From Alphaproteobacteria bacterium 46_93_T64 (lineage in GTDB: Bacteria > Pseudomonadota > Alphaproteobacteria > Sneathiellales > Sneathiellaceae): 64,000 nt of DNA. A model generated the notes under the pieces. The model made no database searches. It saw only the letters and a list, made by a program, of their open reading frames with translations, and was not told the DNA's origin. Positions 1 through 64,000 of the stretch are shown here, one piece after another. The stretch is taken from positions 1 to 64,000 of the forward strand of contig MAAN01000004.1 in NCBI GenBank assembly GCA_002163135.1, in the 5' to 3' direction. Position numbers and translations under genes: made by a program. The first letter of the stretch is position 1. Each line of letters opens with the position of its first letter.

Positions 1-998
1 TGACCGTAAGATACACCAAGATTGTAGTCATGGCGTTCTAGATCAGCAGTTCCACCGTCGTTGTCAGTGAATTTGTAAGCACCACCGATAGTGAAACCAG
101 CAACACCGATGTTACCACCGATTGAGATTTCGTCAGTGTTTTCATTTGATGTAGTTACAGCAGCTGCAGTAGCCTCAGCAATACTGGCAATTGTACCAGT
201 TGTTGCACCGGCAAGTACGCTAGTGAGAAGTGTAGTTGAACCAACAGAGAATGTTTCTGTCAGAGTACCACCACCACCATAAGTTGTCGTACGAGTAGTA
301 ATAGCTGTTGCTGTTGTGTCTGTACGTTGAGTATTTTCCCAACCAGCAGATGCATTCACAGAAACGCCACCGAATTTACCAGTGTAGTTAGCAGCAATTG
401 AGTAAGCTTCGTCCGCTGCGCCTTCGTCTGAGATTGGCGAGTAAACAGATCCGCCTGAAGTTTCTGAATCCGCGTCAGGTGTGTAAGAAGCACCGATTTG
501 GAAGCCACCCATACGTGGTGTGAAGTAAGTGAGTTTATCAGCGTCACTAATACCGTTTGTGTATGTAGATGGAGTTGTGAAACCACCAGCGTTCGCATTA
601 GGAGAGTTAAGACCCCATGCTGGAACTGGAGATGGTGAACCGTAACCCATCAAATATGATGCTGAGTTTTCAGAACCCATGTTTACACGACCGAAAGCGC
701 CTTCAACATACATGAAAGTTTCGTCGACTTGGTCGCCAGATTCACGAGCTTCAAGCTGAATGTTCACACCGAACTCAAGACCGTTGTCTAGAGTAGTTTT
801 ACCAGTGAAGTGAACTTCGCCTTCATGACGGATGTTTGTTGGAAGCTGATCTGTGTTTGTGTCGTAGTCAGCAACAACGAATGAAGTTTGCAGGTAACCG
901 CCAACATTCAATTTGATTTTTTCAGCAGCAGAAACAGAGCCCGCTGTAAGTGCAGTAACAGCTACTAAAGCTGTTGTGCCCAAGATTACATTTTTCAT
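1..998 (-). CDS. Outer-membrane porin (3' end outside window)
   Basis: The gene starts at 998 and runs off the left edge, giving about 332 codons. The protein opens with a Sec signal peptide (MKNVILGTTALVAVTALTAG, then SVSAAEKIKL). It continues with Gly/Asn/Tyr-rich beta-strand sequence, including NVGGYLQTSF, LDNGLEFGVNIQLEA and GRVNMGSENSASYLMGYGSP, typical of general diffusion porins of the alphaproteobacterial Porin_4 type. A Thr/Ala-rich stretch around residues 235-290 interrupts the strand pattern and probably forms a surface loop. A strong Shine-Dalgarno (AGGGGAG) lies just upstream of the ATG. It would form trimeric channels in the outer membrane. The family is certain enough; solute specificity cannot be read from sequence. 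Confidence 0.85.
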   Translation of the reverse strand, partial: MKNVILGTTALVAVTALTAGSVSAAEKIKLNVGGYLQTSFVVADYDTNTDQLPTNIRHEGEVHFTGKTTLDNGLEFGVNIQLEARESGDQVDETFMYVEGAFGRVNMGSENSASYLMGYGSPSPVPAWGLNSPNANAGGFTTPSTYTNGISDADKLTYFTPRMGGFQIGASYTPDADSETSGGSVYSPISDEGAADEAYSIAANYTGKFGGVSVNASAGWENTQRTDTTATAITTRTTTYGGGGTLTETFSVGSTTLLTSVLAGATTGTIASIAEATAAAVTTSNENTDEISIGGNIGVAGFTIGGAYKFTDNDGGTADLERHDYNLGVSYG

Positions 999-1417
999 AG
1001 TGTCTCCCCTCTGCTTACGAGAAGCTAGAGAAATAGATTGTTAATAACGACGCAAGGCTCAATGACCCTGTTAGCCCGACTGAGTAAAAGACCTTATTGG
1101 CCATACGGTCAAGCACTACACAGGGGGGCTTTTCCCAGATTTGGAAAAACTGTGTTTAAAAAGTCACAGATGGGGGACCGGAAGGAGTTTTCGAAACAAT
1201 CCAAATGGTTAAGTCGGATTAACCCATATTTCAGCCGATACTAACATTGAGGAAAATTTGGAGCAGTATGCCTTAAAAAGTCCCCTATTCTTTATAAAAA
1301 GCCGCTTTCTTATATTGTCCCTTTAGATAACCTGCTTTAGACTAGCGCCAGAAAATTGGGGCAACTTTTCTAAACCCCGACATTTGCAAAAACCAGATCT
1401 TGTAAGGAATCGCCTCA
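999..1417. other. Intergenic region between divergent porin and DUF3576 genes
   Basis: This 419-base stretch separates two divergent genes and must hold both promoters. A 68-codon open frame at 1038-1244 has no Shine-Dalgarno and no recognisable protein features, so I do not call it. Apart from the candidate porin promoter I see no repeat, RNA gene or convincing hairpin. Confidence 0.6.
1084..1112 (-). promoter_or_regulatory. Possible sigma-70 promoter of the porin gene
   Basis: On the minus strand a TTGACC (-35, five of six consensus bases) is followed after 17 bases by TTTTAC (-10, three of six). This would give an untranslated leader of about 75-80 bases before the porin ATG. The -10 match is weak, so this is only a candidate. 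Confidence 0.3.
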
Positions 1418-1966
1418 ATGTTGCTGCGTCGCTTTAATGTCACTTCTCTCTTAGGCCTATTGGCCATTGCGTCTCTTACGGCCTGTGGCGCCGATTTAGC
1501 AACCGAATCTTCTTTCCCGGAACAAAGCCGCGGTAAAGTCTACACAGATGGAAAACCGGATAACGAAGCAACCATCTTTGGGGAGGGTGGCTTGTTTGGA
1601 GATGGAAAGAAGCTTAGTGATGGGCAAGGCGGCGGCGGCATTGGCGTTAATGGCTATTTGTGGCGGGCCTCGCTCGATACACTCTCCTTTATGCCACTCA
1701 GCTCTGCCGATCCATTTGGTGGTGTCATCATCACGGATTGGTACACGCCTGTAGAATCTCCAGGCGAGCGTTTCAAGGTTACAGTTTATATTCTGGATCG
1801 TCGTCTGCGGGCCGATGGTATCCGCGTTTCAGCGTTTAAACAGAATCTGGATACAACCAACAACTGGATCCCTGTCCAGCTAACACCGAAAACCGTTACT
1901 AACTTGGAAAATGCGATATTACGCCGCGCACGTGAGTTGCGTATTGCACGTGAAGGCGAAAGTTAA
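1418..1966 (+). CDS. DUF3576 family lipoprotein
   Basis: This 182-residue protein has a type II signal sequence ending in the lipobox LTAC with the lipidated cysteine at residue 23, so it should be a membrane-anchored periplasmic lipoprotein. The body contains a Gly-rich patch (DGQGGGGIGVNGYLWRASLD) followed by a mixed alpha/beta domain matching the DUF3576 family, known almost only from alphaproteobacteria and typically encoded next to leuS and lptE, as here. The function is unknown; the neighbourhood with the LPS-assembly lipoprotein LptE makes an envelope role plausible. An AAGGAAT Shine-Dalgarno lies upstream of the ATG. Confidence 0.85.
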   Translation: MLLRRFNVTSLLGLLAIASLTACGADLATESSFPEQSRGKVYTDGKPDNEATIFGEGGLFGDGKKLSDGQGGGGIGVNGYLWRASLDTLSFMPLSSADPFGGVIITDWYTPVESPGERFKVTVYILDRRLRADGIRVSAFKQNLDTTNNWIPVQLTPKTVTNLENAILRRARELRIAREGES

Positions 1967-2102
1967 TTAACCAACCAAACTCAATTTATTGGGTTTGTCG
2001 TATTGGTGCGGCTTGTTACTCGTAGAAATTATTAGTCTTTTTGCATCGCCGCATCACATCTAAATAAAATATTATGTACATTTGAAAACGGACCACAAAC
2101 CG

Positions 2103-4664
2103 ATGTCCCGCTATAATGCAAAAGAAGTTGAAGCCAAATGGCAAGCCACTTGGGAAGACAAGCAAACCTTTGTTGCTGAAATAGATACCTCTTTGCCTAA
2201 ATATTACGTGCTGGAAATGTTTCCCTACCCCTCAGGTAACATTCATATCGGTCATGTGAGAAATTACACTATGGGCGACGTTGTCGCTCGCTATAAACGA
2301 GCCAGAGGCTTTAATGTTCTGCACCCCATGGGTTGGGATGCGTTTGGATTGCCCGCAGAGAATGCTGCCCGCGATAAAAATGTTCATCCGGCCGAATGGA
2401 CATATGCCAACATTGCCAATATGCGCCGAGAACTTAAATCCATGGGCTTGTCTCTGGATTGGAGTAAGGAGCTCGCGACCTGCCACCCGGGTTATTACGG
2501 CAAGCAACAGGAACTGTTTCTCGAGTTTATGAAAGAAGAGCTGGTTTACCGGAAAGAAACTTGGGTCAATTGGGACCCTGTGGATATGACGGTTCTCGCA
2601 AACGAGCAGGTTATCGATGGCCGTGGTTGGCGTTCCGGGGCGCTCGTTGAAAAACGTAAACTGAACCAGTGGATGTTCCGTATCGCAGATTACAGCGAAT
2701 CTTTATTGGAAGGCCTTGGCGACCTTGATCGCTGGCCAGAGCGCGTCCGTTTGATGCAGGAAAACTGGATCGGTAAATCCAAAGGGGCAAGAGTTCATTT
2801 CAAAATCGCCGGAATGGATCATAACCTTGAAATCTATACCACTCGCCCAGACACTCTATATGGTGCCAGCTTTATGGCGGTTGCGGCCGATCACCCGTTG
2901 TCTCAAAAATTGATGAAGGACAATCCTGCCATCGCCGACTTTGTCGCAGAATGCCACCGAATGGGCACCAGCGAAGAAGCAATTGAAAAAGCAGAGAAAA
3001 AGGGAGTGGATACCGGCCTACGTGCAGAACATCCATTTATTGAAGGCAAAACGCTTCCAATCTATGTGGCTAATTTCGTCTTGATGGAATATGGAACGGG
3101 CGCAATTTTTGCCTGTCCCGCACATGATCAGCGAGATCTCGATTTTGCCCGCAAATATGGGCTTGAAGTTCCGCGTGTTGTGGCCGCAGCCGATGGCAGC
3201 GAAGATGAAATCGAAACGGAAGCCTATACTGGCCCCGGCTCAATCATTAATTCCGATTTTCTCAATGGTCTGAGTACGGTTGAAGCTAAAAAGCAGGCTC
3301 TTGCTCGCTTGGTGGAGCTTAATCAAGGGGTTGAGACCACAAACTACCGACTTCGCGATTGGGGTCTTTCCCGCCAGCGCTATTGGGGCTGCCCTATTCC
3401 AGTGGTTCACTGCGAAGCTTGTGGCACAGTAGCAGAAAAAGCTGAGAACCTGCCGATTGAACTGCCCGATGATGTAACGTTTGAGAAACCGGGGAACCCT
3501 CTGGATCATCATGCGACGTGGAAACACACACATTGCCCGTCCTGCGGGGAAGCAGCTATCCGCGAAACAGATACAATGGATACTTTTGTCGATTCGTCCT
3601 GGTATTTTGCACGTTTCTGCGCCCCTAGGAACGATAAACCCGTTAGCCAAGCTGACGTGGATTACTGGCTTCCAGTGGATCAATATATTGGTGGAATTGA
3701 ACATGCGATTTTGCATCTTCTTTACTCCCGCTTCTTCTCGCGTGCCATGAAAGAAACTGGCGCGGTGGATTTCGCGGAACCATTTGAAGGTCTATTTACA
3801 CAAGGGATGGTGACCCATGAAACCTATCGCAGCACCGGCGGCGATTGGCTTTTCCCTCAAGATGTCACACACAATGATGCTGGAAATCCGGTTCATATTG
3901 AAACCGGAGACCCTGTAACCATTGGCGGCGTTGAAAAAATGTCGAAATCCAAGAAGAATGTCGTAGATCCGGGCGAAATCATTGATAAATTCGGCGCTGA
4001 CGCTGCACGTTGGTTTGTATTATCTGATAGCCCGCCAGACCGTGATATGGAATGGACAGATGCCGGTGCGACAGGTGCGTGGCGCTTTAAACAACGCTTA
4101 TATCGTTTCGTTATCGATAACCTTGAGAAAGCTGCGGTTAAAGGAGCCCCTCTCCCGTCAGAATTTTCCGACAATGTAACTGCCCTTCGAAAAGAAGCAC
4201 ATAAAACGCTTTTGCATGTGACCGACAGTATTGAAAAACTGCATTTCAATAATGCAATTGCCCGTATCTATGAATTTATGAAGGCCCTTGGAGATTTCAA
4301 AGCTAGCGATGAAGCTGGCGGATCTTGGGCACTCCGTGAAGCGATGGAGATCATGACAGTGATTGTCGGACCTATGATGCCCCATCTCACTGAAGAGCTG
4401 TGGGAAATTCTCGGACATACTACCATTCTTGCAGACAGTCGGTGGCCAACTCTTATAGAAGAGTTGACAGTGGACAACACTGTTACCATAGCAGTGCAGG
4501 TCAAAGGAAAACTTAGAGCAACCATCGAAGTTCAAAAAGATGCTCCCTCAGCGGACGTTGAAGCTCTGGCCCTTGCAGAGGAAAGCGTCATAAAGGCTAT
4601 TGGCGATCAACCAATTAGAAAAGTCATCGTTGTTCCAAATCGGATTGTAAATGTTGTTGTCTAG
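2103..4664 (+). CDS. leuS: Leucyl-tRNA synthetase
   Basis: Charges tRNA-Leu with leucine in the cytoplasm. The 853-residue product has the full class I synthetase layout: HIGH signature (HIGH at residues 48-51, after FPYPSGN), an editing CP1 domain with [12 protein letters not shown], paired zinc-type cysteines (CEACGT and CPSCGE) and the KMSKS loop at residues 612-616. I chose the ATG at 2103 ([13 protein letters not shown]), the usual alphaproteobacterial N terminus; a TTG at 2082 would add seven residues but has no Shine-Dalgarno. The last 14 bases overlap lptE, so leuS, lptE and holA are probably one operon. Confidence 0.97.
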
Positions 4665-5148
4665 ATTTCTTTTAGTCACATCAATTCTATTTTTGGTTGC
4701 AGGATGCGGCTTCCAACCCCTGTATGGAAGCCAAACTCTAAATGCCAAAGTCACGGCAAGTTTGGATCAAACCTATGTTTTGCCAATCGAAGGGCGCGTG
4801 GGCCAACTTGTTCGCAACCAACTTCTGGACAGGGTCAGTCCAAAAGGGCTCCCGTCCCGAGCGACTTATCAGTTGGTAGTTAAATTACGTGAGCAAAAAC
4901 AAGGTCTTGCCATCGACAAAACTGATGCAACAAACAGATACAATTTGACCATTTTTGCCAAATACAGCCTGCTTGATTCCACAGGAAAGCAGGCACTGTA
5001 TTCTGGTAGTGCTCAGTCGGTTGCTTCCTTCAATATTGTCGAATCCGATTTCGCTAACTTAGCTGCAGAAAAAAATGCCCGTAAACGGTCTGCAATCGTT
5101 GTCTCTGAAGAAATCCATCGGCAGTTGTCCGTTTATCTGTCCAGGTGA
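4651..5148 (+). CDS. lptE: LPS-assembly lipoprotein LptE
   Basis: Outer-membrane lipoprotein that plugs the LptD barrel and helps insert lipopolysaccharide into the outer leaflet. The 165-residue protein begins with a short signal peptide and the lipobox LVAGC (cysteine 19), then GFQPLYG, the hallmark start of mature LptE. The remainder fits the LptE alpha/beta fold in length. It starts inside the 3' end of leuS (14-base overlap) and is followed 5 bases later by holA, the standard alphaproteobacterial order leuS-lptE-holA. The lptD partner is not in this window. Confidence 0.93.
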
Positions 5149-5153
5149 GGTAA

Positions 5154-6173
5154 TTGGAACTTAGACCAGCACAATTTTCGTCCTATTTGAAAACACCGGA
5201 TAATAATATTCGTGTGTTTCTGGTTTATGGACCCGATGAGGGACTTGTGCGAGAAAGAGCGAAACTAATCTCACTTACTGTCCTGCAAACCCTTGATGAC
5301 CCTTTTTGTTATGCTGAGATCGAAGCTGGAAACCTGGACGGGGATCCTGCACGGCTTCGAGATGAAATTGAAGCTATTTCCATGATGGGTGGTGATCGTG
5401 TTGTTAGGCTTCGAGGAGCCGGAAATGTGCACGCAAAACTTATTCAATCCGTTCTAGATGCCGACTTTTCAAACACATTACTGGTAATCGAAGCTGGAGA
5501 TATCAAAAAATCAACAGCTCTGGTCAAAAGCATTACAGGACTGAGTATTGGCGCAAGTCTCGCATGCTATCATGATAAGGCACAGGATGTTGGGTCTCTT
5601 ATACGCGATGTTTTAGGAGAAGCGGGTCTCTCTCTTACCTCTGATGCAACGGATTACCTTCGGAAAAACCTAGGAAGTGATCGCTCCATTTCCCGTCAGG
5701 AACTAGATAAGCTCGTTTTGTATAAAGGATCAGATGGAGATCCTATATCGCTCGACGATGCCAAGGCTGTCATCGGGGATAGCTCTGCTGAAAGCGTCTT
5801 TGACGTTATTGATGCAACGCTTCTTGGAAACTTAATTGCTCTGGAATTAACTCTCAATAAAGCGTTTTTCGCGGGAGAATCCGCTATAACTTTTTTGAGG
5901 CTCGCCCAAGGCCAACTGAAGCAACTGCACAAAGCTGCAAGTTTTAGCGGAAACGGTGTTCCTTTATCAGTGGCCACTAAAAAAGCTGGTATTCCCCCCT
6001 TCAATCAAAAAAAGGCGGAAGCGCAAATCGGGCGGCGCGGCGCACAACATTTTGCCCAGTGCCTTGAGATAATATTAAAGGCCGAAATGGAATGCAAAAC
6101 AACAGGTGCACCGGCTGAGACGCTCTGCCGGCGTGCGTTACTTCGCGTATGTATGGCAAATAGAAGTCGTTAA
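5154..6173 (+). CDS. holA: DNA polymerase III delta subunit
   Basis: Clamp-loader subunit that opens the beta sliding clamp (DnaN, encoded at 55-56 kb). The 339-residue sequence matches HolA: N-terminal VFLVYGPDEGLVRERA, central SADSVFDVIDATL-like helix (here SAESVFDVIDATLLG) and a C-terminal helical collar domain ending LCRRALLRVC. Translation starts at a TTG: an excellent Shine-Dalgarno (AGGTGAGG), overlapping the lptE stop codon, sits only a few bases before it and no nearby ATG fits. The gene converges with parB, with 10 bases between the stop codons. Confidence 0.93.
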   Translation: MELRPAQFSSYLKTPDNNIRVFLVYGPDEGLVRERAKLISLTVLQTLDDPFCYAEIEAGNLDGDPARLRDEIEAISMMGGDRVVRLRGAGNVHAKLIQSVLDADFSNTLLVIEAGDIKKSTALVKSITGLSIGASLACYHDKAQDVGSLIRDVLGEAGLSLTSDATDYLRKNLGSDRSISRQELDKLVLYKGSDGDPISLDDAKAVIGDSSAESVFDVIDATLLGNLIALELTLNKAFFAGESAITFLRLAQGQLKQLHKAASFSGNGVPLSVATKKAGIPPFNQKKAEAQIGRRGAQHFAQCLEIILKAEMECKTTGAPAETLCRRALLRVCMANRSR

Positions 6174-6183
6174 GTTGTTGATT

Positions 6184-7131
6184 TTAATGAAAATCTTCAT
6201 CTAGGGCGGAACTCATATCGCCTTCATATGCTTCGTCTTCAACAGACTCTCCTGTCACATGTCGCGACAATCTTCTGCAAATATCATCCAATTGGTCGAG
6301 GTGCTCATACGATATTATTATCTGACCACCACGTTCAGCATGATGATTTATACTCACTTTCAGGCCAATAGCGGCAGATAAATCCCCCTCTAGAGCGAGC
6401 GTATCCTGATCTTTCGTAGGTACGGACGCTGAGCGCGCTCTATTTGAGGGTTTTTTCTGGGCTAATTTCTCTGCTTTTCGGACAGAAAGCCCCTCTTCAA
6501 CAATTTTCTTGGCCAGCTTCTCTGGATTGTCTGCCGTTATTACGGCACGCGCAGCACCCGCACTTAAATCTCCAGACCGGATCATCTTCTGGACACTTAC
6601 AGGCAGGGATAAAAGGCGCATGATATTTGTCACATGCGACCTGCTTTTACCTAGCTGCTTTGCCAAGATATCCTGTGTATAATTAAACTCGTCCGCCAAC
6701 CGTCGATACCCTTCAGCTTCTTCGATAGCAGATAAATCTTCCCGTTGGATATTTTCAATGATTGCGATTTCAAGACTATCAACATCTGACAAGTCTTTAA
6801 TGATAACCGGAACTTTATGCAGTTGAGCCATTTGGGCAGCGCGCCAACGTCTCTCACCCGCGATAATTTCGAACAACCCATTATCTTTAGGATCCCGACG
6901 GACAAGAATGGGTTGCAAAACCCCCTTTTCCGCAATGGAATCTGCAAGACTTTGCAATGCTTCCTGATCCCAGTCCTGCCTCGGCTGAAATGGACTTGGG
7001 TGCATCTGCTCTACAGGTACATCTTTCGAAGTCCTAATTTTGTCCAGTTCAGAATAATCAGCTGCGACATTATCCCCAAGCAAGGCAGATAAACCGCGAC
7101 CAAGTTTCTTTTTTCCAATTTCATCAGACAT
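6184..7131 (-). CDS. parB: Chromosome-partitioning protein ParB
   Basis: CTP-dependent DNA clamp that loads at parS sites and spreads to segregate the origin. The 315-residue protein has the N-terminal ParA-interacting segment (KKKLGRGLSALLGD), the ParB/Srx CTP-binding motifs GERRWRA (about 92-98) and ENIQRED (about 126-132), the parS-reading helix-turn-helix (about 152-174), and a C-terminal dimerisation domain. I chose the ATG at 7131, matching the usual MSDEIGKKKLGRG start; a GTG at 7140 would add three residues. It lies 20 bases downstream of parA in the same operon. Four consensus parS sites are found at 8.2-15.2 kb. Confidence 0.95.
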   Translation of the reverse strand: MSDEIGKKKLGRGLSALLGDNVAADYSELDKIRTSKDVPVEQMHPSPFQPRQDWDQEALQSLADSIAEKGVLQPILVRRDPKDNGLFEIIAGERRWRAAQMAQLHKVPVIIKDLSDVDSLEIAIIENIQREDLSAIEEAEGYRRLADEFNYTQDILAKQLGKSRSHVTNIMRLLSLPVSVQKMIRSGDLSAGAARAVITADNPEKLAKKIVEEGLSVRKAEKLAQKKPSNRARSASVPTKDQDTLALEGDLSAAIGLKVSINHHAERGGQIIISYEHLDQLDDICRRLSRHVTGESVEDEAYEGDMSSALDEDFH

Positions 7132-7151
7132 AGTGACCACAGATTAGTTAA

Positions 7152-7955
7152 TTAGGCTGCATGTAAGCGTTTTTCACGCCGGATTAGTTCGCTGGCCAGT
7201 TTAATATAGGCCTGACTTCCTGCACAACGATGATCGTAAATCAATACTGGTTTACCGTGACTCGGTGCTTCGGAAACTCGCACATTACGAGGTATAACAG
7301 TTTCATACACCTTATCACCTAGATAATCACGGACATCTTGCGCTACTTGATCAGATAATTTGTTGCGCTTATCATACATAGTCAACACCACACCTTGAAT
7401 ATCAAGTTTAGCATTAAGGGTGTTGCGAACACGCTCGATAGTTTTAATCAGCAAACTTAACCCTTCAAGCGCAAAAAACTCGCATTGTAGCGGTACAATG
7501 ACTGCCTGAACGGCAACTAAAGCGTTTAAGGTCAACAAGTTGAGTGAGGGTGGACAATCGATCAGAATATAATCGTATCTTTCTTGAATGGGGGCAATTG
7601 CCTCCACCAGACGATGGCTGCGGCGATCCATTTCGATTAGCTCAAGTTCAGCTCCCGTTAAATCCGGAGTAGACGGAACCAAATCCAGATTTGGTATAAC
7701 ACTGGGACAAATGGCCTCGTCCATTGATATGTCGCCCATGATGACATCATAAACGTTCAATTCACGATTAAATCTATCGACACCTAGACCAGTACTGGCA
7801 TTTCCTTGGGGATCAATGTCAATGATAAGAACCGATTTACCAACTGCGGCTAGCGCGGTCGCAAGGTTGATGGTTGTCGTTGTCTTACCAACACCGCCCT
7901 TTTGATTAGCAACTGCAAGGATACGTGATGATCCTACGATACTAAGCTCTTCCAT
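7152..7955 (-). CDS. parA: Chromosome-partitioning ATPase ParA
   Basis: Walker-type ATPase that pulls ParB-bound origins apart along the nucleoid. The 267-residue protein carries the deviant Walker A box KGGVGKTTT (residues 19-27), Walker B-like DYILIDCPPSLNLLTLNAL and the ParA motif VVLTMYDKRNKLSDQV. Chromosomal rather than plasmid type is indicated by the lack of an N-terminal helix-turn-helix and by the rsmG-parA-parB context. A good Shine-Dalgarno (CAGGGGG) precedes the ATG. It begins 13 bases after rsmG ends. Confidence 0.96.
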   Translation of the reverse strand: MEELSIVGSSRILAVANQKGGVGKTTTTINLATALAAVGKSVLIIDIDPQGNASTGLGVDRFNRELNVYDVIMGDISMDEAICPSVIPNLDLVPSTPDLTGAELELIEMDRRSHRLVEAIAPIQERYDYILIDCPPSLNLLTLNALVAVQAVIVPLQCEFFALEGLSLLIKTIERVRNTLNAKLDIQGVVLTMYDKRNKLSDQVAQDVRDYLGDKVYETVIPRNVRVSEAPSHGKPVLIYDHRCAGSQAYIKLASELIRREKRLHAA

Positions 7956-7968
7956 TTTTGCCCCCTGC

Positions 7969-8574
7969 TTAACTTCGGGACACGTTCCTTAATTCTAGAA
8001 CACTTCCCTCAGAACTGGATAAACTCTGATGCTTAATTGGGTCCATTCTCCAACATTTTGCGGCATTGGTCAATTCCGCATCTACATCTTGTCCCTTTAA
8101 ATACAGAAGAAGTGTATCTTGGGTAGAGAACGGATCTGCAAATTCCAGTAGTTTTTCGAGAGAAGCCAGCGCTCTTGCAGAAATTACAGTCGCTGGAAAA
8201 GGCTCTACAGCGTCAATTCTTTTGGTGTGAATAGTGATAGGTGTAGATGTTTCACGTGAAACCTCCCGCATAAATTGACACTTCCGTTGATCGCTTTCAA
8301 TCACGTGAACATCAAAATCACTGGCCATTGCAACGATTAAAGCCGGAAATCCTGCACCACTTCCCATATCAATCCACACACCACCTGTTGATGGCGCATA
8401 TTTCAAAATCTGAAAGCTATCCAATACATGACGTTCCCAAACATCAGGGAGTGTCGCTTTACTAACAAGGTTTATAGCCTTCTGCCATTTTTTGAGAAGA
8501 GCAACATAGGTTTCGAACTTATCCATTGTTTCACGTGAAACATCGGTAAGTTTCAAGAATTCTTGTTCATCCAT
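7969..8574 (-). CDS. rsmG: 16S rRNA (guanine-527-N7)-methyltransferase
   Basis: Methylates G527 of 16S rRNA using S-adenosylmethionine. The 201-residue product has the motif I loop DMGSGAGFP (residues 69-77) and RsmG-type N-terminal helices (LLKKWQKAINLVSKA, WERHVLDSFQIL). Two parS sites lie inside the coding sequence in the same frame; each is read as Val-Ser-Arg-Glu-Thr, at residues 12-16 and 105-109. The gene therefore carries centromere DNA within its protein-coding frame. It sits between mnmG (upstream) and parA (downstream), the conserved order. Confidence 0.95.
   Translation of the reverse strand: MDEQEFLKLTDVSRETMDKFETYVALLKKWQKAINLVSKATLPDVWERHVLDSFQILKYAPSTGGVWIDMGSGAGFPALIVAMASDFDVHVIESDQRKCQFMREVSRETSTPITIHTKRIDAVEPFPATVISARALASLEKLLEFADPFSTQDTLLLYLKGQDVDAELTNAAKCWRMDPIKHQSLSSSEGSVLELRNVSRS
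8248..8263. promoter_or_regulatory. parS: parS centromere site inside rsmG (site 1)
   Basis: The 14-base core GTTTCACGTGAAAC (8249-8262) is a perfect palindrome identical to the bacterial parS consensus core; the outer pair is T/C, one step from the ideal T/A. It is bound by ParB, encoded about 1.1 kb away. It is read as part of VSRET in RsmG. Confidence 0.9.
8527..8542. promoter_or_regulatory. parS: parS centromere site inside rsmG (site 2)
   Basis: A perfect 16-base palindrome, TGTTTCACGTGAAACA, matching consensus parS. It lies near the 5' end of rsmG and encodes residues VSRET there. Confidence 0.93.
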
Positions 8575-8583
8575 TTTGAAGGG

Positions 8584-10449
8584 TTACCCTGCCTGCTTGC
8601 GGTGATCACCGCGCTTTACATAAGAGAGAAGAGCTGTGAGAGCGGCGGGTGTTACGCCTGAAATGCGCGCCGCCTGCCCCAGAGTATCAGGTCTCGTGTC
8701 AATTAACTTCTGCCTTACTTCCGCAGACAAACCGCCAATATCTTCATATCTCAAATTCGTTGGTATTAGGAGCGCTTCATCTTTTCTGAACTCACGAACA
8801 TCCGCATTCTGTCGCTCCAAATACCCTTTATATTGAGCATCGATTGAGACTTGTTCCAGAACGTCATCCGAAAACTTTTGTGTCTCCGGCCAAATACGGG
8901 CTATGTCCGACATATCAATACTGGGATATGCTAACAGATCTGATGCTGTGCGGCGCACACCATCTTGATTAACATGTAGCCCATGTGTTTTAGCTTCGTT
9001 AGGGGTAAGTTTAAATTCATCGAACAAGACTTTTGCTGCAGTCAGGTCATGTTGCTTTTTCAAAAACACCTCACGACGTTCCGCGCCCACGCATCCAATA
9101 TCTAGTCCGAGACCTGTCAATCTGGTATCCGCATTATCAGCACGAAGTATCAACCTGTATTCCGCGCGAGAAGTAAACATGCGGTATGGCTCTTTGGTTC
9201 CCCTCGTCACGAGGTCATCAATCATGACCCCTATGTAGGCATCAGCTCTATCCAAGATAAACGCCCCCTGCCCGCCTGCAGATCTGGCTGCATTGATTCC
9301 CGCCATCAATCCTTGCGCAGCGGCTTCTTCATATCCTGTAGTCCCGTTTATTTGACCCGCAAGATAAAGGTTTTTCAAACGGCGCGTTTCCAACGTATGG
9401 CGAAGTTCTCGGGGATCTATGAAATCATACTCAATGGCGTATCCCGGTTGATAAAACTCAACCTTCTCCAGCCCTGGTATTGATTGAAGAAAGGCAACCT
9501 GCACATCTGCTGGTAAAGACGTGGACATCCCATTTGGATAAATGGTGTCTACGTCCAATCCTTCTGGTTCAAGGAAAATTTGATGACTGTTTTTATCCGC
9601 GAAACGAACCACTTTATCTTCAATGGATGGGCAATAGCGTGGGCCCGTCCCTGTAATGTCTCCGGAATACATAGGCGCGCGGTGAAGGTTGTCGCGGATC
9701 ACCTGATGAGTATTCTCATTTGTATATGTAATGTGGCAAGGTACTTGCCGTGTTGTAATTTTCTTGGTCAGAAACGAGAACGGCACAGGGACGTCATCAC
9801 CCGGTTGTTCTTCAAGAATTTTCCAGTCGATTGTTTTCCCGTCAAGCCGTGCAGGTGTACCTGTTTTCAAACGACCAAGCTCAAATCCTGCTCGCTCAAG
9901 AGTAACTGAAAGCCCGTTAGATGGATCATCCCCAAGTCTGCCGGCCGGGATCTTTTTCTCACCCATATGGATCAGGCCGCGCAAAAATGTCCCCGTTGTC
10001 AGAATAACTTTACCAGAACGAAGTTCTGTCCCATCAGCTGCAATAATGCCCAGTACTTCATCACCTTCAGTGATCAAGTCTTCAACAGCTGCGGCTTGAA
10101 TATAGAGGTTTTCCTGATTGGCTAACGCTTCCTGCATCGCATTTTTATAAAGCGTACGATCTGATTGCGCCCGTGGTCCGCGCACCGCAGGTCCCTTGCG
10201 CCTGTTTAGCAACCGAAACTGAATGCCTGCTGCGTCAGCCACTCGGCCCATAACCCCGTCCATCGCGTCGATTTCACGAACAAGATGCCCTTTGCCTAAT
10301 CCGCCGATAGCTGGATTACAAGACATGGCACCAATGGTGTCCAGTTTGTGAGTGAGAAGAAGGGTCTTTGCCCCCATGCGTGCGGAGGCCGCTGCAGCTT
10401 CACAGCCCGCATGCCCACCACCAATTACGATTACATCATATACAGTCAT
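8584..10449 (-). CDS. mnmG: tRNA uridine-34 carboxymethylaminomethyl synthesis enzyme MnmG (GidA)
   Basis: FAD-dependent partner of MnmE that installs cmnm5 at the wobble uridine of several tRNAs. The 621-residue protein has the dinucleotide-binding motif [10 protein letters not shown] at residues 10-19, the GidA signature [25 protein letters not shown] and [20 protein letters not shown], and a helical C-terminal domain. I chose the ATG at 10449 ([13 protein letters not shown]); a TTG at 10458 would add three residues. It is separated from upstream mnmE by about 97 bases that hold a parS site, and rsmG follows after 9 bases. Confidence 0.96.
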
Positions 10450-10516
10450 GGGGGCCAATGTATGAATAGAGGGTCAAAAGTCAAAGCAAAATTGAACATG
10501 GCAGATATGTATCGTT

Positions 10517-10532
10517 TGTTTCACGTGAAACA
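10517..10532. promoter_or_regulatory. parS: parS centromere site between mnmE and mnmG (site 3)
   Basis: A perfect 16-base palindrome TGTTTCACGTGAAACA, identical to site 2, in the short gap between the mnmE stop and the mnmG start. It could influence mnmG expression when ParB is bound, but its main role should be segregation. Confidence 0.93.
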
Positions 10533-10545
10533 TGCAACAGACCTG

Positions 10546-11871
10546 CTATTTACCAATACAAAAATCACCAAAAACTACATCTAGAACATCCTCAACATCT
10601 ACACGACCTGTGATTCGACCTAAGGATCGCGCAGCAAGGCGAACATCCTCTGCCGCAAGTTCAGGATCAGGAGCTGTATCAAATCTGTTGAGAGACTCGA
10701 CACACGCCTCCAAGGCATGCCTATGCCGGACACGGGTCAAAGAAGTTGCGCCGGATACATCAAGAAGTGAAACCACGTCTTCTTCTAATTTCTGAAGAAA
10801 GAAGTCCAACCCCTCTTCTGTCTTAACAGAGAGGAAAAATTGCCTCTCTTGAGGATGTGGATGAACTAGACCATCCGTAAGATCCAACTTGTTCACCAAA
10901 TGAAAGCTTCCTTTATCCACCAAATCCGAAAACTCTGTTTCATCGAGAGGGATATGACCCGCCTCAGTCATGAATATTCGAATGTCAGCTTGTTTCGCCC
11001 GCTCACGAGCGCGCCGAATACCTTCTTTTTCCACAATATCATCTGCTTCTCTTAAACCTGCTGTATCAGCGATGGTAACCGGGTATCCCGCCAGATCCAG
11101 ATGCACCTCAACAATATCTCGAGTTGTGCCGGCCTGATCAGTAACAATAGCCGCTTCCCGCCGGGCGAGTTTATTCAACAGACTTGATTTTCCGACATTG
11201 GGCGCACCCAAAATAACAACATCCAGACCTTCGCGAATTTTCTCACCGCGATACCCGCCAGCCAAATGCTGCTCTATCTCCTCTCGTAATGCTGATATTT
11301 TCGGCCTAATCGCTTTTGCCACACCGTCAGGCATATCTTCATCAGGAAAATCAATGTCAGCCTCTAGATGAGCCAGGCTCCGAATTAAGGTTTCTCGCCA
11401 GTCATTATAGATCTGCCCTAGGGCGCCTCTCATCTGGCGCAGGGCTTGCTGGTGTTGTGCATGGGTTTCCGCATTAACAAGATCACCCACGCCTTCGGCT
11501 TCTGTTAGATCAAGTTTACCATGCTCAAATGCCCTGCGCGTAAATTCACCCGGTTCTGCTGTTCTTACATCAGGGATTTTTGTGAGTTGACTGAAAAGGG
11601 CCTCAACGATTGCTGGGCCTCCATGAAGATGAATTTCAACTACATCCTCACCAGTGAAACTATTTGGCCCCTCAAACAGAAGCACCAAAGCCTCATCAAT
11701 CAGAAAACTTTTATCGAGAGCATATATCTCGCGTACGGCAGCATATCGAATTTTGGGGAGCTTGGTTTTTGTCAGGCTTACCAGAATGTCAAATGCAGCA
11801 GATCCCGAGATACGGACAACCGCAACACCTGCCCTACCCCGGCCGCTCGCCAACGCAAAAATCGTATTCAT
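10546..11871 (-). CDS. mnmE: tRNA modification GTPase MnmE (TrmE)
   Basis: GTPase and folate-binding partner of MnmG in wobble-uridine modification. The 441-residue protein has the N-terminal folate domain (MNTIFALASGRGRAGVAVVR, with GEFTRRAFEHGKLDLTEAEG), a central G domain with P loop GAPNVGKSS at residues 222-230 and DTAGLRE, and the invariant C-terminal CIGK ending the protein at 438-441. This is the expected size. The gene opens the mnmE-mnmG-rsmG-parA-parB cluster, preceded by a small DUF6489 gene 20 bases upstream. Confidence 0.96.
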   Translation of the reverse strand: MNTIFALASGRGRAGVAVVRISGSAAFDILVSLTKTKLPKIRYAAVREIYALDKSFLIDEALVLLFEGPNSFTGEDVVEIHLHGGPAIVEALFSQLTKIPDVRTAEPGEFTRRAFEHGKLDLTEAEGVGDLVNAETHAQHQQALRQMRGALGQIYNDWRETLIRSLAHLEADIDFPDEDMPDGVAKAIRPKISALREEIEQHLAGGYRGEKIREGLDVVILGAPNVGKSSLLNKLARREAAIVTDQAGTTRDIVEVHLDLAGYPVTIADTAGLREADDIVEKEGIRRARERAKQADIRIFMTEAGHIPLDETEFSDLVDKGSFHLVNKLDLTDGLVHPHPQERQFFLSVKTEEGLDFFLQKLEEDVVSLLDVSGATSLTRVRHRHALEACVESLNRFDTAPDPELAAEDVRLAARSLGRITGRVDVEDVLDVVFGDFCIGK

Positions 11872-11891
11872 TTGTATCTAGCCATTTCAAC

Positions 11892-12137
11892 TTACTTTTT
11901 ATCGGGCTTATCGCCACTAAGGGAAGACCAAAACATATTTTGCATCTGATCTAACCCTTTCATACTGGTGGGAAGCCATGTTTTCATCATATTTTCAGTA
12001 TCAAGACCAGCAATATTCTCAGTCATTTTATCTTGAATTTGCTGGACTAAAGCTTGCTGCATTTTTTCAACATCAGGCAATCCGAAAAATTTTCTTGCTT
12101 CTTCTGGTGTACACTCAATATCAAGTTTAATCTTCAT
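11892..12137 (-). CDS. DUF6489 family small protein
   Basis: An 81-residue protein (MKIKLDIECTPEEARKFFGL, then PDVEKMQQALVQQIQDKM) of the small DUF6489 family, conserved in alphaproteobacteria. It starts with a short beta segment followed by amphipathic helices rich in Met and Gln, resembling phasin-like or PHA-associated helical proteins, but its function is not known. No signal peptide or membrane segment. A GGAG Shine-Dalgarno lies 8-9 bases before the ATG. It is 20 bases upstream of mnmE on the same strand and probably co-transcribed with it. Confidence 0.8.
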   Translation of the reverse strand: MKIKLDIECTPEEARKFFGLPDVEKMQQALVQQIQDKMTENIAGLDTENMMKTWLPTSMKGLDQMQNMFWSSLSGDKPDKK

Positions 12138-12236
12138 AAGAGACAGCTCCTTGTTTACACGGCAAGATGGGTTCTTCTAAAAGGTAAGTGAATTCACTAC
12201 ACGGATCAATGCAATGGATTGATTTGATCCTAAAAT

Positions 12237-14276
12237 ATGGAAAATGATATGGAAAACGTTCTGGATAGGGAAACAAGCCCCTATTTGTTGCAGCATAAAG
12301 ACAACCCAGTTCACTGGCAACCGTGGGGGCCTGAATCCCTAGATACAGCCAGACGAGAAGGAAAACCCATTTTATTGAGTGTTGGCTATGCTGCTTGTCA
12401 CTGGTGTCACGTTATGGCCCATGAGAGTTTTGAAGATCCAGCGGTTGCCACAATGATGAATGAATTATTTATCAATATCAAAGTGGACCGTGAAGAACGT
12501 CCAGATATTGATCAGATTTATCAAACTTCCCTCGCCCTACTTGGTGAACAGGGAGGATGGCCGTTGACTATGTTCCTAAATGCAAAGGGCGACCCCTTCT
12601 GGGGCGGGACATATTTTCCAAAGGAAAATTCATATGGCCGGCCAGGGTTCACTAACGTTTTACAAACTGTCTCAGATATCTTCAAAAACGAGCCGGAAAA
12701 AGTAACAAAGAACCGTGATATTCTCAAAGCTGCTCTCAAAAAACATAATGCTACAGCGGAAGGTGATCGGCCTAAACTCACTGTTGAAGTTCTCGATCGA
12801 ATTGCAGATAGATATGCAGAAGAAGCGGATGTGGAACATGGTGGTATCGGATCTGCACCGAAATTCCCACAAACGTATGTTCTAGAGAATTTATGGCGGA
12901 GTTACATCCGAACTGGTAAAGAAAATCTGGCGGAAATTGTTGTAAAAGCTCTCACTCAGATGTCCCAAGGTGGCATTTATGACCATCTAGGCGGGGGTTA
13001 TTCCCGTTATTCTACTGATGCACTCTGGCTTGCACCACATTTCGAGAAAATGCTGTACGATAATGCTCTTATCCTTGACCTGCTAGTGCTTGTACATGCC
13101 GAGAATAAAAACGAACTGTTCAGAGACCGCGTTTACGAAACAGTTGATTGGGTCTTTCGCGATATGATTGCCGAAAACGGCGCTCTTTCAGCGACTATCG
13201 ATGCTGATAGCGAAGGAGTTGAGGGAAAATTTTATGTGTGGTCTGAACAAGAACTGGAAGAAGTTCTGGGTACAGAAGCGGCGCAGTTCGCAGAAATTTA
13301 CGGTGTAGAGGACGAAGGTAACTGGGAAGGTACAAACATCCTTCATCGGCTTAATTACGCAACAGCCCTTGATGAGGAAACAGAAGCTGCTCTCCTCCCA
13401 CTTCGTCAAAAGCTATTTGAAGCACGAAGTAAAAGAATTCATCCAGAGTTGGATACAAAAGTCCTGACAGACTGGAATGGACTTATGATCGCAAGTCTTG
13501 CCAAGGCTGGACAGTATTTCAGTGAAGCTCACTGGGTAGAGCGGGCAGAAAACGCTTTTTCAGCAATCACTACCCATTCAATGCAAGAAGACGGACGTCT
13601 TTATCACAGCTATCGGCTAGGAGAAGCTAAACATACCGGTATTCTGGATGACTACACCAACATGAGCCGCGCCGCCCTCACCTTGTATGAAATTACCGGA
13701 CGGAGTTTCTACTTAGAGCGAGCTAAAAACTGGATCCAAATTCTAAATACGCATTTTTGGGATAAAACGGGTGGATACTTTTATACTGCCGATGACGCGG
13801 AAGCTTTGATTGTCAGAACCAAAAATGCGTTTGATAATGCAGTCCCATCGGGCAATGGAACCGTATTGGAAGTTTTATCCAAACTTCATTATCTAACGGG
13901 TGACCGCGAAGCATTTGAAAAAGCAACGGATATTGTAAGAGCTTTCTCCGTTGAACTTGGTCGAAATTTCTTTCCTCTTGCGACGTTCCTCAATAATTTT
14001 GAAACTCTGGTAGAGGGATTACAGATTCTGATTATTGGCGGACGTGATGAGCCTGCAACCCTTGAGTTGGTTTCCGTATTGAATGAATTTAGTCTTCCTG
14101 CCAAAGTCGTTAATATACTTGCCACATCGGAAGACCTCCCTTTTGATCACCCGGCAAATGGCAAAAACCGAAAAGACAATAAACCAACAGTCTATATCTG
14201 TACCGGATCTGTTTGTTCAGAACCTGCAAATAACCCTATGGATCTTCGAAAACAATTACAAAGCAAGGCTAGCTAA
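12237..14276 (+). CDS. Thioredoxin-domain protein (DUF255, YyaL/SSP411 family)
   Basis: A 679-residue cytoplasmic protein with the N-terminal DUF255 thioredoxin-like domain ([16 protein letters not shown], then [14 protein letters not shown] at residues 54-67, and [13 protein letters not shown]) and a large C-terminal (alpha/alpha)6 barrel like that of N-acylglucosamine epimerases ([33 protein letters not shown]). The family is widespread, and its biochemical role is unsettled. Two start codons, 12237 and 12249, are possible; I give the first. The stop codon directly abuts the ATG of the alkyltransferase gene, so the two are co-transcribed. Confidence 0.9.
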
Positions 14277-14756
14277 ATGGCACAACTTAGTATGCATAGC
14301 CCCGTTGGGGATCTTACCATAACCGAAGAAGATGGGGCCATCGTCTCACTTGATTGGGGATGGGTGCCAGCAGAATGGCAAGATGAAACCCCACTGCTTA
14401 CCAACGCTATAGCACAGCTAAATGACTATTTTGATGGCAATTTACTTGATTTTGATCTTCCACTTAATCCGCCAGGATCTGATTATCAAAAACGCGTTTG
14501 TTTTGCCATGAAAGCCATTCCAGGGGGCACAACCAAGTCGTATGGCGAACTTGCAAAGGAGCTGGAGAGTTCAGCTCAAGCAATAGGAAATGCTTGTGGC
14601 CTTAACCCTATACCCATCATTATTCCGTGCCATAGAGTACTTGCTGCTGGAAAGCAGCTTGGTGGATTTTCTGGAGATGGTGGTGTAGAGACCAAAAAAG
14701 TATTATTGGAGCTTGAGAACGCTCTTCCACCGATCCAACAAAATCTCGATCTTTAG
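14277..14756 (+). CDS. ogt: Methylated-DNA--protein-cysteine S-methyltransferase
   Basis: Suicidal repair protein that moves alkyl groups from O6-alkylguanine (and O4-alkylthymine) to its own cysteine. The 159-residue protein has the active-site motif IIPCHRV (cysteine 118), preceded by the DNA-binding helix QAIGNACGLNPIPI and followed by GGFSGDGGVETKKVLLELE, a divergent form of the usual GGYSGG-KR segment. The short length with no Ada regulatory domain fits Ogt/MGMT. The ATG immediately follows the stop of the DUF255 gene. Confidence 0.9.
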   Translation: MAQLSMHSPVGDLTITEEDGAIVSLDWGWVPAEWQDETPLLTNAIAQLNDYFDGNLLDFDLPLNPPGSDYQKRVCFAMKAIPGGTTKSYGELAKELESSAQAIGNACGLNPIPIIIPCHRVLAAGKQLGGFSGDGGVETKKVLLELENALPPIQQNLDL

Positions 14757-14808
14757 TTCATAAATCATAATTCCCGAAACGGGGCGCTAACAAAAAAAAG
14801 GTATTGTC

Positions 14809-15783
14809 ATGACAAAAGCCATTACATTTAGTGAATTTGGAGGGCCAGAGGTCCTCAAATGGGCAGACGTAGATGTCGGTAGCCCCTCAGGTGGTGAAGT
14901 AAGAATAAAACACTTGGCTGTTGGCCTCAACTTCATCGATGTTTATTTCAGAACGGGTCTCTATCCCGCCCCACTTCCAAATATACCTGGTATGGAAGCT
15001 GTTGGTATTATTGAAGAATTGGGAGCCGGTGTCACAGGATTTTCTATTGGCGATCGTGTTGCTTATGCGTGCCAGCCAATCGGAGCCTACAGCGAAGCCA
15101 GAGTTATGCCTGTAGCAGGTCTTATTAAAGTTCCCGATGCCATTGATGACCAAACTGCAGCAGCTATGATGCTTCAAGGTATGACGGCTGAATATCTACT
15201 ACAACGTACGTTTCACGTGAAACAAGGGGATACAATCCTGTTTCATGCCGCGGCTGGCGGCGTTGGCCTTATCGCCTGCCAATGGGCCAAACATTTGGGT
15301 GCAACTGTGATTGGAACCGTTGGTTCAGAAGAAAAAGCCGAACTTGCAAAAGCACATGGATGTGATCACACCATCAACTATCAAACAGAAGGTTTCCAAG
15401 AACGGGTAATGGAAATCACTGAAGGCAAAGGCGTCCCTGTTGTTTATGACAGCATTGGTAAAGATACGTTTGAAAAGTCCTTGGATTGCCTACAACCACG
15501 TGGGTTGATGGTTTCTTATGGAAACGCATCCGGGCCTGTTACTGGTGTTGATTTGGGAATTCTAGCGGCAAAAGGATCTGTCTACGTTACCCGCCCTACC
15601 CTTATGACCTATAATGCCACTCGGTCAGATCTCGAAAAATCATCTTCTGATATGATGAAACTGGTCGCAAATGGAACTGTGAAAGTAAACATAGGACAAA
15701 GTTATCATTTGTCTGAAGCTGCCAAAGGGCATGAAGATCTGGAAGCCAGAAAAACGACAGGATCCACAGTTTTTACTCTTTAA
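14809..15783 (+). CDS. Quinone oxidoreductase (zeta-crystallin type)
   Basis: NADPH-dependent one-electron quinone reductase of the medium-chain dehydrogenase superfamily. The 324-residue sequence shows the GroES-like N-terminal domain (FIDVYFRTGLYPAPLPNIPG, MEAVGIIEELG) and a Rossmann motif AAAGGVGLIACQWAK near residues 145-160. No structural or catalytic zinc cysteines are present, as expected for QOR. A parS-like palindrome lies within the coding sequence and is read as Arg-Thr-Phe-His-Val-Lys-Gln. A clear terminator follows 25 bases after the stop. Confidence 0.9.
   Translation: MTKAITFSEFGGPEVLKWADVDVGSPSGGEVRIKHLAVGLNFIDVYFRTGLYPAPLPNIPGMEAVGIIEELGAGVTGFSIGDRVAYACQPIGAYSEARVMPVAGLIKVPDAIDDQTAAAMMLQGMTAEYLLQRTFHVKQGDTILFHAAAGGVGLIACQWAKHLGATVIGTVGSEEKAELAKAHGCDHTINYQTEGFQERVMEITEGKGVPVVYDSIGKDTFEKSLDCLQPRGLMVSYGNASGPVTGVDLGILAAKGSVYVTRPTLMTYNATRSDLEKSSSDMMKLVANGTVKVNIGQSYHLSEAAKGHEDLEARKTTGSTVFTL
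15209..15224. promoter_or_regulatory. parS: parS centromere site inside the quinone oxidoreductase gene (site 4)
   Basis: The core GTTTCACGTGAAAC (15210-15223) is a perfect palindrome, with outer bases C and A (one off the ideal). It lies 4.7 kb from site 3 and about 5.6 kb from the predicted oriC, closer to the origin than parAB itself. ParB spreading from here would cover the haem genes and the origin. Confidence 0.85.
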
Positions 15784-15800
15784 AACAAAATTTTTGACAG

Positions 15801-15834
15801 AAAAAGAGGCACTTCATTTTTTGAGGTGCCTTTT
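15801..15834 (+). terminator. Rho-independent terminator after the quinone oxidoreductase
   Basis: A 10-base stem (AGGCACTTCA pairing with TGAGGTGCCT, one G-T pair) with a T-rich loop, followed by TTTT and preceded by an A-run. It ends the 12.2-15.8 kb operon and could also act in reverse for the Doc-like gene. Confidence 0.8.
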
Positions 15835-15884
15835 ATTCTCCCAGAATATAATACTTAAAACCTGTTTATTTACAATAATTTATA

Positions 15885-15911
15885 CATGTAATTACACACG
15901 TTATTATTAAT
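15885..15911. repeat. Left copy of imperfect direct repeat flanking the Doc-like cassette
   Basis: A 27-base AT-rich segment beginning CATGTAATTACACACG that matches the segment at 16633-16659 at 23 of 27 positions in the same orientation. It sits just downstream of the Doc-like gene. Confidence 0.5.
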
Positions 15912-15960
15912 AAATATATGATAATAGTTTTCGAATTTTTCTTTTGATTAGTGATAATTA

Positions 15961-16350
15961 TTATTCAACTGAGATCGACCTTTTCCGAAGATAAATCACT
16001 ATATTTTTCTCTTCAATATTTCCCTGAACTAGTCGTGACATAAACTGTACTGCGTCTTCGTTAGCAATATCCAGCATCCAGTTATTACGTCGCAAAGTTA
16101 AAACCAATAGAACAAATGCCAAAGCAGTATTACCACTTGAAGCCGGTTTCTCTGACAATACTCCCATAACCAATGATGCTGTGACATCAAAGACATCAGA
16201 ACTGCTTCCTGTCGTTACCATCATTCGAGGCCAGGCAAGTGCAATTCCCATTTTAGCGTCATCGAAATTTTCCGATACTATTTTTGACGGCTCAAGTTGA
16301 CGTTTCCATAATTCGCGAACAACAGATCGTGTGGGAAGATAAATGCTCAT
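15961..16350 (-). CDS. Doc-like (Fic-fold) protein lacking the Fic catalytic motif
   Basis: A 129-residue protein whose second half follows the Doc toxin pattern: VFDVTASLVMGVL, then a motif region, then TALAFVLLVLTLRRNN, and a C-terminal GNIEEKNIVIYLRKR helix. These correspond to Doc's LFEVSAT..., TALNSALLFLRRNG and GEISVSSVADTLRR. Where active Doc has HxFxDANKR, this protein has SEKPASSGN (residues 66-74), so the catalytic histidine and the Lys-Arg of the motif are missing. I infer an inactive or repurposed Fic fold. It lies 3 bases after a small AbrB/MazE-like gene, the usual antitoxin-toxin order. The Doc relationship is from memory of the family. Confidence 0.55.
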   Translation of the reverse strand: MSIYLPTRSVVRELWKRQLEPSKIVSENFDDAKMGIALAWPRMMVTTGSSSDVFDVTASLVMGVLSEKPASSGNTALAFVLLVLTLRRNNWMLDIANEDAVQFMSRLVQGNIEEKNIVIYLRKRSISVE

Positions 16351-16353
16351 ACC

Positions 16354-16596
16354 TTAAGTTCTCAGCTTTTTAAGAGCTGGTAAAAACCGATCTTCTACAA
16401 ATGAGTAAAGCTCCATATAAGCATCAAACTCAACATCAATTTTTTTTACCTGTAATCCGTCACCGTCAACAGAAACACGCAGCGTGTCCCCTACTTCATA
16501 TTCCAATTTCCGTAAGAAATCAGCGGGTATAGTGACACCAGCAGCACTTCCTGTTTTGCGAAGTTTAGTTTCAAATGGATCAAGGTCTTTTTTCAT
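16354..16596 (-). CDS. AbrB/MazE-like DNA-binding protein (putative antitoxin)
   Basis: An 80-residue protein with a swapped-hairpin AbrB-type domain: KLRKTGSAAGVTIPADFLRK, then LEYEVGDTLRVSVDGDGLQVKK, typical of MazE/PrlF/SpoVT antitoxins. The acidic-aromatic C-terminal tail (FDAYMELYSFVEDRFLPALKKL) is where such proteins bind their toxin. I chose the ATG at 16596; a TTG at 16605 would add three residues. It precedes the Doc-like gene by 3 bases on the same strand. The AT-rich upstream region, with repeated TATATAC/TAATTATATAC-like words, is the likely operator. Confidence 0.7.
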   Translation of the reverse strand: MKKDLDPFETKLRKTGSAAGVTIPADFLRKLEYEVGDTLRVSVDGDGLQVKKIDVEFDAYMELYSFVEDRFLPALKKLRT

Positions 16597-16632
16597 AGTT
16601 CTCAATTAGTATATAAAAAACAAATGCTTAAT

Positions 16633-16659
16633 CATGTAATAACACATATTATTACTAAT
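16633..16659. repeat. Right copy of imperfect direct repeat flanking the Doc-like cassette
   Basis: A 27-base AT-rich segment beginning CATGTAATAACACATA, 23 of 27 identical to 15885-15911, located upstream of the AbrB-like gene where an operator or promoter would be expected. Confidence 0.5.
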
Positions 16660-16690
16660 TATATACTTTATATACTGAAAATAGAACAAT

Positions 16691-16719
16691 AAAAAAGCGC
16701 TGAAAAATCAGCGCTTTTT
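16691..16719 (-). terminator. Rho-independent terminator of rho
   Basis: A perfect 12-base stem (AAAAAGCGCTGA / TCAGCGCTTTTT) with a 4-base AAAA loop, followed on the minus strand by a run of T. It ends rho transcription and, being symmetrical, may also work on the plus strand. Confidence 0.88.
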
Positions 16720-16741
16720 GAAATTAGTATTTCGTTTAAAA

Positions 16742-17998
16742 TCAGGTATTCATTGAGTCAAAGAAATCATCATTTGTCTTACTGGATTTAAGTTTATCAA
16801 GCAGGAATTCCATGGCATCTGTCGTGCCCATTGGATTGAGGATACGGCGCAAGACCCACATTTTCTGCAAAGTCGCTTTATCCACAAGTAGCTCTTCTTT
16901 ACGGGTACCAGACTTAGTAATATCAATCGCTGGGAAGATACGTTTATCTGAAAGTTTACGGTCCAGAATAATTTCTGAGTTACCAGTACCTTTAAACTCT
17001 TCAAAGATAACTTCATCCATACGCGAGCCAGTATCAATAAGGGCCGTTGCTACGATTGTCAGGGAGCCGCCTTCTTCGATATTACGGGCTGCACCAAAGA
17101 AACGCTTTGGACGTTGTAATGCATTAGCATCCACGCCACCGGTCAATACTTTACCGCTAGAAGGCACAACAGAGTTATAGGCACGGGCAAGACGGGTAAT
17201 ACTATCCAGAAGGATCACAACGTCTCGTTTATGCTCTACCAGACGTTTAGCTTTCTCAATCACCATTTCAGCGACTTGAACGTGACGTGATGCGGGCTCG
17301 TCAAATGTGGAAGATACGACTTCTCCGTTCACCGACCGCTTCATATCGGTTACTTCTTCTGGTCGTTCGTCGATCAAAAGAACAATCAGGTAAATTTCAG
17401 GGTTATTGGTCGTGATGGAATTTGCAATATTCTGCAACAGAACTGTTTTACCAGTACGCGGCGGTGCCACGATAAGCGCTCGCTGTCCCTTCCCTTGCGG
17501 GGAAACCAAATCAATGACCCTAGCGGAACTAATCACACCAGATGGATCCGGTATTTCAAGTTGGATCCGTTGTTCCGGATATAATGGTGTAAGATTATCA
17601 AAATTAATCTTATGTCGGGCTTTTTCTGGTTCTTCAAAATTAATTTGTTGAACTTTCAAAAGGGCAAAATATCGCTCGCCCTCTTTTGGACTTCTAATCT
17701 GACCTTCAACTGTATCGCCTGTTCGAAGGGAAAATTTACGGATCTGGCTTGGCGAAATATAAATATCATCTGGTCCAGCTAGATAATTTGCATCCGGGGA
17801 TCGCAAGAAACCAAAACCATCTGATAATATTTCAAGAACACCACCACCAGTGATTTCCTCACCGTTTTCGGCCTCTTGTTTCAATATGGCAAAAAGCAAT
17901 TCCTGCTTCCGCATTGTTGAGGCGTTTTCGATGTCTAGCGCTTCGGCAGCTGCCAGGAGTTCAGTGGGGGATTTCTTTGTAAGTTCTTGAAGATTCAT
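16742..17998 (-). CDS. rho: Transcription termination factor Rho
   Basis: Hexameric RNA helicase that ends transcription of untranslated RNA. The 418-residue product has the N-terminal Rho helical domain ([20 protein letters not shown]), the cold-shock-like RNA-binding fold with GFGFLRS (61-67), the Walker A APPRTGKT (178-185), [13 protein letters not shown]-type sequence ([18 protein letters not shown]), and the Q/R loops near the C terminus. It stands alone with its own terminator downstream; hemJ ends about 244 bases upstream on the same strand. The leader holds a short GC-rich inverted repeat that might relate to Rho autoregulation. Confidence 0.97.
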
Positions 17999-18135
17999 GT
18001 AAATCTCTGGAGATAAAATATATTTTTATGAATAAATGAAGATATATGCGGATTTTACTTTTTGTGGGAAGTAAGCGCTTAGCAGCGATCAATCATTATC
18101 GAGTAGGCGGGACCAAATTGTTAAAGTCACGGTTC

Positions 18136-18159
18136 CCGGTGCGGTAGTGGTATCACCGG
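18136..18159 (-). other. GC-rich inverted repeat in the leader region of rho
   Basis: CCGGTG at 18136-18141 pairs with CACCGG at 18154-18159 around a 12-base loop. There is no T-run, so it is not a typical terminator for hemJ. It lies about 140-160 bases before the rho start. Its role is unknown. Confidence 0.35.
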
Positions 18160-18242
18160 TTGAGATAAAGAAATGACAGCATCCGTAATGTAAGTCAATG
18201 AGAATAAAACGGGAACTCCGCAAAATTCACCCGAAAATCACC

Positions 18243-18692
18243 TTAAAAGGGCTTAACTACCACCATAATGACAATAATTATCGTTAAGATCGTCGGAAAC
18301 TCATTTGCAAACCTATAATACTTTGACGATTTTTGATTATTATCGGCTTCAAAGTCTTTACGCCATTTAGAAAGCTGACCATGGAAACCAACCATCAAAA
18401 ATAACATTGAAAGTTTGGTCCAGATCCATCCAGATGACCAGTCAACAATCCCGGGGATAGCCAATAACAGACTCCCAAAAATAAAGGTCATAATCATCGC
18501 AGGATTAATAATCCCCCTAAGAAGACGGCGTTCCATAATTTTAAAAGTTTCAGATTGAACGGATCCAATTTCTGCATCGCAGTGATAAATATACAGGCGC
18601 GGCAGATAAAACATTCCCGCCATCCACGCAATTACAGAAATAATATGAAATGCCTTGATCCACAAATAATAATCGATAAGAAAATCTTCCAT
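18243..18692 (-). CDS. hemJ: Protoporphyrinogen IX oxidase HemJ
   Basis: Membrane enzyme converting protoporphyrinogen IX to protoporphyrin IX, used by most alphaproteobacteria in place of HemG or HemY. The 149-residue protein has four hydrophobic segments, the N-terminal WIKAFHIISVIAWMAGMFYLPRLYIYH with conserved histidines, and the diagnostic C terminus RFANEFPTILTIIIVIMVVVKPF. It starts 3 bases after hemH ends, and is the last gene of the hemE-hemH-hemJ operon, so three late haem steps are encoded together. Confidence 0.93.
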   Translation of the reverse strand: MEDFLIDYYLWIKAFHIISVIAWMAGMFYLPRLYIYHCDAEIGSVQSETFKIMERRLLRGIINPAMIMTFIFGSLLLAIPGIVDWSSGWIWTKLSMLFLMVGFHGQLSKWRKDFEADNNQKSSKYYRFANEFPTILTIIIVIMVVVKPF

Positions 18693-18695
18693 AAA

Positions 18696-19733
18696 TCAGC
18701 CTTCAACTTGTAAATATTGCGCACAGCCCTTCGCAGAAACCGGACAAATTTTATTCCCGCAAGCACTTTTCATGCCGCCATCATGTCTGTTTTTAACCAG
18801 ATTTCCCAATCCTTCAATGAATTTCGGATGAGTGGTTACCGTTGGAACACGATAATAGGCTGGCACGCCGTTTTCTTTTGCAACTTCTGCATATTCTAGA
18901 TCAAGTTCGACCAGCGTTTCAGAATGTTCAGATACAAAAGCGACTGGAATGACCAAAAGAGATTTTCCCTTTGCGCCAGCTTTTTTGATTTCTTCTTCCG
19001 TATCAGGTCCAATCCATTCTACAGGTCCCACACGGCTTTGGTAACAAATCTGATATTCCAGATCATCACGATCCAATTTTTTTAAAATAGCGTCAACGGA
19101 TCGTTCTACCTGCCACGGATACGGATCACCGGAATCTACAATTTTCTTTGGAAGCCCGTGTGCCGAAAATAAAAGTTTTGGTATAGCGCCGTTGATCTGT
19201 TCCAATTTTTTAGAAATCAAATCCGCATAAGCACTAGCAAATCCGTCTTCTGCCGGATAACAACAGAAAGATGTTGTATTAGCTTCAAGACCAACCTTTT
19301 TCGCTGTTTTTCCCCATTCCTCAGCTGAAGAGGCTGTTGTTGTGGTTGAAAATTGTGGATATAGAGGCAGCAAAATAACCTCATCAGGGTCAAATTCTTT
19401 TACCGTTTTTACAATTTCACTGGCCCGTGGATGCCAATATCTCATGCACACAAAAATCTTATATTCATCCGGCAAATCACTTAAAGATTTTTCCAATGCT
19501 ACTGCCTGATCATTGGTTTGATCTAGAAGCGGAGACCTACCCCCCATATTTTTATAAATATCGCGTGCAATAGGTCCGCGTCTTTTGGAAATAACTTTAG
19601 CAACGAAAAAACGAAGCGGGGCCGGCAATCTGATGATTGCGGGATCGTTAAACAGATTGAATAAAAAAGGCTCAACCGACGCTAATTGATCGGGACCACC
19701 CAAATTAAAGAGAACTACCGCTTTGCGTGCCAA
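18696..19733 (-). CDS. hemH: Ferrochelatase
   Basis: Inserts ferrous iron into protoporphyrin IX, the final haem step. The 345-residue protein has the family start AVVLFNLGGPD, LFNDPAIIRLP, the catalytic-histidine segment LLFSAHGLPKKIVDSGDPYP, YQICYQSRVGPVEWIGPDTE and VIPVAFVSEHSETLVELD with conserved His and Glu. The C terminus carries three cysteines (325, 330, 337, in CGNKICPVSAKGC); some ferrochelatases bind a [2Fe-2S] cluster there, so a cluster is possible but not shown. It lies between hemE and hemJ on the same strand. Confidence 0.95.
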   Translation of the reverse strand: MARKAVVLFNLGGPDQLASVEPFLFNLFNDPAIIRLPAPLRFFVAKVISKRRGPIARDIYKNMGGRSPLLDQTNDQAVALEKSLSDLPDEYKIFVCMRYWHPRASEIVKTVKEFDPDEVILLPLYPQFSTTTTASSAEEWGKTAKKVGLEANTTSFCCYPAEDGFASAYADLISKKLEQINGAIPKLLFSAHGLPKKIVDSGDPYPWQVERSVDAILKKLDRDDLEYQICYQSRVGPVEWIGPDTEEEIKKAGAKGKSLLVIPVAFVSEHSETLVELDLEYAEVAKENGVPAYYRVPTVTTHPKFIEGLGNLVKNRHDGGMKSACGNKICPVSAKGCAQYLQVEG

Positions 19734-19744
19734 AGTAACCTCCG

Positions 19745-20788
19745 CTATTTTTTCCAGGCGTGAATGGTTTCTGCAAGTAAAGCTACATTTTCAGGGGGAG
19801 TTTGGGGAATAATACCGTGACCCAAGTTGAAAATATGAGGTCCGTTTGAAAGAGTTTCAAGAATTTCATGAACCCGATCAACCATCGCCTGCCCCCCTGC
19901 AACTACCATAATCGGATCAAGATTTCCTTGAACGACAACGTGAGGTTGAATGTTTTCTACAGCCCATTCAAGTGGCGTCGACGTATCAAGACTTACAGCC
20001 GTAACCCCGGTGCCTTTAACAAATTCAAGAAGATTACCAGCAATACCCTTTGGAAAGCCAATAATTGGTAGATCTGGATGCACGGCTCTAAGACCATCAA
20101 CAATTTGGCGGGTTGGCGCAATTACCCATTTACGGAACATATCGTCAGGAAGGACGCCAGCCCAAGTATCAAAAATCTGAACTGTTTCAGCACCAGCCTC
20201 AACCTGCTTTAAGAGATATTCGATCGTTGACTGAACAAGAATATCCATCAATTTCTGAAAGCCTTCAGGATCTGAATATGCCCATTTTTTTATTTCGGCA
20301 TAGTCTTTGGAGCCTTTTCCTTCAATCATATAGCTCGCAACGGTCCAGGGAGCCCCTGCAAAGCCTATTAAAGTCACATGAGAGGGTAAGGAGCTACTTA
20401 AACGGTTCACGGTCTCATACACAGGGTTTAGACGGTCATGGAGCTTATCCATGGACAGAGACGTCAGCTCTTTTGCCGAGCGAATAGGATCTAAAACGGG
20501 TCCCTCGCCTTCTTTGTAGGCAAGTGGCTGACCTAAAGCATCCGGAATAAGCAGAATATCTGCAAATAAAATTGCGGCATCGAAGTCATACCGGCGTAGG
20601 GGCTGTAATGTTACTTCTTCAGCCAAAGCAGGGTTATAGCAAAGATCCAAAAAGGATCCAGCATTGGCCCGTGTTGCACGATATTCAGGAAGATAACGTC
20701 CAGCCTGTCGCATTAGCCAGAATGGAGGACGGTCCAATTGTTCTTTGTTTAGGGCTTTAAGTAGTCTCTTTTTTGGCAATGTGGACAC
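19745..20788 (-). CDS. hemE: Uroporphyrinogen decarboxylase
   Basis: Removes four acetate carboxyls from uroporphyrinogen III to give coproporphyrinogen III. The 347-residue protein has the two family signatures [17 protein letters not shown] and [19 protein letters not shown] plus FDTWAGVL. Translation starts at GTG 20788 with an AAGG-type Shine-Dalgarno 7 bases upstream. It is the first gene of the haem operon, and its upstream region is the predicted chromosome origin, the same arrangement as in Caulobacter crescentus. Confidence 0.96.
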
Positions 20789-20863
20789 AGCCTAGCCTTC
20801 CTAAAAAGTTATCCCCTCCAATATAGTAATTATATTAATAGGAGGTTGTTGTTGTTGATACCT

Positions 20864-20878
20864 GTGAATAACGGGGAT
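20864..20878 (+). repeat. Left arm of 15-base inverted repeat in oriC
   Basis: GTGAATAACGGGGAT is the exact reverse complement of 21141-21155. It overlaps the DnaA box at 20863-20871. The arms are about 260 bases apart. Confidence 0.85.
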
Positions 20879-21140
20879 GCGTTTTCATCCACATCTTTTA
20901 TCGGCATTTTGTGGAAAAAATCCAGTAAATAGCGACTTTTGGGATAAGATCCGAATAACGGCGTTTTTCAAAGATAAAAAAACTGTGGAAAGCGGGGATA
21001 ACTTTTAGAATAGTATTTCCAGAAAAGTTATCCTCATTAATCAAAATACGTATAGACAGTTATGCACGGGTGGAAACATGTTCTAGCAAAATATGAATTA
21101 TGTGTGTGAAAGTTTTCGAATTGTTATAAAAGGCCATGTT

Positions 21141-21155
21141 ATCCCCGTTATTCAC
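21141..21155 (-). repeat. Right arm of 15-base inverted repeat in oriC
   Basis: ATCCCCGTTATTCAC, the exact reverse complement of 20864-20878, immediately followed by the perfect DnaA box TTATCCACA at 21157-21165. Confidence 0.85.
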
Positions 21156-21185
21156 GTTATCCACAGGTAAACTAGGACAGTTTTA

Positions 21186-22016
21186 ATGAGAGAATTTCAT
21201 TTGCATTTAGTTTCGGATTCAACAGGCGAGACTTTGCAATCTATTGCAAAAGCGGCTCTCGTACAGTTTGAAGATGCGGATGCTATCGAGCACGTCTGGT
21301 CTTTGACACGAACCGTACGTCAACTTGATGATATCCTTGATTCTATTGAGAAAAATCCTGGTCTTGTCCTCTTTACATTAGTGAATAAGGAAATGCGCCA
21401 AATCCTGGAACAGGGATGCCGTAAATACAACGCGCCTTGTGTTTCGATACTTGATCCCGTGATGGCATCTTTATCGCAGTTCTTGGGACAGGAAAGTCGC
21501 GGATTACCTGGCCGTCAACACACACTTGATCAAGAATATTTCTCACGCATTGATGCGCTTAATTATACAATGGCCCATGATGATGGGCAAATGCCCGACG
21601 GGTTGGATGATGCCGACATTATTCTTGTAGGTGTTTCAAGAACTTCAAAAACACCTACATCTTTTTATCTTTCACATCGGGGGATAAAAACAGCGAATGT
21701 TCCGATTGTTGTGGATTGCCCCCTGCCCGATCAGCTTTTTGAAGTGAAGAAACCATTTGTTGTGGGACTTACAACAAGTCCGGAGCGTCTCTCACAAATT
21801 CGTAAAAACCGCCTGCTTTCTCTTAAAGAGACAAATGATACCAGCTACGTAGATCTGGAACGTATTAAGGAAGAAGTCGTTGTTGCTCGCAAACTTTGTA
21901 CAAAACAAGGATGGCCGGTTATAGACGTATCGCGACGGTCTGTTGAAGAAACAGCTGCGCAGATTATAACGCTATATAATCGCAGGTTTTCAGATGAAGA
22001 GAAATTATTGACATGA
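21186..22016 (+). CDS. ppsR: Pyruvate,phosphate dikinase / PEP synthase regulatory kinase-phosphorylase (DUF299)
   Basis: Bifunctional ADP-dependent kinase and phosphate-dependent pyrophosphorylase controlling PPDK or PEP synthase. The 276-residue protein shows the family start FHLHLVSDSTGETLQSIAKA, the P-loop-like GVSRTSKTP (149-157) and TSFYLSHRGIKTANVPIV. The target enzyme is not in this window, so whether it acts on PpdK or PpsA is open. It lies immediately beside oriC, as its orthologue does in Caulobacter, and overlaps maf by 4 bases (ATGA). Confidence 0.93.
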   Translation: MREFHLHLVSDSTGETLQSIAKAALVQFEDADAIEHVWSLTRTVRQLDDILDSIEKNPGLVLFTLVNKEMRQILEQGCRKYNAPCVSILDPVMASLSQFLGQESRGLPGRQHTLDQEYFSRIDALNYTMAHDDGQMPDGLDDADIILVGVSRTSKTPTSFYLSHRGIKTANVPIVVDCPLPDQLFEVKKPFVVGLTTSPERLSQIRKNRLLSLKETNDTSYVDLERIKEEVVVARKLCTKQGWPVIDVSRRSVEETAAQIITLYNRRFSDEEKLLT

Positions 22017-22624
22017 ATAACGTCCAGACTTCACAGATAATATTGGCGTCCTCCAGTCAATCGCGTGCAAAATTGCTAAAAGATGCCGGACTAACCTTCG
22101 ATTGTATTGCCCCAAGTGTGGACGAAGAAGAAGTAAAGCATTCCTTGCAGGCAGCTGGAGCATCTGCCGCTGATACAGCCGTTGCTCTTGCAGAACTTAA
22201 AGCCTTGCGGATATCGCGGGAATGCCCGGACCACTATGTAATCGGGGCTGATCAGATGCTGGAATGCGGTGGAATTTGGTTTGATAAACCCGCTGATATG
22301 ACCCATGCGCGGGCACATTTATCGGCGCTTCGTGGGAAAACCCACACTTTGCAAAATGCCGTTTGTATCGCTAAAGGAAACGCGATTATTTGGCATCACA
22401 TTAATGAAGCCAGACTTTCAATGCGAAAGTTTAGCGATGAATTTCTGGATGACTATCTGGATCAAGCCGGAACTGAAATTCTGTATTCTGTAGGCGCTTA
22501 TCAATTAGAAGCCAGAGGATCTCAGCTTTTTAATAAAGTTGATGGGGATTTTTTCTCGATTTTGGGGCTGCCATTACTTCCCCTTCTTGATTTTCTCCGA
22601 GGATACAAGGTCGTTTTACCATGA
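22013..22624 (+). CDS. maf: Maf family nucleoside triphosphate pyrophosphatase
   Basis: Hydrolyses non-canonical or pyrimidine nucleoside triphosphates to monophosphates. The 203-residue protein has the Maf signature ILASSSQSRAKLLKDAGL, the conserved D/E cluster IAPSVDEEEVK, and GADQMLECGG (the usual GADQ motif), with K-PAD. Start and stop both overlap neighbours by 4 bases (ATGA with ppsR and with aroE), so translation is coupled in the ppsR-maf-aroE-coaE-dnaQ operon. Confidence 0.92.
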   Translation: MNNVQTSQIILASSSQSRAKLLKDAGLTFDCIAPSVDEEEVKHSLQAAGASAADTAVALAELKALRISRECPDHYVIGADQMLECGGIWFDKPADMTHARAHLSALRGKTHTLQNAVCIAKGNAIIWHHINEARLSMRKFSDEFLDDYLDQAGTEILYSVGAYQLEARGSQLFNKVDGDFFSILGLPLLPLLDFLRGYKVVLP

Positions 22625-23472
22625 AACTTAACGCAGGTGTTATGGGCTCGCCCATTTCTCATTCACTCTCCCCTCGCCTTCACGGATACTGGATCAAGAA
22701 GTATGGATTGGATGCCTCCTACTTAGCCCGCGAAGTGAAACCTGAAATTCTTGAACAGACGCTTAAAGATCTCCCTAGACTGTGTTTAGAGCAGGGAGAG
22801 CGGTTTCGGGGCACAAACTTGACCATACCTCTTAAGGAAAAGGCGCTGGAAATAGTAGATATTCTGGAGCCTTCTGCTGAGAAAATAGGGGCCGTAAATA
22901 CTGTTATTGTGGCAGAAGATGGAAAACTCATCGGTAGAAATACGGATGGGATTGGATTTAGAGATAACCTTGCCGAAAAAGTGGATGTTGCAAGTTTTAA
23001 GGGCGCAACAGCGCTAGTTTTAGGTGCTGGCGGGGCAGCGAAAGCGATTGTTTATGCCCTTCAGGAAATGGGATTTTCAAAGATTTTGATCACAAACCGC
23101 ACCGAAGCACGCGCGCAGGAACTTGCAAATCATTCTGGAGGCGCAACAAACTCCATCAAATGGTCTGAAAAAGAAACGTATCTTCGGGATGTTGATCTTT
23201 TAGTAAATACGACAAGTCTTGGAATGGCAGGGCAACCTTCTCTTGAAATATCGCTGGAGGGTTTGAAAACCCGCGCTGTCGTTACCGATATTGTGTATGT
23301 TCCGCTAAAAACAGACTTGTTACTGGAAGCGGAAAAAGGAGGTCATGTGGCCGTTGACGGATTGGGAATGTTATTGCATCAGGCAAAAGCAGGTTTTGAG
23401 GCGTGGTTTGGGGTAAAAGTAGAAGTTAATGCAGATTTACGAGCTTATGTACTGGAAGGACTGAAAAAGTAA
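22621..23472 (+). CDS. aroE: Shikimate dehydrogenase
   Basis: NADP-dependent reduction of 3-dehydroshikimate in aromatic amino-acid synthesis. The 283-residue product has the substrate motif SHSLSPRLH near the N terminus, the catalytic lysine segment NLTIPLKE, NTDGIGF, the Rossmann loop VLGAGGAAKAIVYAL and the C-terminal GLGMLLHQAKAGFEAWFG. It overlaps maf by 4 bases and coaE by 1 base. Confidence 0.95.
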   Translation: MKLNAGVMGSPISHSLSPRLHGYWIKKYGLDASYLAREVKPEILEQTLKDLPRLCLEQGERFRGTNLTIPLKEKALEIVDILEPSAEKIGAVNTVIVAEDGKLIGRNTDGIGFRDNLAEKVDVASFKGATALVLGAGGAAKAIVYALQEMGFSKILITNRTEARAQELANHSGGATNSIKWSEKETYLRDVDLLVNTTSLGMAGQPSLEISLEGLKTRAVVTDIVYVPLKTDLLLEAEKGGHVAVDGLGMLLHQAKAGFEAWFGVKVEVNADLRAYVLEGLKK

Positions 23473-24080
23473 TGAGTTTAAAAATAATTGGTCTAACCGG
23501 CTCCATCGGTATGGGTAAATCCACAGTTGGCAAAATGTTCGAGCAAGAAGGCATTCCGATTTACAATGTAGATGCTGAAATTCACAAACTTTACGAGGTT
23601 GGCGGCGCAGCGGTTGAACCTCTTCGTGCTGAGTTTCCAGAAGCAATTGTCGATAATCGCGTTGATCGCCCAACACTCAGTAAACTTGTCCTTGGAAATG
23701 ATGCTGCCATTAAAAGATTAGAACGTGTTGTTCATCCCTTAGTAGGACAGCACCGAGCTGGTTTTTTAAGCGATGCAGCAGATGCCAGTAACTCTATGGT
23801 AGTTCTGGATGTCCCTTTGATTTTTGAAACTGGCGGAGAAGCCAATTTTGATAAAATAGTTGTGGTAAGTGCGCCCGCAGATATTCAAAAATCAAGAGTT
23901 CTTGCGCGAGATGATATGACAGAGGAGAAATTCCTTTCTATTCTGGAACGTCAAACACCGGATGCTATCAAACGGGAAAAAGCAGATTTCGTGATTAATA
24001 CGAATTGCAGTGAAGAAGACACGCGCGATCAAGTGATAAGCCTAATTGCAACGTTAAAAGAAGAGTTTGCTCATGCGTGA
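23472..24080 (+). CDS. coaE: Dephospho-CoA kinase
   Basis: Final step of coenzyme A synthesis, phosphorylating the ribose 3'-hydroxyl. The 202-residue protein has the Walker A loop GLTGSIGMGKST (residues 7-18), the substrate segment YNVDAEIHKLYE, and VVLDVPLIFETGGE. The stop codon overlaps the start of dnaQ by 8 bases; the gene order maf-aroE-coaE-dnaQ is conserved in alphaproteobacteria. Confidence 0.95.
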   Translation: MSLKIIGLTGSIGMGKSTVGKMFEQEGIPIYNVDAEIHKLYEVGGAAVEPLRAEFPEAIVDNRVDRPTLSKLVLGNDAAIKRLERVVHPLVGQHRAGFLSDAADASNSMVVLDVPLIFETGGEANFDKIVVVSAPADIQKSRVLARDDMTEEKFLSILERQTPDAIKREKADFVINTNCSEEDTRDQVISLIATLKEEFAHA

Positions 24081-24741
24081 GATAGCACTCGATACAGAAA
24101 CGACAGGATTTGACCCCTCCAACGGAGATCGGATCGTTGAAATCGGATGTGTGGAGCTGGATAACTTCATGGCAACGGGACGAGTGTTTCATTGCTACAT
24201 CAACCCTGAGCGAGATATGCCTGATGGCGCGTTTAAAGTTCATGGGTTGAGCGAACAGTTTCTTAAAAAACATAAGGTTATGGCTGCTGAAATGGACGGC
24301 TTCCTTAAGTTTATTGGCGATTCAAATCTTATCATTCACAACGCTGAATTTGATATGAAGTTTATTAATGCGGAATTGATCCGCATGAAACGTCTTCCGC
24401 TGCCTATGAGCCGTTCTATCGATACAGTGGCGATGGCAAGGAAAATGTTTCCAGGCGCACAGGCAAATCTTGATGCGCTTTGCCGCAGATTTGAAATTGA
24501 TAATTCTGCTCGTACAAAGCATGGCGCGCTTTTGGATGCTGAATTGTTGGCAGAGGTATATCTGGAGCTTCGTGGGGGCCGTCAAACAGGCTTCTCGTTG
24601 GGATCAGGCAAAGACGCAGGCCCGGTAATTTCAGCTAAATCAGTCGCACGACCGCAACGTGCTCACGCTCCGACAGAAGAAGAACTGAAAACCCATGCAG
24701 AGTTTATGGAAAAAATCAGCGATCCGATCTGGAAGAAGTAA
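24073..24741 (+). CDS. dnaQ: DNA polymerase III epsilon subunit (3'-5' proofreading exonuclease)
   Basis: Proofreading exonuclease of the replicative polymerase. The 222-residue product has the ExoI motif DTETTGF (7-13), ExoII HNAEFDMKFINAE, and ExoIII with HGALLDAELLAEVYLEL. The C-terminal tail (RPQRAHAPTEEELKTHAEFM, then EKISDPIWKK) is the usual polymerase-binding region. I chose ATG 24073 (MREIALDTETTG); a TTG at 24067 would add two residues. It is the last gene of the oriC-proximal operon. Confidence 0.95.
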   Translation: MREIALDTETTGFDPSNGDRIVEIGCVELDNFMATGRVFHCYINPERDMPDGAFKVHGLSEQFLKKHKVMAAEMDGFLKFIGDSNLIIHNAEFDMKFINAELIRMKRLPLPMSRSIDTVAMARKMFPGAQANLDALCRRFEIDNSARTKHGALLDAELLAEVYLELRGGRQTGFSLGSGKDAGPVISAKSVARPQRAHAPTEEELKTHAEFMEKISDPIWKK

Positions 24742-24815
24742 AACGTAACCTCTGCCGAGGCTAAAAACACAGTATTCTATCCCCAAATACGGTCCAAAAT
24801 TTTCTTGCCTTGATA

Positions 24816-24860
24816 TAATACCATATGGTGTTATATATGTGATACCTTTTGGTGTTATAT
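24816..24860. promoter_or_regulatory. Tandem operator upstream of the arsR-like gene
   Basis: Two near-identical direct copies: AATACCATATGGTGTTATAT (24817-24836) and GATACCTTTTGGTGTTATAT (24841-24860). The first is also an imperfect palindrome, TAATACCATATGGTGTTA. They end 10 bases before the chosen start codon of the regulator, over the region where its promoter must be, so autorepression by the ArsR-like protein is the natural inference. Confidence 0.65.
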
Positions 24861-24870
24861 GGAGCGATTT

Positions 24871-25212
24871 ATGATAATAGATGAGCAAGGAGCATTTCGG
24901 GCATTAGCTGACCCAACACGTCGGCGCATTCTTAAACATCTTAGTAAAAATGATCTCACCATTGCTGAAGTCGCTGACAAATTTTCTATTACCCGCGGCG
25001 CCATAAAAAAGCATCTGGGAATTCTAGAGGAGGGACAATTAATCACCGTTACACCGCAAGGACGGGAACGGATTAATAAACTTCATCCTGAAGGTCTAAA
25101 AGCCGCTGCAGAATGGATGAGTTACTTCAGTCATTTCTGGGACGATAAACTTGCAAGTCTGCAAAACGCCATAGAAGAAAATACAGATAAGGATGAGAAA
25201 CATGACAAATGA
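24871..25212 (+). CDS. ArsR-family winged-helix transcriptional regulator
   Basis: A 113-residue regulator with the family start FRALADPTRRRILKHLSKN, a winged helix (TIAEVADKFSITRGAIKKHL, GILEEGQLITVTPQGRERI) and no metal-binding cysteines. It belongs to the non-metal ArsR subgroup that is paired with SRPBCC (AHSA1-type) proteins. I chose ATG 24871, which has GGAG 7 bases upstream; an ATG at 24859 lies inside the second operator copy and lacks a Shine-Dalgarno. It overlaps the SRPBCC gene by 11 bases. Confidence 0.88.
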   Translation: MIIDEQGAFRALADPTRRRILKHLSKNDLTIAEVADKFSITRGAIKKHLGILEEGQLITVTPQGRERINKLHPEGLKAAAEWMSYFSHFWDDKLASLQNAIEENTDKDEKHDK

Positions 25213-25627
25213 CACGTTGATCAAAACAGTATTTTTTAAAGCATCCATGGAAACGGTTTGGGCTTTTCTGACGGAAAAAGAAAAACTGGCGAGATGGTTT
25301 CACGAGGCAGAAGCCGATTTGGTGGAAGGTGAGAGCTTTGCTCTGATCAAAAACGAAGACGATGGTTCCAAAACACGGATGTGCTGGGGGACCGTTCAAA
25401 AAATGAACCGCCCTTTTGAGCTTGTATACAGTTTCACTATAAAGCCGCTTGAAGGATCGTTGACTAAAGTCACGTGGTCCTTAGAAGAGGTTGCGGGTGG
25501 TACCAAGCTTACTCTTAAACATGAAGGTATTGCAGCCGCAAGCGGGGAGGCAGCACTTGGTTTACTACTCGCCCTTGAAAAAGGATGGGATGCTCATTTG
25601 GCTCATTTACGTGAATTGGCATCATAA
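25202..25627 (+). CDS. SRPBCC (AHSA1/START-like) domain protein
   Basis: A 141-residue single-domain protein with the AHSA1-type pattern: IKTVFFKASMETVWAFLTEK, EKLARWFHEAEADLV, WGTVQKMNRPFELVYSF, and the C-terminal LEKGWDAHLAHLREL helix. Such proteins bind hydrophobic ligands, and pairs with ArsR regulators are common, but the ligand is unknown. The start at 25202 has AAGGAT as Shine-Dalgarno. A strong terminator follows. Confidence 0.87.
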   Translation: MTNDTLIKTVFFKASMETVWAFLTEKEKLARWFHEAEADLVEGESFALIKNEDDGSKTRMCWGTVQKMNRPFELVYSFTIKPLEGSLTKVTWSLEEVAGGTKLTLKHEGIAAASGEAALGLLLALEKGWDAHLAHLRELAS

Positions 25628-25633
25628 AGTCAC

Positions 25634-25670
25634 AAAAAAAGGCCGCAAGGACATCCCTGCGGCCTTTCTA
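25634..25670. terminator. Bidirectional rho-independent terminator between SRPBCC gene and secB
   Basis: A perfect 10-base stem (AAAGGCCGCA / TGCGGCCTTT) with a 10-base loop, flanked by an A-run on one side and TTT on the other. It separates two convergent genes and should act in both directions. Confidence 0.85.
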
Positions 25671-25687
25671 ATTATTAACAGAAAAGC

Positions 25688-26176
25688 TTAGGCAGTGCCT
25701 GCACTTGCTTCTTCTGCTTCTTGAGATTTGTGAGCTTGGAACAGTCCCGCAAAGTCAATTGGATCCAACTGCAATGGTGAGAATCCACCATCACGTGTCG
25801 CATCAGATACTACACGGCGTGCAAATGGGAAGAGAAGACGCGGGCATTCAATCATGCACATCATTTCAAGAGCTTCAGGTGGGAAGTTCTTAATTAGGAA
25901 CAAGCCGCCATAGACAAGTTCAACGATAAACGCTGTCTCGTCTTCGTGTTTCGCCGTCGTCTGGATGCGAAGTTCAATTTCGAAATTTTCTTCGTTCAAA
26001 GCACGCGCCTGAACATTGATACCAAGCTCAACAGTTGGTTGCGGCAATTCTGGATTTAGACTTGCCGGAGCGTTAGGATTTTCAAAAGAAAGATCCTTAA
26101 TATACTGAGTGATGATGGACATAATCGGTCCCTCTTCAGTCTCAGCAGCTCCTGTTTCCAGATCATTTTCTGCCAT
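25688..26176 (-). CDS. secB: Protein-export chaperone SecB
   Basis: Cytoplasmic tetrameric chaperone that keeps preproteins unfolded and hands them to SecA. The 162-residue protein shows IITQYIKDLSFENPNAP, the central FEIELRIQTTAKHEDETAFI, VELVYGGLFLIKNFP, and the conserved CPRLLFPFARRVVSDATRDGGF, with an acidic tail. I chose ATG 26176 with GGGAG upstream; the in-frame TTG at 26194 lies within that Shine-Dalgarno. It sits beside fxsA as in many alphaproteobacteria. Confidence 0.95.
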   Translation of the reverse strand: MAENDLETGAAETEEGPIMSIITQYIKDLSFENPNAPASLNPELPQPTVELGINVQARALNEENFEIELRIQTTAKHEDETAFIVELVYGGLFLIKNFPPEALEMMCMIECPRLLFPFARRVVSDATRDGGFSPLQLDPIDFAGLFQAHKSQEAEEASAGTA

Positions 26177-26265
26177 AGTGTTTGTGTCTCCCAAAATTGG
26201 CTGGAGTTTTGTAAAAAAGTTGTTCTTTGGCTAACATGTATTGTTCATTGCTACAAGCACAAGAA

Positions 26266-26778
26266 CTAGTCCTCATCTTTCTTTTTCGACCAAGGACTAT
26301 CCTCGTTCGGAGATCCGATATTTCCGTTTTCAGTCTCGTCCACGATTGAATACTCACCCTCTATGACAGTTGAGCTCGTATTTTTCTGGTTTTGTGAAAA
26401 TTGATGAGAGGGGCCAGACGTAAAAAAGCGACTGTTTTTCGCTATTTGAGAAGCGAATAAATTACGGAGCGGCGGTAAAAAGAGTAGAAACCCAACGCTG
26501 TCAGTCATAAAACCGGGAATGAGCAAGAACAAACCGGCGAGAGCCAGAAGGACCCCGTTCAATATTTCTTGAACAGGCGATTTTCCTGCATCTATAGTAT
26601 TTCGTGCTTGCATAAGGACCGATAGACCTTGATGTCGAAGCAATGCCATACCGGCAACGGCAGTTAATATAGTCAAAATTGCGGTGTTAAGCGCACCGAT
26701 TTCCCCGCCGACTTCAACGAAAACAAATATTTCAAGAATGGGAATGCCGATCAAGGCGGCAAAAAACAACAGAGGCAA
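26266..26778 (-). CDS. fxsA: FxsA family inner-membrane protein
   Basis: A 170-residue membrane protein with four hydrophobic segments in the first 115 residues: MPLLFFAALIGIPILEIFVFVEVGG, TAILTILTAVAGMALLRHQG, the family motif ILNGVLLALAGLFLLIPGFM TDSVGFLLFLPP, then a polar cytoplasmic tail. In E. coli the homologue relieves F-exclusion of phage T7; its normal role is unknown. It is divergent from the tim44-like gene and upstream of secB on the same strand. Confidence 0.9.
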   Translation of the reverse strand: MPLLFFAALIGIPILEIFVFVEVGGEIGALNTAILTILTAVAGMALLRHQGLSVLMQARNTIDAGKSPVQEILNGVLLALAGLFLLIPGFMTDSVGFLLFLPPLRNLFASQIAKNSRFFTSGPSHQFSQNQKNTSSTVIEGEYSIVDETENGNIGSPNEDSPWSKKKDED

Positions 26779-26945
26779 ACTTGTTTATCCTTCTAAAAGT
26801 TTCTATGTAAACAATAGGCACAGATTAAGTCGGGTTCTAAAGAACCACCTAGACCTGAGGCCTTGAAGGCGTTACCTTCAGTATTTGGTTTATCTATACA
26901 TAGATAGACTTTGGCATTTTACGATATTGATATAAAGAATATATT

Positions 26946-27635
26946 ATGGGCGACGGATTTCAGTTTCTAGACATTATTTTACTTGTCATGATTGCGGCCT
27001 TCATTTTTTTGAGGCTCAGGAATGTTCTTGGCAGACGAATGGGCCACGAACAACCCCCTCGCGAGGAAATATCTAAAAAAACCTATGATGATGCTGAAAC
27101 GCCTATGAATGAAGAGCCACTTGAGAATGTCGTTCCTATGAAAGAAGGGATCGAATTCGCGCCAAGTGAGGCTTTGGCTCAAACACCTATGGCACGTACC
27201 CTCAGGGACATTCACGCAATAGACCATAACTTTAATCCCGATACGTTCGCGGATCAGGCAGAAATGGCGTATGAGGCCATTGTATCTGCGTTTGCCAATG
27301 GCGATCGCAGAACCCTTGGCGACCTGTTGTCCGAAGAAGTCTATAATAATTTCGGCTCGGCGATCGATGCGCGCGAAAAAGCAGAAGAAGTTATGGCAAC
27401 CGATATCCTGTCTATTGAAAAATCAGAAGTAACTGCTGCTGAATTAAACGGGACTGAAGCTGAAATTACGGTTCGTTTTGAAACTGACATGATTTCCGTA
27501 ACAAGAGATGCTGAAGGTGTTGTCGTGAGCGGCGACCCTCATCCACATGTGGTCAAAGAATACTGGACGTTTGCTCGTGATCTGAAATCCAGAAATCCAA
27601 ACTGGGCGTTAATCACTACGCGTAGTGCTGAATAA
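26946..27635 (+). CDS. Tim44/TimA domain protein
   Basis: A 229-residue protein with one N-terminal membrane segment (FLDIILLVMIAAFIFLRLRN), an acidic linker, and a C-terminal Tim44-like domain (FADQAEMAYEAIVSAFANGD, RRTLGDLLSEEVYNNF, VVKEYWTFARDLKSRNPNWA). In alphaproteobacteria the family (TimA) is a bacterial relative of mitochondrial Tim44, and the fxsA-tim44-mltA linkage here is conserved. Its molecular role in bacteria is unclear. It is followed by mltA after 9 bases. Confidence 0.9.
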   Translation: MGDGFQFLDIILLVMIAAFIFLRLRNVLGRRMGHEQPPREEISKKTYDDAETPMNEEPLENVVPMKEGIEFAPSEALAQTPMARTLRDIHAIDHNFNPDTFADQAEMAYEAIVSAFANGDRRTLGDLLSEEVYNNFGSAIDAREKAEEVMATDILSIEKSEVTAAELNGTEAEITVRFETDMISVTRDAEGVVVSGDPHPHVVKEYWTFARDLKSRNPNWALITTRSAE

Positions 27636-27644
27636 TCTGAAAAA

Positions 27645-28877
27645 ATGATAGGACGGTTGCTTAACAGAAAGCGGTCAATTGCGCTTGGTGTGTTGGTCCT
27701 GCTTGCCGCAGGCGCGGCCCTTGTCTGGGTTTTCTATGAAGAAGAGAAACCAAAAAAAGATAAGTTACACTTGGAAGCGGCCGCGTTTTCCGATCTAAAT
27801 ACTTGGAATTCAGATGATTTTGGCGAGTTTTTGCCAGCACTTCATCTGTCTTGTAAAAAGCTCCTGAGATTGCCAGATGCCAGATCTCTTGGCGGTGAAA
27901 AAATCGCTGGAACGGTTGCTGACTGGAAAGACATTTGTAAATCGGCGCTCGATTTACCTGTTCAAAACGAGGCGATAAGGTCTTTTATCGAAAGCAACTT
28001 TACGCCTTTTCAAGTAACAAACAACGGGGAACAGAAGGGGCTTTTCACCGGATATTATGAAGCCAGCTTACGCGGCAGCCGGATACAATCCGATGTTTAT
28101 AAAACGCCTTTATATCTACGACCGAATGAGCTGATAATGGTTCATCTTGGGCGGTTTCGCGATAGCCTGAAAGGCCAGCGAATTGCCGGTGTTGTTAAAA
28201 ATGGAGAACTCTTCCCGTTTTCTGATCGCAAAAAGATAGACGATGGCGCCCTTGAAGAACGGGATCTTGAAATCGTTTGGGTAGATAGTGTTGTTGATGC
28301 GTTTTTCCTGCATATTCAGGGCTCTGGTCGCGTTGAACTGGAAGAGGGTGGAGCCCTTCGGGTTGGGTATGCCGCTCAAAATGGGCACCCCTACTTTGCT
28401 ATCGGTAAGGCTCTCATTGAGGACGGCGAAGTACCGCGTGAGAAAATGTCCATGCAGGCCATTCGTGATTGGCTGGACAATAATCCGGACAAAGCTGATG
28501 AGCTGATGCAGAAAAATGCTTCATACATTTTCTTCAGAGAACTTAAAACCACAGGCCCAATTGGGGCGCAAGGTGTCGTACTTACGCCAGAGCGAAGTCT
28601 GGCCGTTGATCGGAAATGGATGCCGCTTGGCGTTCCTATCTGGCTGGAAACTGAAGTTTTAGATGGACCGAATGATACAACACCCAAGACTTTCAATCGT
28701 TTGCTGATGGCGCAAGATACGGGCGGTGCAATTCGTGGACCGGTTCGCGGTGATGTGTTCTGGGGAAACGGTGAGCGCGCGTATGAGCGCGCGGGCGCCA
28801 TGAAAAGTGAAGGGAACTACTGGATCCTTTTGCCAAACGCTGTCGCGAAGCGTCATTTATCCAAAAACAACAGCTGA
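27645..28877 (+). CDS. mltA: Membrane-bound lytic murein transglycosylase A
   Basis: Cleaves peptidoglycan glycan strands with formation of 1,6-anhydromuropeptides. The 410-residue protein has an N-terminal membrane anchor (about residues 12-30) in place of the lipobox of E. coli MltA, the MltA domain with FTGYYEASLRGSR, FFLHIQGSGRVELEEGG and the C-terminal 3D domain (LMAQDTGGAIRGPVRGDVFW) holding the catalytic aspartate region. It is downstream of the Tim44-like gene in one operon. In many relatives smr follows directly; here lutABC intervenes. Confidence 0.93.
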   Translation: MIGRLLNRKRSIALGVLVLLAAGAALVWVFYEEEKPKKDKLHLEAAAFSDLNTWNSDDFGEFLPALHLSCKKLLRLPDARSLGGEKIAGTVADWKDICKSALDLPVQNEAIRSFIESNFTPFQVTNNGEQKGLFTGYYEASLRGSRIQSDVYKTPLYLRPNELIMVHLGRFRDSLKGQRIAGVVKNGELFPFSDRKKIDDGALEERDLEIVWVDSVVDAFFLHIQGSGRVELEEGGALRVGYAAQNGHPYFAIGKALIEDGEVPREKMSMQAIRDWLDNNPDKADELMQKNASYIFFRELKTTGPIGAQGVVLTPERSLAVDRKWMPLGVPIWLETEVLDGPNDTTPKTFNRLLMAQDTGGAIRGPVRGDVFWGNGERAYERAGAMKSEGNYWILLPNAVAKRHLSKNNS

Positions 28878-28942
28878 GCCATCTGGCGAAACTACTTTAA
28901 TGACAGTATAGTCCCTCAAAGAGCTTGGGAGGGATTAAGTAT

Positions 28943-29716
28943 ATGTCTGACACGGATGAAAAACTGGAAGTGGCACTTTTCGTCACCTGCCTTGTAGACA
29001 TTAACCGTCCATCGGTTGGGTTTGCAGCTGTAAAATTGTTAGAACAGACGGGCTGTAAGGTTAGCGTGCCCGATACGCAAACCTGTTGCGGGCAGCCAGC
29101 TTTTAATTCTGGGGATCGGCGGACGACGAAGCAAATCGCAACGAATGTCATCAAAGCGTTTAAGGGATATCGCTATGTTGTTGCACCCTCTGGATCTTGC
29201 GCTGGAATGATCACAAAGCACTATCCGGAACTATTTTCAGATGATCCGGATATGTTGTTGGAGGCGCAAGACCTTGCCAGTCGCTCCCATGAATTGATCT
29301 CATTTTTAAAAGATGTACGCGGGTTTGAAGCTAAAGACGTCAAGTTTGAAAAAAAACTCACCTATCACGACAGTTGCGCCAATCTACGGGAGATGAAAGT
29401 TGTGGATCAGCCGCGCGCCTTGCTTGAGGGTGTTGGGGATCTGGAGCTGATCGAGGCAGAAGACCGTGAGGCTTGTTGCGGCTTTGGTGGCACATTCTGC
29501 ATTAAATACTCAGAAATTTCGGAAGAAATGGTTGACCGGAAAATTGAAAATCTTTTGGCAACAGGCGCGGATACGCTTGCGGCCGGTGATTTGGGCTGTT
29601 TGATGAATATCGCGGGGCGGCTTTACCGAAAAGGGCATACCATGAAGGTGCTGCACATTGCTGAAATACTGGCAGGGATGGGAAATGCCCCCGGAATTGG
29701 TGAGGGGAGACACTAA
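28943..29716 (+). CDS. lutA: L-lactate utilisation Fe-S protein LutA
   Basis: Subunit of the LutABC lactate oxidation complex. The 257-residue protein has two CCG domains: TCCGQPAFNSGDRR near residues 47-60 and the second with HDSCANLREM plus EACCGFGGTFCIKY, which bind Fe-S cofactors. I chose ATG 28943 with GGAGG upstream; a TTG at 28925 would add six residues. It overlaps lutB by one base, so the three genes form one operon. Confidence 0.92.
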   Translation: MSDTDEKLEVALFVTCLVDINRPSVGFAAVKLLEQTGCKVSVPDTQTCCGQPAFNSGDRRTTKQIATNVIKAFKGYRYVVAPSGSCAGMITKHYPELFSDDPDMLLEAQDLASRSHELISFLKDVRGFEAKDVKFEKKLTYHDSCANLREMKVVDQPRALLEGVGDLELIEAEDREACCGFGGTFCIKYSEISEEMVDRKIENLLATGADTLAAGDLGCLMNIAGRLYRKGHTMKVLHIAEILAGMGNAPGIGEGRH

Positions 29717-31140
29717 TGCAGGTAACCAGCCGCAAATTCAAAGAAAACTCTCACAAAGCGATGCAAGATGAAAATCTGCGGGCAGCGCTTGGCCGCGTAA
29801 AACAAGGATTTACGACGGCAAGGAGTGTTGCTGCATCTGAACTTCCCGAATTTGAAGACTTGCGCGACAAAGCCCGGGACATCAAGGATGAAGTTCTTGA
29901 AAATCTGGATTATTATCTGGAATATTTCGATGAAAAAGTAACGGCTTCTGGTGGTCATGTTCATTGGTGCTCAAGCGCGAAAGACGCCCGAGAGGCGATT
30001 TTGAAAATCTGCCGGGATGTGGATGCGAAAACAGTGACCAAGGGTAAGTCGATGATCACTGAAGAGATTGCCCTTAATAAGTTTCTGGCGTCCGAAGGGA
30101 TTGAGCCGATTGAGACGGATCTGGGCGAATATATCATCCAGCTTGCCGACGAGCCGCCAAGTCACATTATCGGCCCTGCTGTTCACAAAACCAAAGAACA
30201 GGTTACCGAACTGTTCTACGAACATCACCAACAATACGGATATACCGAACGTGAGGAAGATCCTGAAAAACTGGTGGGGGAAGCCCGTGCGGTTCTGCGC
30301 CACAAATATGTGACAGCAGATGTTGGGATTACTGGTGCTAACTTCTTGGTCGCAGAAACCGGATCAACAGTTATCGTGACCAACGAAGGCAACGGGGATC
30401 TGACACAGTCGCTCCCTAAAACCCATATTGTTGTGGCCAGCCTTGAAAAAGTTATCCCGACACTTGAAGATGTCAGTACTGTTATGCGGGTACTGGCGAG
30501 ATCCGCTACGGGTCAGGAAATGTCTGTCTACACCACGTTTTCTACAGGTCCAAAACGCGATGATGATATTGATGGGCCGGAAAACTTCCATGTGATCCTG
30601 CTGGACGGTGGACGGTCAGAAATGATCGGAACGGAACTTCAGGAATTACTTCGCTGCATTCGTTGTGGTGCCTGCATGAACCATTGTCCAGTATACCATG
30701 CGGTAGGCGGTCATAGCTATGGCTGGGTATATCCAGGACCTATTGGCGCGGCTATCAATCCGCAAATGGTTGGCCTCGAAGAAGCCCGCCATCTTCCCAA
30801 CGCTTCTACTTTCTGTGGTCGCTGTGAGGAAGTTTGTCCGGTTCGTATTCCGCTTCCAAAAATCTTGCGACATTGGCGAGAAGAAGCGTTCGAGAAACAA
30901 ATCGCGCCAAAACCGGAACGTTGGGGGATTGAACTTTGGGGATTTTTCGCAAAACGGCCAGCATTGTACCGATTGGCAACGCGTGCTGCCGTTAAATTGC
31001 TGTCACTAATGGCCGGGAAAAAAGGGCGTTTGAAGTCGCTCCCCTTTGGGAAAGGCTGGACATCTGTTCGGGATTTACCTGCCCCGCAAGGAGCGACCTT
31101 CATGGAACAGTGGCAGAAAAAACAGAAGCGGGAGGGCTGA
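29716..31140 (+). CDS. lutB: L-lactate utilisation Fe-S protein LutB
   Basis: Central iron-sulfur subunit of the Lut complex. The 474-residue protein has the LUD domain (TKGKSMITEEIALNKFLAS, VTADVGITGANFLVAETGS, TVIVTNEGNGD) followed by two 4Fe-4S motifs, CIRCGACMNHCPVY (cysteines from residue 314) and CGRCEEVCPVRIPLPKIL (from residue 367). It overlaps lutA by one base and ends 2 bases before the lutC start. It works in the cytoplasm with LutA and LutC to oxidise lactate to pyruvate. Confidence 0.94.
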   Translation: MQVTSRKFKENSHKAMQDENLRAALGRVKQGFTTARSVAASELPEFEDLRDKARDIKDEVLENLDYYLEYFDEKVTASGGHVHWCSSAKDAREAILKICRDVDAKTVTKGKSMITEEIALNKFLASEGIEPIETDLGEYIIQLADEPPSHIIGPAVHKTKEQVTELFYEHHQQYGYTEREEDPEKLVGEARAVLRHKYVTADVGITGANFLVAETGSTVIVTNEGNGDLTQSLPKTHIVVASLEKVIPTLEDVSTVMRVLARSATGQEMSVYTTFSTGPKRDDDIDGPENFHVILLDGGRSEMIGTELQELLRCIRCGACMNHCPVYHAVGGHSYGWVYPGPIGAAINPQMVGLEEARHLPNASTFCGRCEEVCPVRIPLPKILRHWREEAFEKQIAPKPERWGIELWGFFAKRPALYRLATRAAVKLLSLMAGKKGRLKSLPFGKGWTSVRDLPAPQGATFMEQWQKKQKREG

Positions 31141-31142
31141 AC

Positions 31143-31823
31143 ATGACTGGACGGGAAAAAATCCTGGGCCGCATACGGGCCCAAAAGAAACGCGGTGCTT
31201 TGCCCGCGGACCAGCAGGACCTGATTGCGGCTAGAATAGCAAAACACGAACATAATCTCATTCCAAAGCGGGGCCAGATACCACTCAAAGAACAGATGGA
31301 TCTGTTTCAATTGAAGATGGAAGTGCTGCTAGCGACAGTAGAGCGCGTAAAAGAGGCTGCCGACATACCAAAAGCGGTTCAAAGCTATCTAGCGCACCAT
31401 AATCTACCGACACGCATTAAAATTTCGCCATCCGAAAGACTTACTGATTTGCCGTGGAGCGATATTCCGACACTTGAAATTGTGACAGGTGTCGGCGCTG
31501 AAGAAGATGAAGTTGGAATGTCGCCTGCTTTTGCTGGTATCGCAGAAACAGGGACATTGATGATGGCATCGGGTGCAGAAACACCATCGACTGTAAACTT
31601 TCTGCCGGAAAATCATATTGCTGTTTTAAACGCTAAAGATCTAACGGGATCTTACGAGCAAGCTTGGGATGCGCTTCGATTGGCAACCAAGGACAGCGGA
31701 ATACCCCGTACGGTAAACTTCATTTCTGGGCCTTCTCGTACTGCTGATATTGAACAGCGTCTGATAATGGGCGCACATGGCCCGAAATCTCTACATGTAA
31801 TTTTGGTTGGTGATGGAACGTAA
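31143..31823 (+). CDS. lutC: L-lactate utilisation LUD-domain protein LutC
   Basis: Third subunit of the Lut complex. The 226-residue protein contains the LUD domain (ARTG-like FAGIAETGTLMMASGAETPS, TVNFLPENHIAVL, ending NFISGPSRTADIEQRLIMGA and HGPKSLHVILVGDG). I chose ATG 31143, preceded by an excellent GGGAGGG Shine-Dalgarno; a GTG at 31110 inside lutB would add 11 residues. The 3' end overlaps smr by 11 bases. Confidence 0.93.
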   Translation: MTGREKILGRIRAQKKRGALPADQQDLIAARIAKHEHNLIPKRGQIPLKEQMDLFQLKMEVLLATVERVKEAADIPKAVQSYLAHHNLPTRIKISPSERLTDLPWSDIPTLEIVTGVGAEEDEVGMSPAFAGIAETGTLMMASGAETPSTVNFLPENHIAVLNAKDLTGSYEQAWDALRLATKDSGIPRTVNFISGPSRTADIEQRLIMGAHGPKSLHVILVGDGT

Positions 31824-32490
31824 ACGACAAAAAAGTGGCGACAAAAAAAGGTCTTTGAAGAGAGGGAGGAACCTTTCTTCTGAAGATAATAGCCTGTGGC
31901 AGCATGTGGCGTCAAAAGTAACGCCCATGACAAGTAACCGCCACACTGGTTTTGAAGATCTCCTAAAAGGAGTGGTACCGCTTAAATCAGCCCTTAAGAG
32001 CAGTGCGAGCGTTCCCAGAAAACGCATAACAACACCGCTTATTCAAAGGCTTGTATCAGCACCAAAGCGAGATAAGCAAAACCAGATTTTTCGGGAGGCG
32101 ATTGAACCGTCAGCTCGGCAGAATGTGGCGGGACTTGACCGAAGCTCGTCTGAAAAACTTCGCCGCGGCAAAATGATTATTGAAGGACGTGTGGATTTGC
32201 ATGGCCTGACCCGACGGGAAGCACATACTAAGTTAAAAGGCTTTCTAAACACAGCCCACCGCGCTGGAAAACGTTGCGTTTTGGTAATCACTGGCAAAGG
32301 ATCATCAATAGAGCGCACCGACGATGCGCCCTTTATGGGAGGCGGCCGCAAAGGAGTTTTGCGAGAAGAAGTTCCCAGATGGTTGTCGGAGCCGGCACTT
32401 CATCGTTTGGTTCTGGACTACAGAACAGCGCAGCCTAAACATGGCGGTGGCGGCGCCCTTTATGTTTTGCTTCGCCGGGCTAGAAACTGA
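31813..32490 (+). CDS. Smr domain protein (putative DNA endonuclease)
   Basis: A 225-residue protein with a basic N-terminal half and a C-terminal Smr domain: RVDLHGLTRREAHTKLKGFL, VLVITGKGSS, GVLREEVPRWL, and HGGGGALYVLLRR. The DLHG motif and TGKG loop are the Smr hallmarks; the stand-alone family is related to the MutS2 nuclease domain and yeast/E. coli SmrA. ATG 31813 overlaps the lutC 3' end by 11 bases. It is followed by an XRE regulator and mmcB, the order seen in alphaproteobacteria. Confidence 0.9.
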   Translation: MERKRQKSGDKKRSLKRGRNLSSEDNSLWQHVASKVTPMTSNRHTGFEDLLKGVVPLKSALKSSASVPRKRITTPLIQRLVSAPKRDKQNQIFREAIEPSARQNVAGLDRSSSEKLRRGKMIIEGRVDLHGLTRREAHTKLKGFLNTAHRAGKRCVLVITGKGSSIERTDDAPFMGGGRKGVLREEVPRWLSEPALHRLVLDYRTAQPKHGGGGALYVLLRRARN

Positions 32491-32506
32491 TGTGTAGGAG
32501 AATTGC

Positions 32507-32875
32507 ATGACACCCTTTGGCCTTCGCGTCCGTTTCTTGCGAAAATCTCAAAATGTCAGCTTGAAAAAAATGGCTGAAGACCTGCAAATCAGTTCGGCCT
32601 ATCTGTCAGCGTTGGAACATGGGCACCGGGGACAACCTTCCTGGTCGTTGGTGGAACAAATCTGCTCCTATTTTAACATTATCTGGGATGATGCGGAGGA
32701 AATGCACCGTTTGGCAGCGCTGTCTCATCCGAAAATAACTGTGGATACAAGCGGGCTATCTCCTGCCGCAACCGAATATGCGAATTTGTTGGCCCGAGAA
32801 ATTCGAAACTTGCCGGAACCGCGTCTGTCAGAAATGCTGGAATATCTTAAAAATTCGACACCGGTGCGCCCATGA
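32507..32875 (+). CDS. XRE-family helix-turn-helix regulator
   Basis: A 122-residue regulator with a Cro/C1-type helix-turn-helix at residues 6-60 (LRVRFLRKSQNVSLKKMAED, LQISSAYLSALEHGHRGQPS). The C-terminal 60 residues are helical and may mediate dimerisation. It overlaps mmcB by 4 bases (ATGA) and is co-transcribed with smr. Its regulon is unknown; its constant pairing with mmcB suggests a link to DNA repair. Confidence 0.87.
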   Translation: MTPFGLRVRFLRKSQNVSLKKMAEDLQISSAYLSALEHGHRGQPSWSLVEQICSYFNIIWDDAEEMHRLAALSHPKITVDTSGLSPAATEYANLLAREIRNLPEPRLSEMLEYLKNSTPVRP

Positions 32876-33291
32876 CAGAACCCAGATCAGATCTAGGTAT
32901 TCGCCTCGCCCGAGGTGTGCAAGTTCTGTTCGAAGCGATGGGCTATGCCAGCATGACAGAGGTACAATTACGCTCCCGCAGGCGCGTGGATGTCATGGGG
33001 ATAAACGATAAGGGCCACATAATAATTGCTGAGGTTAAAAGCGGCCCCGCAGATTTCAGAAGCGATACAAAATGGCAGGAATATCTAGACTATTGTGATG
33101 GTTTCTATTTTGCCGTTGGTGAAGGTTTTCCAACGGATTTGCTGCCGGATGACCAAGGCCTGATCATTGCAGATGAATTCCACGCCGAAGCTTTGCGCCC
33201 CTCGCAGGAGTTTAAATTAAACGCCGCCCGCCGCAAAAACGTAACCTTGCGATTTGCGCGGCAGGCAGCCACAAGATTAAACTCAAAATAA
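32872..33291 (+). CDS. mmcB: MmcB family DNA repair protein (putative endonuclease)
   Basis: A 139-residue protein with a PD-(D/E)XK-like core: VDVMGINDKGHIIIAEVKSG (Asp, then Glu-x-Lys) and DFRSDTKWQEYLDYCDGFYFAVG. In Caulobacter MmcB is a SOS-induced protein involved in repair of mitomycin C damage; the name is applied here by family resemblance. It starts in the stop codon of the XRE gene and is followed by a terminator. Confidence 0.85.
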   Translation: MTEPRSDLGIRLARGVQVLFEAMGYASMTEVQLRSRRRVDVMGINDKGHIIIAEVKSGPADFRSDTKWQEYLDYCDGFYFAVGEGFPTDLLPDDQGLIIADEFHAEALRPSQEFKLNAARRKNVTLRFARQAATRLNSK

Positions 33292-33320
33292 AAGCAGCCC
33301 CGTAAGGCTGCTTCTTTATC
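33290..33320 (+). terminator. Terminator after mmcB
   Basis: Stem AAGCAGCC (33292-33299) and GGCTGCTT (33306-33313) with a short loop, followed by CTTTATCTT, a moderate T-run. It lies between convergent mmcB and the VPLPA-CTERM gene and may serve both. Confidence 0.75.
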
Positions 33321-33337
33321 TTAAATTCAGAAAGATT

Positions 33338-33982
33338 TTATGCGGTTGCCACGCGCTTCTTACGCCATCCAATGAAACCCATCAACGCCATACCCGCGCC
33401 ATATAATGGAAGAGCTGCGGGAAGAGGAACTGCAGAGACTTGAGGTCCCCAAACAGCATATACGGCAGTGTTATGATCGGACAGATCGTCAGCAGCATAT
33501 AGCGGATTTGATGAAATAACCGCTTGATCTGTATTGGCTCCAAAAGCGTTATGAGCGAGTGAAACCGATACATCTAGAAAATGAGTTGGATCATCTGGGT
33601 ATCGAGGCGTTGGAAAACCAAAAGCCGTGTAAACATTCCCCGGAGTTTGCGTTACACCGTTGACCCGAGTAGGATAATAATCAAAAAGCCCATCTGGACC
33701 GTCAATGAGAACCTGTTCTAATAAGGCTTGGGCTGCTAACAAAGCATCTGCGGCGGACTGAAACGTAAAATCAGAAATGTCATCACAACCGGAGTAAGCG
33801 ACAGCACAAGTTCCATCTACAAATCTTACATCATAAACGCCTCCGCCAACAGTTACTCCCGTTGCGCCCATCAATTGACCGCTGACAACATTCAACGTCG
33901 CTGCAAAGGCACCACTACTGACTAGGCAAAGCACAGTTACAGCTGTACTTATTGTTAAAAAAAATTTCTTAATGGCCTTCAT
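33338..33982 (-). CDS. VPLPA-CTERM sorting-domain protein (first)
   Basis: A 214-residue exported protein: Sec signal peptide (MKAIKKFFLTISTAVTVLCL, then VSSGAFAA), a 160-residue body without recognised domain but with one cysteine pair region (CAVAYSGCDD), and a C-terminal VPLPAALPLYGAGMALMGFI-GWRKKR anchor. That last part, VPLPA plus hydrophobic helix plus basic end, is the VPLPA-CTERM signal processed by an exosortase. A GGGGGA Shine-Dalgarno precedes the ATG. Surface or EPS-associated location is inferred; the function is unknown. Confidence 0.85.
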   Translation of the reverse strand: MKAIKKFFLTISTAVTVLCLVSSGAFAATLNVVSGQLMGATGVTVGGGVYDVRFVDGTCAVAYSGCDDISDFTFQSAADALLAAQALLEQVLIDGPDGLFDYYPTRVNGVTQTPGNVYTAFGFPTPRYPDDPTHFLDVSVSLAHNAFGANTDQAVISSNPLYAADDLSDHNTAVYAVWGPQVSAVPLPAALPLYGAGMALMGFIGWRKKRVATA

Positions 33983-34165
33983 AATTAAATCCCCCGGTTT
34001 TGTATCTTCCGAAAACCTGTGTCGTCGGCATTCAAGCAGGCTAAATCAATTACTACTATTTTATATTTATTATTATTCTAATATATGGATTTTTGTGTAG
34101 ATAAAAGTCAATACTAAATATTAGTAAATTATTAACTATAAAATAGCGCCACTGGGGGAGTTGTT

Positions 34166-35155
34166 TTAGCGGTAGGGGTCGTCGTTTGACAGATAATCGC
34201 CGACATAATCTGCGATGCCGTCTTCTAGGGAGTAGAAATTCCCGCCGTATCCAGCCGCTTTCAGCTTGGCCATGTTAGCTTCAGTAAAATACTGATATTT
34301 GTCGCGGATGCTGATAGGGGTATCGACATACTGGATGTTGGGCGATTTACTTGCAGCTTTGAAGGTTGCGAGGGCTAGATCTTTAAAACTTCTGGCTTTG
34401 CCAGTTCCGAGATTGAAAAGCCCCGAAACATGCGGGTTTTCAAGAAGCCATAAAACAACTTTAACGCAGTCTTTCACATAAACAAAATCTCTGAGCTGGC
34501 CGCCATCTTCATAATCTGGGTTATGTGATTTGAACAGCGTAATGGCTTCATCGTTTGCTATCTTTGGATAAGATTGGGCAATGACACTTTTCATGTTGCC
34601 CTTGTGATATTCATTGGGGCCATACACGTTAAAAAACTTTAGTCCTGCCCATTGCGGCGGAGTAGGGCCCTCATTTTTGATTGTGTGGGCGACAAATTTA
34701 TCGAAGGCGTGCTTGCTATAGCCGTACAGGTTTAGCGGTTTTAGCCCTTCCAATGCGCCTTTTGACTGATCATCGTCAAATCCTTGGTCGCCACTGCCAT
34801 AGGTGGCAGCAGAAGAGGCATAGATAAAGCTGGTGCCGTTCTTATTGCACCAATCCCAAAGGGCGCGTGTCGGACGGAAATTGCGCTTCAGGATTAAGTC
34901 GCCATTTGTTTCCGTTGTGGCCGAGATGGCCCCCATGTGGATAACGGCATCGAGAGGCGGGGTCGTTTCAAGCCATGACATAAGATCATCAGGATCAACA
35001 AACTCGCAAATCACGTGATTTGCGAGGTTTTTCCATTTTTCACCCTGTTCAAGCCAATCACAGATGATGACTTCATCGCCTTTGTCTGAAAGGGCTGCGG
35101 CGATGTTTGAGCCGATAAAACCTGCGCCGCCAGTAACTAAAATACGCCGTGCCAT
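34166..35155 (-). CDS. hldD: ADP-L-glycero-D-manno-heptose 6-epimerase
   Basis: Converts ADP-D-glycero- to ADP-L-glycero-D-manno-heptose for the LPS inner core. The 329-residue protein is an extended short-chain dehydrogenase with the NADP loop GGAGFIGSN (9-17), ASSAATYGSGDQGF, and the catalytic YGYSKHAFDKFV tyrosine-lysine pair. I chose ATG 35155 (MARRILVTGGAGF); an in-frame start at 35305 would add 50 residues lying antisense to nothing sensible but inside hldE. It starts one base after hldE ends. Confidence 0.94.
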   Translation of the reverse strand: MARRILVTGGAGFIGSNIAAALSDKGDEVIICDWLEQGEKWKNLANHVICEFVDPDDLMSWLETTPPLDAVIHMGAISATTETNGDLILKRNFRPTRALWDWCNKNGTSFIYASSAATYGSGDQGFDDDQSKGALEGLKPLNLYGYSKHAFDKFVAHTIKNEGPTPPQWAGLKFFNVYGPNEYHKGNMKSVIAQSYPKIANDEAITLFKSHNPDYEDGGQLRDFVYVKDCVKVVLWLLENPHVSGLFNLGTGKARSFKDLALATFKAASKSPNIQYVDTPISIRDKYQYFTEANMAKLKAAGYGGNFYSLEDGIADYVGDYLSNDDPYR

Positions 35156-35156
35156 C

Positions 35157-36638
35157 TTAAGAGCCTTTTTTTCTATCAATTTCCAGCAATCGCTGGATAG
35201 TACGTGTTGTGCTAAAGCCGTCTTTGAGTCCAGCAAGGAAAACACGTCCCCCGTATGCCTGAACAATATCGGCGCCAACAACGGTCTCCACCGTATAATC
35301 CGCACCCTTCACAAGAACGTCTGGCGACAAGGTTTCAATGAGGTTTATGGGGATATCTTCTGCAAACGGCACAACCAAATCCACATCTTCAAGACTGGCG
35401 AGCACGATAGCACGGGAAGTTTCACCTGTTGCTGGGCGGTCTGGGCCTTTTAGTCTTCTGATACTGTCATCGGTATTCAAGCCAATGATTAGGCGGTCGC
35501 ACTCCGCCTTTGCTTGGGCGATCAGCGAAATATGGCCGGGATGAATAAGATCGAAACAGCCATTGGTAAAGCCAACCTTTAGGCCGCGGGCGCGCCATGC
35601 ATCCACAATTTCACGGGCACGGCTTAGGCCGGTTACTTTTTCATCTGCAGACTGTACCTCCGCATTATGAAGGGCAGCCTGAATTTCATCACGGGTAACT
35701 GCTGCGGTGCCCGATTTTGCAACAACAACGCCGCCCGCCAAATTGGCAAGCATAGCCGCTTCACCCATATCCGCTCCAGCCCCTATGGCAAGAGCGAGGC
35801 AGGCAATAACACTGTCACCAGCACCAGATACATCGAAGACTTCCTGAGCTTGTGCGGGAATATGATGGGCCGTCTCAGCGTCAACAAGACTCATTCCAGC
35901 TTCAGAGCGTGTTACTAGTAACGTCTCGATTGCATCTCGTTCCATAACTGATCTTGCCGCTTGTTCCACATTTTTATCTGTATCGCAGGGCAGGTCTGCG
36001 GCTTCAATCATTTCCTTGCGGTTCGGGGTGAGAAGAGTAACTCCCGAATATCGACTGAAATCTGCAGATTTCGGATCTGCGATAACAGGTTTTCCCGCAG
36101 CTTTCGCCAATCCAATAACTTCTTTTAGAACCTCATCTGATAAAACGCCTTTGGCGTAATCGGACAAAATGACAATGTCAGCCTTAGTTAGTGCTTGTTC
36201 AAATTGAGCAATAACTTTATTTGCTGTATCAGAGGCGAGGGCGTGCGTCACCTCTGCATCGGCACGCAGAAGTTGCTGCCCATCGGCAATAAAACGGGTT
36301 TTTACTGTAGTTGGACGTCGCCCTGAGCTTACAAGTGCAGCCGTTAAGTTTTCATCCGAGTTTAAAAGGAAATCAATTTCACGGCCTTCTGCATCGTCAC
36401 CTGTAACAGCGACAAGTGTGGCGGTTGCACCAAGAGAGAGCAGGTTTCGAACCACATTACCTGCGCCGCCAAGCATGGACTGCTGATGTGAGATACTGAG
36501 TACCGGGATTGGAGCTTCGGGTGAGATCCGGGCCGCGCTACCGTAGGTAAAGCGGTCAAGCATCACGTCCCCAAGACAAAGAACATGGATTAGTTCAAAG
36601 CGTTCAATAACGGGAGTTAGTTTTCTGGGATCGATCAT
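35157..36638 (-). CDS. hldE: Bifunctional heptose-7-phosphate kinase / heptose-1-phosphate adenylyltransferase
   Basis: Catalyses two steps of ADP-heptose synthesis. The 493-residue protein has an N-terminal PfkB-like kinase domain (GDVMLDRFTYGSAARISPEA, PIPVL; VSGAGDSVIA with catalytic Asp) and a C-terminal nucleotidyltransferase domain (GFTNGCFDLIHPGHISLIAQ, then LNTDDSIRRLKGPDRP). Length matches the fused HldE/RfaE. It lies between gmhA (4 bases upstream) and hldD (one base downstream). Confidence 0.95.
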   Translation of the reverse strand: MIDPRKLTPVIERFELIHVLCLGDVMLDRFTYGSAARISPEAPIPVLSISHQQSMLGGAGNVVRNLLSLGATATLVAVTGDDAEGREIDFLLNSDENLTAALVSSGRRPTTVKTRFIADGQQLLRADAEVTHALASDTANKVIAQFEQALTKADIVILSDYAKGVLSDEVLKEVIGLAKAAGKPVIADPKSADFSRYSGVTLLTPNRKEMIEAADLPCDTDKNVEQAARSVMERDAIETLLVTRSEAGMSLVDAETAHHIPAQAQEVFDVSGAGDSVIACLALAIGAGADMGEAAMLANLAGGVVVAKSGTAAVTRDEIQAALHNAEVQSADEKVTGLSRAREIVDAWRARGLKVGFTNGCFDLIHPGHISLIAQAKAECDRLIIGLNTDDSIRRLKGPDRPATGETSRAIVLASLEDVDLVVPFAEDIPINLIETLSPDVLVKGADYTVETVVGADIVQAYGGRVFLAGLKDGFSTTRTIQRLLEIDRKKGS

Positions 36639-36642
36639 TCTA

Positions 36643-37221
36643 TCAGGCCAGTTTTAGGCTTTTTTCCAACGCGCCGCACAGCATATGCCCAAGGGTAATA
36701 TGCATTTCTTGTATGCGTCTCGTTGATGTCGCGGGAATGATTATAACAGGGTCGGCAATATCAGGCATAACGCCGCCGTCGCGGCCTGTTAAGGCTGTTG
36801 CAACAAGCCCCTTCTTTCGTGCCATTTCCAAGCCTGCGATAATATTGGGGCTGGTACCAGAGGTGGAAATGCCGACGGCAACATCCCCTGGTTTGCCCAA
36901 GGCGTCGATTTGGCGCGCAAAGATCGCATCATACCCCAAATCATTGGCGCCGGCAGTCATGGCAGATGTGTCGGTGTTGAGAGCGATCGCTGCAATGGGT
37001 GCCCGATCGTCGATGAAACGGACGACGAGTTCCGCGGAAAGATGCTGTGCATCGGCGGCCGACCCCCCATTCCCAAAAAACAGAATTTTCCCGCCGTTTT
37101 GAATGGAATGTGTCCAAGCGGCCAGCATCTTCTCAAACGGTTCTGCAAGACTGGCGCGCGTGTCCGCCAGTACTTTCGCATGATCTTCCAATTCATCTTG
37201 AAAATACTGTTGAAATTCCAA
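36643..37221 (-). CDS. gmhA: Sedoheptulose-7-phosphate isomerase
   Basis: First dedicated step of heptose synthesis, making D-glycero-D-manno-heptose 7-phosphate. The 192-residue SIS-domain protein has GKILFFGNGGSAADAQHLSA, ELVVRF, the loop GISTSGTSPNIIAGLE, and the C-terminal TRRIQEMHITLGHMLCGALE with catalytic Glu and His. The gmhA-hldE-hldD genes are contiguous; gmhB (the phosphatase) is not seen in this window. Confidence 0.95.
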   Translation of the reverse strand: MEFQQYFQDELEDHAKVLADTRASLAEPFEKMLAAWTHSIQNGGKILFFGNGGSAADAQHLSAELVVRFIDDRAPIAAIALNTDTSAMTAGANDLGYDAIFARQIDALGKPGDVAVGISTSGTSPNIIAGLEMARKKGLVATALTGRDGGVMPDIADPVIIIPATSTRRIQEMHITLGHMLCGALEKSLKLA

Positions 37222-37326
37222 AATGTTGCATCCTTGATAAAACGGCGACGATATGGGGCTAGTATAGTCACAAAGCGTCCCAAAAAAAGTCAGTTATTTA
37301 AAAAGTCAGAAATTTAAAAGTATCTC

Positions 37327-38565
37327 TTAGCTTCTTCTGGCTTCCGTGGGAGGAAAGGTACCGTTTGCCACATCTTTTATGAGCCGCAGATGACGTGGAA
37401 GCAGGTCTTTATGGGCATAATTTTCAACAACTGTTTGGCGCGCTGCTGCCCGTACATGTCCTAGGTCCTTATGATTATCGAGCACGTAGGCGATCCGTTC
37501 CGCGAAGGCTTCATGGTTGAAGAAATCTGCGAGAAATCCGTTTTCATTATCTGTGATGACTTCTTTAACAGGCGCGGTATCTGACGCAACAACTAGAGCG
37601 CCGCATGAGAGTGTTTCGATTAAGGACCACGAAAGAACAAATGGGACGGTAAGATATGCTTGAACTGTAGAGGACTGCAACGCCTTCACATATTCCCCAT
37701 ACGGGAGAAGCCCTGTAAAATGTAACCGGCTTTCATCAAAATTCAGCTCTTTCAGCATTCTTTTACGCCAACTGTCCCCTTCAGGTAGTTTCTTGCCGTA
37801 TGCCACACGATCTTGTCCGACCACAACCACGTGTAGGTTTGGCCGCTGCTTCATAAGAATGGCAGCGGCACGCATGAATTCGGGAAATCCGCGATAAGGC
37901 TCCATTCCACGGGTGGCGTAAGTCAGGATTTCATCCACATGACTTAAATCGAGGTTTCCAAACTTCTTTTCGGCTTTTGGATTGGGTTTAAAGAAGTTCG
38001 TGTCTACGCCATCATGCAGGACGGAAAGCTTGGGTCGAAAAATATCGGGAAATTGCGAGGCTTGAAAATCGGTCGGTATTTGTCCCCAGTCGCAATGGGC
38101 CAGATCCATTAAAACAGGCAGGTTTTTGGTTCTGATGCGACTGGCATCATCGTAGTCCATTTTGGCTTCCGGTAGAAAGTCAGCATCGGATCCAAAAGCA
38201 TGATAATACCATTCAAAATAACAAAGCAATTTTGCGTTTGGAAACAGGTCTTTAACATATAGGGACGGTCCCCATCCCGAATGAGCACAAATGACGTCGG
38301 GCTCAAACCCCTTTTTCTTTAAATCCAGGCAAGCCCGAAACAGGGACTGACCATTTATGACCGCAGTTTCTGTTGTTCGCAAATAATGGTGGGTCTCGCT
38401 TTTACCTTCTCGGTGTGGCTTGTAGAGAAGGTTCACGACATTCGGTATTTTTTCAACGGCTCGGTGGGAGGCAAAAACAACTTTGTTTTTCTTTTTCTCA
38501 GCTAACGCACGTGCAACATGCCTGTATTGCGCTGGAAAATTGTTGTGTAAAAATAGAACCCGCAT
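37327..38565 (-). CDS. Glycosyltransferase family 4 protein
   Basis: A 412-residue GT-B fold glycosyltransferase. The N terminus is MRVLFLHNNFPAQYRHVARA, the donor domain includes LTYATRGMEPYRGFPEFMRA and VVVVGQDRVAYGKKLPEGDS, and the conserved E-x7-E-like segment is PFVLSWSLIETLSCGALVVA followed by SDTAPVKEVITDNENGFLAD. The donor and acceptor are unknown; linkage to the ADP-heptose genes suggests LPS core or capsule. It begins the operon GT4-gmhA-hldE-hldD, with about 105 bases between it and gmhA. Confidence 0.9.
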   Translation of the reverse strand: MRVLFLHNNFPAQYRHVARALAEKKKNKVVFASHRAVEKIPNVVNLLYKPHREGKSETHHYLRTTETAVINGQSLFRACLDLKKKGFEPDVICAHSGWGPSLYVKDLFPNAKLLCYFEWYYHAFGSDADFLPEAKMDYDDASRIRTKNLPVLMDLAHCDWGQIPTDFQASQFPDIFRPKLSVLHDGVDTNFFKPNPKAEKKFGNLDLSHVDEILTYATRGMEPYRGFPEFMRAAAILMKQRPNLHVVVVGQDRVAYGKKLPEGDSWRKRMLKELNFDESRLHFTGLLPYGEYVKALQSSTVQAYLTVPFVLSWSLIETLSCGALVVASDTAPVKEVITDNENGFLADFFNHEAFAERIAYVLDNHKDLGHVRAAARQTVVENYAHKDLLPRHLRLIKDVANGTFPPTEARRS

Positions 38566-38973
38566 TGCCCCGCCTTTGTCGTATCCTGATTTTTTTAATT
38601 GGTTAATGAATATTCTGAAAACCTTAATTCAAGAATAATATCAAGTGAATAAAGGTAGATGATGGAATCAACGTGATATTTGTTACGCAAGAGCCGCAGG
38701 TGATTCGCCAATTTCTCAAAAATACGCATCCCTCATATGAGTGATACGCTAAAGTAAATCAAAACTTGTTATAGTTAATAAGAATTAACCTTTTGCCCTA
38801 AATTGAAACCAGTCGGATTAAGAAAACCATGTAAACACAATAAGTTACTGATTTTGTGTGAAAATTGGTAAAAAAGTCTCTTAAAAATTTCCTTTTATAT
38901 GTATGTTGCCCCTTTCATAATGGCTTTGGCGAAAGCTGTTTTGCCTTCGATTTTGGAATGTTGGATATTTGTA
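38566..38973. other. Intergenic region between GT4 gene and second VPLPA-CTERM gene
   Basis: About 400 AT-rich bases between divergent genes. I find no convincing protein, RNA gene, inverted repeat or sigma-54 promoter. It should hold both divergent promoters. The open frame could extend to an ATG at 38899, but the extension does not look like a signal peptide. Confidence 0.5.
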
Positions 38974-39570
38974 GTGAAAAATTTTCTTAGTATGATTTTG
39001 GGGCTCATCGGGACCGCAGTTCTTTTTGTGCTGCCAGTAAACGCAGCCACCTTTAGTCTGGATTTTTCAGATCCAACAGTTTCGCTTGGCATGCCAGTAG
39101 CTATGACAACAGGCACTGTGCACGAAGGATTAACAAATTCCGATACAGTTGATTTTATGTACAAGTCGCCTTGGGACACAACGGCAACTCCGACAGAGAG
39201 CTTTACGTCTGTTCAGGCAGTATCCTCTGCCGCTTATGAATTTGACACATTACATACCTCCGCTAGTTTTTTGTGGGGTTCTGTTGATTTTTACAACTCA
39301 ATTATTTTCAAGAATGCCGGTAGCGTTGTTGATGAATTGAGCGGTCAAGCAGTTATCGATGCTGGCGCGATAACCGGTGAAGAATTTGTTCAAATCACAA
39401 TATTGGCGATGGCCGCATTTGATGAAATTGTCTTTCAGTCAACACAGCATGCATTTGAGTTTTCAAATTTGAATGTGTCAGCAATACCTTTACCTGCCGC
39501 CCTACCTTTATTCGCTGCTGGTATCTTGCTATTTGGCTTTTTGGGTCGGCGTCAAAAGACAAATGTGTAG
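38974..39570 (+). CDS. VPLPA-CTERM sorting-domain protein (second)
   Basis: An exported protein of about 198 residues. From GTG 38974 the N terminus reads MKNFLSMILGLIGTAVLFVL followed by PVNAATF, a good Sec signal peptide; ATG 38992 or the upstream ATG 38899 are alternatives, and none has a clear Shine-Dalgarno. The body has no known domain; the C terminus is AIPLPAALPLFAAGILLFGF then LGRRQK, a VPLPA-CTERM signal like that of the gene at 33.3-34.0 kb. Together they bracket the heptose/glycosyltransferase genes. Confidence 0.78.
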   Translation: MKNFLSMILGLIGTAVLFVLPVNAATFSLDFSDPTVSLGMPVAMTTGTVHEGLTNSDTVDFMYKSPWDTTATPTESFTSVQAVSSAAYEFDTLHTSASFLWGSVDFYNSIIFKNAGSVVDELSGQAVIDAGAITGEEFVQITILAMAAFDEIVFQSTQHAFEFSNLNVSAIPLPAALPLFAAGILLFGFLGRRQKTNV

Positions 39571-39594
39571 AGTTTAGCATTTTGTAGAATGTTA

Positions 39595-39619
39595 AGAGGC
39601 GGCTTAAAGCCGCCTTTTG
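39595..39619. terminator. Terminator between second VPLPA-CTERM gene and DNA methyltransferase
   Basis: Stem AGGCGGC / GCCGCCT with a 5-base loop, followed by TTTTG. It separates convergent genes that are only 54 bases apart. Confidence 0.78.
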
Positions 39620-39624
39620 TGTAT

Positions 39625-40434
39625 CTAGTCTTGCAGCTCATCCAGAGGTTTGGTTTTTGGCATATCTTTTGGAGCCCGCTCTTTTCTGGGATCTATGCTA
39701 TCGAAGCCTTCGAACGGCTCTCCAAGCCGGTCTTTGCTCATTTGAACGTACTCAGGGTTGATATCAAAACCTGTGAACTGTCTGCCCAGAACCTGCGCAA
39801 CTCTTGCAGTGGTCCCACTTCCGAGAAATGGATCCAAAACCGTATCTCCAGGGTCTGATGCCGCCGCGATGATCCGCTCAATAAGGGCTTCCGGTTTTTG
39901 TGTAGGGTGGGGCAATCGTTCACTTGCGCAATAGTGCACATGACTAAATTGCCAGACATCTCCCGGATTAGCGCCAGCCATATTGTTGCGTTTTCGAAAG
40001 TATTTCTGCGGAACACGGACATCATCGAGATTAAAGTGGGCATCTGCCCCTTTAGAAAACCAGAGAATATCTTCATGACGCGGCGAAAAGCCTCGTTTTC
40101 GTCCAATCCCTTGCGTGTAGTGCCAGGTAATCCAGCCTTGCGGCGTGAGGAAGAGTTCTTCTTCAAGGGTTACATAAAGACGTGCAATATACTTTACACC
40201 CATAAAACAAAAAATGGACCCGCCCGGTTTAAGAACTCTATAGGCTTGTTCAAGCCAAAGACTCGTGAAAGCGTGGTATTCGCTACGCTCTTTCAAGTCG
40301 ATGTTATTGCCGTAATTTTTACCAAGGTTATAGGGCGGATCTGCAACAATCAGATCAACGCTCTCCTCTTGGAGTTTAGACAATTCATTAACGGCATCAC
40401 CGCAATGAATTATGTGTTGCAGCGGGTCGCTCAT
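39625..40434 (-). CDS. Orphan beta-class DNA methyltransferase (YhdJ-like)
   Basis: A 269-residue DNA N6-adenine or N4-cytosine methyltransferase with motif IV ADPPYNLGKN (DPPY at 32-35) ahead of motif I DPFLGSGTT (201-209), the beta-class order. NHPTQKPEAL-like HPTQKPEALIERII and GDVWQFSHV also match E. coli YhdJ. It lacks the C-terminal domain and length of CcrM. No restriction gene lies nearby. The start codon abuts the regA stop, so it is translated from the regBA operon. Target sequence unknown. Confidence 0.88.
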   Translation of the reverse strand: MSDPLQHIIHCGDAVNELSKLQEESVDLIVADPPYNLGKNYGNNIDLKERSEYHAFTSLWLEQAYRVLKPGGSIFCFMGVKYIARLYVTLEEELFLTPQGWITWHYTQGIGRKRGFSPRHEDILWFSKGADAHFNLDDVRVPQKYFRKRNNMAGANPGDVWQFSHVHYCASERLPHPTQKPEALIERIIAAASDPGDTVLDPFLGSGTTARVAQVLGRQFTGFDINPEYVQMSKDRLGEPFEGFDSIDPRKERAPKDMPKTKPLDELQD

Positions 40435-40965
40435 TTATTGGGGAGACCGCTTGGCCATAATACGTTGCAGGGTACGGCGATGCATATTAAGGCGTCGCGC
40501 CGTTTCCGACATATTGTGATCGCAAAGTTCATACACGCGTTGAATATGCTCCCACCTTACACGATCTGCCGACATGGGATTTTCTGGCGGAGACGGCTTC
40601 TCACCTGCAGTTGCGTTGAGTGCATTAACGATGTCATCGACATTTGCCGGTTTTGCCAAATAGTCAATTGCGCCTGCTTTTACTGCTGCAACGGCGGATG
40701 CAATATTCCCATATCCGGTCAGCATAACAATTCTTGCATCTGGGTTGGTGGCACGGATGGCTTCTACAACTTCTAATCCATTGCCATCTTCCAGACGAAG
40801 ATCGACAACAGCAAACCCGGGGTTACAGGTGGGTGCTTTTTCGCATCCTTCTTTGACACTATTGGCCAACGTCGTTGTAAAACCATTCTTTTCCATAGAA
40901 CGGCCCAGACGATTTAAAAAAATTTCATCGTCATCTACAATAAGAAGGCGTTTTTCATCTACCAC
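40435..40965 (-). CDS. regA: Redox response regulator RegA/PrrA/ActR family
   Basis: A 176-residue response regulator with receiver domain (LLIVDDDEIFLNRLGRSMEK, phosphoacceptor Asp 55 in FAVVDLRLEDG, VMLTGYGNIASAVAAVKAGA, and the PAxVDDI segment) and a short C-terminal Fis-type helix-turn-helix (NMSETARRLNMHRRTLQRIM). This matches RegA, a global redox regulator of respiration and energy metabolism in alphaproteobacteria. It sits 69 bases downstream of regB and directly before the DNA methyltransferase. Confidence 0.93.
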   Translation of the reverse strand: MVDEKRLLIVDDDEIFLNRLGRSMEKNGFTTTLANSVKEGCEKAPTCNPGFAVVDLRLEDGNGLEVVEAIRATNPDARIVMLTGYGNIASAVAAVKAGAIDYLAKPANVDDIVNALNATAGEKPSPPENPMSADRVRWEHIQRVYELCDHNMSETARRLNMHRRTLQRIMAKRSPQ

Positions 40966-41034
40966 TTCATCGCTCCACTAGGTCGCACACATTTCACATA
41001 GATAAATAGCATAATAGTTGGCAAGAAACAGTCC

Positions 41035-42357
41035 TTACAAATATGGATCAGATTTTTCAAGGCGAGCTCGTGACCATTCAACCACAACTTTTGCGCCGCC
41101 TTTTCGTGAATTGCCGAAGGAAATAGTACCGCCAGTATGTTTGATCAGCATATTGGATATAAAGACACCGAGCCCCATGCCACCGCGTCCCGCACGGCTG
41201 GATGTATAGGGCTCTCCCAATCTATCAAGGATTTCGTCGCTGAAGCCTTTTCCGTCGTCGCGAATAATCGCTTCAACTTTTTTATCTGTCCAACTAAGTG
41301 TAATTGTCACTTTTTCCTGAGCAAATTCCGCAGCATTGCTTATCAGGTTACCGAGGCCATATAACAACTCTGGTGTTGCAAACATCTTGGGTTGTGTTGT
41401 CAGATCGCCTTCTGCCAGAGTTTCAATATTTGCGCCTTCTAACGATTGTTTCTCGATAACCAGCGCGATCAGACTTTGCAGAGGCAGATAATTGTGATGT
41501 GCATCTTTTTGCAAAAAGCGATCCGTATCGGGTTTTGTTGAAAGCTGTTTCAGAACCTCTGCACATTTACGAGCTTGATCGTGCAAAAGATGGGCGTCTT
41601 CTGCATAATTGCTTCCATCCGGAAACTCACGGGTCAATTCTTCCGAGATCAGTAATATGGTGTTGAGGGGTGTTCCAAGTTCATGGGCCGCCGCCGCTGC
41701 GATGCCACCGACTGCGGACAATTGCTGTTCTTTTGACAGTGCGAAACGCGCCGCCGTTAAGGCTTCTGTCATTCTGCGGCTATCAGAGGAAATACGCCAC
41801 GCATAGCTGGACAAGAACAAGGTTCCAAGGACAAGTGCTGCCCAAATTGCAAAAACATAAGTTTTGGATAAAGTAATTTCTCCCTCAGGCAGAGGGAGGG
41901 GGTAATGATACAAAGCCAGAAAACTGATGCCCGCTATTGTTGTCAGTCCAAGGAAAATTGTGCCCTTTAACGACAGGCTTGTGGCGGAGATGGTTACAGG
42001 AACTAAAAAGAGCAGTGCAAACGGGTTGGTAAGCCCTCCGGTCAAGTAAAGCAGCCCCGTAAGTTGCAAAGCGTCATAAAACAGATAAAAAATGGCGCCA
42101 CGATCAGAAAGTCTTGCGGTGGAGCGGTAACTTATGGAGACCAGAACATTCAGGATTGCGCTTGCAAGAACTAGTAAGGCGGCAGGTATAATGGGGAGTT
42201 TATATTCTAGAAACCAATGAACAAGAAGCAGCGCGAAAGCCTGACCCAAAACAGCAAGCCAGCGAATGAAGACAAGTGTTTGAAGGCGCACCCCGCCGTC
42301 GGCGGCAAGAACACTGGAATCTTCATCCGGAGAATGTAAAATATTACTAAATGCCAT
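41035..42357 (-). CDS. regB: Redox sensor histidine kinase RegB/PrrB family
   Basis: A 440-residue membrane kinase with about six transmembrane segments, the quinone-sensing loop GGLTNPF (about 107-113), the H box AAAAHELGTPLNTILL (His near 225), the redox-active cysteine in ARKCAEVLKQL (about 265, equivalent to RegB Cys265), and HATPase motifs (NLISNAAEFA, DDGKGF, GGMGLGVFI). It senses respiratory redox state through ubiquinone and the cysteine. A GTG one codon upstream (42360) is an alternative start. Confidence 0.93.
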   Translation of the reverse strand: MAFSNILHSPDEDSSVLAADGGVRLQTLVFIRWLAVLGQAFALLLVHWFLEYKLPIIPAALLVLASAILNVLVSISYRSTARLSDRGAIFYLFYDALQLTGLLYLTGGLTNPFALLFLVPVTISATSLSLKGTIFLGLTTIAGISFLALYHYPLPLPEGEITLSKTYVFAIWAALVLGTLFLSSYAWRISSDSRRMTEALTAARFALSKEQQLSAVGGIAAAAAHELGTPLNTILLISEELTREFPDGSNYAEDAHLLHDQARKCAEVLKQLSTKPDTDRFLQKDAHHNYLPLQSLIALVIEKQSLEGANIETLAEGDLTTQPKMFATPELLYGLGNLISNAAEFAQEKVTITLSWTDKKVEAIIRDDGKGFSDEILDRLGEPYTSSRAGRGGMGLGVFISNMLIKHTGGTISFGNSRKGGAKVVVEWSRARLEKSDPYL

Positions 42358-42390
42358 CACATATTTACGATGCGCCGAAACTTAATCTAC

Positions 42391-43404
42391 CTATAAAGTT
42401 CGGCTTTCCCCAATGCTCATCACCCAAGTATTCGCGTCATCATAACCCGCATCAGATGCCGCTTGCAAGAAACGCCCGGGAGGTTCGAATAATGGCTCGT
42501 CCGTTAAGCGCACAGTTCCCCAATGCATAGCAACAAGCGTCTCGCTTTTTACATCCTGCCCAATTAACACGGCTTCCTCTGGTGATGTGTGATGGGCCTT
42601 CATAATTTCGCGCGGCTCATAGGCTCCAATTCCCACTAGCGTATAGTTATAGGGGCCATATTGTTCGCCAATTTCTTTGAAAAGCGGGGCGTAACCGGTG
42701 TCACCGGTGAAATAGATTTTATTTGCACTGGTCTCGAAAGAATAGGAAGCCCATAAACTTCTATTGAGGTCAAATGGAGTACGCTTTGACCAATGTTGGG
42801 ATGGCAATGCTCGAATTGTAAGTCCATCCACATCAAAATGATCCCACCAGTCCATTTCCACGATATTTGAAAAACCGCGTTTTGCGAAAAATTTTCCAAG
42901 ACCAAGTGGCGTGACCACTGTCATTCTGTCCTTCCCGCGAAGTAGTTTTATTGTTTTAGCATCCAAATGATCATAGTGGTTGTGTGAAAGAACCAGATAA
43001 TCGATGGATGGCAAATCATTGATATGGATCCCAGCGTCAACAAAGCGTTTGGGGCCTGCAAAGCGGGTAGGGGACGCATGGCTGGAAAGATACGGGTCGG
43101 TGAGAATGATTTTTCCGCCGATCTTGATCAGGAAACAGGCTTGTCCAAGCCATGTCAAACTATCGCATTCAAGAGACAGATTTTTATGTAAGAGTTTTGC
43201 AGCTTCATTCTGTTCGATTACATGGCCATCTGGAATGACCACCTTTTCACGGGAGTATCCCATCATTCGGAAGATGAATGAGTAATAGCTTCTCCGCCGA
43301 GCGTGCTTTATTTCCGAATTTGGGAGGTTGCGAAATCGCTTTCCATGATGGTGGGAAGGAGACATGTTCTCAACTGCGGCTTTATCGGACGAGCGCTTTA
43401 GCAT
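42391..43404 (-). CDS. Metallo-beta-lactamase-fold hydrolase (NAPE-PLD-like)
   Basis: A 337-residue hydrolase with the metal-binding motif LSHNHYDHLD (about residues 139-148), plus TDPYLSSHASP, ALPSQHWSKRTP, YFTGDTGYAPLFKEIGE and AMHWGTVRLTDEPL. The arrangement resembles N-acyl phosphatidylethanolamine phospholipase D and UlaG-like enzymes, but the substrate cannot be inferred. I chose ATG 43404, which has AAGGA 8 bases upstream; ATG 43443 would add 13 residues. It lies 33 bases upstream of regB on the same strand. Confidence 0.88.
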   Translation of the reverse strand: MLKRSSDKAAVENMSPSHHHGKRFRNLPNSEIKHARRRSYYSFIFRMMGYSREKVVIPDGHVIEQNEAAKLLHKNLSLECDSLTWLGQACFLIKIGGKIILTDPYLSSHASPTRFAGPKRFVDAGIHINDLPSIDYLVLSHNHYDHLDAKTIKLLRGKDRMTVVTPLGLGKFFAKRGFSNIVEMDWWDHFDVDGLTIRALPSQHWSKRTPFDLNRSLWASYSFETSANKIYFTGDTGYAPLFKEIGEQYGPYNYTLVGIGAYEPREIMKAHHTSPEEAVLIGQDVKSETLVAMHWGTVRLTDEPLFEPPGRFLQAASDAGYDDANTWVMSIGESRTL

Positions 43405-43585
43405 GTCGGCAATCCTTTTGTAATAAATCGACCCGGAATTCATATCTTAATTATGTCACATTTATGGGCTCAATTACAAAATGCAATTGGTTTTCTGGAA
43501 TGGGGCAGGTAGTGTTGTCCAGATACAATTTACTGACTAAGCTATTGGCAGACTGCTAAAAGATTGAAATCCTTCGGGGGAAAAG

Positions 43586-44287
43586 ATGTTTGAAAACTTC
43601 AACATAACGCGAAAAGCCATAAGTGGACTGATCGCAGGTCTTTTGTTTTTAGTGCCTGCGAGCGGTGCTTTAGCCGCGAGTGAGCAACAACAGCTTGTTG
43701 ATAAGGCCAAAATTACCGTTGATGCCCTGAAAGACCAGAGTGAAATGGAACAGTTTCGTAAGTTACTGGCCGTCTCCAAAGGCGTCGTTGTTTTTCCGCA
43801 AGTCTTAAAGGCGGGCTTCATTATCGGTGGCGCTGGCGGTACAGGTGTCTTGCTAGGCCGCAACTCGGAAGGCAGCTGGAGTTCTCCAGCCTTTTACACT
43901 ATGGGGCAGGCAAGTATTGGCCTGCAATTTGGCGCGGAGGCCAAAGAACTTGTGTTGGTGATCATGACTGAAAAAGGTCTAGATGCGATCATAAAGAACC
44001 AAGTGAAACTCGGGGGTGATTTAAGTGCCGCTGTAGGGCCGCTTGGAAAAAATGTCGGGGCGTCCAGTACAACTAATATGGATGTGGATATTTTCTCATT
44101 TGCGAAAACAGCAGGCCTATTTATTGGCGCTTCAGTTGAAGGCTCAATATTGGATGCTAAGGAAGATTGGCAGCATTCTTATTACGGTAAAGCCGTAACT
44201 GTCCGTAACGTTGTGGTACTCAGAAGTGTCGACAACGCTAATTCCAATGAGCTTAAAGATGCTTTGAAAGCTGCTGAAGCTCCTTAA
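43586..44287 (+). CDS. SYLF (Ysc84-like) domain lipid-binding protein
   Basis: A 233-residue exported protein with signal peptide (SGLIAGLLFLVPASGALA) and a SYLF domain (LAVSKGVVVFPQVLKAGFII, GGAGGTGVLLGRN, WSSPAFYTMGQASIGLQFGA, GGDLSAAVGPLG, ILDAKEDWQHSYYG). The bacterial family is periplasmic or outer-membrane associated; lipid binding is known for eukaryotic members and only inferred here. Its stop codon directly abuts the stop of the convergent ankyrin gene. Confidence 0.88.
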   Translation: MFENFNITRKAISGLIAGLLFLVPASGALAASEQQQLVDKAKITVDALKDQSEMEQFRKLLAVSKGVVVFPQVLKAGFIIGGAGGTGVLLGRNSEGSWSSPAFYTMGQASIGLQFGAEAKELVLVIMTEKGLDAIIKNQVKLGGDLSAAVGPLGKNVGASSTTNMDVDIFSFAKTAGLFIGASVEGSILDAKEDWQHSYYGKAVTVRNVVVLRSVDNANSNELKDALKAAEAP

Positions 44288-44863
44288 TTATTGTTGAGTT
44301 GCCAGTAATTTTTCAATGGCACGGTGGCGGTTCTGTCTTGCGTGGTCGAGAGCAGATCGTCCCGTGAAATCAGTGAGCCGTACGTCCACATCATTTTGCA
44401 GAAGCAACTTTATTACATCAAGATTACCGTTCTGAGCAGCCTTGATAAGCGAGGTTTCTCCCTGACTGTTTTCAGCATTCGCTTTTGCGCCAGCCTTTAA
44501 AAGAAGTTCCACGATATCTGTGTGCCCTTGTACGGAAGCATGCATCAAGGTCGAATTTCCCAGCCTGTCGCTCAAATTCACATTGGCACCGTTTTTGATT
44601 AATGTTTTCACAATTTTTGTGGCGCCTAGCTCAGCTGCTCGGCTGATAAGCGGTACTTTTGCACTGTCACGGATATTTACGTTTTGACCTTTTAGGAGGA
44701 AGGCTTCCACTCCTTCAACATTATTTTGGATAACCGCATCAAAGACTTCGTGCTCTCCAAACAGTGCGGAGGCTGAGACGTCCCTTTGTATTAAACTGGT
44801 TGACGCAGATGTGGTCCCCAGAAATACAAGCGCAATAATAAAACTGCGAAGTGAAAATCGCAT
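44288..44863 (-). CDS. Exported ankyrin-repeat protein
   Basis: A 191-residue protein with a signal peptide (MRFSLRSFIIALVFLGTTSA) and about five ankyrin repeats, for example GATKIVKTLIKNGANVNLSD, GNSTLMHASVQGHTDIVELL, QGETSLIKAAQNGNLDVIKL and GRSALDHARQNRHRAIEKLL. I chose ATG 44863, preceded by GGGAG; a TTG at 44884 would add seven residues. Likely periplasmic protein-protein interaction; partner unknown. Confidence 0.87.
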   Translation of the reverse strand: MRFSLRSFIIALVFLGTTSASTSLIQRDVSASALFGEHEVFDAVIQNNVEGVEAFLLKGQNVNIRDSAKVPLISRAAELGATKIVKTLIKNGANVNLSDRLGNSTLMHASVQGHTDIVELLLKAGAKANAENSQGETSLIKAAQNGNLDVIKLLLQNDVDVRLTDFTGRSALDHARQNRHRAIEKLLATQQ

Positions 44864-45033
44864 GTTAGTCTCCCAATTAGCCAAGCTGTTAATAAGTCTA
44901 GCAGTTAGTCATGATAGGTTGCAATTACTGAGGCAAATTTTAGCGAAAATGCAGTTATGTTGCGGTGCAGCGAAAACTATGCTACATTGCAACATTAGTA
45001 TAGAAGTTTATTCTTAATTTGGGAGTGCAATCA

Positions 45034-46263
45034 TTGCTCTATCAGTTTAACGAGTTTCAGAGAATGGTCGTGTCACCAGTTCGGGTTGCGGCACAAATTC
45101 AATCCCAAATCTTAAGAAGCCCCTTTAATCCCTTTTCTGAATTGCCCATGGTGCGCACATTGGCGGCCTCTTATGAGCTGTTTTCAGAAATGACCCAATA
45201 TCATGGCAAGCCTGCGTTTGGTTTACATGAGACCGTGGTCGACGGAAAAACCGTCTCTGTGACTGAAGAAAGTGTTCATGACTTACCCTTTGGGCAGCTG
45301 AAACACTTCAAACGCGATACCCAAAAGCAAGACCCCAAACTATTGATTGTTGCGCCCATGTCTGGGCATTTCGCGACATTGCTGCGCGGCACAGTTGAAG
45401 CCATGTTGCCGGATCATGATGTGTATGTTACCGATTGGATTGACGCATCATCTGTTCCGTTGAGTGAGGGCGGGTTCGATCTGGATGATTATATAGATTA
45501 TGTGCGAGCTTTCCTTGCCGTTCTTGGACCAAACGCAAATGTGCTCGCTGTCTGTCAGCCAGGTGTCCCAGTTTTGGCAAGTATTGCCTTGATGTCGGAG
45601 GACAATGATCCAAATGTGCCTGCCACGATGACTTTAATGGGAAGTCCCATTGATACGCGCCGTCATCCAACAGTTCCTTGTAAGCTGGCGACAGATCACT
45701 CCCTTAGCTGGTTTGAAAAAACCGTCATTCACAGCGTGCCAGTGGTATATCCTGGCGCATTTCGCCGTGTTTACCCGGGGTTTTTACAGCTTGGTGGTTT
45801 TGTCAGTATGAATTTGGACCGCCACGTGGACGCCCATCTTCGTCAATTTGACCATTTGGTGGAAGGTGATGGTGATAGTGCCGATAAACACAGAGAGTTT
45901 TATTCGGAATATAATGCCGTTATGGATTTGAGCGCCGAATATTATCTACAAACTATTGAAACAGTCTTTCAAAAGCAATCGCTGGCAAAAGGCGAAATGA
46001 TGTATCGCGGGGATCGACTTGTGGATACAACGGCCATTCGGAAAACGGCATTGTTGACAGTTGAGGGCGAACTTGACGACATTTCGGGCGTTGGTCAAAC
46101 TGTTGCTGCCCATGATATTTGTGCCAATCTGGCCAAATCCAAGAAAGAACATTACGAGCAGGCTGGTGTTGGCCATTACGGTGTCTTTAACGGATCCAAA
46201 TTCCGCAAATTTATCGCACCACGTATTGGCAAATTCATAAAAAAGCATGATACTGATAAATAA
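45034..46263 (+). CDS. phaZ: Intracellular polyhydroxyalkanoate depolymerase
   Basis: Mobilises stored polyhydroxybutyrate granules. The 409-residue alpha/beta hydrolase has LLIVAPMSGHFATLLRGTVE, VYVTDWIDASSVP, the modified lipase box AVCQPGVP with catalytic cysteine (about 174) as in cytoplasmic PhaZ, and a C-terminal PHB_depo_C region (LLTVEGELDDISGVGQT, EQAGVGHYGVFNGSKFR). I chose TTG 45034 because GGGAG lies 8 bases upstream and the resulting MLYQFNEFQRM matches the family N terminus; an upstream TTG at 45019 is also open. No phaC or phaB nearby. Confidence 0.9.
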   Translation: MLYQFNEFQRMVVSPVRVAAQIQSQILRSPFNPFSELPMVRTLAASYELFSEMTQYHGKPAFGLHETVVDGKTVSVTEESVHDLPFGQLKHFKRDTQKQDPKLLIVAPMSGHFATLLRGTVEAMLPDHDVYVTDWIDASSVPLSEGGFDLDDYIDYVRAFLAVLGPNANVLAVCQPGVPVLASIALMSEDNDPNVPATMTLMGSPIDTRRHPTVPCKLATDHSLSWFEKTVIHSVPVVYPGAFRRVYPGFLQLGGFVSMNLDRHVDAHLRQFDHLVEGDGDSADKHREFYSEYNAVMDLSAEYYLQTIETVFQKQSLAKGEMMYRGDRLVDTTAIRKTALLTVEGELDDISGVGQTVAAHDICANLAKSKKEHYEQAGVGHYGVFNGSKFRKFIAPRIGKFIKKHDTDK

Positions 46264-46295
46264 TTCAGTATCATGTGTAAATGAAGGCTAGTTAG

Positions 46296-46745
46296 GTGAC
46301 AGATAAACCGTTTTGGGAAGAAATTCCGCTTTCAGAAATGAATAAAGAGCAATGGGAATCCCTGTGCGACGGCTGTGCAAAATGCTGCCTACTTAAGTTG
46401 GAAGACGAAGACACATTAGAGATAGCCTATACAAATGTGGCGTGTCGTCAGCTGGATTTGGGTACCTGCCGTTGTCGGAACTATTCGGACCGGGCGCGTC
46501 TCGTTCCCGATTGCGTCACTATGACCCCGAAGCTTGTCCCTGAGCTTAGCTGGATGCCGAAAACATGTGCGTACCGTCGCTTGTCTGAGGGCAAGAAGCT
46601 TGCTTGGTGGCATCCTCTCGTCTCCGGATCTCCTGATACTGTTCATGAAGCTGGAATCTCTGTACGGGGACGTTCCATCTCCGAGCGGATCGCCGGTGAT
46701 GTGGAAGATCATATCGTTTCCTGGCCTGAAGAAGATATTTCTTAA
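46296..46745 (+). CDS. UPF0260 (YcgN) family cysteine-rich protein
   Basis: A 149-residue protein of the YkgJ/YcgN family with the cluster CDGCAKCC (residues 24-31) and further conserved cysteines ([33 protein letters not shown]), suited to binding zinc or an Fe-S centre. The family function is unknown. It starts at GTG 46296. The stop is only 2 bases before the next GTG, so it is coupled to the YgjP-like gene. Confidence 0.9.
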
Positions 46746-46747
46746 AA

Positions 46748-47509
46748 GTGGCTAGAACAGAAACCAATAACTTAGAAACATCACCTGTGCAGGGAATAAC
46801 TTTTAGCCTAAAACCAACGCCGCATTTTGAAATAGATGGGCGACAGGTTGCTGTTATTGTTACTAAATCAGCGCGTGCAAAAAAAATGAAGTTGAAAATC
46901 CGATCGAATGGATCGGTGGAACTTGTCCTCCCGAAACGGGCCTCGTTAAAACGTGGTTATGAGTTTGTAGTTTCTGAGAAGGTCTGGGTTGCGCGGATGG
47001 TTCAGAATGTTGAGCCCTCAGTTGCTTTCGCTCCCGGTATCTCTCTTCCCATACTGGGGATCCCACATACTCTTTCTCACGCTCCGGAAATGCGGAGGGG
47101 TGTTTGGCAGGAAGATGGAAATATATTTGTCTCAGGTGAAATTGCTCATTTCCCACGCCGCTTACGAGATTGGATCAAGCGGGAAGCTAAGCAAATACTG
47201 ATCCGAAAAGTGGACTACTACGCCGAAAAGATAGACAAACCTGTTCGTCGGATTACAATTCGGGATCAGAAAAGCCGGTGGGGGAGTTGTTCATCTGCTG
47301 GAAATTTGAACTTCTCATGGCGGTTGCTCTTAATGCCGGAAAAAGTAATGTCGTATATCGTAGCCCATGAAGTTGCACATCTAGAGCATATGAACCACAG
47401 TCAGGAATTTTGGGAACTGGTGGAGAGCTTATGTCCAGATATGGAAGAGTCAAAACATTGGCTCAAAATGAATGGCACTTCATTGCACAAGTATGATACA
47501 ACTATTTAG
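46748..47509 (+). CDS. YgjP-like metal-dependent hydrolase (M48/SprT-like)
   Basis: A 253-residue protein with the zinc motif HEVAHLEHMNH (His 207, Glu 208, His 211, third ligand His 217) and the family segment DQKSRWGSCSSAGNLNFSWR, LLLMPEKVMSYIVAHE. It matches the DUF45/YgjP (WLM-like) putative peptidases. No signal peptide, so probably cytoplasmic. It starts at GTG 46748, two bases after the YcgN-like gene. Confidence 0.88.
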   Translation: MARTETNNLETSPVQGITFSLKPTPHFEIDGRQVAVIVTKSARAKKMKLKIRSNGSVELVLPKRASLKRGYEFVVSEKVWVARMVQNVEPSVAFAPGISLPILGIPHTLSHAPEMRRGVWQEDGNIFVSGEIAHFPRRLRDWIKREAKQILIRKVDYYAEKIDKPVRRITIRDQKSRWGSCSSAGNLNFSWRLLLMPEKVMSYIVAHEVAHLEHMNHSQEFWELVESLCPDMEESKHWLKMNGTSLHKYDTTI

Positions 47510-47557
47510 AGTGACACCTTCGTTCTAAGCTTTGACTAGTTGATAAAAACATAGACG

Positions 47558-48769
47558 ATGCATCTACAATCTAATACCAAAATTTATATTGTATTTCTTG
47601 CGGCTGCGGTTGCGATTGGACCCTTGGCAACGGATATGTATTTACCAAGCCTTCCCCTGTTGGCGAAGGTTTTTGCCGTTTCTGTGTCTGAAGTCCAATG
47701 GACTTTGAGCGTGTTTATGATTGGAATAGCTGTGTTCCAATTGATCATCGGGCCCATTTCGGACCGCTTTGGCAGGAAACCGGTTCTAATATCGGGTTTA
47801 TTGATCTTCGGCGCATCTTGCTTCGCGTCTGAAACCTCTAGTACGATTGTTGACCTTACATTTTACAGGTTTTTACAAAGTCTCGGTGTTTGTATTGCTG
47901 TGGTTATTCCGCGGGCAATGGTCCGTGATCTGTTTGATCGCGACGAGGCGGCGAGCAAATTATCCAAAATGGGAACCCTCATGGGATTTGCTCCGGCACT
48001 GGCGCCCATCCTTGGCGGATATATTGTGCTATCAAATGGTTGGGGAGGAGTGTTTTTCTTCTTAGGGATTTACGCTTTTGCAGTGGCAATCATTGTCATT
48101 TTTTTTGTAGAAGAGACGCTGTTACGTAAAGATAAGGCTGCGCTTAGGCCAAAGTATATTTTTGCCAACTATCAAGAGATCCTTTCGTCTTCTGAGTTTC
48201 TGGGATATGCCGTAACAGCTGGCCTGTGTTTTGGCGGGTTTTTCGCCTATATATCCAGCTCTTCGTTCGTACTGATAAATGTTATTGGTATTCCGGTGGA
48301 GCAATTTGGGTATTATTTTGGTTTTGTCGTCATCGGGTTTATTCTTGGGACGTTGCTCGGACCATGGCTCAGCCGAAAAATCAGCTTGCATAAAGCCCTT
48401 CAAGTTGGGGCTCTTTTTTCCTGTGTAGGCGGTCTCTTTTTACTGATCTTTGCCCAGCTTCATAACCTACACCCGCTGGAGATAATTCTTCCGATGTTCA
48501 TCTATAACATTGGGGTTGGAATTGTAATTCCTCAGTGTCAGGCCGGAGCTATGCATCCTTTTCCTGAGAAAGCTGGATCCGCTTCAGCGTTGGCCGGATT
48601 TATTATTTTGGGTTTTTCCGCATCTCTCGGCCTTACAGTCGCAGAATTATATGATGGAACCCACTTGCCCATGGTGGTGATTATTTTTGCGATGGGCGTG
48701 CTCACATTGGTGTTCAATCACCTTGCTGTGTATCGCCCCATAAAAGAAAAAATCAACGTTCCAAATTAG
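47558..48769 (+). CDS. Bcr/CflA family drug-efflux MFS transporter
   Basis: A 403-residue major facilitator with twelve predicted membrane segments. Diagnostic pieces are IGPLATDMYLPSLPLLAKVF, the motif between TM2 and TM3 GPISDRFGRKPVLISGLLIF, and QSLGVCIAVVIPRAMVRDLF. The Bcr/CflA subfamily exports bicyclomycin, chloramphenicol and similar compounds; bicyclomycin targets Rho. The substrate here is not known. Its last four bases overlap the convergent penicillin-binding-protein gene. Confidence 0.9.
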   Translation: MHLQSNTKIYIVFLAAAVAIGPLATDMYLPSLPLLAKVFAVSVSEVQWTLSVFMIGIAVFQLIIGPISDRFGRKPVLISGLLIFGASCFASETSSTIVDLTFYRFLQSLGVCIAVVIPRAMVRDLFDRDEAASKLSKMGTLMGFAPALAPILGGYIVLSNGWGGVFFFLGIYAFAVAIIVIFFVEETLLRKDKAALRPKYIFANYQEILSSSEFLGYAVTAGLCFGGFFAYISSSSFVLINVIGIPVEQFGYYFGFVVIGFILGTLLGPWLSRKISLHKALQVGALFSCVGGLFLLIFAQLHNLHPLEIILPMFIYNIGVGIVIPQCQAGAMHPFPEKAGSASALAGFIILGFSASLGLTVAELYDGTHLPMVVIIFAMGVLTLVFNHLAVYRPIKEKINVPN

Positions 48770-50841
48770 GGTTTTTCGTCTTCAACTTGCGAGGGTTCGT
48801 TTGAACGGCTGCTAGAGTTGTTTGCATCGTTGCCGAAGGTTGTGACAATGCGATCCCAAATACTTGTTTGTGAGGGAGCTGGCTTTTCGCGGACAGTAAC
48901 AAATTTGACTGTTTTGTTTTGACCAACAGCCTGGATCATAAAATCCCGCCATGCGAATGACGGTAAGTTACTTCCTGTGACTTTCTTTGTCGCTGTACCG
49001 TTATCGTTTCCGAACCAGACTCCAGTTACAAGGTCTGGCGTGAATCCAATGAACCAAGCATCTCTATAACCTTGTGTGGTTCCGGTTTTACCGGCTGCGG
49101 CAAATCCTGGATTGGCGGCTCTCCCAGTCCCTTTGGTTAGGGTTGCGGCCATAACATCACGCATTTTGTTGACGGTTCGTCCGCTGATTAGGCGCCCACG
49201 TCCAGAACTTTTGCGTTTGTAAAGCAGCCTGCCTTGCTTGTTTCGGATCTCAAGAACGCCGTAGGGAAGGACACCGCGTCCCCCATTGGCGATAACGGCA
49301 TAGGCGGCACTCATTTCAAGTAACGTTACTTCATTTGTTCCAAGTGAAATAGAAGGGTGAGCCGGCATTTTGCCGCTCAGGCCCATTTTGGCAGCCATTT
49401 TTGCGACTGTACCCCTGCCAATTTCTTCACTCAATTTAATGGCGACGGTGTTAATGGATTTTGCGTAGGCATCACGTAGTGTCATGCGGCCACTATAGCG
49501 CCGTGTGTAATTGTGGGGTTTCCAGCCATTGATGTTTATGGGTCCATCCAGATAAACATCGTCTGGACTTCGGCCTTGTTCGAAGCCAGCTGCATAAACA
49601 ATTGTCTTGAAGACGGAGCCTGGTTGGCGCCGGGCTGAAGTAACGCGGTTAAAGGCAGAAGCGGAATAGTTACGGCCTCCGACCATCGCCTTCACTTCTC
49701 CATTTGGTTTTAAGGCCACAAGAGCTGCTTGCGAGACTTGATACTTTTTCCCACTTTTGGCGAGTTGGGCCTCTAGTGACTTTTCCGCCTTTTTTTGTAA
49801 ATCCAAGTCGAGGGTTGTAATGACTTCCAGATCTTGATCTGTGCGCCCAAGAAAGGCACGAACCTCCCCGACGACCCAATCAGAGAAATATCGAACGTTC
49901 TTAAAATTGCTGCCGGCATGACGGAGGATTGCAGGATTTTTTACAAGTTTGTCAGCTTCACTTTTCGTTAGGTAGCCGACAGCCTGCATGCGTCTTATAA
50001 CAACCGTTGATCTCTGCTGCGAGCGTTTCAGGTTTACGGTAGGTGCATAATAAGTCGGTGCCTTTAAAAGGCCCGCTAACAAAGCAGCTTCGGCCGTTGA
50101 TAGGTCGGTGATACTTTTCGAGAAATATTTACGTGTTGCCGCGTCAATTCCAAAGGTGCCAGATCCGAAATACATGCGGTTCAGATAAAGCGCGAGGATT
50201 TCTTCTTTGCTGTAATTGGCCTCCAACCAAAAGGCTAGAAGGACTTCACGGATTTTACGTTGGATATTGCGCTTGGGGGTCAGAAACAGATTTTTGGCAA
50301 GCTGCTGGGTAATTGTGCTACCCCCTTCAACAACGCGTCCGGCTTGATAATTACGCCACAAAGCACGCACCAAACTTATGGGGTTTATGCCAAAGTGTTT
50401 GTAGAAATGGGCGTCTTCTGTTGCAAGAACAGCTTGTTTCATGCGTTCCGGGATCTGCTTTGGAGTGAGCATACGTCCATATAAATCGCCATAGGTTGCA
50501 AAACGGACGTTGTTAGAGGCTTTTAATACCAGCGAGGGGCGTTTTTCAATAACATCAATGCCGGAGATATCAGGCAGCGTATAGGCGAAGTAGCCAAAAA
50601 CGATTCCGACAAAAAGAATGCCCCATAAAACAATTGTTCCGCCCCAATTTATCAGGGCTTTAATCAATCCGCCGTTCTTATGCGCGGGCTGAGTGTCATT
50701 TTTGGTAGATTTTTTCTTAGTAGTTTTCTTGGAGGTTACCGTACTTTTTGCGGTCGGTTTCTTCTTCTTGGTCGCAGATGCTCTTTGGTCATAGCTTCGA
50801 GAGTTCTTGGTTTTGGGACCTTTGTTAGATGTTTTTTTCAT
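48766..50841 (-). CDS. Class A penicillin-binding protein (1A family)
   Basis: A 691-residue bifunctional peptidoglycan synthase. Residues 1-55 form a Lys/Thr/Ser-rich cytoplasmic tail, followed by one membrane segment (about 68-88), the GT51 glycosyltransferase (TEDAHFYKHFGI at 141-152 with catalytic Glu, GGSTITQQLAKNLFL at 173-187) and the transpeptidase with SVFK (409-412), SIN (462-464) and KTGT (585-588). All catalytic motifs are intact. It converges with and overlaps the MFS gene by 4 bases. Confidence 0.94.
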   Translation of the reverse strand: MKKTSNKGPKTKNSRSYDQRASATKKKKPTAKSTVTSKKTTKKKSTKNDTQPAHKNGGLIKALINWGGTIVLWGILFVGIVFGYFAYTLPDISGIDVIEKRPSLVLKASNNVRFATYGDLYGRMLTPKQIPERMKQAVLATEDAHFYKHFGINPISLVRALWRNYQAGRVVEGGSTITQQLAKNLFLTPKRNIQRKIREVLLAFWLEANYSKEEILALYLNRMYFGSGTFGIDAATRKYFSKSITDLSTAEAALLAGLLKAPTYYAPTVNLKRSQQRSTVVIRRMQAVGYLTKSEADKLVKNPAILRHAGSNFKNVRYFSDWVVGEVRAFLGRTDQDLEVITTLDLDLQKKAEKSLEAQLAKSGKKYQVSQAALVALKPNGEVKAMVGGRNYSASAFNRVTSARRQPGSVFKTIVYAAGFEQGRSPDDVYLDGPININGWKPHNYTRRYSGRMTLRDAYAKSINTVAIKLSEEIGRGTVAKMAAKMGLSGKMPAHPSISLGTNEVTLLEMSAAYAVIANGGRGVLPYGVLEIRNKQGRLLYKRKSSGRGRLISGRTVNKMRDVMAATLTKGTGRAANPGFAAAGKTGTTQGYRDAWFIGFTPDLVTGVWFGNDNGTATKKVTGSNLPSFAWRDFMIQAVGQNKTVKFVTVREKPAPSQTSIWDRIVTTFGNDANNSSSRSNEPSQVEDEKP

Positions 50842-50934
50842 GATGGAGGTTAATTTGCGACCCTAAAAATTTACTTACACGGACAGTTTACGCGAAAATT
50901 GTACCATTTTAAGGCAGAAATAAGTTGGGATCGT

Positions 50935-50954
50935 GAAGGGGCATGGGCCCCTTC
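50935..50954. terminator. Strong hairpin downstream of the 51 kb secreted-protein gene
   Basis: An 8-base perfect stem GAAGGGGC / GCCCCTTC with a 4-base loop, 18 bases past the stop codon of the minus-strand gene. There is no T-run, so intrinsic termination is uncertain; it may protect the 3' end of the transcript. Confidence 0.45.
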
Positions 50955-50971
50955 GTTGGCTAGTATCTACC

Positions 50972-51358
50972 TTAGCGAATATTTGCCACATATTTTATGG
51001 TGCCCGATGTGCTACCTGTGCAAATTTCGTCTGTGCGTTTGATACTTGTTCTAGTTGTTTTGCTTGCAGTGATTTTTGTTTTTAAGGAGACAACGGCGCA
51101 GGCATATAACTCACCAGTTTTCACATCTCTTCGGGCCGCAATAAATTTCTTGGCGCGCCCAACAACTTGAATTGATTTATCCAGCGTTTTGTCTGTAACG
51201 ACGGCGCGAAGATTGCGGGCGTGGATGTCCTCAACAACTTTGCGCATCATATATTCTGCATCGTCCCGTAAATCCTTTGGGATAGTGTTTGCCGCCATGA
51301 CTGATGTTACCAACAGGCAACTTGCTACAAATAAGCCAAGTGCAGTTAGAAATTTCAT
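50972..51358 (-). CDS. Small secreted protein of unknown function
   Basis: A 128-residue protein with a clear Sec signal peptide (FLTALGLFVASCLLVTSVMA then ANTIP). The mature part is basic, with helices (DAEYMMRKVVEDIHARNLRA) and two cysteines (ACAVVSL and EICTGSTSG) that could form a disulfide. I do not recognise the family. It lies downstream of gyrB on the same strand, with about 145 bases between, and has its own hairpin after the stop. Confidence 0.7.
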   Translation of the reverse strand: MKFLTALGLFVASCLLVTSVMAANTIPKDLRDDAEYMMRKVVEDIHARNLRAVVTDKTLDKSIQVVGRAKKFIAARRDVKTGELYACAVVSLKTKITASKTTRTSIKRTDEICTGSTSGTIKYVANIR

Positions 51359-51503
51359 CGTTCATCCAATCATCGAAAATACATACTAAAGAAAGGCGCA
51401 TATTAAGTGACTTTTGTGCGAAAACAAACCGCCATATGCGCCTTTTCAAAATTTTATTCTCCTTAACTATAAGAAACAGGTTAAGGCATCTTTAATCTGA
51501 GAA

Positions 51504-53960
<2,457 letters not shown>

Positions 53961-53966
53961 TTAGGT

Positions 53967-55133
53967 TCAGCTCATCAATGCCGGTGTGAGCCGACCTTGT
54001 TCAACTGCAAAAAACTGTGCCCGTTCTCCAAGTTCAGAAAAGAGCACATCGTCGGTTCCTGTCATCCAAGCCTGCATTTTCAATTCAGCTATTTCATCAA
54101 ACAGGGCGATGCGTCGTGTCTGGTCCAGATGGGCCGTAATTTCGTCCAGTAATAATACCGGGGCTTTGCCATGTAATCCAGCCTGTAGACGCGCATCTGC
54201 CAGGATAATTGAAATTAAAAGCGCTTTTTGCTCCCCGGTGGAGCAAAGGTTGGCCGCTTGTTCTTTTTCTCTGTGCAAAACTTGTAAATCGCTGCGGTGC
54301 GGGCCGATTGTCGTGCTCCCTGCCTTGGCATCAATTTTCCGCTGCTTTTCCAAAGTTTCCCGGTAATTATCTTCAGCTTTGAGGGCCGGCATACTGGAAA
54401 TGGCTTTTTCCAGATCTCCAGATAAGGACAATTCAGCTTTTGGGAACGCAGTTTTATTGCTGGTGCGTAATTTACCTTCTTCATCTAACATAGCACGATT
54501 GAGACGCTCCACGGTTTCAACACGCGACGCTACAATAGCAATGGCGTGTTCTGCCATTTGGTGCTCCAAGGTTGAAAGCCAATGCAGGTCAATGCGTCCT
54601 TCTTTCAAAAGACGGTTGCGTTCTCGCATGATTTTTTCAAATGTTGCCGTTCGCTTGGCATGGGCGGGGTCAAATCCGTAAGCCAGTCGATCCAGAAAAC
54701 GTCGCCTACCACTGGCACCTTCTTGAAATAGCCGATCCATTTGAGGCGTAAGCCATCCGATGCTAAGAATTTCTCCAAGATCGGTAGCTTTCATACCGCT
54801 TTGTCCATCAATACGCACAGTTCTTTTGTCTGTTTGCATGGGGTTATCGGTCTGCCGAATAAGGCCCGTGCCAAGAGTGCGTTCCATTTGGCCATCATTC
54901 AAAATACCGGATACGGCCCAACCACCTTTGCCAAAACTGCATTCAGGGTCGTTCAACTTTGCCCGGCGCAAACCGCGCCCCGGGGACAGAAACGAAATGG
55001 CTTCAAGTAAATTAGTTTTGCCGCTACCATTGGGTCCAGTGAGGACCACCGGACGGGTATCAGTTTCCACTTTCAAATAAGAATAATTCCGAAAGTCCGT
55101 GAGAACCAGCCGCGTCAGAGCAAGTGGGGTCAA
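53967..55133 (-). CDS. recF: DNA replication and repair protein RecF
   Basis: SMC-like ATPase acting in gap repair through RecFOR. The 388-residue protein has the Walker A GPNGSGKTNLLEAISFLSPG (from residue 33), GLRRAKL, and the C-terminal signature CSTGEQKALLISIILADARL with APVLLLDEITAHLD. Translation starts at TTG 55133, supported by AGGAG six bases upstream. It is between dnaN and gyrB. Confidence 0.95.
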   Translation of the reverse strand: MTPLALTRLVLTDFRNYSYLKVETDTRPVVLTGPNGSGKTNLLEAISFLSPGRGLRRAKLNDPECSFGKGGWAVSGILNDGQMERTLGTGLIRQTDNPMQTDKRTVRIDGQSGMKATDLGEILSIGWLTPQMDRLFQEGASGRRRFLDRLAYGFDPAHAKRTATFEKIMRERNRLLKEGRIDLHWLSTLEHQMAEHAIAIVASRVETVERLNRAMLDEEGKLRTSNKTAFPKAELSLSGDLEKAISSMPALKAEDNYRETLEKQRKIDAKAGSTTIGPHRSDLQVLHREKEQAANLCSTGEQKALLISIILADARLQAGLHGKAPVLLLDEITAHLDQTRRIALFDEIAELKMQAWMTGTDDVLFSELGERAQFFAVEQGRLTPALMS

Positions 55134-55193
55134 AAAAGGCTCCTAAGGGAAACATGCCTGAAAAAGGCGGGATAACCCCGCCAGTGGTTCAGA

Positions 55194-56312
55194 TCAGACC
55201 CGCATGGGCATCAATACGTAAAGTGCACCATCATCAGTACCGTCTTTTACGATAGTTGGAGATTGGGCATCCGCGAGAACGAAATGGGCATTGTCCCCTT
55301 CGATTTGGCCTGTGATATCCAACAAATATTTGGAATTGAAGCCGATTTCCATATCCCCGGCAGTGTAGCTTACTGACAGTGATTCCGTTGCGCTTCCGCT
55401 GTCAGCACCTGTCGCTGACAAAGTTACAGTGTCGTCAGACAATGTGAGTTTAATGGCGCGGGATTTTTCTGTAGAAACTGTAGAAACTCGATCAACCGCT
55501 TGAGCGAAAGATTTTCCGTCAAGTTCCAGTACCTTGTTGTTTCCGGATGGAATAACTCGCTCATAATCAGGGAAGGTGCCATCAATAAGTTTTGAGGTCA
55601 GGATGGAACCGTCAAACGAGAAACAAATACGATTGTCAGACATTGAAATGGAGACATCACCTTCTGTATCATCGATGAGTTTCCGAAGCTCATTAACAGC
55701 TTTGCGCGGAATAATAACACCTGGAATGTTTTCAGCGTTGGCTGGAACAGGTGTCTCAACACGAGCTAATCGATGCCCGTCGGTTGCTACCGCTCTGAGA
55801 ACAGGGATACCGTCGCTATCAGCGGCATGTAGATAAATGCCGTTCAAATAATAGCGCGTTTCTTCAGTAGAGATAGCAAAACGTGTCTTGTCAATCAAAC
55901 GCTTCAGCTCTTTGCTTGGTAGCGTAAAGCTAAACGGTAGTTCACCAGACTCCATTATCGGGAAGTCGTCTTTAGGCAAGCAAGACAAAGCAAATTGCGA
56001 GCGACCGGCGCGGACGGTAATCCGTCCGTCTTCACCGTTATAGTCTATTTCAACCTGTGAGCCATCGGGCAGCTTACGGACGATGTCGTAAAGGAGATGA
56101 GCGGGGGCAGTAATTGCGCCAGAAGTTTGAACTTCAGCAGAAACTTGCTCATTAATCGCAAGGTCCAAATCTGTTGATGTCAGACTCAAAATTCCGTTAT
56201 CTGCACTCAGCAGAATGTTTGACAGTATAGGAATAGTATTCCGGCGTTCCACCACGCTTTGAACGTGATTGAGGGCGGTGAGCAAAGTACTGCGTTCGAT
56301 TGTTATTTTCAT
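55194..56312 (-). CDS. dnaN: DNA polymerase III beta subunit (sliding clamp)
   Basis: Ring-shaped processivity clamp. The 372-residue protein has MKITIERSTLLTALNHVQSV, VERRNTIPILSNILL, and the three repeated clamp domains, ending in the conserved QSPTIVKDG...ALYVLMPMRV. I chose ATG 56312, the usual alphaproteobacterial start; ATG 56336 would add eight residues. It lies between dnaA and recF. Confidence 0.96.
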   Translation of the reverse strand: MKITIERSTLLTALNHVQSVVERRNTIPILSNILLSADNGILSLTSTDLDLAINEQVSAEVQTSGAITAPAHLLYDIVRKLPDGSQVEIDYNGEDGRITVRAGRSQFALSCLPKDDFPIMESGELPFSFTLPSKELKRLIDKTRFAISTEETRYYLNGIYLHAADSDGIPVLRAVATDGHRLARVETPVPANAENIPGVIIPRKAVNELRKLIDDTEGDVSISMSDNRICFSFDGSILTSKLIDGTFPDYERVIPSGNNKVLELDGKSFAQAVDRVSTVSTEKSRAIKLTLSDDTVTLSATGADSGSATESLSVSYTAGDMEIGFNSKYLLDITGQIEGDNAHFVLADAQSPTIVKDGTDDGALYVLMPMRV

Positions 56313-56599
56313 AGGCTCTACTTGGCTTTCAGACATTCCACGGATTAAACACCATCATGCTTGATTATGATGTTCAACTACAACAATAAACTCCCAACTT
56401 CAAATCCTGTTCATATGCGTTAAGAAGTTGATTCAAAAAAATGAATCATCGACGAATAAGCAATGCGTCTAGGTAGAAGCGTTCCTAGCACTATATCAGA
56501 TCACTTTGCCCTTGCCCATGTAATTTAACAGGCAAAGGGTTTGGTCCAATGCAATTGGTTTTTATTGGTAATTATGAGAGGTTTCGTTCCCGTAGAAGG

Positions 56600-58006
56600 C
56601 TAGTTTTCAAGCATACGGCGCAGGAGATCGATATCTTCTGAAAGTGAAATATCGCTTTCTCTCAGCTCGTCTATTTTGCGAACGGCATGCATCACTGTCG
56701 TATGATCGCGTCCCCCAAATTTCCGACCGATTTCCGGCAATGACCGGCTTGTGAGTTGTTTGGCAAGATACATCGCAACCTGACGGGGGCGCGCAACGGC
56801 GCGAGCCCGTCTTGCCGAATGCATGTCAGACATTCGAATATTGAAATGCTCAGCCACGCGCTTTTGAATTTCTTCGATAGTCGTCCGGCGGTCATTGGCC
56901 CGTAGAAGATCGCGGAGGACCTCCTGAGTGCTTTCAATAGTAACGGCCCGACCCACGAGATCGGAATAGGCAAGAACCCTGTTCAGGGCCCCTTCAAGCT
57001 CTCTTACGTTTGACGTAATTCGGTGGGCAAGGAATTCCAGAATGCGTGGATCAATGGAAATGGCGGCTTGTTCGACTTTTGACTGAAGGATACCGAGGCG
57101 CAATTCATAGTCAGTTGGGTGGATGTCCGCCACAAGGCCCCAGCCAAGGCGAGAGCGCATTCGCTCTTCCATACCTTCGAGATCAGTTGGGGATCGATCC
57201 CCAGAAATAATAATTTGGTGGTTTTGATCAACGAGGGCGTTAAAGGTGTGAAAAAATTCTTCCTGGGTAGATTCTTTACCCGCAATGAACTGCACATCAT
57301 CAATCATTAACACGTCAACAGAGCGGAACTGCTCTTTGAAGGTCATTGTGTCCTTATACCGAAGCGCACTGATAAAGCGGAACATGAATTTTTCAGCTGA
57401 AAGATACAAGACTTTTTTGTCGGGTGCATTTTCAGCCAGTGCATGACCGATAGCGTGCATTAGATGGGTTTTACCAAGGCCCACGCCCCCATATAAATAA
57501 AGGGGGTTGAACGGAATATTGTCCCTTGCTTCTGCCACTCTGCGAGCTGCTGCATGCGCGAGCTCATTGGATTTACCGACAACGAAATTGTCAAATGTAA
57601 AACGTGCATCAAGTTGTGATTTCAGGTTGCTTGCTGCATCAGCCGATCCAGTACGGCTAATGGGGCGAACGTTCTGGTTTCTTGTCGCTGCGGGTGTTTC
57701 AACAGTGTTATCGGGCAGGGCAGTTTCCGGGGATTCTTTTACGTGGATGTCTATTGACTGTATGTCATCGGCCTCAAGACACCAGATTTGCCGAATACGG
57801 TTGGCGTAATTATTGATCACCCAATCCCGAAGAAATTTTGTCGGAAGGGACATCGTTACATGACCATTGGAGATGGTCTCAAGATCTATATTTTTTAACC
57901 AGGAATTATAAGTCGCTTCACCATATTCTGAACGTAAGCGCTCTCGTACCTTGGTCCAGGCCTCGGAATGGGGGTTTTGAATATTTAAAGCTCCACTACT
58001 CGTCAT
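56600..58006 (-). CDS. dnaA: Chromosomal replication initiator DnaA
   Basis: AAA+ initiator that melts oriC. The 468-residue protein has the N-terminal domain I (WTKVRERLRSEYGEATYNSW), a variable linker, the AAA+ core with Walker A LYGGVGLGKTHLMHAIGH (173-180 within) and Walker B VLMIDDVQFIAGK, and the C-terminal DNA-binding domain IV with the signature GGRDHTTVMHA. The ATG is one base after the stop of a rhodanese gene, so both are probably on one transcript. The target origin predicted here is about 36 kb away, at 20.8-21.2 kb. Confidence 0.97.
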   Translation of the reverse strand: MTSSGALNIQNPHSEAWTKVRERLRSEYGEATYNSWLKNIDLETISNGHVTMSLPTKFLRDWVINNYANRIRQIWCLEADDIQSIDIHVKESPETALPDNTVETPAATRNQNVRPISRTGSADAASNLKSQLDARFTFDNFVVGKSNELAHAAARRVAEARDNIPFNPLYLYGGVGLGKTHLMHAIGHALAENAPDKKVLYLSAEKFMFRFISALRYKDTMTFKEQFRSVDVLMIDDVQFIAGKESTQEEFFHTFNALVDQNHQIIISGDRSPTDLEGMEERMRSRLGWGLVADIHPTDYELRLGILQSKVEQAAISIDPRILEFLAHRITSNVRELEGALNRVLAYSDLVGRAVTIESTQEVLRDLLRANDRRTTIEEIQKRVAEHFNIRMSDMHSARRARAVARPRQVAMYLAKQLTSRSLPEIGRKFGGRDHTTVMHAVRKIDELRESDISLSEDIDLLRRMLEN

Positions 58007-58007
58007 C

Positions 58008-58454
58008 TCAGTTTTGTACCCAATCCAGATTTTCGACTTTCCATCCGCCTACATTGCCACGATGACGGGTCACGTCTGCATCCCCTTCGAAGCCTTCAAG
58101 GATGTTGTAACAGTTTTCGTAGCCTGCATTTGTCGCAGCAATTGCGGCGGCGATTGAACGCACACCGGAGCGACACAAAAACAGTACAGGAGCCGAAGAA
58201 TCGCCTTGCAGGCTTTTAAGGGCTGGCAAAAAGTTAGGGTTTGGAGACATGTCGGGGAATTGGACCCAAGAGACCAAATGACACGTTTTGCCAAGTTTTG
58301 AGAGGTCTGGCAGGCCAACATATGCCCATTCAGCCGTTGTGCGAACATCGACAAGGATGGCTGCCTTGTTTTCTTCAAGTATTTGCCATGCTTGTTTCGC
58401 TGTAACATCACCAGCATATTGCTTGTTGCCGGTATTTGTTCCCACATTCGTCAT
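58008..58454 (-). CDS. Rhodanese-like domain protein
   Basis: A 148-residue single rhodanese domain: ILVDVRTTAEWAYVGLPDLS, and the active-site loop FLCRSGVRSIAAA with cysteine near residue 94, followed by LEGFEGDADVTRHRGNVGGW. It should carry a persulfide on that cysteine; its acceptor is unknown. I chose ATG 58454; an in-frame start at 58511 would add 19 residues. It ends one base before dnaA, which makes it the first gene of the dnaA transcript unless dnaA has an internal promoter. Confidence 0.88.
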   Translation of the reverse strand: MTNVGTNTGNKQYAGDVTAKQAWQILEENKAAILVDVRTTAEWAYVGLPDLSKLGKTCHLVSWVQFPDMSPNPNFLPALKSLQGDSSAPVLFLCRSGVRSIAAAIAATNAGYENCYNILEGFEGDADVTRHRGNVGGWKVENLDWVQN

Positions 58455-58712
58455 AAAACGGGCCTTTCCCCAGTTTGATCCAAAAATTAAACGATCACGA
58501 CCAGACACCATAAAACAGCCCTGTTCCGCAGCAATATACTGCGAAGCGGTAGAAGTTTTTAAACCTGGAAATGATAGCGGATGGTGCGATCAACACTCAA
58601 TCAAGTGCAGATAAACCAGCCTCATTGAAAACGCATTATCTACGTTTTTTTGCCGACCGCGTGCTATCAAATGTCTGTTTGTTCTCCCAATTGCGGGGAA
58701 TTTAATCTCAAC

Positions 58713-58721
58713 TTATCCACA
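58713..58721 (+). promoter_or_regulatory. DnaA box upstream of the rhodanese-dnaA genes
   Basis: A perfect TTATCCACA. On the minus strand it lies between a weak -35-like TTGCAT and a -10-like TTAAAT with a 17-base spacer, so DnaA binding could block a promoter for dnaA. The promoter match is poor, so this is tentative. Confidence 0.5.
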
Positions 58722-58886
58722 GATGCAAGTGAGTCAGATAACATTTAATGAAAATAAACTTATGAATAGATCAAAGAAATTCTTGACCTACAAGATATAG
58801 TTATTTTGCGGAGGGAAACAGGTATTCGCCAAAATATGTTGATAATTTTAGTCGAATTAATCTGGTGAAAAATACACCAAAAAGAC

Positions 58887-58922
58887 GAAAAAAAAGCCGT
58901 GACCGACAACCGGCAACGGCTT
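58887..58922 (-). terminator. Rho-independent terminator of rpsT
   Basis: On the minus strand AAGCCGT (58922-58916 side) pairs with ACGGCTT around an inner CCG/CGG stem, followed by a run of about nine T. It sits 24 bases beyond the rpsT stop. Confidence 0.85.
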
Positions 58923-58945
58923 GATTCTCATTTGTGTGCCTGTGA

Positions 58946-59212
58946 TTATGCAGACAGCGCTTTTACTCGTGAGTTCAAACGAGAGATTTTGCGACCGGCT
59001 GTGTTGGCTTTCAACACGCCTTTAGTCACGCCTCGTGAGAGTTCTGCTTGAGCAACACGAAGTGCTTCGTTCGCGACTGTTTGATCACCTGCAGTGATCG
59101 CAGTTTCTACTTTCTTGACGAAAGTGCGGATACGGCTGCGACGTGCACGATTGCGATCTGTGCGTGTCTCTGTCTGCCGGATGCGCTTAAGAGCTGATTT
59201 ATGATGCGCCAT
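58946..59212 (-). CDS. rpsT: 30S ribosomal protein S20
   Basis: Small-subunit primary binding protein of the 16S rRNA 5' domain. The 88-residue basic protein starts [20 protein letters not shown] and shows the family segments VKKVETAI and [16 protein letters not shown] chose ATG 59212; a start at 59227 would add five residues and does not fit the family. It stands upstream of the dnaA region on the same strand, the alphaproteobacterial arrangement, with its own terminator. Confidence 0.96.
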
Positions 59213-59366
59213 GACGATCCTGTACATTAGCTTCGAATTTCGGAAGCCGGGTTATAGCCAGCCATTATACTGCCGTCAACAAGAGAATACCATTGAAGCG
59301 GCAGAAACTGACATTAAGGGTGGTTTTTTCGAGAAAAAGTCGGAAATCCCGAAAATTCTATAGGTT

Positions 59367-60143
59367 TTATTTGTTTTTGAAGGACGGAGAGCGTTTTTCT
59401 GCAAACGCGTTCATGCCTTCTTTTTGGTCTTCCGTTGCAAAAGTAGAGTGGAAAAGACGTCTTTCGAACATGATTCCCTCCCGCAACGTTGTCTCGTAGG
59501 CCTTGTTGACGCTCTCTTTACACATCATAACAGTTGGGCGTGATAGCTTGGCAATGGTTGCCGCGGCCTTAATTGCTTCATCTTCCAAATCGTCTAAAGG
59601 CACGATACGGCTGACCAAACCAGCGCGTTCAGCTTCCTCTGCACCCATCATGCGACCCGTAAGGCACATGTCCATCGCTTTGGATTTTCCAACAAAACGG
59701 GTAAGCCGCTGCGTGCCACCTGCGCCCGGTATAGTGCCAAGGTTGATTTCAGGTTGGCCAAATTTTGCATTGTCAGCACAGATGATGAAATCACACATCA
59801 TGGCAAGTTCGCAACCACCGCCAAGGGCAAAACCGGCGACTGCAGCGATAATTGGTTTCCGAAAACGGCTGGCTTCTTCCCAAGTGGCTGTAATGAAATC
59901 CGCTTGATACACATCCATGTAGGAGCGGTCTTTCATCTCCTTAATATCTGCGCCTGCTGCGAATGCTTTAGAAGAGCCTGTCAGAACGACGGCTCCAATT
60001 GCATCGTCTTGTTCAAATTTTTTGAGCGCGTCGCCCATCTCTTCAGTGAGTTCCTGACAAAGGGCGTTCAGCGAGTTTGGACGATTTAGACGGATCAAAC
60101 CAACCGCATCATGTGTTTCCACAATTATGTTATTATAAGCCAT
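59367..60143 (-). CDS. Enoyl-CoA hydratase
   Basis: Hydrates 2-enoyl-CoA in fatty-acid beta-oxidation. The 258-residue crotonase-family protein has AAGADIKEM, the oxyanion/catalytic segments [20 protein letters not shown] (first Glu) and [20 protein letters not shown] (second Glu), and ends with the [23 protein letters not shown] segment typical of EchA/FadB1. An AGGAG Shine-Dalgarno precedes ATG 60143. Its place next to rpsT is conserved in alphaproteobacteria. Confidence 0.94.
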
Positions 60144-60431
60144 GACGTGCTCCTGTTATTCTACAAAGACCTTGGAAGAAAAATGGGACTTCCTTCTAGC
60201 TCTGCAAGTTATTTTCACAACAATTTTATGGCGCCATTATCTTTGTGCAGAAATGATTGTCCAGCATTTAAGTTACTGTCTCAACTGCAGGTAACCTTAT
60301 GTGTTCAATTTATTTAGCCATGTAGCCAAATGGGATGAAGCAGCCCTCAACAAGATCAAGCTAAATGCTTGGTTTCGAAATGCAGCCTGTTGTCCAGATT
60401 TCGGTCTGTCGAAGGCTGCAATTGCGATTAA

Positions 60432-60782
60432 TCACGCTCCGAACAGCGCCATAACCGATACGATGACCAGTAATATCCATCCTGGATGACGGCCACGCGT
60501 TGCCCAAAAATTTGCAAGGGCACCTGTTAGATAGGTAAAGACAACAATCCCTACCACAATTTTTCTTACGCTTGGGTTCAAAAAGAAAGGCGCTGCGATC
60601 AGCAGAAACCCACACGTACTCCAATACAGTGTACTAAGCTGAAATACCGCGCTGTTCACGCGTCGCAATGACGCAGGACCGTTGGTTAGTGAGGCAAGAA
60701 CCTTGGTGTGTCCGAGATATCCATGGATAAGGGAAATGAGCACACCGCCAATCCCTGCTCCCATCAAAAGTAAGTCGTTCAT
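60432..60782 (-). CDS. Small membrane protein of unknown function, divergent from TetR
   Basis: A 116-residue protein with four hydrophobic segments (LLLMGAGIGGVLISLIHGYL, STLYWSTCGFLLIAAPFF, KIVVGIVVFTYLTGALANFW, GWILLVIVSVMALFGA) and no recognised family. It shares a short divergent promoter region with a TetR regulator and is its likely target. The 288 bases downstream, up to the enoyl-CoA hydratase start, contain no gene I can support. Confidence 0.75.
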   Translation of the reverse strand: MNDLLLMGAGIGGVLISLIHGYLGHTKVLASLTNGPASLRRVNSAVFQLSTLYWSTCGFLLIAAPFFLNPSVRKIVVGIVVFTYLTGALANFWATRGRHPGWILLVIVSVMALFGA

Positions 60783-60790
60783 CGCAACCT

Positions 60791-60813
60791 CTATACAGTT
60801 ATGTATGGTATAG
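60791..60813. promoter_or_regulatory. Candidate TetR operator in divergent promoter
   Basis: CTATAC at 60791-60796 and GTATAG at 60808-60813 form an inverted repeat with an 11-base spacer, between the divergent membrane-protein gene (start 60782) and the TetR gene (start 60858). This is the usual place and size for a TetR-family operator; binding is inferred. Confidence 0.5.
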
Positions 60814-60857
60814 CAAATCGCCTCGCATTATTCAAGACACATGTGTATGGTCAAGCA

Positions 60858-61385
60858 ATGACAAAACGCCTCACCAAATCTGACTGGCTCGAACATGGCC
60901 TAAAAAAACTCGTAAAATCAGGCGTAAGTGCTCTGAAAGCGGAACCGATGGCAAAGTCTATGAATGTTTCCCGGGGTAGCTTTTATTGGCATTTCAAGAA
61001 CATAGATGCTTTTCACTCAGGCGTATTGGACCTGTGGAAATATCGCACCACGGTCCAAACCATTGTGGCACTCGAGAATACTTCAGGCGCGACTGACAAG
61101 CTGTTTTTACTGATTCAAAGTGCATTCACATCTGATCCGGCACAGGAGAGGGCAGTGAGAGCATGGTCTTTGCACGATACAAATGCAGCACAAGCCGTTG
61201 CTCTAGTTGATGACGAGCGGGTGCAATATATTGAAAAACTACTTGTTGAGAGTGGCGTCAATAAGACTTCAGCTTCAGCGCGTGCCACTTTTTTGTACTG
61301 GGCGTATCTCGGGCAACTCGTCGCTGCGAATAGGACAATCGATACTATAGATGTGTCCTATATCGAAGAATTTATACGCCGCTAG
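60858..61385 (+). CDS. TetR-family transcriptional regulator
   Basis: A 175-residue regulator with an N-terminal helix-turn-helix (WLEHGLKKLVKSGVSALKAE, MAKSMNVSRGSFYWHFKNID) and a helical ligand domain. I chose ATG 60858 (MTKRLTKSDW); an ATG at 60801 would add 19 residues but lies within the candidate operator. It is convergent with mutM. The ligand is unknown. Confidence 0.87.
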   Translation: MTKRLTKSDWLEHGLKKLVKSGVSALKAEPMAKSMNVSRGSFYWHFKNIDAFHSGVLDLWKYRTTVQTIVALENTSGATDKLFLLIQSAFTSDPAQERAVRAWSLHDTNAAQAVALVDDERVQYIEKLLVESGVNKTSASARATFLYWAYLGQLVAANRTIDTIDVSYIEEFIRR

Positions 61386-61397
61386 GGATGAAGCTCA

Positions 61398-62228
61398 TTA
61401 CTTTTGGCACTTTGAGCAAAGGAAAGTTGAACGGCCGGATTGGATAATCCGTTCAATGACGTGGCCGCAATCGCTGGACGGGCAAGGATCCCCTTCATGA
61501 GCATAAACCTTGAATTTATGCTGAAAATATCCAAGTTCCCCATCTGTCTTGCTGTAGTTACGAAGAGTAGAGCCCCCTGACAAGATAGCGTCGTTCAGAA
61601 CTTCTTTGATAGTGCTGGCCAATAAATCGGCACGTTTTCCCTTAATTGTGTTCGCAACTCTTGTTGGTGAAATTGAGGCTCGAAACAGGGCTTCACAGGC
61701 ATATATATTACCGATACCGGCCACGACTTTCTGGTCAAGAATAGCCGTTTTAATAGGGCCTTTACGGGAGGATAGGTTTTTAGCGAGCACCGGACCACTA
61801 AATGAATTTCCAAGAGGTTCCGGGCCAATATCCTTCAAGCGTGGATGCTCCGCCATTTCCTGTTCATTCGTTAACAGCATAAATCCGAACCTGCGAGGAT
61901 CGTGGTAGCGGACAGTAATCCCTTTTTCGGTTTCAAAAATCATATGATCATGTTTGTCCGGTGTAATGTTCAGGCCAGTATCAATCCTGAAACTGCCCGA
62001 CATTCCCAGATGACCAATCATAACCGTACTATCTTCAAGGGTCATCAGCAGATATTTAGCGCGCCTTCCGATCCGGGTAATGGTCTTACCGGACATTTTC
62101 TGGCTAAAATCTTCAGGAAAAGGGAATCTCAAGTCCTTGCGTCGCAAGGTAATCTTGGAAAATTGATCGCCAAGAAGGGCTTGTTCAAGACCTTTGGCAA
62201 CGGTTTCAACTTCTGGTAATTCTGGCAT
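61398..62228 (-). CDS. mutM: Formamidopyrimidine-DNA glycosylase (MutM/Fpg)
   Basis: Bifunctional glycosylase/AP lyase excising 8-oxoguanine and Fapy lesions. The 276-residue protein begins MPELPEVETVAKGLEQAL, keeping the catalytic Pro2 and Glu3, has MIGHLGMSGSFRI, the helix-two-turn-helix VAGIGNIYACEALFRA, and a C-terminal zinc finger CPSSDCGHVI...TFLCSKCQK with four cysteines. It is divergent from ubiE, the conserved arrangement. Confidence 0.96.
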   Translation of the reverse strand: MPELPEVETVAKGLEQALLGDQFSKITLRRKDLRFPFPEDFSQKMSGKTITRIGRRAKYLLMTLEDSTVMIGHLGMSGSFRIDTGLNITPDKHDHMIFETEKGITVRYHDPRRFGFMLLTNEQEMAEHPRLKDIGPEPLGNSFSGPVLAKNLSSRKGPIKTAILDQKVVAGIGNIYACEALFRASISPTRVANTIKGKRADLLASTIKEVLNDAILSGGSTLRNYSKTDGELGYFQHKFKVYAHEGDPCPSSDCGHVIERIIQSGRSTFLCSKCQK

Positions 62229-62322
62229 GGCGTGACATTAGACGTAAATTGATGCTTGCGCTATGGTGTTATTTTAAGCAAAACAATGCCCTATCACTTG
62301 CAACAGCCATTTGGGGACCGTC

Positions 62323-63096
62323 ATGGCCGCACCAGACACGCCTGAAGATACAGACGAAGACATCACACATTTTGGCTTTAAAGATGTGCAAGCCTCCGAA
62401 AAAGCGGGACTTGTGCGTGGTGTTTTTGACAGCGTCGCTGAAAATTATGATCTGATGAACGATCTGATGAGTGCAGGGGTTCACCGACTTTGGAAAACAG
62501 CCATGATGGATTGGCTGAACCCACGTCCGGGTCAGCATTTGCTGGACGTTGCGGGAGGTACGGGTGATATCGCGTTCAAATTTATGGACAGCATTAAGGG
62601 TGACGGAAAAGTCACCATTCTTGATATCAACCATAAAATGTTGAGCGTGGGGCAAGACCGTGCCATTGATCAAGGTCGACTTCAGGGTTTTCAATGGGTA
62701 AATGGCGATGCCATGTCTCTCCCTGTTCCCGATAAGTCAGTGGATGTTTATACCATTGCCTTTGGCATTCGAAATGTCACAGATATTCCTATGGCGCTGC
62801 GGGAAGCCAAACGTGTTCTGAAGCCCGGTGGACGCTTTATGTGTCTGGAGTTTAGTAAAGTCACCATGCCAGGCTTTAAGGAATTCTATGATTTCTATTC
62901 CTTCAATATATTGCCAAATATTGGCGGCATGATTGCGAACGATAAGGCCTCCTACCAGTATCTGGCGGAGAGTATTCGTAAATTTCCTGACCCTGAAACC
63001 TTCAAGAATATGATCGGTGAGGCAGGTCTGGGACAAGCGAAATACCGAGTTCTATCAGGCGGGATTGCAGCCATTCATTCAGCTTGGCGGATATAG
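62323..63096 (+). CDS. ubiE: Ubiquinone/menaquinone C-methyltransferase UbiE
   Basis: SAM-dependent C-methylation in ubiquinone (and menaquinone) synthesis. The 257-residue protein has FDSVAENYDLMNDLMSAGVH, motif I LLDVAGGTGDIAF (about 73-85), the UbiE signature IAFGIRNVTDIPMALREAKR, VLKPGGRFMCLEFSK, and the C-terminal GGIAAIHSAWRI. I chose ATG 62323 with GGGGA upstream; a TTG at 62311 would add four residues. It is followed by ubiB after 9 bases. Confidence 0.96.
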   Translation: MAAPDTPEDTDEDITHFGFKDVQASEKAGLVRGVFDSVAENYDLMNDLMSAGVHRLWKTAMMDWLNPRPGQHLLDVAGGTGDIAFKFMDSIKGDGKVTILDINHKMLSVGQDRAIDQGRLQGFQWVNGDAMSLPVPDKSVDVYTIAFGIRNVTDIPMALREAKRVLKPGGRFMCLEFSKVTMPGFKEFYDFYSFNILPNIGGMIANDKASYQYLAESIRKFPDPETFKNMIGEAGLGQAKYRVLSGGIAAIHSAWRI

Positions 63097-63105
63097 GGGT
63101 CGTAC

Positions 63106-64000
63106 GTGTTAAGAGGGTTCAATAATTTAATCCGATTGCTTTTTGTTGTTCGGACTTTGGCACGTTTTGACGCGCTGTTTTTACTTGATGAATTGGAGCG
63201 CGCTCCGTTTTACGTAAAATTGGTACGGGTTATTCTGCCGCTATTTGCAGTCGGTGCTGCCTCACGTAAAGACCTGCGTAAAGGAGAGCGCCTTGCTTTT
63301 GCCCTGCAGGAACTGGGACCAAGTTTTATAAAGCTTGGGCAAGCGCTTTCTGTCCGTTCTGACTTGCTTGGAGAGGAAATTGCGCAAGATCTTGGAAATT
63401 TGAGAGATCGCCTACCGCCCTTTTCTTTTGAGGAAGCAAAAGAGACGATCGAGCAAGAGCTCGAACATTCATTGGATACTCTGTTTGTTGAATTTGATCC
63501 AAAACCGATCGCAGCTGCGTCCATCGCACAGGTGCATTTTGCAGTAACTGAAGAAGCAGTTGCAGCACCCACGGATGAAGATCCTGACGCCGTCTCAATT
63601 GTCCGAAAGAAAGTCGCTGTAAAGGTTCTTCGCCCGGGAATCGAAAAGGCGTTTGAGCGAGATTTGCGCCTGTTTTTCTGGATTGCGGATCTTGTGGAAC
63701 GGTTTCAACCAAATTTCAGACGTTTGCGCCTTCGGCAAATTGTTGAAGTGCTCGAGCAGTCTGTCTCTCTTGAAATGGATTTACGCCTAGAAGCGGCCGC
63801 CGCGGCAGAAATCGCCGAAAATTTTGCGAATGATCCAGATTTTGGTGTTCCGACCATAGATTGGCAACGCACTGCAAAGCGTGCCATGACCCAAAGCCGG
63901 GTTGAAGGTATCAGCCTATCAAAGACAGAAGAGATGGTTGAAGCCGGTCATGACATGGAGAAAATCTCTGCCAATGTAATTCGCGTCTTCCTCTCTCAGG
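63106..64000 (+). CDS. ubiB: Ubiquinone biosynthesis kinase-like protein UbiB (3' end outside window)
   Basis: ABC1/ADCK/COQ8-type atypical kinase-like ATPase required for ubiquinone synthesis at the inner membrane. About 298 codons are present; the C-terminal part lies beyond the window. It starts at GTG 63106 (MLRGFNNLIRLLFVVRTLAR) with AGGGG seven bases upstream, and has the family KxGQ motif in ELGPSFIKLGQALSVRSDLL (KLGQ at 76-79) and PIAAASIAQVHF, followed by the VAVKVLRPGIEKAF kinase segment. It lies in the ubiE-ubiB operon. Confidence 0.94.
   Translation, partial: MLRGFNNLIRLLFVVRTLARFDALFLLDELERAPFYVKLVRVILPLFAVGAASRKDLRKGERLAFALQELGPSFIKLGQALSVRSDLLGEEIAQDLGNLRDRLPPFSFEEAKETIEQELEHSLDTLFVEFDPKPIAAASIAQVHFAVTEEAVAAPTDEDPDAVSIVRKKVAVKVLRPGIEKAFERDLRLFFWIADLVERFQPNFRRLRLRQIVEVLEQSVSLEMDLRLEAAAAAEIAENFANDPDFGVPTIDWQRTAKRAMTQSRVEGISLSKTEEMVEAGHDMEKISANVIRVFLSQ

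Follow-up and report, generated by a model that had tools for sequence, protein, structure and literature searches.

The hemE/ppsR gap and its DnaA boxes

The window, that is, the whole stretch of 64,000 nucleotides analyzed here, is the first 64 kb of its contig in a 4.0 Mb draft genome of 41 contigs, and its PpsR is closest, among relatives named to genus, to those of Sneathiella. Between the divergent hemE and ppsR genes lies a gap of 397 bases that contains or adjoins the following features.

19745-20788, minus strand: hemE, uroporphyrinogen decarboxylase, GTG start (Pfam URO-D, 3.5e-125)
20789-21185: predicted oriC, the intergenic gap between divergent hemE and ppsR (box cluster, skew change point, conserved length)
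20820-20842: AT-rich tract, probable first-melting stretch (putative DUE, from AT content)
20843-20857, plus strand: trinucleotide array AGG TTG TTG TTG TTG, DnaA-trio-like, T-centered (array score, alignment)
20863-20871, minus strand: array-proximal DnaA box TTATTCACA (TGTGAATAA on the plus strand), exact match, 5 bases from the array
20910-20918, minus strand: DnaA box TTTTCCACA, exact match
20996-21001, minus strand: central GGATAA (TTATCC) in the conserved CGGGGATAAC (word count, alignment)
21028-21036, plus strand: one-mismatch box TTATCCTCA (box scan)
21139-21165, plus strand: gapless head-to-tail box triplet TTATCCCCG, TTATTCACG, TTATCCACA
21186-22016, plus strand: ppsR, kinase/pyrophosphorylase (Pfam Kinase-PPPase, 9.9e-98)

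We take the Kinase-PPPase product of ppsR to be equivalent to COG1806/DUF299, and by the Pfam matches the gap is flanked by hemE and the COG1806 gene, as is the alphaproteobacterial hemE-COG1806 oriC. A preliminary description of this DNA had the genes on both sides pointing away from the gap, which is correct for the flanking genes and their neighbors (hemE, hemH, hemJ, and rho on the left, all on the minus strand; ppsR, maf, aroE, coaE, and dnaQ on the right, all on the plus strand) but not further out, where the left arm is mixed and 12237-15783 is on the plus strand. The names of hemE, rho, and ppsR were checked with Pfam; those of hemH, hemJ, maf, aroE, coaE, and dnaQ are presumed from the sequence. 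No Rfam family matched the window at gathering scores, and no tRNA was found in it. Two small secreted-looking proteins encoded elsewhere in the window (33338-33982, minus strand; 38899-39570, plus strand) carry a VPLPAALPL tail and then a short basic end, tails that we take to resemble PEP-CTERM/VPLPA sorting signals.

The three boxes reported earlier as exact matches to TTWTNCACA are indeed present in the gap (20863-20871 and 20910-20918 on the minus strand and 21157-21165 on the plus strand), where 0.06 would be expected from the density outside it; the window as a whole has 12, compared with 7.5 expected from shuffles. The one-mismatch boxes had been put at four and number seven (20885, 20964, 20984, 21028, 21060, 21103, and 21148). 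Counting all boxes with at most one mismatch, the gap contains 10; the remainder of the window predicts 1.08, and the runner-up 397-base window has 7. The gap therefore has the above-chance cluster of DnaA boxes by which the alphaproteobacterial hemE-COG1806 oriC is recognized. The abundance of TTATCC-type words was also seen again, with six TTATCC/GGATAA in the gap and no more than two in each of 1257 other overlapping 397-base windows. From each of two single-contig relatives, G012 and G022, we sampled twenty stretches (600 kb). The gap of G012 is the richest 392-base window, with 11 boxes and 7 in the next; that of G022 is not the richest by one-mismatch count, the top windows lying elsewhere with 6 boxes, and is the richest by TTATYCMCM (3 versus 1).

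All loci used for comparison were selected via ppsR, and 121 of 133 have a divergent hemE/ppsR pair; the 12 without a usable pair were left out, merging of identical gaps reduced the 121 to 108, and 4 of 18 further loci were left out as having no hemE. The alignment set came from 65 gaps first extracted, 52 of them unique, of which 24 form the Sneathiella group, defined by a PpsR at least 70% identical to that of the window (one of the 24, L070, is labeled only Sneathiellales). These 24 unique gaps are 393-421 bases long and share three conserved blocks: on the hemE side the AT tract together with the trinucleotide array and the box of the latter, in the center GGGGATAA-type words, and on the ppsR side the box triplet. 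The triplet ends 17-39 bases ahead of ppsR in Sneathiella-group gaps and was found in all 24 with a search pattern composed after the alignment had been seen. The central GGATAA in CGGGGATAAC would be a weak DnaA box, and the CGGGGAT next to the array-proximal box is possibly a weak tandem one. In some lineages ppsR and the gap are kept, but the interval from rho to the gap showed no hemE, or none of hemE, hemH, and hemJ; the gene upstream of the gap is then hemH (L369, L371, and L202), hemJ (L358 and L227, from the same genome), or rho (L374 and L226).

An AT tract and a trinucleotide array on the hemE side

The stretch 20820-20871, overlooked in the preliminary description, is likely to be the opening element. 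On the plus strand it runs from the AT tract through AGG TTG TTG TTG TTG, ATACC, and TGTGAATAA to CGGGGAT. The most AT-rich 30-mers of the gap begin at 20820-20821 with 24 of 30 A/T, a value that is not exceptional, as 546 30-mers of the window reach it; the position of the tract is AT-rich across the 24 aligned Sneathiella-group gaps.

Arrays were picked by a score with a maximum of 10 that rewards T and G on either side and is blind to the middle base. Every one of the 24 Sneathiella-group gaps scores higher for TNG on the array strand than on the opposite strand; 21 of them reach 9 of 10, compared with none on the opposite strand, and in 22 no more than 5 of 100 shuffles match the array score. 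G occupies each third position in all 24 arrays, which is visible too in an independent alignment. At the center of the two trios nearest the box, T is found in 19 and 21 of the 24 arrays, respectively, and C in none. The array is followed by the best DnaA-box match at a spacing of 5 or 8 bases in 20 of the 24 gaps, and in 12 of those 20 the match at that spacing is a perfect TGTGRATAA.

Among the other 84 gaps, 38 score 8 or more and 17 reach 9, again with none reaching 9 on the opposite strand, which leaves 67 whose score for a clean TNG array is below 9 of 10. The array strand scores higher than the opposite strand in 59, lower in 10, and equally in 15, and only 24 of the 84 have 5 or fewer of 100 shuffles scoring as high. 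TNG arrays similar to that of the window are present in part of the Alphaproteobacteria, with A, T, or G and hardly ever C at the center: arrays scoring 8 or more have T 61, A 36, G 8, and C 0 as middle bases in the Sneathiella group and G 51, A 47, T 43, and C 0 in the other gaps. Three genomes of one family (L365, L366, and L368) have a regular TAG TAG CAG TAG TAG before the box, near the Bacillus type.

Position of the probable replication origin

The change point in strand composition was located by maximum likelihood from the third-codon-position G/C skew, with separate rates per coding strand and a single best point. In the window this point coincides with the gap (log-likelihood gain 49.0), as it does in the relatives G005 (237.3) and G015 (129.4). 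For G012 the best point lies 1-1.5 kb from the gap (gain 166.7), with the gap third at 163.3, 3.4 log units lower; for G022 it lies about 5 kb away (gain 69.9), with the gap second at 69.1, 0.8 lower. The sign change of strand composition that goes with a hemE-COG1806 oriC is thus found at the gap, with the best point 1-5 kb off in two of the five stretches. In the sampled stretches of G012 and G022 the skew is negative before the gap and positive after it, and the opposite flip falls between 1.95 and 2.2 Mb; the pattern is clean at third codon positions in G012 and has several small departures in G022. A GC-skew minimum elsewhere, which the preliminary description had named as the observation that would count against an origin here, was not borne out in the window, in the stretches of the four relatives, or in the sampled G012 and G022.

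The partition genes and their sites lie to the left of the gap, and dnaA lies to the right.

6184-7140, minus strand: parB (Pfam ParB_N, HTH_ParB, ParB_C)
7152-7955, minus strand: parA, adjoining parB (Pfam AAA_31)
8248-8263: parS-like site, one mismatch (motif scan)
8527-8542: parS, exact (motif scan)
10517-10532: parS, exact (motif scan)
15209-15224: parS-like site, one mismatch (motif scan)
56600-58006, minus strand: dnaA, initiator, the sole match of the genome to the DnaA ATPase domain at E ≤ 0.001

The whole 4.0 Mb draft genome has no other parS site with one mismatch or none, and all four are 5.6-12.5 kb left of the gap; two weaker, two-mismatch sites are on other contigs. The fetched stretches of the four relatives have parS-like sites within about 5-14 kb of the gap, and G022 has two further ones elsewhere (L133 and L158). 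Two of the four sites in the window are inside the gene at 7969-8574, presumably rsmG, one is in the short intergenic stretch 10459-10545 that separates mnmG from its neighbor, and one is inside the gene at 14809-15783. A rhodanese-domain gene (58008-58511, minus strand) stands directly upstream of dnaA, one base apart, and dnaA may therefore be the second gene of an operon that it leads.

An origin at dnaA, a gene separated from ppsR by 34-39 kb in the window and four relatives, would follow the arrangement of many bacteria outside the class and would leave the hemE/ppsR boxes only to titrate DnaA or to regulate hemE and ppsR. The dnaA locus does cluster dnaA with genes that we take to be dnaN, recF, and gyrB, the numbering of the two single-contig relatives starts from dnaA, and one exact box and three with a single mismatch stand in the 855-base gap at 58512-59366, upstream of the dnaA-rhodanese pair, but about 2.3 boxes of the two kinds together would be expected there at window density and the best TNG array of that gap scores only 7. 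Against such an origin, moreover, the genes between the hemE/ppsR gap and dnaA have the skew sign of the dnaA side in all five stretches (the window, G012, G022, G005, and G015), and hence the flip is not at dnaA. An origin there is rejected by the skew and largely refuted, and we regard it as highly improbable.

The array, too, can be read otherwise than as one trio per DnaA subunit. It could be part of the hemE promoter or leader, a CAA-type leader on the hemE strand unrelated to opening, since it stands on the strand opposite to hemE, 55-69 bases ahead of the hemE start, but this would not account for its distance of 5 or 8 bases from the best box in 20 of the 24 Sneathiella-group gaps, with 12 perfect TGTGRATAA. 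By eye, similar arrays also remain where hemE is not beside ppsR (L369 and L371, with hemH; L226, with rho), a weak argument since their automatic scores of 6-7 do not exceed chance. A role in the hemE leader is unlikely and the least likely of the readings of the array. The array might instead work in the E. coli way, with single-stranded TTGT, an E. coli motif (PMC10316083, in the excerpted text), recruited by box-bound DnaA. TTGT occurs in 23 of the 24 Sneathiella-group arrays, three times in that of the window, yet it is absent from 25 of the 38 high-scoring arrays outside the group, in which the three-base period is kept; recruitment of this kind is a possible, less probable alternative.

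The boxes, the skew change point, the clustering of parS sites, and the conservation of the gap all support the proposal, made in the preliminary description, of a chromosome origin in the hemE/ppsR gap, and on this sequence evidence we put the probability that 20789-21185 is a bidirectional chromosome origin at about 0.9. It belongs, as would be expected, to a known class and is ordinary for Alphaproteobacteria; what is unexpected are the letters of the opening repeat. The predicted origin provides an anchor for Sneathiella genomes, with the opening element as its interesting part. We infer the following course from DnaA binding and melting, through the role of the array and helicase loading, to the action of ParB. 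DnaA would fill the boxes, including the head-to-tail triplet on the ppsR side and the weak central GGGGATAA-type boxes, and at the hemE-side box (20863-20871) would seed an oligomer running leftward onto the plus strand of the TTG array (20843-20857). This oligomer would pull the array open beside the AT tract (20820-20842), helicases would load, and forks would leave both ways, whereupon ParB, bound at the parS sites 5.6-12.5 kb left of the gap, would segregate the new origins.

The DnaA pocket and comparison with known origins

In Bacillus subtilis DnaA, Asn-187 holds the middle adenine of a trio, and T or G at that place impairs opening whereas C is tolerated (PMC10721633, in the excerpted text). 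Aligned to 8btg, the DnaA of the window has Phe-209 for Asn-187, Lys-224 for Arg-202, and Glu-250 for Glu-228. At the Asn-187 position, 71 alphaproteobacterial DnaAs have Tyr (58), Phe (5), His (4), Asn (2), Ser (1), or Arg (1), and 26 DnaAs from other classes of Pseudomonadota have Ala (7), Gln (7), Thr (6), Ser (3), Asn (1), Leu (1), or Gly (1). Loss of the asparagine alone is therefore not special to Alphaproteobacteria; Tyr or Phe is found in 63 of 71 against 0 of 26, and as the class shares one ancestry these residues are not independent events. With a caller that admits other first letters, the arrays of genomes with an aromatic pocket have G 72, A 72, T 82, and C 4 as middle bases.

Covariation of pocket and middle base was examined in 68 gap/DnaA pairs (Tyr 51, Phe 8, Asn 5, His 3, Ser 1), with an array called in 56. 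The mean A fraction was 0.31 with an aromatic residue (n = 50) and 0.37 in the rest (n = 6; p = 0.60), and with a box-side caller it was 0.40 (n = 53) versus 0.58 for Asn (n = 4), a value as high being reached in 3444 of 20,000 permutations; the callers put some arrays in the Asn genomes at the wrong place. Inspected by eye, some of the Asn genomes look A-centered and L367 does not, which we do not count as evidence. The two tests gave covariation no support, and the link between pocket and base is therefore put forward as a hypothesis. We tentatively suggest that the alphaproteobacterial opening repeat may be a relaxed DnaA-trio, 5'-TNG-3' (N being A, T, or G and hardly C), read by an aromatic (Tyr/Phe) pocket of DnaA in place of the adenine-reading Asn-187; the ring could stack on the middle base instead of reading its amine. 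If so, Alphaproteobacteria would open their origins by a base rule different from that of Bacillus, where T and G are harmful and C is tolerated, and the class offers a natural series of TTG, TAG, and TGG arrays and of Tyr, Phe, His, and Asn pockets.

The synteny with Caulobacter that had been invoked for the gap stands, in that the hemE/COG1806 pair also flanks the experimentally studied Caulobacter origin (PMC1914354, in the excerpted text). According to the same excerpts, Cori of Caulobacter crescentus (404 bases) and the Rickettsia oriC (383-396 bases) are similar in length to the window gap and share with it the gene pair, the DnaA boxes, and an AT content above the genome mean. The Caulobacter origin has five CtrA sites, in contrast to the window gap, which is without a perfect one; the excerpts also report none in one Wolbachia strain and in Ehrlichia ruminantium, so that such sites are not universal (PMC1914354). 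A perfect TTAA-N7-TTAA occurs in 0 of 24 Sneathiella-group gaps and a one-mismatch version in 2 of 24, compared with a perfect site in 6 of 8 Hyphomonadaceae-type gaps serving as a positive control. As the family itself varies, we did not count CtrA sites as defining a hemE-COG1806 oriC.

The E. coli boxes have the same polarity relative to the DUE as those of the window. The single-strand motifs of the E. coli DUE are TTGT and TTATT, the first of which is shared with the window array, although its three-base period sets the latter apart; the Thermotoga maritima DUE has a short trinucleotide run, the eTrio (TAG three times), that is essential for single-strand binding, and how the two DnaAs recognize different motifs is still to be elucidated in the excerpted account (PMC10316083). 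The eTrio is TAG only, in contrast to the alphaproteobacterial arrays, which are TTG, TAG, or TGG by species. A search of the open-access literature for Sneathiella together with a replication origin found nothing, the match for "DnaA-trio" with alphaproteobacteria concerned Epsilonproteobacteria, and no title among the matches listed dealt with alphaproteobacterial trios, although the supplementary tables of PMC8287927 may list such origins.

The closest parallel in layout is the basal unwinding system (BUS) of B. subtilis and many other bacteria, which has the same order and polarity of AT tract, trinucleotide array, short spacer, and DnaA box. Its trios are 3'-GAT-5', the published screen accepts at least three consecutive 3'-NAN-5' within 16 bp of a DnaA box, and the spacer between array and box peaks at 10-13 with a maximum of 16 (PMC8287927, in the excerpted text). 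In the window an exact TGTGAATAA stands 3' of the array on the same strand, 5 bases away and inside the allowed distance. BUS trios, however, have A in the middle, where the window array has T and the Sneathiella-group arrays are mostly TTG or TAG, and the window gap does not pass the trio rule of the excerpted PMC8287927 in our own coding of it (boxes with at most one mismatch, the first 300 bases of the gap, forward sequences only). So coded, 3'-NAN-5' is passed by 6 of the 24 gaps of the Sneathiella group and by 21 of the 98 others. A W-N-G rule is passed by 17 of 24 and 19 of 98, with 0 and 2 passing as reversed sequences; outside Sneathiella the share of gaps passed is about equal for both rules, and W-N-G is hence no better as a general definition there. 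Because its trios fall outside the BUS definition, the opening element predicted here is a BUS-like variant in layout and not a member of the BUS.
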